Assembly: GCA_028723085.1 (NCBI GenBank)
Contig: JAQYFP010000078.1
Span: 1 to 32,890, forward strand
Source of the DNA: Erysipelotrichaceae bacterium
GTDB lineage: Bacteria; Bacillota_I; Bacilli_A; Erysipelotrichales; Erysipelotrichaceae
DNA length: 32,890 nucleotides
Reading direction: 5' to 3'
Part shown: piece after piece, positions 1 through 32,890 of the stretch
Layout: each line of letters opens with the position of its first letter
How positions within the stretch are numbered: the stretch's first letter is position 1
Made by a program: the position numbers and the translations under genes
Notes under the pieces: model-generated
Database searches by the model: none
Told to the model about the DNA's origin: nothing
The model's input: only the letters and a program-made list of their open reading frames with translations

Positions 1-2
1 AG

Positions 3-26
3 GAGCATAGGATATGCTCGATTTTT
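3..26 (+). terminator. Intrinsic terminator of an upstream gene
   Basis: A 7-bp stem (GAGCATA at 3-9 with TATGCTC at 13-19) and a 3-nt loop are followed by a T run at 22-26. It probably ends a gene lying left of the window. Bases 27-95 show no ORF or motif I can support. Confidence 0.55.
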
Positions 27-95
27 CGTATATATGCAGAAAAATATGTCCAAATTTTTACAATTTTAGAAAATGGTGAAAAATTGGCAAAATAT

Positions 96-136
96 AACCC
101 CTCGAATAAAATAAAACGAGGGGTTTGTCAACAAAC
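96..136 (+). other. Two mutually exclusive hairpins upstream of rpoN
   Basis: AACCCCTCG (96-104) pairs with CGAGGGGTT (117-125) around a 12-nt A-rich loop. The bases at 123-127 (GTTTG) can instead pair with CAAAC at 132-136. The two helices share bases 123-125, so only one can form at a time. It may be a leader fragment or the tail of an upstream transcript. No ligand class is recognised. Confidence 0.3.
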
Positions 137-139
137 TGC

Positions 140-165
140 AGTCTCATTTCGATGAGACTTTTTTT
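140..165 (+). terminator. Strong intrinsic terminator before rpoN
   Basis: A perfect 8-bp stem (AGTCTCAT at 140-147, ATGAGACT at 152-159) with a UUCG-type tetraloop is followed by seven T residues. It lies just before the rpoN start, so either it closes an upstream unit or it attenuates rpoN. Confidence 0.75.
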
Positions 166-167
166 AT

Positions 168-175
168 GGTACACT
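168..175 (+). promoter_or_regulatory. Candidate extended -10 of the rpoN operon
   Basis: TGG-TACACT is an extended -10 type sequence directly after the terminator T run and 9 nt before the ATG at 185. No good -35 is visible; its position would fall in the terminator loop. Confidence 0.35.
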
Positions 176-184
176 GAAAGTAAG

Positions 185-1351
185 ATGAAACCACAATTAA
201 AGATTACACAAACAGTACAAAATCGTAAATTCAATCGCAAAAGAGATACGTTTAATCATATACTTACGATGAATCAAAGTGAACTTTCTTATTATTTGAA
301 ACAAACAAGTTATCAAAATCCGTATTTGATATTTGATTCCAATTCTGAAGTATTTGAAGCTTTAAATCAAAGTGCTCCTAAATTGATTGATGAAATCTTA
401 TTTCAAGTGCATACGCATCCCTTTGATATTGAAGATGATTTAATTGCGTATTTAATATCAAAATTGAATTCTAATGGTTATTTCAAAGAAAACTTAGAAG
501 AAATCATTAATAAATGTTTATTTTCTAAAGAAGACATTATAAATGCGATTAATGTATTACAGACATTGGAACCTATAGGTTGTTTTTGTTTCGATTTGAA
601 AGAATCACTTAAAGTACAATGTGAAATGTCTCAAGAAGCAGAAAGTGAAACAGCATATTTGTTATGTGATTATCTAGAAGAAATTGCCTATAATAAAATT
701 AAAGATATTGAACAAGCACTTAATCTTCCTTTTGATGAAATCATGGAAGGCATTCGTTTTCTAAGACAATTGAATCCTAAACCTGCAAGTAACTATGCCA
801 CAACATCCATTGTGTTAAATCCGGAAGTAAAAATTAGTGTTGAAGATGATACTTTAAAAATAGAGTTATTGAAACAAGATTTTTCACTTTCTTTATTGGA
901 ACAAAATAGTAATAATGAATTATATAATCAGGCAAGTGAAATTATTGCGTGTGTGAATTCACGAAATCAAACGTTATTAAATATTATGCGGGTAGTATGT
1001 CAAATTCAAAAAGAACACTTTTTATTTAATAAACCACTTAAACCATGTACACTTTCACAAGTTTCTAAAACAATGGATTGTCATGTATCAACCATTTCAA
1101 GAGCAATCATGACCAAATCCTTTGAATTTAATCATCGTTATTATCCAATTCGTTCTTTATTTGTTCGTAGTGAACAAGAACTCGTGAAAGATAAAATAAA
1201 AGAGTTGATTGAAAACGAAGATAAGATGAAACCATTGAGTGATGCCAAAATACAATCTTTATTGGAACAAGATCATATTAAAGTTTCAAGAAGAGTTGTC
1301 ACAAAATATAGAGAACAATGTAAGATTCCATCTTACTTAAATAGAAGGTAA
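185..1351 (+). CDS. rpoN: RNA polymerase sigma-54 factor (RpoN), short form
   Basis: Sigma-54 directs RNA polymerase to -24/-12 promoters and needs an AAA+ activator. The N-terminus resembles region I. The core-binding region covers roughly residues 50-260 and an HTH follows near 300-330. The RpoN box, SRRVVTKYRE at residues 368-377, reads the -24 element. I start at ATG 185 (388 aa); the open frame extends back to a TTG at 125, but that runs through the terminator at 140-165. At 388 aa it is shorter than the usual 430-480, with few Gln in region I and no evident acidic region II. It shares an operon with an EIIB and a LevR-type activator, so it may serve mainly this PTS. Confidence 0.93.
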   Translation: MKPQLKITQTVQNRKFNRKRDTFNHILTMNQSELSYYLKQTSYQNPYLIFDSNSEVFEALNQSAPKLIDEILFQVHTHPFDIEDDLIAYLISKLNSNGYFKENLEEIINKCLFSKEDIINAINVLQTLEPIGCFCFDLKESLKVQCEMSQEAESETAYLLCDYLEEIAYNKIKDIEQALNLPFDEIMEGIRFLRQLNPKPASNYATTSIVLNPEVKISVEDDTLKIELLKQDFSLSLLEQNSNNELYNQASEIIACVNSRNQTLLNIMRVVCQIQKEHFLFNKPLKPCTLSQVSKTMDCHVSTISRAIMTKSFEFNHRYYPIRSLFVRSEQELVKDKIKELIENEDKMKPLSDAKIQSLLEQDHIKVSRRVVTKYREQCKIPSYLNRR

Positions 1352-1356
1352 AGAAA

Positions 1357-1860
1357 ATGAATGAGAAAATAAAATTAATTCGTGTTGATAATCGTTTAGT
1401 TCATGGCCAAGTAGGAATGACTTGGACAAGTTTTATTAATATTAATCGTATTGTTGTAGTCAATGATGAAACAATGCAGAATGGGATGGCTAAAAAATTG
1501 ATGTCATCGATTGCTAAGGCTGCTAATGTTCACATTGATTTCACGTCTTTAAAAGGATTTCCTGAATTGTTAGGAGAATACAGTGAACATGAAAAAATAT
1601 TTGTGATTGTCAAAACCATTCATGATGTGCGTGTTTTATTAGAGGAATTAGATGGTAAGGTCAAAGTTAATATTGGTAATATTCATTATGAAAGAGGTCG
1701 CATTCAATTTAATAAGAAAATGTATTTAACACTTGAAGATATTGAAGATTTGATTGTTTTATTAAAACAAGGAAATGATATTTTTTATCAAGATGTTCCA
1801 GGGACTTCTATTGAAAAAATTGAAATGTATAAATTATTAAGAATGAAAAGGGAGATGTAG
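1357..1860 (+). CDS. Mannose/sorbose-family PTS EIIB, regulatory-operon copy
   Basis: This 167-aa protein has the mannose-family EIIB signature RVDNRLVHGQV near its N-terminus. His16 is the predicted phosphorylation site. The gene lies 5 nt after rpoN and 2 nt before the levR-type gene, away from its transport partners. It is a clear paralogue of the EIIB at 4660-5127. Its place between sigma factor and activator suggests a signalling role, passing phosphorylation state to the activator. Something similar is described for EIIB-Mpo and ManR of Listeria. It could equally serve a transporter whose other subunits are elsewhere. Family assignment is firm; the signalling role is inference. Confidence 0.9.
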   Translation: MNEKIKLIRVDNRLVHGQVGMTWTSFININRIVVVNDETMQNGMAKKLMSSIAKAANVHIDFTSLKGFPELLGEYSEHEKIFVIVKTIHDVRVLLEELDGKVKVNIGNIHYERGRIQFNKKMYLTLEDIEDLIVLLKQGNDIFYQDVPGTSIEKIEMYKLLRMKREM

Positions 1861-1862
1861 AA

Positions 1863-4580
1863 ATGGATTTAAAAGAGAGTTTATTGTTGGAATTGGAAAA
1901 AAGAACCAGAGAACATGAGCTAAAAGAAAATGATTTATTTACGGCATCTTCTTTGGCTTCTTTTTTTAAGATGGGTAGAAATACCATTTCACAATATTTA
2001 AACGATTACGTGAAAAATGAAAAAGTTATTAAAGTAAATACCCGTCCAGTTTATTTTTTTCATAAACAAGCACTAGAAGAAAAATATGAAACTAATTTTA
2101 ATGATTGTATATACGATTCTATCGCGAGTTTAAAAATATTGATGATGAAAGACTTTGAAAAAATGATTGGCTACAATGGATCATTAAAAAGTGTAATTAC
2201 GCATTGTAAAGCAGCTATGTCTTATCCAGATAATGGTCTTCCTATTTTAATTTGTGGACCTACGGGAACAGGGAAAAGCATGATTGCCAGTTTAATGTAT
2301 GAATACGCTAGTCATCAAGGCATTCTTAAAAAAGATGCCAAATTTATTTCTGTGAATTGTTCAGAATACGCAGATAATCCAGAATTATTAGTGGATAACT
2401 TATTTGGACATGTCAAAGGAGCTTATACAGGAGCAGATGAAGACCAGGTTGGTTTGATTCAACTTGCCAATGGTGGTGTCTTGTTTTTAGATGAGGTTCA
2501 TTGTTTAAAAGCCGAATGTCAAGAAAAGTTATTTTTATTTATGGATAAAGGGATATTTCATCGTTTAGGAGACAATGAAAAATGGTATCAATCGAATTGT
2601 CGTTTAATCTTTGCGACAACGGAAAACCCAGATCAAGTATTGGTTCACACTTTACTAAGAAGAATTCCGATTGTGGTTCATATTCCTTCTTTAAGTGAAC
2701 GTCCGCAAATTGAAAAAATGGAACTCATTTATACGATGTTGATGAAAGAAAGCTTAAATCTAAATAAGAGTCTTTGTATCTCAAACTATGCGTATAAAAC
2801 GATTTTAAGTTATGACTATAAAGGCAATATTGGTCAACTTCAGAATGTGATTAAGGCAAGTTGTGCGCGAACATTCTTGCATGAAAATAAAGATAATTAT
2901 TGTATTCGTTTATTGGATTTACCGGATTATATGTTTGAATCCATGGATACTAATATTTTAAAGAACTTTGATCAAAATGAAAAAATTGTATCGGTTTTAG
3001 ATTTGAATAAGGAAATTAAATCGGATTCACCTTTAATGGATTTATACGATAATTTATTGAATACGTTTAAGTTATTGGAAAAAGAAGAAGAGACATTGGA
3101 ACAAATTATTGAGCGGTGTAAATTATTGATTCAGAATTTTTTCGATTGGTTATTCTTTAAGAAAAAGAATAGTTTTAAGAGTTCCAATGAAAATTATTTA
3201 TTAAAGATGTTGGATAAAATTTGTTCAATCATCATGAATAAATATTCTTTCACAATGCCCAATACCCAAATAAAAATTTATTCCAAGGTATTTGTGGAAT
3301 ACACTAAGATTGTAACAGATGCACAAATGTGGTATTCCTTCCATGAAGAAGAAGTACAACGGATTTTATCACTGTTACAGGAACAATATCCTCGTGATTA
3401 CTTAATTGCCAATGAATTATTAGAAAATGCGTGTTTAAACTTAGATATTAAAATGGATAAGTTTATGGATGTGATTATGACCATTGAAATGATTAAGACC
3501 CAGAAAGAAGAAAAAGAAAATGTGATGGGCTTAATTTTATGTCATGGATATTCTACAGCAAGTAGTATTGCCGATACTGTGAATCAATTGTTGGGGGAAC
3601 ATATTTTTGATGGAATTGATATGGAATTAAAGATTTCCATTGACCGCATTGCCCAATTAGTGGATGACTATCTTCAACATAAGGAACCTATTCAAGAATT
3701 GATGATTTTAGTAGATATGGGAAGCTTAGAAGGAATTTATAAGCGAATTCGTCTTCCTAAGTGTAATATTGGTATTATTGATATGGTTTCTACTCCAGTT
3801 GCCTTGGAAGTCGGAAATCATATCCAACAAGGACATCTTGTCAAAGATATATTAGAAGAAATAAAGAATAATTTTAATATTTCGACGCGTTTAATTGAAG
3901 AGGCCAAGAAACAAGATGCCATCTTAACTATTTGTGCAACCGGAATTGGGGTTGCCAAAAAGATTAGTGTATTATTAACGAATTCACTTCCAAAACCCAT
4001 TCCGGCTAAGATTATTCCATATGATTATCATTCCATTGTTGAAAATGGAGTAAATGATTCTATTTATTCACAATATAATGTTTTGATGCTTGTAGGAACT
4101 TTAGATCCTAAAGTTGAGGGAACTCCTTTTTTACCACTTGAAAATTTAATTGATAACGATCAAATTCAAGTTCTTGTGGATTATGTTGGCCAATATTTTA
4201 ATGAAGAAGAATTAAGTAAATTTAGACAAAATGTGATGAAAAACTTTGCGCTTTCGAATATTGTGAATCATCTAACGATTTTAAATGCTCAAAAAGTAAT
4301 TGATGATGTAGAAGAATTTGTATTAGAAGCACAAAGATTATTGGATAAGAATATGGATTCAACATCACGATTAGGTTTATATGTGCATGTGGCTTGTTTG
4401 ATTGAAAGATTGATGTTGAAACAAGGAATTGATGAAGTAGAGGGAATGGAAACGTATTCGCTTGAAAATAAGGAACAAATGGATTTGATTCGACAAGCAT
4501 TTAGTGGCGTACAGGAACATTATAGTGTCGAATTACCGGATCCTGAAATCATGTATATCTTAAATTATTTCCAAGAATAG
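1863..4580 (+). CDS. levR: LevR/ManR-type sigma-54 activator with PRD and PTS domains
   Basis: A 905-aa activator. An N-terminal winged HTH covers about residues 20-75. The AAA+ domain (about 95-335) has Walker A GPTGTGKS near 131, the sigma-54-contacting GAYTGA loop at 186-191 and Walker B LFLDE near 208. A first PRD-like region follows (about 430-545). A mannose-type EIIA-like domain has its His in the CHGYSTA motif near 561. An EIIB(Gat)-like domain has its Cys in ICATGIG near 690. The C-terminal PRD is about 800-905, with a conserved His in LYVHVACLIERL. This is the LevR domain order, in which PTS phosphorylation sets activity. The likely target is the sigma-54 promoter right after its stop codon. 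Confidence 0.93.
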   Translation: MDLKESLLLELEKRTREHELKENDLFTASSLASFFKMGRNTISQYLNDYVKNEKVIKVNTRPVYFFHKQALEEKYETNFNDCIYDSIASLKILMMKDFEKMIGYNGSLKSVITHCKAAMSYPDNGLPILICGPTGTGKSMIASLMYEYASHQGILKKDAKFISVNCSEYADNPELLVDNLFGHVKGAYTGADEDQVGLIQLANGGVLFLDEVHCLKAECQEKLFLFMDKGIFHRLGDNEKWYQSNCRLIFATTENPDQVLVHTLLRRIPIVVHIPSLSERPQIEKMELIYTMLMKESLNLNKSLCISNYAYKTILSYDYKGNIGQLQNVIKASCARTFLHENKDNYCIRLLDLPDYMFESMDTNILKNFDQNEKIVSVLDLNKEIKSDSPLMDLYDNLLNTFKLLEKEEETLEQIIERCKLLIQNFFDWLFFKKKNSFKSSNENYLLKMLDKICSIIMNKYSFTMPNTQIKIYSKVFVEYTKIVTDAQMWYSFHEEEVQRILSLLQEQYPRDYLIANELLENACLNLDIKMDKFMDVIMTIEMIKTQKEEKENVMGLILCHGYSTASSIADTVNQLLGEHIFDGIDMELKISIDRIAQLVDDYLQHKEPIQELMILVDMGSLEGIYKRIRLPKCNIGIIDMVSTPVALEVGNHIQQGHLVKDILEEIKNNFNISTRLIEEAKKQDAILTICATGIGVAKKISVLLTNSLPKPIPAKIIPYDYHSIVENGVNDSIYSQYNVLMLVGTLDPKVEGTPFLPLENLIDNDQIQVLVDYVGQYFNEEELSKFRQNVMKNFALSNIVNHLTILNAQKVIDDVEEFVLEAQRLLDKNMDSTSRLGLYVHVACLIERLMLKQGIDEVEGMETYSLENKEQMDLIRQAFSGVQEHYSVELPDPEIMYILNYFQE

Positions 4581-4587
4581 CGTATTT

Positions 4588-4618
4588 ATCGTGTTCGCCA
4601 ATAGCGGGCACGATTTTT
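4588..4618 (+). terminator. levR terminator overlapping a sigma-54 promoter
   Basis: An 11-bp stem (4588-4598 with 4604-4614, two G-U pairs) and a CAATA loop are followed by TTTTT at 4614-4618. The right arm contains the -24 element of the next operon, and the T run is part of the -24/-12 spacer. Confidence 0.7.
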
Positions 4619-4621
4619 GCT
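4607..4621 (+). promoter_or_regulatory. Sigma-54 (-24/-12) promoter of the PTS operon
   Basis: GGCACG-ATTT-TTGCT matches the consensus TGGCACG-N4-TTGCW. The invariant GG (4607-4608) and GC (4619-4620) have the exact 10-nt spacing. Only the first T of the -24 box differs. Transcription should start near 4632, leaving a short leader with AAGGAGAG before ATG 4660. The LevR enhancer site was not identified. Confidence 0.85.
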
Positions 4622-4659
4622 GTAATAATAGGTGAAAAGAGAAAGGAGAGACAAATCTT

Positions 4660-5127
4660 ATGCCCAATATTTTATTAACACGAATTGATAATCGTTTGGT
4701 TCATGGTCAAGTTGGTGTAACTTGGACAACAACCATTGGAGCAAATTTATTATTGGTTGCCAATGATGAAACAGCCAATGATCCGCTTCAACAAAAATTA
4801 ATGGCTGTAACAGCTAAATCAAGTGGTGTAGGAATTCGTTTTTTCACAATTGAAAAAACAGCAGCTATCATAAGTAAAGCTGCCCCAAGTCAAAAAATCT
4901 TTATTATTTGTAAGACACCTAGTGATGTTAGACGTCTAGTAGAAGCTGGTGTTCCTATCAAAAATGTCAATGTAGGAAACATGCATTTTTCAGAAGGAAA
5001 ACGTCAATTAACAGCGAAGGTGTATGTAGACGATAAAGATATGGAAGATCTACATTATTTGGCTAGTCAAGGAATTGAAGTGTATGCACAAGATGTTCCT
5101 GGTGACATAAAAACAATGATTGATTAA
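4660..5127 (+). CDS. Mannose/sorbose-family PTS EIIB, transport copy
   Basis: This 155-aa cytoplasmic EIIB transfers phosphate from EIIA to the incoming sugar. The RIDNRLVHGQV motif puts the active-site His at residue 15. It is first in the sigma-54-driven operon, 17 nt before the EIIC gene, with a good Shine-Dalgarno (AAGGAGAG). No stand-alone EIIA occurs in the operon or the window. The only mannose-type EIIA-like domain seen is inside the regulator. The phosphate donor must therefore be encoded elsewhere, unless the regulator domain serves, which is unlikely. The substrate (mannose, fructose, glucose, sorbose or an amino sugar) cannot be told from sequence. Confidence 0.93.
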   Translation: MPNILLTRIDNRLVHGQVGVTWTTTIGANLLLVANDETANDPLQQKLMAVTAKSSGVGIRFFTIEKTAAIISKAAPSQKIFIICKTPSDVRRLVEAGVPIKNVNVGNMHFSEGKRQLTAKVYVDDKDMEDLHYLASQGIEVYAQDVPGDIKTMID

Positions 5128-5144
5128 AAGCAAGGAGAGAAAGT

Positions 5145-5945
5145 ATGGAAATCACATTATTTCAAGGTTTATTACTTGCGATTATGGCGATAATCGTGGG
5201 TCTTGATTTCTTTTTGGAAGCCTTCTTCTTATTTCGTCCGTTAATTGTTTCAACTTTAACAGGATTGATTTTAGGTGACTTGACTTTAGGATTGAAAGTT
5301 GGGGCCCTAATTGAATTGGCTTTCGCAGGTTTAACACCAGCTGGTGGTACACAGCCACCTAACCCGGTTATGGCTGGTTTGATGGGAACGGTATTAGCTT
5401 ATACAACTGGTTGTACACCAGAACAAGCATTGGCTTTATCTTTACCATTTTCATTTTTAGGACAATATATTATTTTATTCTACTATTCAGCATTCTCATT
5501 CTTTATGGGAAAAGCGGATAAAGCAGCTCAAGAAGCAGATACAACTACCATTCGTAATATCAACTTATTATGTATGTTGATTGTATCTGTTACATATGGA
5601 GTGCTTGCGTTCTTATGTTCATACGTTGCCCAAGGTCCTATGCAAGCCTTTGTTGAATGGTTACCTGCTGTTATTACACATGGACTTGAAGTTGCCGGTG
5701 GTATTTTACCAGCTGTTGGATTTGGTATGTTGTTAAGAGTTATGATGAAAGGAAAATATATTCCTTATTTCATCGCTGGATTCTTAATGGCATGTTATTG
5801 TGAAATGTCAAACTTATTACCAGTTGCTTTACTTGGATTAGTATTCGCTTTAATTGATTACTTTGGAGCTAAACAAAGACAAGAAGAAATCAAAGCAGCT
5901 ATGGAAGAAGGATCTTTAGGAGGTGGACAGGATGTCGGAATCTAA
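5145..5945 (+). CDS. Mannose-family PTS EIIC membrane component
   Basis: A 266-aa polytopic membrane protein of the sorbose/mannose EIIC family. It carries the family pattern of hydrophobic segments and the GxTPAGGTQPPNPVMAG region near residues 62-80. With EIID it forms the sugar-translocating channel. AAGGAGAG precedes the ATG. The 3' end overlaps the EIID start by 14 bp, implying translational coupling. Confidence 0.92.
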   Translation: MEITLFQGLLLAIMAIIVGLDFFLEAFFLFRPLIVSTLTGLILGDLTLGLKVGALIELAFAGLTPAGGTQPPNPVMAGLMGTVLAYTTGCTPEQALALSLPFSFLGQYIILFYYSAFSFFMGKADKAAQEADTTTIRNINLLCMLIVSVTYGVLAFLCSYVAQGPMQAFVEWLPAVITHGLEVAGGILPAVGFGMLLRVMMKGKYIPYFIAGFLMACYCEMSNLLPVALLGLVFALIDYFGAKQRQEEIKAAMEEGSLGGGQDVGI

Positions 5946-6732
5946 TAAAAAACTAACTTCAAAAGATATTACGATGCTTGGAATTCGTTCATCATTCCTA
6001 CAAGCGTCATTTAACTATGAACGTATGCAATCATGTGGATTCACATGGGCTATGTTACCGGCTCTAGAAAAAATTTATGGAGACGATAAAGAAAAATTAA
6101 GTGCAGCAATGCAAGATAACATGGGATTCATCAATACCCATCCAAACTTAGTTGGATTCTTAATGGGATTAATGGTTTCCTTAGAAGAAGGAGGAGCACC
6201 AAGAGAAACAGTTAATGGATTAAAATTAGCGTTATTTGGTCCAATTGCTGGTATTGGAGATGCTATTTTCTGGTTTACTTTATTACCAATTATTGCTGGG
6301 ATTTCTTGTTCCTTTGCCTCACAAGGATCAATTATTGGTCCAATCTTATTCTTTGCGTGCTACTTTGTGATTTGGGTTTTACGTATTGTATGGACTAAAT
6401 TAGGATATACATTAGGAACGAAATCAATTGATATGATTACAGAAAACTCTGATATCATTGCCAATGCCGCTACTATTTTAGGTATTACTGTTATTGGTGC
6501 TTTAATCGCAACATATGTATCAATTAACTTATTACCTGTTATTACCGTAGATGGTGGAATTGAAGTTGCTGTACAATCACAATTCTTTGATATGATTTTC
6601 CCTAACATTTTACCAATGTTAGTAACACTATTGTTCTTCTACTTATTGAAGAAAAAACAAGTGAGCCCAATTGTTTTAATTGTTGGTGTCATCATCGTTT
6701 CGATTCTTTGTTCTTGGATCGGATTATTGTAA
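5932..6732 (+). CDS. Mannose-family PTS EIID membrane component
   Basis: A 266-aa EIID subunit that partners EIIC in the mannose-type permease. Its long cytoplasmic N-terminus includes the typical SFLQASFNYERMQ segment. A GPIAGIGDAIFW motif and C-terminal membrane helices follow. I take ATG 5932 because AGGAGG sits 8 nt upstream; an in-frame GTG at 5923 would overlap that site. It is the last gene of the sigma-54 operon and is followed by a bidirectional terminator. Confidence 0.93.
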   Translation: MSESNKKLTSKDITMLGIRSSFLQASFNYERMQSCGFTWAMLPALEKIYGDDKEKLSAAMQDNMGFINTHPNLVGFLMGLMVSLEEGGAPRETVNGLKLALFGPIAGIGDAIFWFTLLPIIAGISCSFASQGSIIGPILFFACYFVIWVLRIVWTKLGYTLGTKSIDMITENSDIIANAATILGITVIGALIATYVSINLLPVITVDGGIEVAVQSQFFDMIFPNILPMLVTLLFFYLLKKKQVSPIVLIVGVIIVSILCSWIGLL

Positions 6733-6763
6733 AAAAAAGATAATAATATTATTTCTCCAATTC

Positions 6764-6795
6764 AAAAAATGAGATGGTTGTCCATCTCATTTTTT
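6764..6795. terminator. Bidirectional terminator between EIID and rhomboid genes
   Basis: ATGAGATGG (6769-6777) pairs with CCATCTCAT (6782-6790) around TTGT. A run of A on the left and T on the right makes it work on both strands. The stop codon of the minus-strand rhomboid gene lies in the right arm. Confidence 0.82.
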
Positions 6796-7329
6796 CATGC
6801 CAAAATAAGCTCCACAAAAACCTCCGGCAATATGTGTTAGTTGTGAAATTGAATCTTGTTCAAAGATAGCACTATAAATTTCTTTTCCAATAAAGAACAC
6901 AAACACTAAAATTAAAGTTAAAGGAATTTCTTTGTGTCGTACACTTGTAATACTTGAAACCACAATCATCATAAAGACAATGCCACTGGCTCCACATAAA
7001 GCTTGATTCGAAAATAATAATGTATTTAGTAAAGATCCAATTAAAGCCGTAATCAAAATCATTTTTAATAATTTTTTAGAACCATATTTTTCTTCAATCA
7101 TAGGACCTAATAATAAAATAAAAGTCATATTACTTGTCAAATGTGACAAATCCGCATGTCCGAGTATATATGAAAACAAGCGAATATATGTAAATGGATC
7201 GGTTAAGCTTGAACGATATGTCACAAAATAGGGCATTAATTTATTGTTGGATACAGCATTTAAAACAAGGACAAGGCAACAAGCTAATACAAAACCAACG
7301 GTAACAGGGGCATTGTTTTTAATTTTCAT
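6787..7329 (-). CDS. Rhomboid-family intramembrane serine protease
   Basis: A compact 180-aa polytopic protein that would cleave membrane-spanning substrates. It shows the rhomboid hallmarks: GHADLSHLTSN early in the fold, a GASG motif with predicted catalytic Ser115, and catalytic His166 in the C-terminal THIAGG motif. Length fits a minimal six-helix core with no extra soluble domain. The gene overlaps the 3' end of pepF by 11 bp and is probably co-translated with it. Substrates are unknown. Confidence 0.88.
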   Translation of the reverse strand: MKIKNNAPVTVGFVLACCLVLVLNAVSNNKLMPYFVTYRSSLTDPFTYIRLFSYILGHADLSHLTSNMTFILLLGPMIEEKYGSKKLLKMILITALIGSLLNTLLFSNQALCGASGIVFMMIVVSSITSVRHKEIPLTLILVFVFFIGKEIYSAIFEQDSISQLTHIAGGFCGAYFGMKK

Positions 7330-9085
7330 GGATTAAATCCTCTAATTGATGAATATAATCTTTAAAGACTAGTAAAGCCTGGTCAATGGCATCTGGTTTT
7401 GACATATCAATGCCACAAATTTTTAATAAATCAATTGGACTTTGAGAACAACCACCTTTTAAGAATGTTTTATATTTTTCTACAATTCCATCTTCGTGAT
7501 TTAAAATCTTAGTACTAATCGCAATAGCGGCTGCAAAACTAGTGGCATATTGATAAACATAAAATGGTGTATAGAAATGAGGAATACGACTCCATTCATA
7601 TTGGATTTGTGAATCCACAACAATATCATTTCCATAGTATTTTTTATTTAAATCTAAGTAAATGGTATTTAAAGTTTCGGCTGTTAATACTTCATTATGA
7701 CTGACCATTTCATGCGTGATTTTCTCAAATTCCGCAAACATAGTTTGTCGATACATTGTTGATTTAAATTGATCTAAGAAATAATTTAATAAATAAATTT
7801 TCTCATCTTTATCTTTAGATTCTTTTAATAAATATTGAATCAATAAGCTTTCGTTACAAGTTGAAGCAACCTCGGCTACAAAGATACGATAATCACTATC
7901 TAAAATAGATTGATTTGAATTGGAATAATATGTATGTAACGCATGCCCCATTTCATGAGCTAAAGTGAATACATCATTTAAAGTGTTGTTGTAGTTTAGT
8001 AAAACATATGGATGGGTACCATAACATCCCCAAGAATAAGCACCAGTACGTTTTCCTTGGTTTTCATAGACATCAATCCAACGGTTATCAAATCCTTCTT
8101 GTAGTAAATCTAAGTAATCTTGTCCTAAAGGAGCTAATCCTTTTAATACAATTTCTTTAGCTTGTTCAAATGTATAGTGAGAATCACATTTTGATAGTGG
8201 TACATAGAAGTCATACATATGAAGTTGATCATAGCTTAGTATTTCTTTTCGAAGAGATACGTATTCATGCATAGAATCAAAGTGGTTATGAATCGTTGAA
8301 ATTAAATTGTCATATACGTCATAAGGAATTTCATTTGAAAATAATTCACTTTGAAGAGTATTTTCAAATTTATGTTCTTTACTAAAGAAATTACTAGCTT
8401 TACAATTGGCATAGTACATAGCACTTAATGAATTATTAAATTGTCCATATACTTTATATAAATTGTCAAAGGCACTTTTTCTAAGTGTACGATCTTTACT
8501 TTCCATATAGGAAATATAAGTTCCTTGTGTTAAAGGATATGTATTTCCTTTTTCATCTACACAATCTTCAAAGCGAATATCGGCGTTGTTAAACATGGAA
8601 AAAATGTCATCGGGACTGCTTGCTAAATCACTTGCCTTGGCAAGTAATTCTTCGGTCTTGGCATCTAAGACATGGTCTTTTTGACGAATAATGCTTTGAA
8701 GAAAACGAGTATATGGTTTTAATTCAGGAGCATCTAAATTATTGAGTGTTAATACTTCGGGTTCAAACCAAGATGTACTTTGACTTAATTCTACAGCTAA
8801 TAATTGAGCTTTAGCACTCATTGCCTGGTATTTACTGTTGCTAGCGTCTTGATGGTTTCTTTGATTGGCATAGACATAAACTCTTCCAAAGTAATAATTA
8901 ATTTTTTCATAACATTGAATGGCACTAACTAAACAAGAAACATCACTTAGTTTACCTTCATAGCTTTTAAATTCTTGACAATAACTTTGAACTAAAGTGT
9001 ATTCTTGTTCAAAAAGGGTTTCGTTTTCGTAAATATCTTCTAATTTCCAAGTATTTTCTATTTTTTGTTGGTCACGAGTTATCAT
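7319..9085 (-). CDS. pepF: Oligoendopeptidase F (M3 family zinc peptidase)
   Basis: This 588-aa protein matches the PepF family in length and sequence. The zinc site HEMGH is at residues 377-381, with the downstream Glu in the AEVASTCNE segment. PepF enzymes hydrolyse peptides of roughly 7-17 residues in the cytoplasm. ATG 9085 has a good Shine-Dalgarno (AAGGAG, 6 nt away). It heads a two-gene operon with the rhomboid protease, so both products act in peptide or protein turnover. It is divergent from the HAD gene at 9115, with only 29 bp between them. Confidence 0.95.
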   Translation of the reverse strand: MITRDQQKIENTWKLEDIYENETLFEQEYTLVQSYCQEFKSYEGKLSDVSCLVSAIQCYEKINYYFGRVYVYANQRNHQDASNSKYQAMSAKAQLLAVELSQSTSWFEPEVLTLNNLDAPELKPYTRFLQSIIRQKDHVLDAKTEELLAKASDLASSPDDIFSMFNNADIRFEDCVDEKGNTYPLTQGTYISYMESKDRTLRKSAFDNLYKVYGQFNNSLSAMYYANCKASNFFSKEHKFENTLQSELFSNEIPYDVYDNLISTIHNHFDSMHEYVSLRKEILSYDQLHMYDFYVPLSKCDSHYTFEQAKEIVLKGLAPLGQDYLDLLQEGFDNRWIDVYENQGKRTGAYSWGCYGTHPYVLLNYNNTLNDVFTLAHEMGHALHTYYSNSNQSILDSDYRIFVAEVASTCNESLLIQYLLKESKDKDEKIYLLNYFLDQFKSTMYRQTMFAEFEKITHEMVSHNEVLTAETLNTIYLDLNKKYYGNDIVVDSQIQYEWSRIPHFYTPFYVYQYATSFAAAIAISTKILNHEDGIVEKYKTFLKGGCSQSPIDLLKICGIDMSKPDAIDQALLVFKDYIHQLEDLIHEN

Positions 9086-9102
9086 GGGTTTCTCCTTTGT
9101 GT

Positions 9103-9109
9103 TAATATA
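9103..9109. promoter_or_regulatory. Shared divergent -10 for HAD gene (+) and pepF (-)
   Basis: On the plus strand TGT-TAATAT (hexamer 9103-9108) is an extended -10 lying exactly 6 nt before ATG 9115, so the mRNA would be leaderless. On the minus strand the overlapping TATATT (9109 to 9104) would start transcription just before the pepF Shine-Dalgarno. The -35 elements are weak on both sides. Confidence 0.45.
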
Positions 9110-9114
9110 GTTTC

Positions 9115-9918
9115 ATGAAAATATTGGCACTGGATTTAGATGGAACAACTTTAAATGATCAAAATAAAATCTCTAAAGAAAATATACAAGCCATTGAATT
9201 AGCTAAGACACAAGGTGTTTTAGTTGTGGTAAGTACAGGAAGAAGTCTAGATATGATTCCTGCTTGTTTAAAGGGACTTGTTTCTTATGTGATTTCAAGT
9301 AATGGAGCCGTCATTTATGATTTTTCCACGAATGAAAAAATATATGAAAAGACAATTTCTAATGAATTGGCTCTATCTTTTATTCATTCTCTTCCTAAGT
9401 TTTATTTTAGTGCCAACATTGATGGAAAAATGGTTCTTCAAAAAGGTTTGATAGGAACAATTTATCAATCTCTTAGACAAAATAATAAGACAAAGTTTTT
9501 AAAAGTCAACTCTATCGAATTGTATTTGAAACAAACAAATAAGAATGTTGAGTGTTTTCAAATGTATACATTATTTAAAAGAATACATAAACAATTATTA
9601 AATGTACTTTCTCATTTTCCAAGCTTATGTGAGGCAAATACCAATGCTCCAGAAAATCGTTATACTGAAATATTCGCATCGGGTACAAATAAAGGAAAGG
9701 CGTTATTGGCTTTAGTTGAGTATTTAAAATTAGAGGATGTGAAGATTTATTGTATTGGGGATGGACAAAATGATTTAGAGCTATTTGAAGTTGCGGATAT
9801 TTCCATGGCAGTAGCCAATGCGCATCGTCAATGTAAAGAAAAAGCCGATGTGATTGTACCAACGAATAATGACAATGGTGTGTGTTTTGGGATTGAACAC
9901 TATGTATTAGAGCATTAA
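9115..9918 (+). CDS. Cof-type HAD hydrolase (sugar or cofactor phosphatase)
   Basis: This 267-aa member of the HAD superfamily, Cof (type IIB cap) subfamily, has the nucleophile motif DLDGTT at residues 7-12. The second motif is STGR and the acidic motif IV is GDGQNDLE near the C-terminus. Such enzymes dephosphorylate sugar phosphates, flavin or other small metabolites; the substrate cannot be inferred. No Shine-Dalgarno precedes the ATG, and a -10 hexamer ends 7 nt before it. No terminator follows; the next feature is the palindrome upstream of the ZIP gene. Confidence 0.9.
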   Translation: MKILALDLDGTTLNDQNKISKENIQAIELAKTQGVLVVVSTGRSLDMIPACLKGLVSYVISSNGAVIYDFSTNEKIYEKTISNELALSFIHSLPKFYFSANIDGKMVLQKGLIGTIYQSLRQNNKTKFLKVNSIELYLKQTNKNVECFQMYTLFKRIHKQLLNVLSHFPSLCEANTNAPENRYTEIFASGTNKGKALLALVEYLKLEDVKIYCIGDGQNDLELFEVADISMAVANAHRQCKEKADVIVPTNNDNGVCFGIEHYVLEH

Positions 9919-9930
9919 ACTTTCTTTTTT

Positions 9931-9958
9931 CTCATAGTTAGTTTAAACTAACTATGAG
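9931..9958. promoter_or_regulatory. 28-bp perfect palindrome, putative metalloregulator operator
   Basis: Two 14-bp arms (9931-9944 and 9945-9958) are exactly complementary with no spacer; the core reads TTAGTTTAAACTAA. No T run follows on either strand, so it is not a normal terminator. It ends 8 bp before the ZIP start codon and overlaps the likely promoter and Shine-Dalgarno. A 12/14 match to the core occurs before the COG0523 gene at 13121-13134. Confidence 0.6.
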
Positions 9959-9966
9959 GTGATACT

Positions 9967-10683
9967 ATGATGAGTATATGGATTCCTTTTATCGGAACGG
10001 TATTAGGAGCAAGTTGTGTATATATATTTAAAGAAAAAGAAAATGAAATGTTGTCACGAAGTTTTAGTGGAATTGCGGCAGGAGTAATGGTGAGTGCGAG
10101 TATTTTTAGTTTATTACTTCCGGCATTGGAACAAAGTCATTTTCTAATGGTTGTATTGGGAATATGGGTAGGTGCTATATTGATGTGGTCGTTGGATCAT
10201 TTTATTCCTCATGTTCATTTTGAACAAGAAGAAGGAAAACCCAATCATTTATCAAGAGTAACGAAATTAGTATTGGCAATGGTTCTTCATAATATTCCGG
10301 AAGGAATGGCAGTGGGAATTGTCTATGCTTCTGGGTATAAACCAGCTAGTATTGCCTTGGCTATTGGAATTGCGCTTCAAAACTTTCCTGAAGGAGCTAT
10401 TTTATCGCTTCCGTTTCAGAAGTATGTATCTAAGCATAAGGCTTTTTTAATAGGGAGTTTAAGTGGAATTGTAGAACCACTTGCCTCTTTAGTTACGATT
10501 TATTTTTCAAAGTATTTAGGTAACTATATTCCCTTTTTATTGAGTATGGCAAGTGGGGCTATGTTGTATGTAGTCATTGAGAAATTGATTCCTGAAATGG
10601 CCCAAGGAAAACATTCCAATATCCCAACGATTATGTTTATGATGGGATTTAGTTTAATGCTTGTATTAGATCAATTATTTTGA
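9967..10683 (+). CDS. ZIP-family divalent metal transporter
   Basis: A 238-aa ZIP (ZupT/GufA-like) integral membrane protein with about eight helices. The metal-site motif HNIPEGMAVG lies in the TM4 region and NFPEGAILS in the TM5 region. A short loop before TM4 is His-rich (HFIPHVHFE). ZIP proteins move Zn2+, Mn2+ or Fe2+ into the cytoplasm. GAGGTGAT precedes the first of two consecutive ATGs. The palindrome just upstream suggests metal-dependent repression. Its stop overlaps the stop of the convergent HAD gene by 9 bp, with no terminator visible. Confidence 0.9.
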   Translation: MMSIWIPFIGTVLGASCVYIFKEKENEMLSRSFSGIAAGVMVSASIFSLLLPALEQSHFLMVVLGIWVGAILMWSLDHFIPHVHFEQEEGKPNHLSRVTKLVLAMVLHNIPEGMAVGIVYASGYKPASIALAIGIALQNFPEGAILSLPFQKYVSKHKAFLIGSLSGIVEPLASLVTIYFSKYLGNYIPFLLSMASGAMLYVVIEKLIPEMAQGKHSNIPTIMFMMGFSLMLVLDQLF

Positions 10684-11481
10684 TTGTAACATGTGATGAA
10701 TAACACTATAGTCAACATTGCTTCCTATTTGATAATGGGAAGCTTTTTTGGCGTTTTCATTGCCATTTGCAGGACAATACGAATGTTCAAATCTTGACAA
10801 CATTTCAATGTCATTATCAGAGTCTCCGTATACATAGACTTGACTAGAATCAATATTTAGATATTGTGCTAATTCTTGTACGGCAATTCCTTTATTGGCA
10901 TTGATAGCCGTAATTTCATAGAATTCATCTTTACTAGGAGCATTGACTAATTTGTCTTTGTGTTTTTTTAATATGTCTTCGATTTCAGGAATATCAAATC
11001 GTTTATGGATATTAATTTTTAAAATATCGTTTTGTAGAATGAACTCTTTAGGAGTATTAAAAGTAATATTGGCATCTAAGAATTTATCTAAATCACGGTT
11101 TCCGTTTTTAAAGGCAGTAAAACGCAAGGCATCGTAGTTAATGAAGTCTTCTTTTGATAGTGTGGAATAACTTGTATCGTATCCCCAAAATTCAAAAGGA
11201 ATATAGTCCATCGTTAATAGTTCTTCAATTAATGGTTTAGGAATGGGGTGTTTGGCAATTTCATTTTGATTGTCATCAAGAATTAAAGCTCCATTAAAGC
11301 ATATGTAAAAGGTTCCTTTAGGAAAGTTAAAATGTCGTACTCTTGATAGGCCTCTTCCTGTTGAAATGGAAAAATAATGAGATTCCATAAGTTCTTTTAA
11401 TCCATTTAAAATAATGTCATCAGTTTCGTGTTTTGAATTTAATAGAGTTCCATCTAAATCGGTTGCGAATAATTTTTTCAT
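10675..11481 (-). CDS. Cof-type HAD hydrolase, second copy
   Basis: A 268-aa Cof-subfamily HAD phosphatase with DLDGTLL at residues 7-13, an STGRG motif and GDSDNDIEML near the C-terminus. It is only moderately similar to the protein at 9115, so they probably have different substrates. The start has no Shine-Dalgarno; TAAAAT lies 6 nt upstream of the ATG (see the promoter entry). It converges on and overlaps the ZIP gene. Confidence 0.9.
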   Translation of the reverse strand: MKKLFATDLDGTLLNSKHETDDIILNGLKELMESHYFSISTGRGLSRVRHFNFPKGTFYICFNGALILDDNQNEIAKHPIPKPLIEELLTMDYIPFEFWGYDTSYSTLSKEDFINYDALRFTAFKNGNRDLDKFLDANITFNTPKEFILQNDILKINIHKRFDIPEIEDILKKHKDKLVNAPSKDEFYEITAINANKGIAVQELAQYLNIDSSQVYVYGDSDNDIEMLSRFEHSYCPANGNENAKKASHYQIGSNVDYSVIHHMLQSK

Positions 11482-11487
11482 ATGTTT

Positions 11488-11493
11488 ATTTTA
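11488..11493 (-). promoter_or_regulatory. -10 of leaderless HAD gene
   Basis: On the minus strand TAAAAT is followed by exactly 6 nt and then ATG 11481, with no Shine-Dalgarno. The -35 is poor (TTACTT at 17 bp). Confidence 0.4.
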
Positions 11494-11527
11494 TGGGAAA
11501 AACTTAGTAAAAGTAAAGTAAAATTGG

Positions 11528-11555
11528 TTGACTTTAACGGTTTGGAATTTATAAT
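11528..11555 (+). promoter_or_regulatory. Sigma-A type promoter of the mgtE transcript
   Basis: TTGACT (11528-11533), 16 bp, TATAAT (11550-11555). Transcription should start near 11562, giving a leader of about 135 nt before mgtE. Confidence 0.75.
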
Positions 11556-11583
11556 AATTTTGTCTTAAATGGAGGTGGAAAGA

Positions 11584-11646
11584 ATGGACAATTGTGATGG
11601 TTGTGGGCCGAGTTTATATGAAATAGCGTTGTCTGTTCTTTTCTGA
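11584..11646 (+). CDS. 20-codon upstream ORF in the mgtE leader
   Basis: The short frame starts at ATG 11584, has a strong Shine-Dalgarno (GGAGGTGG, 7-nt spacing) and ends at TGA 11644. The peptide contains an N-terminal NCDGCGP (CxxC) and a hydrophobic C-terminus. Codons 8 to 20 form the left half and apex of a long hairpin, so translation would unfold that structure. It may be a leader peptide controlling mgtE, or a real micropeptide. No homologue is recognised. Confidence 0.5.
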   Translation: MDNCDGCGPSLYEIALSVLF

Positions 11647-11667
11647 CAACAATTTCTATAAATGCCC
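11605..11667 (+). ncRNA. Structured 5' leader of mgtE, possible cis-regulatory RNA
   Basis: Four nested helices form one long arm: GGGC 11605-11608 with GCCC 11664-11667; TTTATA 11613-11618 with TATAAA 11657-11662; GAAAT 11620-11624 with ATTTC 11652-11656; GTTGTC 11628-11633 with GACAAC 11645-11650. The apical loop has 11 nt. T11619 is bulged and there are small internal loops. It does not match the M-box or the Mn2+ (yybP-ykoY) riboswitch as I know them. Confidence 0.5.
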
Positions 11668-11696
11668 CAAAAATTAAATAATAAAAGGAGGCAAAT

Positions 11697-13094
11697 ATGG
11701 AAGAAAAAGAATTATTTGAAGAACATGATTATGTTCAAGAAATTATCGAGTTATTAAAAAGTAATGCCAGTGATATTGAAATCAAAGAACAATTAGAAGA
11801 TTATCATGAAAATGATATTGCTCAGGCATTTGAAGATGTAACACCAGAGCTTCGTAAAAAATTACTTTCTTTATTAAATGAGGAACAAGTATCGGATGTA
11901 TTTTCATATATTGAAGACTTAGATTTATATTTAGGTGAATTAGAGATTAATAATGTTGCCAAGATTATTGAAAATATGGATGCCGATGATGCGGTTGATT
12001 TACTTGAAGAAATGGATCCAGAGGTTCAGGAACAATTAATCAAGTTAATCGATGAAGATTCGAAAGAAGATATTCGTTTGATTCAATCGTATGAAGACGA
12101 TGAAATTGGTAGTTACATGACAACGAACTTTGTGGTTATTCAAGAAAATGCCACAATTCGTCAGGCTATGAAATCGGTGGTGGAACAAGCAGGTGAAAAT
12201 GATAATATTATGACCATTTATGTCATTGATGACAAAGAAGTATTTTGTGGTGCCATTGATTTAAAGGATTTAATTTGTGCTCGAAAAGATGACTTGTTGT
12301 CAGATTTAATTGTCACTTCGTATCCATATGTATTGGATCATGAAAAAATTGCGGATTGTATTGAACGAATTAAAGATTATGCCGAAGATTCGTATCCTGT
12401 ACTAAATAATGAAATGAAAATTATTGGTATCATCACTTCTCAAGATGTTGTTGAAGTCGTTGATGATGAAATGGGAGAAGACTATGCGAAATTAGCTGGT
12501 TTGACAAGTGAAGAAGATTTAAATGAAACAACGAAAGAAAGTATGAAAAAGCGTATGCCTTGGTTAGTGGCATTATTGTTTTTAGGAATGTTAGTAAGTA
12601 GTGTAGTTGGTTTATTTGAATCGGTTGTATCGAAGATTTCTGTTATCATTTGTTTTCAGTCTTTGATTTTAGGAATGGCTGGAAATGTAGGTACGCAATC
12701 TTTAGCGGTAACAATTCGTGTTTTGATGGATGAAAATTTAACACGTAAACAAAAAATCGGACTTGTGTTTAAAGAAGCTAGAGTTGGATTAGGAAATGGT
12801 TGTTTACTTGGATTATTGGCTTTTATCATTATTGGCTTGTATTTAATTGTATTTAGAGGCTATAACTTTACTTATGGCTTTGGCATTAGTGGATGTGCAG
12901 GAATTGCCCTTGTTGTGGCTATGCTTATTTCGAGTGTAGTGGGAACATTGGTGCCTATGTTTTTCCATAAAATCCATGTTGATCCAGCTGTAGCTTCTGG
13001 ACCATTAATTTCAACGATGAATGATTTAGTGGCCGTTATTACATATTATGGAATGGCTTGGTTATTGTTGATTAAAGTGTTTGGTTTGTATTAA
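11697..13094 (+). CDS. mgtE: MgtE-type magnesium transporter
   Basis: A 465-aa Mg2+ channel/transporter of the plasma membrane. The acidic superhelical MgtE N domain covers about residues 15-130. A pair of CBS domains (about 132-255) senses cytosolic Mg2+. A five-helix membrane domain runs from about 285 to the end. The pore-region GNVGTQSLAVTIR motif is present. Asp443 in the last helix matches the position of the family's Mg2+-binding Asp. AAAGGAGG precedes the ATG. Length is normal. It is expressed from its own promoter through a structured leader with a small ORF, so Mg2+ may act at RNA level as well as through the CBS domains. Confidence 0.95.
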   Translation: MEEKELFEEHDYVQEIIELLKSNASDIEIKEQLEDYHENDIAQAFEDVTPELRKKLLSLLNEEQVSDVFSYIEDLDLYLGELEINNVAKIIENMDADDAVDLLEEMDPEVQEQLIKLIDEDSKEDIRLIQSYEDDEIGSYMTTNFVVIQENATIRQAMKSVVEQAGENDNIMTIYVIDDKEVFCGAIDLKDLICARKDDLLSDLIVTSYPYVLDHEKIADCIERIKDYAEDSYPVLNNEMKIIGIITSQDVVEVVDDEMGEDYAKLAGLTSEEDLNETTKESMKKRMPWLVALLFLGMLVSSVVGLFESVVSKISVIICFQSLILGMAGNVGTQSLAVTIRVLMDENLTRKQKIGLVFKEARVGLGNGCLLGLLAFIIIGLYLIVFRGYNFTYGFGISGCAGIALVVAMLISSVVGTLVPMFFHKIHVDPAVASGPLISTMNDLVAVITYYGMAWLLLIKVFGLY

Positions 13095-13119
13095 GTCAAT
13101 TACGTGCATTTATGAATAA

Positions 13120-13135
13120 ATTAGTCTATACTAAT
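13120..13135. promoter_or_regulatory. Palindromic operator overlapping the -10 of the COG0523 pair
   Basis: ATTAGTCTATACTAAT is palindromic except for one base pair. Its core TTAGTCTATACTAA matches the ZIP-upstream palindrome core at 12 of 14 positions. It contains TATACT (13127-13132), a plausible -10 for the gene at 13156, so a bound regulator would block transcription. The -35 is weak. Confidence 0.5.
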
Positions 13136-13155
13136 AGAACGAAAGAAGGGTTATC

Positions 13156-14238
13156 ATGACAAAAGTAGATATTTTTTCTGGGTTTTTAGGGGCTGGAAAA
13201 ACAACTTTAATTAGAAAATGTATTAAAGAAGCATTTCAAGATGAACAAATTGTTTTGATTGAAAATGAATTCGGAGAAATAGGAATTGATGGAGGTTTCT
13301 TAGAAGAAGCTGGAATTCAAATTCGTGAAATGAATTCAGGATGTATTTGTTGTTCATTAGTAGGAGACTTCTCACAAGCTCTTACTAAAGTCGTAGAAGA
13401 CTATCATCCGGATCGTATTTTAATTGAACCATCTGGAGTTGGAAAATTATCTGATGTGATTGGGGCAATTGAAAAAGTAAAAGCGCATGTGGACTTACAA
13501 ATGAATAGTTTTGTTTGTGTTGTAGATGCCAAAAAAGTAAAAATGTACACTAAGAACTTTGGCGAATTCTATAACAATCAAATTGAATCCGCAAATGTGA
13601 TTGTGTTAAGTCGTAGCCAAGATATGAGTGAAGATAAATTAAAAGAAGTCATTCATATTTTGAAAGAACACAATGATCATGCGTCTATTATTACAACAAG
13701 CTGGGATAAAATTACGGGAAAAGAAATTTTGGATGTAATGGAATCAAGAGAAAGCTTACAACAATTATTAGAAGAAGAACAACATTTAGCTCATCATCAT
13801 GATGAAGAATGTGAACATCATCACCATCACCATGACCATGAAGAAGAATGTGAATGTGGACATCACCATCACCATGATGATGAAGAATGCGAATGTGGAC
13901 ATCATCATCACGATCACGATGAAGAATGTGGATGTGGACATCATCATCACCATCACGATGCTGATGAAGTATTCACTAGCTGGGGATGTGAAACAATTCA
14001 TAAGTATTCAAAAGAACAATTAAACAATATTTTAAATGTGTTATCACAAACAGATGAATATGGAACGATTTTACGTTGTAAAGGAATCGTTAGTAGTGAT
14101 GCCGATGACTGGTTCTATTTTGATATGGTTCCTCAAGAATGTGAAATTCGTACAGGTAAACCACAATATACAGGTCGTTTATGTGTGATTGGATCAAATT
14201 TAAAAGAAGATAAATTAGCTTCTTTATTTGAAATTTAG
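13156..14238 (+). CDS. COG0523/CobW-family GTPase with Cys/His-rich metal-binding insert
   Basis: This 360-aa G3E-family P-loop GTPase is a candidate metallochaperone for zinc or another transition metal. Walker A GFLGAGKT is at residues 9-16. The diagnostic metal site CICC is at 63-66, preceded by ENEFGEIGID. The usual NKxD guanine motif is replaced by SRSQD. Residues about 209-268 hold a Cys/His-rich insert with some 27 His and 7 Cys, built on a 13-residue repeat. A CobW C-terminal domain (about 275-360) follows. The operator-like palindrome upstream and the partner GTPase 8 nt downstream support a metal-homeostasis role. Which metal is not decided by sequence. Confidence 0.9.
   Translation: MTKVDIFSGFLGAGKTTLIRKCIKEAFQDEQIVLIENEFGEIGIDGGFLEEAGIQIREMNSGCICCSLVGDFSQALTKVVEDYHPDRILIEPSGVGKLSDVIGAIEKVKAHVDLQMNSFVCVVDAKKVKMYTKNFGEFYNNQIESANVIVLSRSQDMSEDKLKEVIHILKEHNDHASIITTSWDKITGKEILDVMESRESLQQLLEEEQHLAHHHDEECEHHHHHHDHEEECECGHHHHHDDEECECGHHHHDHDEECGCGHHHHHHDADEVFTSWGCETIHKYSKEQLNNILNVLSQTDEYGTILRCKGIVSSDADDWFYFDMVPQECEIRTGKPQYTGRLCVIGSNLKEDKLASLFEI
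13843..13959 (+). repeat. Three 39-bp in-frame tandem repeats coding Cys/His units
   Basis: Units 13843-13881, 13882-13920 and 13921-13959 each encode 13 residues of the form EECxCG followed by a run of His and Asp. A degenerate unit precedes them. They create the metal-binding insert of the COG0523 GTPase. The length is a multiple of three, so copy-number change would keep frame. Confidence 0.9.
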
Positions 14239-14246
14239 GTGAATCT

Positions 14247-15191
14247 ATGACAGTTCCTGTTTATTTTTTCACTGGTTTTTTGGAAAGTGGGAAAACCACT
14301 TTAATTAAAGATACATTGGCTTCTCCTGATTTTACTGAAAATGAAAAGTCATTATTAATTTGTTGTGAAGAAGGATTAGAAGAATACAATGAAAAAGAAT
14401 TAAAAAAATGGAATATCGAAATTTTCTATGTCGATAACTTTGAAGACTTAAGTTATGAATTATTTATTGAATTAAATAAAAAATATCGACCTGATCGTAT
14501 TTTAATTGAATTCAATGGAACATGGAATACTAAAGCCTTCATGGAAATGGAAATGCCAATTGGTTGGTTAACTGTTCAGATTGTGAGTTGTGTTGATGCA
14601 TCAACATTTATGATTTATGCTCAAAATATGAAACAAATGATTTTTAATCAATTAGTTTATTCCGACTTAATTATTTTTAATCGATGTGATGAAAATACGG
14701 ATAAACGCTTTATTCGTAATAACGTAAAAGCAATTAACCACAATGCCCAAATTATTTATGAATCACTAGATGGAAGTGTAACCGACCAATTATCCAGTGA
14801 TGAACTTCCATTTGATATCAATGCCGATGAAATTCATATTGAAGACGATGACTATGGTTTATTTTATATGGATGCGCTAGATAATCCAGATAAATACAAC
14901 AATAAAGTAATTGAAGTCAAAGGAATTGCGATTAGTGCCGTTCAGGGTGATAAAAATGCGATGGTTATGGGACGATATGCCATGGTATGTTGTGCCGAAG
15001 ACTTGTCTTTATGTGGAATTTTAGTTCGTAATGTGGATCGTTCTAAATTTAATCAAAACGATTGGATTACAGTGAAAGGTGTTGTTCATGTGATTTTGAA
15101 CACAGAATACAATCAATATTTCATTGTATTAGATGCCCAAGAAGTAAATGTCACAACTCCTTTAGAAGATGCATATGTTTATTTTAGCTAA
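14247..15191 (+). CDS. CobW-like GTPase fused to a DUF1980/YcgQ-like domain
   Basis: This 314-aa protein has an N-terminal G3E-type GTPase domain with Walker A GFLESGKT at residues 10-17 and a guanine motif NRCD at 145-148. The CxCC metal site of the family is missing; that region reads LLICCEEGLEEYNEKE. Residues about 205-314 resemble the C-terminal domain of YcgQ/TIGR03943 (DUF1980) proteins, including the RYAMVCCAEDLSLCGI segment and the closing DAYVYF. YcgQ-type genes often occur with zinc-responsive permeases, so this may be a membrane-free version acting with the neighbouring chaperone. AGGTGA precedes the ATG. A terminator overlaps the stop. The domain assignment is recalled, not searched. 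Confidence 0.8.
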   Translation: MTVPVYFFTGFLESGKTTLIKDTLASPDFTENEKSLLICCEEGLEEYNEKELKKWNIEIFYVDNFEDLSYELFIELNKKYRPDRILIEFNGTWNTKAFMEMEMPIGWLTVQIVSCVDASTFMIYAQNMKQMIFNQLVYSDLIIFNRCDENTDKRFIRNNVKAINHNAQIIYESLDGSVTDQLSSDELPFDINADEIHIEDDDYGLFYMDALDNPDKYNNKVIEVKGIAISAVQGDKNAMVMGRYAMVCCAEDLSLCGILVRNVDRSKFNQNDWITVKGVVHVILNTEYNQYFIVLDAQEVNVTTPLEDAYVYFS

Positions 15192-15213
15192 GATTGAATC
15201 TTAGCTTTTTTTT
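15186..15213 (+). terminator. Terminator of the COG0523 operon
   Basis: AGCTAAGAT (15186-15194) pairs with ATCTTAGCT (15198-15206) around TGA and is followed by eight T. The left arm includes the stop codon of the upstream gene. The loop overlaps the -35 of the udk promoter. Confidence 0.82.
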
Positions 15214-15223
15214 AGTTTATAAT
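15194..15223 (+). promoter_or_regulatory. Promoter of the udk-nucleoside importer operon
   Basis: TTGAAT (15194-15199), 18 bp, TATAAT (15218-15223). The -35 falls in the loop of the preceding terminator. A leader of about 16 nt contains GTGGAGTG before ATG 15247. Confidence 0.6.
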
Positions 15224-15246
15224 AAATATAGATGTGGAGTGATATT

Positions 15247-15867
15247 ATGAATGTAACATTAATAGGAATAGCAGGAGGATCTGGCTCTGGTAAATCAACG
15301 TTTACCAATCGCTTAAAAAGTTATTTTCAAGATGATATTTCCATTGTGTATCATGATAATTATTATCGAAGACAAGATAATACAACCTATGAACAAAGAG
15401 TAAAAGTAAACTATGATCATCCTGATGCTTTAGAAACAGAATTATTAATTCAACACTTAAAAGCTTTGAAACAAGGACAAGACATTTACTGTCCTGTTTA
15501 TGATTTTGTGGATCATAATCGTAGTAATGAAACGGTGCTTGTGAAAAGTAAACCCGTTATTTTAGTAGAAGGAATCATGTTGTTCGAAAACGATGAATTA
15601 AGAGACATGTTTGATATGAAAATATATGTAGATTCTGATGCCGATGAAAGAATATTAAGACGAATTCTTCGTGATGTAGAACAAAGAGGACGAGATTTAA
15701 ATAGCGTTATTACTCAATATTTGAATACTGTTAAGCCTATGCATGCTCTATATGTAGAACCAACAAGACAAATGGCGGATGTTGTGATTAATTCGGGAAT
15801 GAATGATGTCGCTTTTGATGTGGTTTGTAATTATATCAAAAAAATACTAAATGAAGCGAATTTATAG
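15247..15867 (+). CDS. udk: Uridine kinase
   Basis: A 206-aa uridine/cytidine kinase that converts uridine or cytidine to UMP or CMP with ATP or GTP. Walker A GGSGSGKST is at residues 10-18. The DNYYR segment and the YDHPDA motif are typical of the family. I start at ATG 15247, which has GTGGAGTG upstream and the family's usual N-terminus; an upstream in-frame ATG at 15232 lies before this site. It is first in an operon with the nucleoside ABC importer, 32 nt ahead of the ATPase gene, so uptake and phosphorylation of nucleosides are coupled. Confidence 0.93.
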   Translation: MNVTLIGIAGGSGSGKSTFTNRLKSYFQDDISIVYHDNYYRRQDNTTYEQRVKVNYDHPDALETELLIQHLKALKQGQDIYCPVYDFVDHNRSNETVLVKSKPVILVEGIMLFENDELRDMFDMKIYVDSDADERILRRILRDVEQRGRDLNSVITQYLNTVKPMHALYVEPTRQMADVVINSGMNDVAFDVVCNYIKKILNEANL

Positions 15868-15899
15868 TAAAATAATATAAATAGAAAAGAGGAAAGAAA

Positions 15900-17435
15900 A
15901 TGGCAGATCAATATGCGATTGAAATGCTCAATATCACAAAACGATTTCCTGGGATAGTTGCCAATGATAATATTACATTGCGCTTAAAAAAAGGTGAAAT
16001 CCATGCTCTTTTAGGAGAAAATGGTGCTGGAAAATCGACTTTGATGAGTGTGTTATTTGGGCTTTATCAAGCAGAAGAAGGAATTATAAAAAAAGATGGT
16101 GTCGAAGTACAAATTAAAGATCCTAATGATGCCAATGAACTAGGAATTGGAATGGTTCACCAACACTTTAAATTAGTTGATTGTTTTAGTGTTTTAGATA
16201 ATATCATTCTAGGAGTGGAACCATCAAAATATGGTTTCCTTCAAAAAAGGGAAGCAAGACAAAAAGTAATTGATTTATCGAATCGATATGGATTAATGGT
16301 TGATCCGGATGCGAAGGTTGAAGACATTACGGTTGGTATGCAACAACGTACTGAAATCTTAAAGATGTTGTATCGTGACAGTGAAATTTTAATTTTTGAT
16401 GAACCAACAGCGGTATTAACACCACAAGAAATCCAGGAACTTATGAAAATAATGAAGAACTTGGCTAGTGAAGGTAAATCAATTTTATTTATTTCGCATA
16501 AACTACAAGAAATTATGGAAGTAAGTGATCGTTGTACTGTTCTTCGTAAAGGAAAATGTGTAGGAACAGTAAATACCAATGAAACATCTATGGAAGCATT
16601 ATCCGCAATGATGGTTGGTCGAAATGTGAATTTCCATGTGGAAAAAGATGAACACGAACCAGGAGATGTGATTTTAAAAGTTGATGATATGTCAGTGGCA
16701 TCGAAGACAAAAGGAAAAGATGCAGTTGATCATGTTTCTTTTGAAGTACGAAAAGGGGAAATTGTTTGTATTGCTGGAATTGATGGCAATGGACAAACCG
16801 AACTTGCCTATGGAATTACGGGATTGGAACCATTAAAAAATGGTGCTGTTATTTATAAAGGCGAAGACATTACGAAAAAATCAATTCGTCATCGTTCAAT
16901 CAATGGAATGAGTCATATTCCTGAAGACCGTCATAAACATGGATTGGTTCTAGATTATTCTTTGGAATATAATTTAGTTTTACAACGCTATTTTGAACCG
17001 GAATTCACAAACAAAGGCTTCTTAAATCGAAAAGCCATTAGAGAATATGCCGACCGTTTAATTCAAGAACACGACATTCGTTCTGGACAAGGCGCTATAA
17101 CAACGGTTCGTTCTATGTCTGGGGGAAATCAACAAAAAGCAATCATCGCTCGTGAAATTGATAAAGACCCGGATTTATTAATTGCCGTTCAGCCAACTCG
17201 TGGTGTTGATGTAGGTGCCATTGAAACAATTCATAAACAATTAATTGAACAACGAGATGCAGGAAAAGCTGTGTTATTGTTCTCGTTGGAATTAGATGAA
17301 GTTATGGATATCCCAGATCGCATTTTGGTTATGTTTGAAGGACAAATTGTTGGTGAATTGGATCCGAAAAAGACTACCCAAGAAGAATTGGGTCTATATA
17401 TGGCAGGTGCCAAACGAGATGAGGTGAAACTATGA
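15900..17435 (+). CDS. nupO: Nucleoside ABC importer, double ATP-binding subunit
   Basis: A 511-aa protein with two ABC ATPase domains in tandem, as in the BMP/Nup and sugar (RbsA-like) importers. Domain 1 has Walker A GENGAGKST at residues 39-47 and a diverged signature (TVGMQQRTEI). Domain 2 has a degenerate Walker A (GIDGNGQTE near 293) and signature MSGGNQQKA. This asymmetry is normal in the family. The stop overlaps the next start (ATGA), so it is coupled to the first permease. The substrate is inferred to be a nucleoside from the udk and BMP neighbours. Confidence 0.92.
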   Translation: MADQYAIEMLNITKRFPGIVANDNITLRLKKGEIHALLGENGAGKSTLMSVLFGLYQAEEGIIKKDGVEVQIKDPNDANELGIGMVHQHFKLVDCFSVLDNIILGVEPSKYGFLQKREARQKVIDLSNRYGLMVDPDAKVEDITVGMQQRTEILKMLYRDSEILIFDEPTAVLTPQEIQELMKIMKNLASEGKSILFISHKLQEIMEVSDRCTVLRKGKCVGTVNTNETSMEALSAMMVGRNVNFHVEKDEHEPGDVILKVDDMSVASKTKGKDAVDHVSFEVRKGEIVCIAGIDGNGQTELAYGITGLEPLKNGAVIYKGEDITKKSIRHRSINGMSHIPEDRHKHGLVLDYSLEYNLVLQRYFEPEFTNKGFLNRKAIREYADRLIQEHDIRSGQGAITTVRSMSGGNQQKAIIAREIDKDPDLLIAVQPTRGVDVGAIETIHKQLIEQRDAGKAVLLFSLELDEVMDIPDRILVMFEGQIVGELDPKKTTQEELGLYMAGAKRDEVKL

Positions 17436-18538
17436 AATCAAAGAAAAATTGGTTAAGAAACGATGGTATTCAAGCTTTGATTTGTTCCCTTATCTGTATT
17501 TTAATTGGAGTTATCATTGGATATTTAGTTTTATTATTAATTAATCCATCTGGAGCAGGAGAAGCCATCTTGGCTATTTTAAAGAACTGGATGAATGCAT
17601 CTAGTTCACCATTACGATTAAAGAACTTAGGACAAACATTAGTTTATATGTCACCGTTATTGTTGTGTTCTCTTTCGGTATTGTTTGCCTATAAAGTAGG
17701 TTTATTCAATATTGGATGTTCAGGACAATATACAGCTGGTATGACTGTAGCTTTGTATGCCGCTTTAGCATGGCATTGTAACTGGATTGTATGTTTAATA
17801 TTAGCTGTGATTGCTGGAGCCGTTGTAGGAGCTATTTCAGGGGCATTAAAAGCGTATCGCAATGTATCAGAAGTTATTTCGGGAATTATGTTGAACTGGA
17901 TTTTATTGTATGTTGCTAATATGGTATTGGCTAATGTCAAAGAACCGGCTTCAACGTATACATTGAAATTAGCTCAAAATGCACCACAAGCAATTTTACC
18001 ATCACTTGGTATTGAAAAATTATTTAACAATTTCCAATATGCTACAATCGCTATTCTTATTGCGATTGCTATGGCATTTGTCGTATGGGTTGTTTTAGAA
18101 AAAACAAAATTGGGTTATGAATTAAAAGCAACTGGGTTGAATAAAAATGCGGCTAAATATGCTGGTATGAAAGAAAACAGTAATATTATTTTAACAATGG
18201 CAATTTCCGGGGCATTAGCTGGACTTGCTGCAGCGTGTTTATACTTAACAGGAATTACGCAATGGTCAACTGGATCGACAAGTGTTCCTGGTATGGGATT
18301 CAATGGAATTGCAGCTGCTTTCTTAGGTGGATTAAATCCAATTGGAACCATTATTTCTTCTTATTTTATTCAACACATTACTTTGGGAGGAACGGCTATT
18401 AACTTATCTGTTTATCCTTCTCAAGTTGCGGATTTAATGTCAGCCATCATTATTTATTTATGTGGATTTGTGGCATTCTTTAAATTAATTTTAAATAAAT
18501 GGCTTGATAAAAAAGAGGCAAAGAAAGGAGAACAATAA
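17432..18538 (+). CDS. nupP: Nucleoside ABC importer permease 1
   Basis: A 368-aa polytopic membrane protein of the branched-chain amino-acid/ribose-type permease family, NupP/YufP branch. It shows about eight to ten hydrophobic helices. The family segment FNIGCSGQYTAGM follows the early helices, and the typical GYELKATGLNKNAAKYAGM cytoplasmic coupling region lies near residues 228-246. It pairs with the permease at 18542, 3 nt downstream. Confidence 0.92.
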   Translation: MKSKKNWLRNDGIQALICSLICILIGVIIGYLVLLLINPSGAGEAILAILKNWMNASSSPLRLKNLGQTLVYMSPLLLCSLSVLFAYKVGLFNIGCSGQYTAGMTVALYAALAWHCNWIVCLILAVIAGAVVGAISGALKAYRNVSEVISGIMLNWILLYVANMVLANVKEPASTYTLKLAQNAPQAILPSLGIEKLFNNFQYATIAILIAIAMAFVVWVVLEKTKLGYELKATGLNKNAAKYAGMKENSNIILTMAISGALAGLAAACLYLTGITQWSTGSTSVPGMGFNGIAAAFLGGLNPIGTIISSYFIQHITLGGTAINLSVYPSQVADLMSAIIIYLCGFVAFFKLILNKWLDKKEAKKGEQ

Positions 18539-18541
18539 AAT

Positions 18542-19489
18542 ATGACAACCATTCTATTATTACTTCAATATACATTAATCTTTGCATCGGTTTTATCATT
18601 AGTTGCCCTAGGTGGATGCTACTCAGAACACTCTGGTGTAATTAACATTGGATTAGAAGGAATCATGGTTATGGGAGCTTTAGGTGGTGCCTTGGTTATG
18701 CGTTTCTTCCCACAATTAACAGGAATGACGATGGTTTTTGCGGCTATGTTAGGAGCTATGATCTTTGGTGTTATTTATTCGGTTTTACTAGCTTTCTCGG
18801 CTGTTAACTTACAAGCCGATCAAACAATTGTAGGAACAGCGATGAATATGCTTGGATTAGCTTTAGCAACCGTTATTGTCAAAGCCATTAATATGGCAGA
18901 AAATCCAAATAACGTTTCAAGTACAATGGTTTATGTCAATCAGAAAAAGAATTTCATTATTCGTTTTGGAGCCTTTGAATTCAACTGGTTCATGTTGATT
19001 GCGGTTATTATTTTAATTATTGCCTTTATTGTTTTATATAAAACAAAATTTGGTCTTCGTCTTCAAGCATGTGGAGAACATCCACAAGCAGCTGCATCGG
19101 TTGGAATTGATGTATACAAAATGCGCTGGTCTGGGGTTTTAATTTCTGGTATGCTTGGTGGTCTTGGGGGCTTGGTTTATATTTTAGCTGGTGTTTCCGA
19201 ATGGAAATTTGAAAACGGAGTCGCTGGTTTTGGTTTCCTTGCCATGGCCGTTATGATTTTTGGACAATATAAACCACTTCGCATTGGAGTCTCTGCTTTA
19301 TTGTTTGGATTCTTTAGAGCACTTGGTTCTGTGTATACAGGATTTGATTTTTTAGTAGCTCTTCAATTACCTAGTACTGTTTATAATATGCTTCCATACA
19401 TTGTGTGTCTGGTTATTCTTGCCTTTACATCCAAGAACTCTCATGCACCAAAAGCCGATGGAATTCCATATGATAAATCGAGTCGATAG
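18542..19489 (+). CDS. nupQ: Nucleoside ABC importer permease 2
   Basis: A 315-aa membrane permease of the NupQ/YufQ branch. The segment SEHSGVINIGLEGIMVMGA lies near residues 28-46, and the coupling loop LRLQACGEHPQAAASVGID near 176-194. It forms a heterodimer with the permease at 17432. AAGGAGAA precedes the start. A terminator begins in its stop codon, separating it from the BMP gene. Confidence 0.92.
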   Translation: MTTILLLLQYTLIFASVLSLVALGGCYSEHSGVINIGLEGIMVMGALGGALVMRFFPQLTGMTMVFAAMLGAMIFGVIYSVLLAFSAVNLQADQTIVGTAMNMLGLALATVIVKAINMAENPNNVSSTMVYVNQKKNFIIRFGAFEFNWFMLIAVIILIIAFIVLYKTKFGLRLQACGEHPQAAASVGIDVYKMRWSGVLISGMLGGLGGLVYILAGVSEWKFENGVAGFGFLAMAVMIFGQYKPLRIGVSALLFGFFRALGSVYTGFDFLVALQLPSTVYNMLPYIVCLVILAFTSKNSHAPKADGIPYDKSSR

Positions 19490-19513
19490 CTTGCGTTTTA
19501 TGCAAGCTTTTTT
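19488..19513 (+). terminator. Terminator between permease and BMP lipoprotein genes
   Basis: AGCTTGC (19488-19494) pairs with GCAAGCT (19502-19508) around a 7-nt loop, followed by six T. It starts inside the permease stop codon. Confidence 0.8.
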
Positions 19514-19539
19514 CATAGGAAATGTAAGCTGTTACAATA

Positions 19540-19568
19540 TTGAAGATAAAAATTAATAGTGTTAAAAT
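19540..19568 (+). promoter_or_regulatory. Separate promoter of the BMP lipoprotein gene
   Basis: TTGAAG (19540-19545), 17 bp, TAAAAT (19563-19568). It gives a leader of about 27 nt with GGAGGG before ATG 19602. Confidence 0.65.
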
Positions 19569-19601
19569 ATTGCCATAAGAATACATACGGAGGGAAACAA
19601 A

Positions 19602-20720
19602 ATGAAAAAAATTCTTAAGTTATTTGTTGCGTTCAGTATGGCCTTCGGATTAGCTGCTTGTGGATCAAGTTCAGATGATTCAAAAGAAGCAGATATCCGT
19701 GTAGCTATGATTACCGATTCAGGTGATATTACTGACCAATCCTTCAACCAAACAACTTATGAAGCAGGTAAAGCATTCTGTGAAGAAAATGATTTGGAAT
19801 TCAATTACTACAAACCAGCTTCAGATGATGATTCTGCTCGTATTGCTATGGTTGATAAAGCTGTTGATGACGGATATAACGTTATCTTAATGCCAGGTTA
19901 CTTATTTGCCGAAGCAGCAGCTTATGGAACTAACACGTATCCAGATGTTAAATTTATCGCTTTAGACTTAAGTGAATACGATTTACAAGGTGCTAGTGAA
20001 GAAGCTAATATGGATGCATTGTATTCAACAGTTTACCAAGAAGAAATTCCAGGATACATGGCTGGATATGCAGCTGTTAAAATGGGATACACTGAATTAG
20101 GATTCTTAGGTGGTATGGCTGTTCCTGCTGTAATTCGTTATGGATATGGATATGTACAAGGTGCAGATGCTGCAGCTAAAGAATTAAACACTCAAATCAA
20201 CATTAAATATGTATATGGTGGACAATTCTATGGTGATGCAGATATCACAGCTAAGATGGATACTTGGTATTCACAAGGTACACAAGTAGTATTTGCTTGT
20301 GGTGGTGGTATTTACACTAGTGCTGCTGAAGCTGCAAACAAAGTTAATGGTAAATTAATCGGTGTTGACTCTGACCAAGCTCCTATTATCGATGGTACAT
20401 ATGCTGAAGGTATGACAATTACTTCTGCTATGAAAGGTTTAGCTAACACAGTAACTACTTTATTACAAGCTATTGTTGATGGTGAATTTGATTCATATGC
20501 TGGTAAAGTAGATAACTTAGGATTAGTTAGTGAAAATCCTGCTGAAAACTATGTAGGATTATCTGATTCTACACAATGGTGTGATACATTTACTGAAGAT
20601 GACTACAAAGCATTAACTGCTAAGATTTACAACGGTGAAATTAAAGTTTCTAATGATACTGAAAATGAACCAACAGTAAGTGAATTCACAACAGTTGATT
20701 ATCAAGGATCAATTAAATAG
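19602..20720 (+). CDS. bmpA: BMP-family nucleoside-binding lipoprotein
   Basis: A 372-aa extracytoplasmic substrate-binding lipoprotein of the BMP/PnrA family. The signal peptide ends in lipobox LAAC with Cys20 as the lipidation site, then a Ser/Asp-rich linker. Family features include VAMITDSGDITDQSFNQ near residue 33, and GVDSDQAPI and VTTLLQAIVDG further on. It feeds nucleosides to the importer encoded just upstream. The gene is placed last, after a terminator and with its own promoter. That would let the binding protein be made in excess over the membrane complex. Confidence 0.94.
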   Translation: MKKILKLFVAFSMAFGLAACGSSSDDSKEADIRVAMITDSGDITDQSFNQTTYEAGKAFCEENDLEFNYYKPASDDDSARIAMVDKAVDDGYNVILMPGYLFAEAAAYGTNTYPDVKFIALDLSEYDLQGASEEANMDALYSTVYQEEIPGYMAGYAAVKMGYTELGFLGGMAVPAVIRYGYGYVQGADAAAKELNTQINIKYVYGGQFYGDADITAKMDTWYSQGTQVVFACGGGIYTSAAEAANKVNGKLIGVDSDQAPIIDGTYAEGMTITSAMKGLANTVTTLLQAIVDGEFDSYAGKVDNLGLVSENPAENYVGLSDSTQWCDTFTEDDYKALTAKIYNGEIKVSNDTENEPTVSEFTTVDYQGSIK

Positions 20721-20731
20721 TTAATAAAATG

Positions 20732-20767
20732 AAAACAAGGAGTAATTTGATTACTCCTTGTTTTTTT
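20732..20767. terminator. Bidirectional terminator between bmpA and coaX
   Basis: A 15-bp stem (20732-20746 with 20750-20764) and a TTG loop, with A-rich left and T-rich right flanks. The coaX stop codon lies in the right arm. Confidence 0.88.
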
Positions 20768-21518
20768 CGTATATAACTTTTAAACCTTTGAAAATTAGTT
20801 CACGATCATAATAATCAATTAAGTTCGTGTGCTTAAATACGACTGTTCCAAGCCCACCAGTGGCAACAACTTTAAAATCCGTTTTACATTCTTTTTTGAA
20901 TTGACGAATTGTATATTCAACGCCACCTAAATATTGATAGAAAACACCTGCTTGCATTTCTGTTTTAGTGGTTTTCGCTAAAATGGTTTTGGGTTGTTTA
21001 ATTTCAATTTCAGGAAGCTGAGCAGTTTGTCCCCATAAAGCGTTCGCCCCTGTTTCAATACCAACTGAAATAGCTCCTGCTTTAAAGCATCCATTTTCAT
21101 CTACGAAATCATATGTTGTAGCCGTTCCAAAATCCACAATAAGAACTGGACCACCGTATGTATAGAAAGCACCGGCTGCATCAGCAATACGATCGGCTCC
21201 TACACTCTTTGGATTTTCTAATTGAACACTAATTCCTGTTTTAACACCTGGACCTACAATAATAGGTTCCATTCCATAGAATTTTTTTATTCCATTCACA
21301 AAAGAATACATAACTTTAGGAACAACACTTGAAACAATAAACGCTTCAATGTCTTCTTTTTTTACATTTGAATTTGATAGGAATGTTTGAAGCATAAAAC
21401 CAAATTCATCAGATGTTCTTCTTACTTTGGTTGTCATGCGATAATTCGCAACAAAAATATCGCCATCAAAAATTCCTACTGTAATATTTGTATTTCCAAT
21501 ATCAATCGCAACTAACAT
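20751..21518 (-). CDS. coaX: Type III pantothenate kinase
   Basis: This 255-aa enzyme phosphorylates pantothenate, the first step of coenzyme A synthesis. It has the N-terminal phosphate-binding motif DIGNTNITVG (residues 5-14), the central GADRIADAAG motif and DFGTATT, all typical of CoaX. Type III kinases are insensitive to CoA feedback and need a monovalent cation. The start overlaps the 3' end of coaBC by 7 bp, so the first three CoA steps are in one operon. Confidence 0.95.
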   Translation of the reverse strand: MLVAIDIGNTNITVGIFDGDIFVANYRMTTKVRRTSDEFGFMLQTFLSNSNVKKEDIEAFIVSSVVPKVMYSFVNGIKKFYGMEPIIVGPGVKTGISVQLENPKSVGADRIADAAGAFYTYGGPVLIVDFGTATTYDFVDENGCFKAGAISVGIETGANALWGQTAQLPEIEIKQPKTILAKTTKTEMQAGVFYQYLGGVEYTIRQFKKECKTDFKVVATGGLGTVVFKHTNLIDYYDRELIFKGLKVIYEKNKE

Positions 21519-22714
21519 GATTTATTTCCTTCTTCTATCTCTTTGAGAGTCTCAAGAATTTTAACACCTAATTGTTCTTTTGTCATTTTAGGAAGGCATA
21601 TTTTTTCATCTTTTTTAAATAAAGTTACTACATTGGTATCTACATTGAATCCAGCACCGTTGGTGAACAAGTTATTGGCAATCAACATATCACAATTTTT
21701 GTTTACTAATTTCTTATAAGCGTTTTGTTCTAAATTTTCGGTTTCCATGGCAAATCCACAAATATATTGATTTTCTCTTTTATGAGCACCTGCATAAGCT
21801 AAAATATCTGGGTTTTTAACCATTTTGATGGTCATTGTTTCATCGTCTTTTTTTAGCTTTTGATCCGAAACAATTTCAGGTCGATAATCCGCTACTGCAG
21901 CTGACATAATGACATAATCGGCTTCATTTAAATGGTCTTTCATAGCTTCAAACATGTCATTGGCACTTTTGACATGAACTGTATTAACGTGTTCTAAGTC
22001 ATCTAATTGCGTAGGACCCATGACCAAAGTCACATTGGCGCCCATGTCTCTTGCAGCTTTGGCAATAGCATATCCTTGTTTACCACTTGAATGATTTGTG
22101 ATAAAACGAACTGGATCGATGTCTTCTTGGGTAGGACCGGCATTAATTAATACTTTTTTTCCAGTTAATTTCTTTTCTTGTTCAAAACAAGCATCAATCG
22201 CATCCACAATTGTATCAACAGAAGCAAGCTTTCCTTTGCCTACATCATTGCACGCAAGCATTCCTGTTTCGGGTTCAACAATCATATAACCTAATTCTTT
22301 GGCTTTCTTTAGATTTTGTTGGGTCACTTCATTTTCGTACATGTGAACATTCATAGCAGGGCAAATCATTTTTTTAGAATGGCACGCTAAAAAGGAAGTA
22401 GTGACAAAATCATCGGCTAAGCCATGAACAACTTTGGCAAGTACATTAGCACTACATGGAACAATCACAAATAAATCAGCCCAGCGTGCTAGTTCTACGT
22501 GTTCAATAGGGTCTTCAATATTTGAATCAAATAAATCTGAGTAACATGGATTATGAGAAAGTGTTTCAAATGTTAATGGGGCAACAAATTCAGTAGCGTG
22601 TTTTGTCATTAACACTTTGATTTCATAATCTTTTTTTGATAGTTTGCTTACGATGTCGCAAGCTTTATAAGCGGCAATCCCACCACTTACACCAATACAT
22701 ATATGTTTTTTCAT
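21512..22714 (-). CDS. coaBC: Bifunctional PPC synthetase/decarboxylase (CoaBC)
   Basis: A 400-aa fusion that makes 4'-phosphopantetheine from 4'-phosphopantothenate and cysteine. The N-terminal FMN-dependent decarboxylase (about 1-185) has catalytic His72, the PxMNxxM motif (PAMNVHM, 119-125) and active-site Cys155 in MLACNDVGKGKL. The C-terminal synthetase (about 188-400) starts with VLINAGPTQEDIDPVRFITN and includes MSAAVADYRP and the KLKK lysine region. AAGAGG precedes the ATG. It is the first gene of the coaBC-coaX operon. Confidence 0.95.
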   Translation of the reverse strand: MKKHICIGVSGGIAAYKACDIVSKLSKKDYEIKVLMTKHATEFVAPLTFETLSHNPCYSDLFDSNIEDPIEHVELARWADLFVIVPCSANVLAKVVHGLADDFVTTSFLACHSKKMICPAMNVHMYENEVTQQNLKKAKELGYMIVEPETGMLACNDVGKGKLASVDTIVDAIDACFEQEKKLTGKKVLINAGPTQEDIDPVRFITNHSSGKQGYAIAKAARDMGANVTLVMGPTQLDDLEHVNTVHVKSANDMFEAMKDHLNEADYVIMSAAVADYRPEIVSDQKLKKDDETMTIKMVKNPDILAYAGAHKRENQYICGFAMETENLEQNAYKKLVNKNCDMLIANNLFTNGAGFNVDTNVVTLFKKDEKICLPKMTKEQLGVKILETLKEIEEGNKSC

Positions 22715-22741
22715 TGTTTTTTTCCTCTTTTGAATGACTTT

Positions 22742-22770
22742 ATTATATTCTTTTTAGCTTTTCAAGACAA
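22742..22770 (-). promoter_or_regulatory. Promoter of coaBC-coaX
   Basis: On the minus strand TTGTCT (22770 to 22765), 17 bp, TATAAT (22747 to 22742). It overlaps the upstream part of the divergent glycerate kinase promoter. Confidence 0.55.
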
Positions 22771-22772
22771 TG

Positions 22773-22781
22773 TGCTAAAAT
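22773..22781 (+). promoter_or_regulatory. Extended -10 of leaderless glycerate kinase gene
   Basis: TGC-TAAAAT is an extended -10 with the hexamer at 22776-22781, then exactly 6 nt and ATG 22788. The AAGG in that gap is only 2 nt from the ATG, too close for a normal Shine-Dalgarno. Confidence 0.5.
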
Positions 22782-22787
22782 AAGGAT

Positions 22788-23921
22788 ATGAAAATAATTG
22801 TAGCATGTGATTCTTTTAAAGGATGTATGACAAGTGAACAAGCCAATCAAGCCATTGAACGTGGAATCCATAAAAGCAATCCCCATCATGAAGTGGAATG
22901 CATTCCAATGGCAGATGGTGGAGAAGGAACCGCTTATGTATTGGGTTCTTGTTTAAATGCGACTTTACAAGCTGTACAAACACTTGATGCTTATGGCAAT
23001 CGTATCACAACAAATTATTATATTACCGAAGATAAAATAGCTATATTAGATGTAGCTAGTTGTATTGGGTTAAGCATGGTGGATAAGTTTCATCGTAATC
23101 CTTTTATTGTGAATTCTCGAGGAGTAGGAATCATGATGAAAGATGCCGTTAATCGTGGTTGTAAACAATTGATTATTGGACTAGGAGGAAGCAGTACCAC
23201 TGATGGAGGAATGGGAATTCTTCAAGAATTTGGAGTTGATTTCTATAACAACAAAATGGAAAAATTAAAAGCGAATCCCTACGGACTTCAAAAGCTAAGA
23301 TACATCGATAAAACGAAATTTCAAAAACCAGATGTGGATATTATCGTTGTGTGTGATGTGAATATTCATTTATTAGGAGAAAATGGAACAACGCATTTCT
23401 TTGGGAAACAAAAAGGATTCTATCCATCTCAGATGAAAGAAGTCGATAAATGGATGGCCAATTATAATAATTGTATAAAGAAAACTTTCCATGTTGATTT
23501 AGATCAATTTGAAGGTGGTGGATGTGCCGGAGGAATTGGTGCTTGTTTAATGGGACTTTTTGATGCGAAAATGCTTCCGGGAGCCAATTTAGTTGCCCAA
23601 AAAAGTAAACTAGAACAACGCATTCAAGACTGTGATTTAGTAATTACCGGGGAAGGTCAAACCGATCGTCAAACGGAATTTGGTAAAGTTCCTTTTGAGA
23701 TTCTACAAATTGCCAACCGTTATCATGTTCCTACGATTTGTTTAAGTGGGGCCTTGGGAATTGGTTATCAACAATTGTATAAACACGGGATGGCTGGTAT
23801 TTTTTCAAGTAGTGATCGTGCCATGACTTTTCAAGTAGCGATTGACAAAGGGGAAGAAAAAATAGAAAATCTAGCATATGCGATTATTCATTTAATTGAT
23901 GCGATTAAGGGGGACATATGA
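22788..23921 (+). CDS. glxK: Glycerate kinase (GlxK/GarK family)
   Basis: A 377-aa protein of the glycerate kinase type 2 family, which phosphorylates D-glycerate to 2-phosphoglycerate. Signature stretches are ACDSFKGCMTSEQA at residues 6-19, MADGGEGT near 41-48, GLGGSSTTDGGMG near 132-144 and ITGEGQTDRQT near 285-295. Length is normal. The mRNA is predicted leaderless. The stop overlaps the start of a thioredoxin-like lipoprotein gene (ATGA), so the two are translationally coupled although no functional link is obvious. Confidence 0.94.
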   Translation: MKIIVACDSFKGCMTSEQANQAIERGIHKSNPHHEVECIPMADGGEGTAYVLGSCLNATLQAVQTLDAYGNRITTNYYITEDKIAILDVASCIGLSMVDKFHRNPFIVNSRGVGIMMKDAVNRGCKQLIIGLGGSSTTDGGMGILQEFGVDFYNNKMEKLKANPYGLQKLRYIDKTKFQKPDVDIIVVCDVNIHLLGENGTTHFFGKQKGFYPSQMKEVDKWMANYNNCIKKTFHVDLDQFEGGGCAGGIGACLMGLFDAKMLPGANLVAQKSKLEQRIQDCDLVITGEGQTDRQTEFGKVPFEILQIANRYHVPTICLSGALGIGYQQLYKHGMAGIFSSSDRAMTFQVAIDKGEEKIENLAYAIIHLIDAIKGDI

Positions 23922-24412
23922 AATTTATAAAATGCATTGTAGCAGTTTGTATGATGTTGCTGTCTTGTTCTTGTGCTAAACAAGAGCCTTACCAACAAAT
24001 TGAAATCACAACAGAAGAATTAAAAGAAAAACTGGATAATAAAGAAACATTTAAATTTATGGTGATTCGTGATAATTGTGAATTCTGTAATGCGTTGTAT
24101 AACTACATTGATCAAACATCACAAGAACACGATGGTGTTATTTTATATACATTAGATTCTACTGATTTTTCTTTTAGTCGAGAAAGCCAAGAAGATGTAT
24201 TGTCTTCTTCAACTGAAGAAGGACAGTATTTATTGGAACTTTGTCCTTATTTTTTATACACACCAACGATATATGTAGTTGAACAAGGAACAATTGTGAA
24301 TAGCGGGATTGGTTTCAATGATTTGAATAAATGTGTTTCCATTTGGGACTTAGATTCTTTCATTGATTTCAATGAAGCAGAGGAAATTGAGTTTTGGGAA
24401 TTTATTTCTTGA
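23918..24412 (+). CDS. Thioredoxin-like lipoprotein with CxxC
   Basis: A 164-aa secreted protein. A short hydrophobic signal (residues 4-16) ends in LLSC, with Cys17 as probable lipid anchor; another Cys follows at 19. The mature part looks thioredoxin-like: CEFC at 54-57 after a hydrophobic strand, and TPTIYVV with the expected cis-Pro further on. It may be an extracellular disulfide reductase or isomerase, or a redox-inactive relative. It is coupled by a 4-bp overlap to the glycerate kinase. No named family is recognised, so the function is inferred only from fold-level motifs. Confidence 0.75.
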   Translation: MKFIKCIVAVCMMLLSCSCAKQEPYQQIEITTEELKEKLDNKETFKFMVIRDNCEFCNALYNYIDQTSQEHDGVILYTLDSTDFSFSRESQEDVLSSSTEEGQYLLELCPYFLYTPTIYVVEQGTIVNSGIGFNDLNKCVSIWDLDSFIDFNEAEEIEFWEFIS

Positions 24413-24441
24413 AACTTTTTTCATTATTTTTGAAAACAAAT

Positions 24442-24470
24442 TTGAAAATGTAACTATTATTGATTATAAT
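24442..24470 (+). promoter_or_regulatory. Strong sigma-A promoter upstream of the PPase-like gene
   Basis: TTGAAA (24442-24447), 17 bp, TATAAT (24465-24470). The short leader has GGAGGT inside the loop of a 5-bp hairpin (ACTCT 24471-24475 with AGAGT 24486-24490) that abuts the ATG. Confidence 0.78.
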
Positions 24471-24490
24471 ACTCTTACGGAGGTTAGAGT

Positions 24491-24877
24491 ATGGCTATAG
24501 AAAATAATGCGACATTTTGGCAAAAAATCGATACAATCTTATTATCAAGCAATATTACGATTGATCGACCTAAGGGAACATGCCATTTCAAATATAAAAA
24601 CTTAATTTATCCAGTTGACTATGGATTCTTAGCAGACACATTAGGATCGGATCAAGCTCCTATTGATATTTTTGTGGGAAGTAAGGATTCCAATGCGGTA
24701 GAAGCTATTGCGATTAGTGCCGATATTTTGAAAAAAGACTGTGAAGTAAAATTGTTGTTGGGTTGTACGGATGATGAAATGTTATCAATCATGGAATTTT
24801 TAAATCAGACAGAATTTCAAAAGGCAATTCTAATTCATAGAGGAAATCAAATTCCTGCTTGGGCAAATGAGGATTAA
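24491..24877 (+). CDS. Short inorganic pyrophosphatase-like protein
   Basis: This 128-aa protein resembles the core of family I soluble pyrophosphatases: IDRPKGTCHFKYKNLIYPVDYGFL followed by the metal-site region SDQAPIDIFVGS (written here in two parts). Family I enzymes have a DxDxxD metal triad. Here only the first and last Asp remain (D-Q-A-P-I-D), and the later acidic positions are not evident. At 128 aa it is shorter than the usual 165-180. Short relatives with this layout are annotated as pyrophosphatases in clostridia. Activity is doubtful and another phosphate-handling role is possible. It has its own strong promoter and terminator. Confidence 0.7.
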   Translation: MAIENNATFWQKIDTILLSSNITIDRPKGTCHFKYKNLIYPVDYGFLADTLGSDQAPIDIFVGSKDSNAVEAIAISADILKKDCEVKLLLGCTDDEMLSIMEFLNQTEFQKAILIHRGNQIPAWANED

Positions 24878-24901
24878 CGGTGCAATCGCATCGTTTTTTT
24901 T
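24877..24901 (+). terminator. Terminator of the PPase-like gene
   Basis: ACGGTGC (24877-24883) pairs with GCATCGT (24888-24894, one G-U pair) around AATC, followed by eight T. It starts at the last base of the stop codon and ends one base before the next -10. Confidence 0.82.
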
Positions 24902-24902
24902 A

Positions 24903-24908
24903 TATAAT
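24903..24908 (+). promoter_or_regulatory. -10 of a leaderless small gene
   Basis: TATAAT is followed by 7 nt and ATG 24916, with no Shine-Dalgarno. The -35 would lie in the preceding terminator and is poor. Confidence 0.4.
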
Positions 24909-24915
24909 AGAGTAT

Positions 24916-25179
24916 ATGGAAACATTTGAAATAAACAAAGCACTCGCTTATTTGAAACAAAATTATGTATTGTATTGCCTTGAGGCAAAGACGATTTTAT
25001 TTATTAAAGATAGTATGATTGTGTTGCACCATGAAAATTGGCATTCTAAAATCAATGAATCTGATTTTATAAATTCTTTTTCGGATTCTCATTTTCAATT
25101 GATTGAAAAAAGTAAAGAAGAATTTATTTCTAAAGAAAAAGATGATGAATACTACCAATGGCGTTTTCATCATCAATAA
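24916..25179 (+). CDS. Small protein of unknown function
   Basis: An 87-aa protein from ATG 24916. An upstream GTG at 24880 is in frame but would put the terminator inside the gene, so I reject it. It is soluble-looking, with mixed charged and aromatic residues, no signal peptide and an acidic/Lys-rich C-terminal third ending in WRFHHQ. No family is recognised. The gene has its own -10 and ends 1 nt from the convergent acetyltransferase gene. Confidence 0.6.
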   Translation: METFEINKALAYLKQNYVLYCLEAKTILFIKDSMIVLHHENWHSKINESDFINSFSDSHFQLIEKSKEEFISKEKDDEYYQWRFHHQ

Positions 25180-25180
25180 G

Positions 25181-26092
25181 TCAGTCTATCATGTGCATCC
25201 AGGTTGCCTGATTCAATTGTTCAAAATATTGTTTCGCATTTGTGATATCCATATTAGTCCACTGTGAAAACAATTTATAGTGATTTAAACGTACAAGAAT
25301 CGTTCCTTCTTGTCTTGGATAATCCAATAAGAATAATTTTTCAAAGCGTTCATATTCACTTACGACAAAAGAAAGGGCACTTGTTCGTAAAGAAAGATAA
25401 TGGAAGGCATCATATACGCTAGCACTATCTAAATACATCATGTAATCAATACGAATAAAGTCTTTTAGGTTTTTATAAATTAGAAATCCCGTAATTTCAT
25501 TGTCATGTTTAGTGACAATGATTTTTTTATTGGATGCGATTTGATAGTTTAGGAAAGTATCTAATTCTTTTTTTGTGTAATGGATACATCCATTAAAATT
25601 AGATAGAAAAGCTTCATAAACTGGAAATAAATCCATTTCTTCATGATAAGTAAATACATTCTTATCATTTCCTTTTTCACATTTATATGCTGGAATACAG
25701 TATTTCAATGTTTTTGAAATAGGATAAAAACTACGAGACTCAAATAATTTGGGAAAAGTTGTGTATACAATTGTTAATAAATCATTAGCTGAACTTTTAT
25801 TAAGGGCTGCTTCTAATAAACTTGAAAAATATTTTCGTTGACGATAATCGGGTAAAGTAGCAGCCATAGTAAATACGGTAGCCATACATTTATTGTTGCC
25901 ATTGTAGAATACTTTTCTTTTTGTTTGTAGACAAGAAACAACGCGATTATCCACTATCATACAAAACATACTCGATGGATCAAATTCGTATTTCATCCAA
26001 GCTCGTATTTGTATGGAATCCATATGAAGAATCGATTTCTCCAATAAAGATTGAATATCACTTTCTAGCCCAATGGCATTGTGCAAAATCAT
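25181..26092 (-). CDS. GNAT-family acetyltransferase, Eis-like
   Basis: A 303-aa protein with an N-terminal GNAT domain. Residues about 45-75 form the beta core (FCMIVDNRVVSCLQ). The acetyl-CoA binding segment TLPDYRQRKYFSSLLEAAL near 80-98 fits the R/Q-x-x-G/K-x-G/A type loosely. A second half (about 150-303) looks like a further GNAT-like fold, as in Eis-type proteins. The substrate is unknown. It is last in a minus-strand operon with yigZ and a small membrane protein, overlapping the latter by 4 bp (ATGA). Confidence 0.75.
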   Translation of the reverse strand: MILHNAIGLESDIQSLLEKSILHMDSIQIRAWMKYEFDPSSMFCMIVDNRVVSCLQTKRKVFYNGNNKCMATVFTMAATLPDYRQRKYFSSLLEAALNKSSANDLLTIVYTTFPKLFESRSFYPISKTLKYCIPAYKCEKGNDKNVFTYHEEMDLFPVYEAFLSNFNGCIHYTKKELDTFLNYQIASNKKIIVTKHDNEITGFLIYKNLKDFIRIDYMMYLDSASVYDAFHYLSLRTSALSFVVSEYERFEKLFLLDYPRQEGTILVRLNHYKLFSQWTNMDITNAKQYFEQLNQATWMHMID

Positions 26093-26304
26093 TGTTCATT
26101 GTCCTCATGTTCTGTGTATTCAACATCAATCACATTATCATCTTGAGTAGAACTTGATGTGGAATCATTTTTATGTATTTTATATTTACGAATAAATAAG
26201 GCAACAATCCACAGTACAATTAATACCGGAAGTAAATAAGAAAGCATAGGTATTATAATGCTGAATAAGATTAATATAATAAGTAATAAAATGAAAAATT
26301 CCAT
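26089..26304 (-). CDS. Small two-helix membrane protein
   Basis: A 71-aa protein with two closely spaced hydrophobic segments (about residues 3-21 and 22-42) and a basic RKYKIHK stretch. A hydrophilic acidic tail rich in Ser, Asp and Glu follows. ACGGAGGA precedes the ATG. It lies 12 nt after yigZ and overlaps the acetyltransferase start. The function is unknown and no family is recognised. Confidence 0.7.
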   Translation of the reverse strand: MEFFILLLIILILFSIIIPMLSYLLPVLIVLWIVALFIRKYKIHKNDSTSSSTQDDNVIDVEYTEHEDNEQ

Positions 26305-26316
26305 TGTGTCCTCCGT

Positions 26317-26916
26317 TTAAATAACTTTTTCTTTTTCTATGTCTTGAATCCAAATGGGGGTAATTGCTCCATTTGATAGTTCCATTAAATCTTTAGAAAG
26401 ATCTTGTTCACTAATATATTTATATTTTACCATTTCGTTATAGTCAATTGATGTGATTTCAATATTATTTTTACGAAAATAAGCTTCGACTTTTCCAATC
26501 CAATCATAACCAAAAGTAATTTCATATTCATGAAATAAGCTAACTTCCGTTAATGTGGCTTTTTTTAAGGCTTCTTGAACACTAGAACTATAGGCTTTGA
26601 CAAGTCCACCTGTCCCTAATTTGATTCCTCCAAAATAACGAACAACTACGACAAATATATCTTGCATCTGTTCATGAAGCAATACATTCAACATAGGGTG
26701 TCCGGCTGTTTGGGCAGGTTCTCCATCATCGTTAGAACGAACAATGTTTCCTATAACCATAGCTGTACAATGATGCGTGGCATCGGGATGTCTTTTTTTG
26801 ATGATTTTTAGAAATTCTTTGGCATCTTCTTCGTCGTTGGTGCGATGAAGATATGTAATGAATTTACTTTTTTTTATTTCAATTGTGTTTGAACTATCTT
26901 CTTTAATTTTAGGCAT
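26317..26916 (-). CDS. yigZ: YigZ/IMPACT (UPF0029) family protein
   Basis: A 199-aa protein from ATG 26916. The open frame reaches ATG 26955, but that extension contains the promoter -10 and lacks a Shine-Dalgarno. The conserved UPF0029 core is clear: IKKSKFITYL near residue 15, HHCTAMVIG near 50, SNDDGEPAQTAGHPML near 62-77 and VVVVRYFGGIKLGTGGLVKAY near 88-108 (shown here as landmarks). The C-terminal DUF1949-like ferredoxin fold is residues about 125-195. The cellular role is not settled; eukaryotic IMPACT modulates translation control. It is first in a three-gene operon. Confidence 0.9.
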   Translation of the reverse strand: MPKIKEDSSNTIEIKKSKFITYLHRTNDEEDAKEFLKIIKKRHPDATHHCTAMVIGNIVRSNDDGEPAQTAGHPMLNVLLHEQMQDIFVVVVRYFGGIKLGTGGLVKAYSSSVQEALKKATLTEVSLFHEYEITFGYDWIGKVEAYFRKNNIEITSIDYNEMVKYKYISEQDLSKDLMELSNGAITPIWIQDIEKEKVI

Positions 26917-26922
26917 ATTTGT

Positions 26923-26928
26923 ATTATA
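26923..26928 (-). promoter_or_regulatory. -10 of leaderless yigZ
   Basis: On the minus strand TATAAT is followed by exactly 6 nt and ATG 26916. A moderate -35 (TAGAAA) sits at 17-bp spacing. No Shine-Dalgarno is present. Confidence 0.5.
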
Positions 26929-27031
26929 TAGAATAAAATGATTGATTTCTATCATTTTAGTGCTATTATTACAAAGTTCTTTTTACAAAATGAGCATCAA
27001 ATGTTTACTTTTATTTATTCATAAATAGGAC

Positions 27032-27037
27032 TACAAT
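27032..27037 (+). promoter_or_regulatory. Tentative -10 of the EIIA-atp operon
   Basis: TACAAT sits 21 nt before ATG 27059 and GAGGAAG serves as Shine-Dalgarno. The -35 is poor. It is the nearest plausible promoter upstream of the ATP synthase genes. Confidence 0.35.
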
Positions 27038-27058
27038 AGAAGAAAAGCGAGGAAGAAT

Positions 27059-27379
27059 ATGGAAAAAGATATTAATGAAATTTCTTTTGAAATTATAGCT
27101 TATTCAGGAGATGCTCGTTCTTTTGCGTTTCAAGCTTTAAATGAAGCTAAGAAACAAAACTATGAAAAAGCAGATGAATTGCTGCAAAAAGCTAAAGACG
27201 CCGATGTGAAAGCACATCAGGCGCAAACAGATCTATTATTTGATGAAATGGCTGGTAAAGAAAGTAAAGTAAATGTTTTATTGGTTCATTCGCAAGATCA
27301 TTTAATGACAAGTATGTTAGCTCTTGAATTAATTGAAGAAATGATAGAACTGTATAAAAAAGTTGATCAAAACCGATAA
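27059..27379 (+). CDS. Lactose/cellobiose-family PTS EIIA
   Basis: A 106-aa all-helical EIIA of the lactose/chitobiose (LacF/ChbA) family, which passes phosphate from HPr to an EIIB. The active-site motif VHSQDHLM is present: His77 is the phosphorylation site and Asp80 matches the trimer-core metal ligand. No EIIB or EIIC of the same family is in the window. The gene ends 29 nt before atpB. A weak hairpin but no new promoter is visible between them, so it may be co-transcribed with the ATP synthase genes. Confidence 0.92.
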   Translation: MEKDINEISFEIIAYSGDARSFAFQALNEAKKQNYEKADELLQKAKDADVKAHQAQTDLLFDEMAGKESKVNVLLVHSQDHLMTSMLALELIEEMIELYKKVDQNR

Positions 27380-27390
27380 TGGTTTTTGTT
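27368..27390 (+). terminator. Weak hairpin between EIIA gene and atpB
   Basis: AAAACC (27369-27374) pairs with GGTTTT (27381-27386), followed by TGTT. The stem is short with only two G-C pairs, so it is at most a partial terminator or attenuator. Confidence 0.3.
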
Positions 27391-27408
27391 TAGTAGAAAG
27401 GAGAGATT

Positions 27409-28224
27409 ATGACTAAAACACAAAGAAAAAAGAGTATTGTTGTGATTCTTTTACTAGCTGTTGTATTTTTTGTATTGGCACTGATTGTTCCTAGTCAACC
27501 GGCTAGTGAAACCATTCAAGAAGTAATGAAAGATGGCGTATTACATGAGGCCAATAAAATTTCATTATTTGGACTTGAAGTGAATCCTGGTTTAGTTTCA
27601 GGCTTTGTAGTAACAGGAATTATATTAACGATTTGTGTATTTATTCGCATCTTCTTAATTCCTAAATTTAGCTATGTTCCATCAAAAGTCCAAGTAGTGA
27701 TTGAAATGGCAGTTGGGTATTTCCGTGATTTAGCTAAGTCAAATAGTCCTCATCGAAATAAATTCCTTGGAGCGTATGTATTTGCGGCTGGAGTTTATAT
27801 TTTTGTGGGTACTTTATCCGAGTTATTTGGAATTCAATTGATCACAACAACAGGAATAAGCATTGAATTATCAGCGCCTTTATCTGATATAAATGGAGCT
27901 ATCGCTATGGGGTTCCTCTCATATTTTGTGATTTTATCAGGTGGAATTATCAGTAATGGTCTAAAAGGAGCTGGAAGTGCATTAAAAGATTTCTCATTAC
28001 CAATTTCAATGAGTTTCCGTTTATTTGGAGCATTATTGAGTGGATTATTGGTAACTGAATTAGTGTACTACTACATTAATTTAAGCTTTGTTCTACCGGT
28101 AATTGTCGGAATTTTATTTACTTTATTACATGCCCTTATTCAAGCATATGTATTAACGATGTTGACAGCTCTATTCTATGGAGAAGTTAGCGAACCTAAA
28201 AAACCAAAAGGAGAAAAGAAATGA
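27409..28224 (+). CDS. atpB: ATP synthase Fo subunit a
   Basis: A 271-aa Fo subunit a, which forms the ion half-channels. The essential Arg is Arg204 in SFRLFGALLSGLL. The C-terminal helix motif IQAYVLTMLTALFYGE is present. The N-terminal region has an extra helix and a periplasmic-side loop. AAAGGAGAG precedes the ATG. Its 3' end overlaps atpE by 4 bp. No atpI is seen upstream. Confidence 0.94.
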   Translation: MTKTQRKKSIVVILLLAVVFFVLALIVPSQPASETIQEVMKDGVLHEANKISLFGLEVNPGLVSGFVVTGIILTICVFIRIFLIPKFSYVPSKVQVVIEMAVGYFRDLAKSNSPHRNKFLGAYVFAAGVYIFVGTLSELFGIQLITTTGISIELSAPLSDINGAIAMGFLSYFVILSGGIISNGLKGAGSALKDFSLPISMSFRLFGALLSGLLVTELVYYYINLSFVLPVIVGILFTLLHALIQAYVLTMLTALFYGEVSEPKKPKGEKK

Positions 28225-28538
28225 AAAAATTAATGAAAAGCGTTATTTCAAGTACAAGTTTAAGTACAATGATGTTTTTAAGTCAAATGAATGTATTTGC
28301 TCAAGAAGCATCACAAGCATCTTCTAAAGCAATGCCAGCAGCTGTTGCCATTGGTCTTGCTGCTGCGGCTGGTGCCATTGCCATGGGTATGGCTATTAGT
28401 AAAGCTTGTGAAGGTGTATCTCGTCAACCAGAAGCAAGCGGTAAAATCCAAACTATGTTGATGTTAGGATTAGTTTTTATTGAAACTGCGATTATCTATG
28501 CATTAATTGTTGCGATTTTAATTATCTTCGTATTATAG
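28221..28538 (+). CDS. atpE: ATP synthase Fo subunit c with N-terminal extension
   Basis: A 105-aa proteolipid, about 25-30 residues longer than the usual 70-85. Residues 1-32 look like a signal peptide: Lys-rich start, hydrophobic stretch and FAQEA, a plausible cleavage site. The hairpin core follows, with the polar loop SRQPEA and the ion-carrying Glu88 in FIETAIIYALI. The Na+-type Gln of helix 1 is replaced (Met at the matching position), while Thr and Tyr next to Glu88 are partly Na+-like. H+ is more likely, but the sequence does not decide. Confidence 0.92.
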   Translation: MKKLMKSVISSTSLSTMMFLSQMNVFAQEASQASSKAMPAAVAIGLAAAAGAIAMGMAISKACEGVSRQPEASGKIQTMLMLGLVFIETAIIYALIVAILIIFVL

Positions 28539-28548
28539 GAGGGGTTTT

Positions 28549-29028
28549 ATGCCTTTAAATATTGATTTCCAACAAATTTTTCTTCATTTATTTAACTTCG
28601 TGCTTTTAGGAGGCGGGCTATATTTATTGTTGTATAAACCCGTTGTAGAATTTATGGATAAGCGACAAGCTTACTATGAAAGTTTGGAATCTGACAAGAA
28701 ACAAGCACTTCAACAAGCACAAGAAAAAGAAGAATTATATACTAAAAAATTAGATGAATTTGACCAGGATATGGCTGCTCATAAAGCAGAGGCTATCAAA
28801 GAATGCGAAAAATTAGTGAATGCGAGAATTGAAAGTGCCAAAGAACAAGCTGACAAGATTGTTAAGGATGCACAAGTAAAAGCTGAAATTCATCGTGATA
28901 AGATGGTTGAACAAGCCAAAGAAGAAATTACGGATTTAGCTCTTTCAACTGCTAAAAAGATGATGGAACAAGAAGATATGTATTCTCAATTCGTTAAAGC
29001 CGCTAATGAAGGTGAGCAAGATGAATAG
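28549..29028 (+). CDS. atpF: ATP synthase Fo subunit b
   Basis: A 159-aa peripheral-stalk subunit with one N-terminal membrane helix (about residues 10-29). A long, highly charged coiled coil follows to about residue 150. Length is normal, with no delta-like domain at the C-terminus. GGAGGGG precedes the ATG. The stop overlaps the start of the fused alpha gene by 8 bp, so no atpH lies between them. Confidence 0.93.
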   Translation: MPLNIDFQQIFLHLFNFVLLGGGLYLLLYKPVVEFMDKRQAYYESLESDKKQALQQAQEKEELYTKKLDEFDQDMAAHKAEAIKECEKLVNARIESAKEQADKIVKDAQVKAEIHRDKMVEQAKEEITDLALSTAKKMMEQEDMYSQFVKAANEGEQDE

Positions 29029-30755
29029 TCCTAAAAAAGCCATTCTTTATAGCGCTCAAAAACCTACAGAAGCTCAAAAACAAGAAATACTTGATTTTTT
29101 AGAAAAGAAATATGACTGTGAAGTGTTATTGAAATATGAATGCGATGAAAAATTAGTCAATGGTTTTCGTATTTCAATAGGAGATGATTTCTATGACTGG
29201 TCAGTAGAAACGCGTCTACAACAACTTCAAAATCAATGGATGAAATCGTTAAAGAAATCCAATAATCAAATTATTCCTCTTTTACAAGATTCCCTTGAAA
29301 ACTGGACACCAACGGTTATGGCCAATCAAGTGGGACATGTATTAAGCGTGGGAGATGGAATTGCCACAGTAAGTGGTTTACAAAAAGCTGAATATGGAGA
29401 AATTCTAATTTTCACAAATGGAATTCGAGGAATGGTTCAAGACCTTAGAAAAAATGAAATAGGATGTATCTTATTTGGCGATGACCGTGAAATTAGTGAA
29501 GGAAGCATTGTTAAGCGAACAGGAAAAATGGCTGGAATTCCAGTTGGAGAAGGATTTATTGGTCGTGTAGTTGATGCCTTAGGAAATCCGATTGATGATT
29601 TACCTGAAATTGAAGCGGAAGACTATTATCCAATTGAACGACAAGCTCCTTCTATTATTGAAAGACAAAGCGTCAACAAGCCAATGGAAACCGGATTATT
29701 AGCAATTGATTCAATGTTTCCAATTGGTAGAGGACAACGTGAATTAATTATCGGAGACCGTCAAACAGGAAAAACAGCTGTTGCTCTAGATACAATTGTG
29801 AATCAAAAAGGAAAAGATGTGATTTGTGTCTATGTAGCGATTGGCCAAAAAGCTAGTTCAGTAGCACAATTATGTCAAAACCTAAGACAAAGAGGCGCTA
29901 TGGATTATACAATCGTAGTTTGTGCCACAGCAAGTGACAGTGCTCCTTTACAATACATTGCCCCTTATGCAGGTACATCGCTTGCCGAATTCTTTATGCA
30001 TAAAGGAAAAGATGTATTAATTGTTTATGATGATTTATCAAAACACGCTATTGCCTATCGTACACTAAGCTTATTGTTAGAAAGAAGTCCAGGACGTGAA
30101 GCCTATCCAGGAGATGTTTTCTATCTTCATTCACGTTTATTGGAACGTTCAGCGCATTTAAGTGATGAATTAGGTGGAGGAAGTTTAACGGCTTTACCAA
30201 TTGTAGAAACACAAGCAGGAGACGTATCGGCTTATATTCCAACTAATATTATTTCTATTACCGATGGACAAATTTTCCTTGAAAGTAATTTATTTTTCTC
30301 TGGACAACGACCAGCGGTTAATGTTGGTTTATCGGTTTCTCGTGTTGGAGGAGATGCGCAAATTAAAGCGATGAAACAAGCCGTTGGATCTCTTCGACTT
30401 GAATTAGCGCAATATCGTGAAATGGAAGTCTTCACGCAATTTTCGAGTGACTTAGATGATTCTACGCGTGAACAACTTCGCTATGGACAAGGATTGATGA
30501 GACTTCTTCGTCAACCACAATTTTCACCTTTAACACAAGCTCAACAAATTTATGTTTTAGTAGCAGGTCTAAATCGCTTATTTGTGAATATTCCGCTAAA
30601 CAAAATTGATAAAGTTAAACAAGAACTTGTTGAATATATTGATAACGTTGCTAGTGAAATTAGTGTTGAAATCAATCATACCAAAGTATTATCCGATGAA
30701 AATCGTGAACGAATCTTACTTTTAAGTAAAGAATTTATGAAGAAGGTTCCAGAAT

Positions 30756-30778
<23 letters not shown>
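29021..30778 (+). CDS. atpA: ATP synthase alpha fused to delta C-terminal domain
   Basis: A 585-aa F1 subunit. Residues about 6-70 align by eye with the C-terminal domain of subunit delta (AtpH). Landmarks are ILYSAQKPTEAQKQEI, then LEKKYDCEVLLKYECDEKLV, then GFRISIGDDFYDWSVETRL (three consecutive parts). Standard alpha follows, with Walker A GDRQTGKT at 245-252, about 76 residues later than in E. coli alpha. The alpha N-terminal helix is kept (about 80-100). The delta N-terminal domain, which normally holds the alpha N-termini, is absent. I use ATG 29021 (GGTGAG upstream) instead of 29006. Three delta C-domains per F1 would result. Confidence 0.92.

Positions 30779-32890
<2,112 letters not shown>

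Follow-up and report, generated by a model that had tools for sequence, protein, structure and literature searches.

Fusion of a predicted sigma-54 promoter and a predicted terminator hairpin at levR-PTS junctions of Erysipelotrichaceae

The window, the whole stretch of 32,890 nucleotides from an Erysipelotrichaceae bacterium that we analysed, holds a gene cluster in which rpoN (encoding sigma-54), an extra EIIB-like gene and levR are followed, on the same strand and 3' of levR, by EIIB, EIIC and EIID genes of the mannose/galactosamine PTS family (Table 1). The rpoN product scored 250 bits against TIGR02395, below the model cut-off of 277; rpoN and a sigma-54 activator gene are both present in this one cluster, which is what a sigma-54 promoter requires at the level of the genome. 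The levR product combines an AAA+ sigma-54 interaction domain with PRD and EIIA-man domains, which places it in the LevR family, and its sequence contains the GAYTGA loop. Its nearest NCBIfam model, the DagR equivalog NF047795, gave 467.9 bits where the cut-off is 1400, and we therefore name it LevR-like only. EIIB, EIIC and EIID all exceeded the cut-offs of the NCBIfam equivalogs of the galactosamine type (Aga), which makes galactosamine the predicted substrate; the EIID frame is counted from its first possible start, and the ATG at 5932 may be the true one. The PTS operon downstream of levR has no EIIA gene. The EIIB-like protein encoded between rpoN and levR may phosphorylate LevR.

Table 1. 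Features of the levR-PTS cluster in the window, and the stem variant of Enterococcus (coordinates of the named stretches)
Feature	Position	Strand	Basis
rpoN (sigma-54), first gene of the cluster	185..1351	+	Pfam Sigma54_DBD and Sigma54_CBD; ATG start at 185
EIIB-like gene, extra, between rpoN and levR	1357..1860	+	PTSIIB_sorb, 128 bits
levR, LevR-family sigma-54 activator	1863..4580	+	Pfam Sigma54_activat (AAA+), EIIA-man, PRD
Left arm of hairpin, ATCGTGTTCGC	4588..4598	+	fold; covaries with the -24 box in relatives
Hairpin loop, CAATA	4599..4603	+	sequence
Right arm of hairpin, GCGGGCACGAT, holding the -24 element	4604..4614	+	fold, sequence
Sigma-54 promoter, GGGCACGATTTTTGCT (-24 GG, -12 GC)	4606..4621	+	consensus match
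T run: putative levR terminator U tract and sigma-54 promoter spacer	4614..4618	+	sequence
Predicted PTS transcript start	4632	+	inferred, about 12 nt after the -12 element, uncertain by 1-2 nt
Ribosome-binding site of the first PTS gene, GAAAGGAGAGAC	4641..4652	+	sequence
PTS EIIB, galactosamine type	4660..5127	+	NF007288, 274.6 bits (cut-off 180)
PTS EIIC	5145..5945	+	NF007289, 388 bits (cut-off 300)
PTS EIID	5923..6732	+	NF007359, 423 bits (cut-off 400)
Enterococcus stem variant	L134:5714-5750; L169:5273-5308		sequence reading

Between levR and the EIIB gene lie 79 nt. A hairpin begins at the eighth base past the levR stop codon; it has 11 bp with 6 G-C pairs, TTTTGC directly 3' of the stem, and the tail TTTTGCTGTA after the right arm. 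This hairpin is the minimum-free-energy hairpin of the junction (86-nt stretch, -24.1 kcal/mol, z = -3.44, equalled in 1 of 200 shuffles), and it scored positive (25.6) as an intrinsic terminator by a formula known from the literature, which we applied before and over promoters throughout. Comparison with the sigma-54 consensus TGGCACG-N4-TTGCW shows that GGGCACGATTTTTGCT has the invariant GG and GC at the fixed spacing and differs by one base, in the first position, where G replaces T (GGGCACG), a substitution unique among the 39 first sites described below. The promoter is rare in its surroundings: GGCACGNNNNTTGCW occurs exactly once in the window, at 4607-4621, and is found in 0 of 100 shuffles, and the sole exact match in the window to GGCACGN4TTGCW is again this promoter (0 of 100 shuffles). 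Across the whole 1.89-Mb genome, GGCAYN5TTGCW has 8 matches, compared to 4 for the reversed control, and these 8 include a copy downstream of each of two levR genes. When the 40 nt ahead of the promoter were shuffled and the promoter itself was left unchanged, none of 200 sequences paired the -24 box as well as the window junction does. A sequence-only reading had described the 11-bp stem at 4588-4614 with the -24 box in its right arm, and had taken the T run for the -24/-12 spacer of a sigma-54 promoter; both descriptions hold in fold and sequence. The T run is short, with 5 T counting the last paired base, which is normal for the class of elements described next and weak for a terminator. 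An upstream activating sequence for LevR would have to fall inside the levR coding region.

We searched for levR homologues in 60 relatives and 315 genomes of the order, some of them drafts, scanned named genomes in addition, and fetched 40 more stretches. After removal of loci without the levR 3' end, loci with less than 150 nt beyond levR, and exact junction copies, 82 loci were kept, of which 39 have a sigma-54 site at most 200 nt downstream (first sites). A site was called fused when at least 4 of the 5 GGCAC bases are paired as a right arm, the fold is at most -9 kcal/mol, and at least 4 T precede the GC, limits that were chosen after a first look at the junctions. By this definition 26 of the 39 first sites are fused, their independence being limited by shared ancestry, compared to 4.25 hairpins expected when the upstream 40 nt are shuffled; with similar junctions joined, the count is 23 of 34. 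None of 15 later or more distant sites and none of 9 divergent sites are fused (Fisher p = 2.6 × 10-8 vs. first sites); for these 24 sites 0.56 hairpins were expected by shuffling. The difference persists among sites with a T run (26/28 first sites vs. 0/7 others, p = 5 × 10-6). First sites divide into 26 with hairpin and T run, none with the hairpin only, 2 with the T run only, and 11 with neither, so that a T run is found in 26/26 fused vs. 2/13 non-fused first sites. T-run spacers also commonly occur without a hairpin in these bacteria, as at 6 of 9 divergent sites, which indicates that the T run is a promoter style and the left arm an addition next to levR. Longicatena caecimuris (L032) offers the clearest single control: the 16 bases TGGCACGCTTTTTGCT occur there twice in identical form, once upstream of the divergent rpoN, where no hairpin is present, and once downstream of levR, where a hairpin is.

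The other 43 levR loci have no sigma-54 site in the 200 nt past the gene, and 11 of these were read in detail. In four (L012, L055, L057 and L065), a separate hairpin terminator is accompanied by a promoter that departs from the consensus by one base or one step of spacing; in L067 the hairpin is fused and the -12 element damaged, and L050 has a separate terminator with no sigma-54 site; the only sigma-54 site of L031 lies at +434, L064 is masked just past levR, and nothing relevant was seen in L054, L074 and L092. Among sites in the order found by motif only (30 loci, with no row for L114), the fused form occurred only at levR junctions already counted, L115, L116, L119 and L127. A covariance model of the element, run over 309 genomes, returned 9 matches at E ≤ 0.001, all of them levR junctions of the training set, and missed the window itself; few candidates were scored at the first look, and the scan says little on other contexts.

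Comparison of fused and non-fused first sites shows that the two exchange with one another. Terminator scores were positive for 25 of the 26 fused elements (the exception, L046, scored below zero), and a second, separate terminator was detected by this scoring in none of the 26 fused junctions. In contrast, a separate terminator precedes the promoter in 11 of the 13 non-fused junctions by script and in a twelfth, L058 (site at +148), by eye (Fisher p = 3 × 10-9 with L058 counted). The remaining one, L038, a sister to the clade of the window, has neither a fused nor a separate terminator. Thus a fused or a separate terminator is present at every one of the 39 junctions but one, as could be expected if the same need, a stop before the promoter, is met in two ways. 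Junctions with separate terminators (L004, L005, L006, L052, L059 and others) resemble that of the window in genes, promoter class and position after levR, but have a conventional hairpin and T run ahead of the promoter and a spacer that is not a T run. Both forms occur in the source genome, where the window junction is fused and the terminator is separate at a second levR (contig 8, L059). At least 5 changes between the two states are needed on the LevR tree. The distance from stop codon to box has a median of 32 nt in fused vs. 51 nt in non-fused junctions, and in L061 the left arm is still part of the levR coding region, at its end. In L010, whose sisters L007, L009 and L011 are fused, the first 27 nt directly after the levR stop contain CGTGCC-TTATT-GGCACG-TTTTCTTTTT, and two consensus promoters lie further downstream of this hairpin, which looks like half of a fused element that has lost its -12.

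Several related arrangements were seen in passing. In L009, positions 4159-4493 downstream of levR comprise five head-to-tail units of 67 nt (96% matches), which are also found in L007, with one unit in L011; each unit combines a sigma-54 promoter with a dyad-like stretch, which is AGATTAAGCGTAACTAATCT in the first units, giving, after one fused promoter, six promoters ahead of one PTS operon, and two units of L009 have TTTCT as their -12. In L007, L010 and L032, rpoN, which was recognised by eye, is immediately preceded by a consensus sigma-54 promoter, divergent from levR; this position suggests that sigma-54 may autoregulate together with LevR. In the window, positions 140-185 hold a hairpin with a seven-T tail, then directly TGGTACACT, similar to an extended -10, and then the rpoN start codon, which is possibly another terminator running into a promoter.

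We further examined the pairing between the arms in an alignment of 28 fused elements, the 26 of the order and two plasmid ones. Of 244 cells, 98.8% are paired, a percentage inflated by the choice of rows that fold; the unselected comparison is that of the fused counts with the shuffle expectation given above. When the partners are slid by 1-3 columns, pairing falls to 31-70%. Double changes affect five of the ten stem pairs, with 22 double-change cells vs. 3.6 after shuffling (reached in 0 of 500 shuffles). The left arm tracks the box where the promoter has GGCACA, GGCAT or GGCGC: CGTG accompanies GGCACG, TGTG accompanies GGCACA, CATG accompanies GGCATG, and GCGC accompanies GGCGC. In an exchange test, which is less affected by selection of rows than the paired percentage, arms with their own box folded at a mean of -15.2 kcal/mol, compared to -11.0 kcal/mol with boxes that differ, and none of 20,000 permutations reached the own-arm pairing sum, also when three similar loci were left out. 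The 26 fused elements of the order have loops of 3-12 nt and T runs of 4-6 T. G-U pairs are common, with an excess at the GG of the -24 box (21/49 pairs vs. 0/20, p = 3 × 10-4), although several of the sequences are related by descent and this position is closer to the loop; the excess might reflect avoidance of a decoy -24 on the opposite strand, and we draw no conclusion from it. We also rejected an antisense sigma-54 promoter within the left arm: read by eye, the best palindromes show the -24 box again on their minus strand, with no -12 after it.

Class- and phylum-level genome draws gave no match beyond the order. Other orders were sampled via plasmid records only, from which 17 stretches were fetched and 12 co-directional levR-PTS junctions were read (nine with near-identical ones counted once). 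The fused form is present in plasmid records of Liquorilactobacillus hordei (L135) and Lactiplantibacillus plantarum (L139). A second form of the same idea, a stem that spans both the -24 and the -12 with a T run after it, is seen in Enterococcus raffinosus (L134, L173) and on an E. faecium plasmid (L169). The terminator is separate in L138, L140, and the two near-identical loci of Enterococcus sp. DA9 (L137, L171), unlike in the window, and L170 has no sigma-54 site. In Klebsiella (L172, L174), a LevR-type gene and its PTS operon are separated by a strong hairpin that covers the -24 element and has no T run. Of all the results, this one speaks most against reading the element as a plain terminator. 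E. coli genomes gave no match when searched with the junction of Klebsiella.

The arrangement of genes has known counterparts. In Bacillus subtilis, levR lies directly upstream of levDEFG, a sigma-54-dependent operon of the mannose PTS family. Promoters inside or beside terminators have been reported in transcriptome studies, where one stretch serves the 3' end of one transcript and the 5' end of the next, as the fused element would; unlike these general overlaps, the fused element is exact to the -24 and -12, covaries, and recurs at one regulator-target junction. In Enterococcus faecalis, mptR encodes a LevR-family activator directly upstream of the sigma-54-dependent mannose-family operon mpt, and the window is like both systems in gene order, activator family and the intervening sigma-54 promoter; unlike for the window, the consulted portions of the mptR-mpt descriptions mention no terminator or hairpin at the promoter (PMC2941500, PMC8262876). 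The same holds for the consulted parts of the wider literature, which describe gene arrangement and promoters with no terminator or hairpin at them (PMC3162934, PMC6615313, PMC12316311, PMC10864463, PMC2941500, PMC7438776, PMC8262876). The promoter listed for Clostridioides difficile CD3280-CD3279, TTGGCATACTTTTTGCTTT, has a T run, as would be expected if it were fused, and is a candidate for this form (PMC7438776, Table 4). In these portions and in searches of the literature we found no prior description of the fused element; an older remark in the original lev operon papers on B. subtilis or L. casei is possible.

Chance, or an AT-rich promoter style in which common T-run spacers meet random hairpins, could be expected to yield some fused sites, and T-run spacers without a hairpin do exist at divergent sites. 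This explanation is extremely improbable and was rejected, as the fused form greatly exceeds its shuffle expectation, both in the window (0/200) and among first sites (26 vs. 4.25), is restricted to the first site after levR (0/24 in other contexts), and has arms that covary with the box. Alternatively, the dyad could be an operator, such that a repressor or nucleoid protein bound to a palindrome over the -24 would block the sigma-54 polymerase. The overlap of the dyad with the -24 box fits this, as does Klebsiella, which keeps the dyad without a T run. However, the spacing of the arms is variable, the arms covary with the local box such that no single constant word emerges, the many G-U pairs would be mismatches in DNA, and divergent and tandem promoters of the same activators have no dyad. 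Variable loops and G-U pairs fit an RNA hairpin and not a protein dyad of fixed spacing, and we rejected the operator as very improbable. The hairpin might also mainly stabilise the 3' end of the levR mRNA, or act as a weak attenuator whose partial read-through provides basal PTS mRNA, as the short U tract, the negative terminator score of the fused L046 and the missing T run of Klebsiella would allow; the exchange with conventional terminators at the same place fits a role in termination, and we regard this option as unlikely by a wide measure.

The sequence-only reading had held that the same bases are the terminator of levR and the promoter of the PTS operon, and had proposed an alignment of the junction in relatives. 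The comparison of relatives, with the fused form at two-thirds of the first sites (26/39) and covarying arms, supports it: dual use predicts joint conservation of hairpin and promoter, accompanied by compensating changes and confined to levR-PTS junctions, and this is what was found, also outside the order. It is very likely that one DNA segment serves, as RNA, as the intrinsic terminator of levR and, as DNA, as the LevR/sigma-54 promoter of the PTS operon. The hairpin, the promoter match, their co-conservation, the compensatory changes and the exchange with separate terminators are observed directly; from them, termination, initiation and a benefit in insulating the PTS operon from levR read-through appear probable. 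Against dual use stand the short T runs (4-6 T), the 13 of 39 junctions that are not fused, L038 with neither form, Klebsiella without a T run, and the window promoter without the consensus T.

Under the dual-use reading, the 34 bases at 4588-4621 would be one element with two readings. As RNA polymerase ends levR, the nascent RNA would fold into the 11-bp hairpin and the U run would release the transcript; as duplex DNA, the right arm and T run would form the -24, spacer and -12 bound by the sigma-54 polymerase, which, when LevR is active, would start the EIIB-EIIC-EIID mRNA about 12 nt past the -12, the usual distance for sigma-54 transcripts. The most likely end of the levR RNA is the T run (4614-4619), and the start of the PTS RNA would be near 4632; with the levR RNA ending before 4620, the two transcripts would not overlap, and the PTS mRNA would lack the hairpin. 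With its G+C-rich box and the T-rich spacer after it, the sigma-54 consensus already supplies the right half of a terminator, and a complementary left arm is all that has to be added. As sigma-54 promoters are silent without their activator, levR read-through would be the main leak into the PTS operon, and we propose that a stop inside the promoter removes it.

A further suggestion, which we consider rather unlikely, is that the fusion is a switch coupling activator supply and target readiness at one site. The closed-complex sigma-54 polymerase would occupy the place where the levR elongation complex forms its hairpin, such that a poised promoter would alter levR termination as a roadblock, and levR transcription would evict the poised polymerase. 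If this were true, the sigma-54 class, whose consensus amounts to half a terminator, would be the only class of promoters predisposed to such coupling.

In practice, the fused element could serve as a marker for LevR-PTS pairs in unannotated genomes, and it is a caution for predictors that handle promoters and terminators as separate objects. Returning to dual use, the same bases would be under two unrelated constraints, RNA folding and sigma-54 recognition, both revealed by the compensatory changes, which makes the junction a compact, testable case, and the consensus itself suggests that sigma-54 promoters are pre-adapted as the right half of a terminator. Taken together, the comparisons indicate that the fused junction is a recurrent design in gut Erysipelotrichaceae and in some lactobacilli and enterococci, in which both readings appear to have been kept together in evolution.
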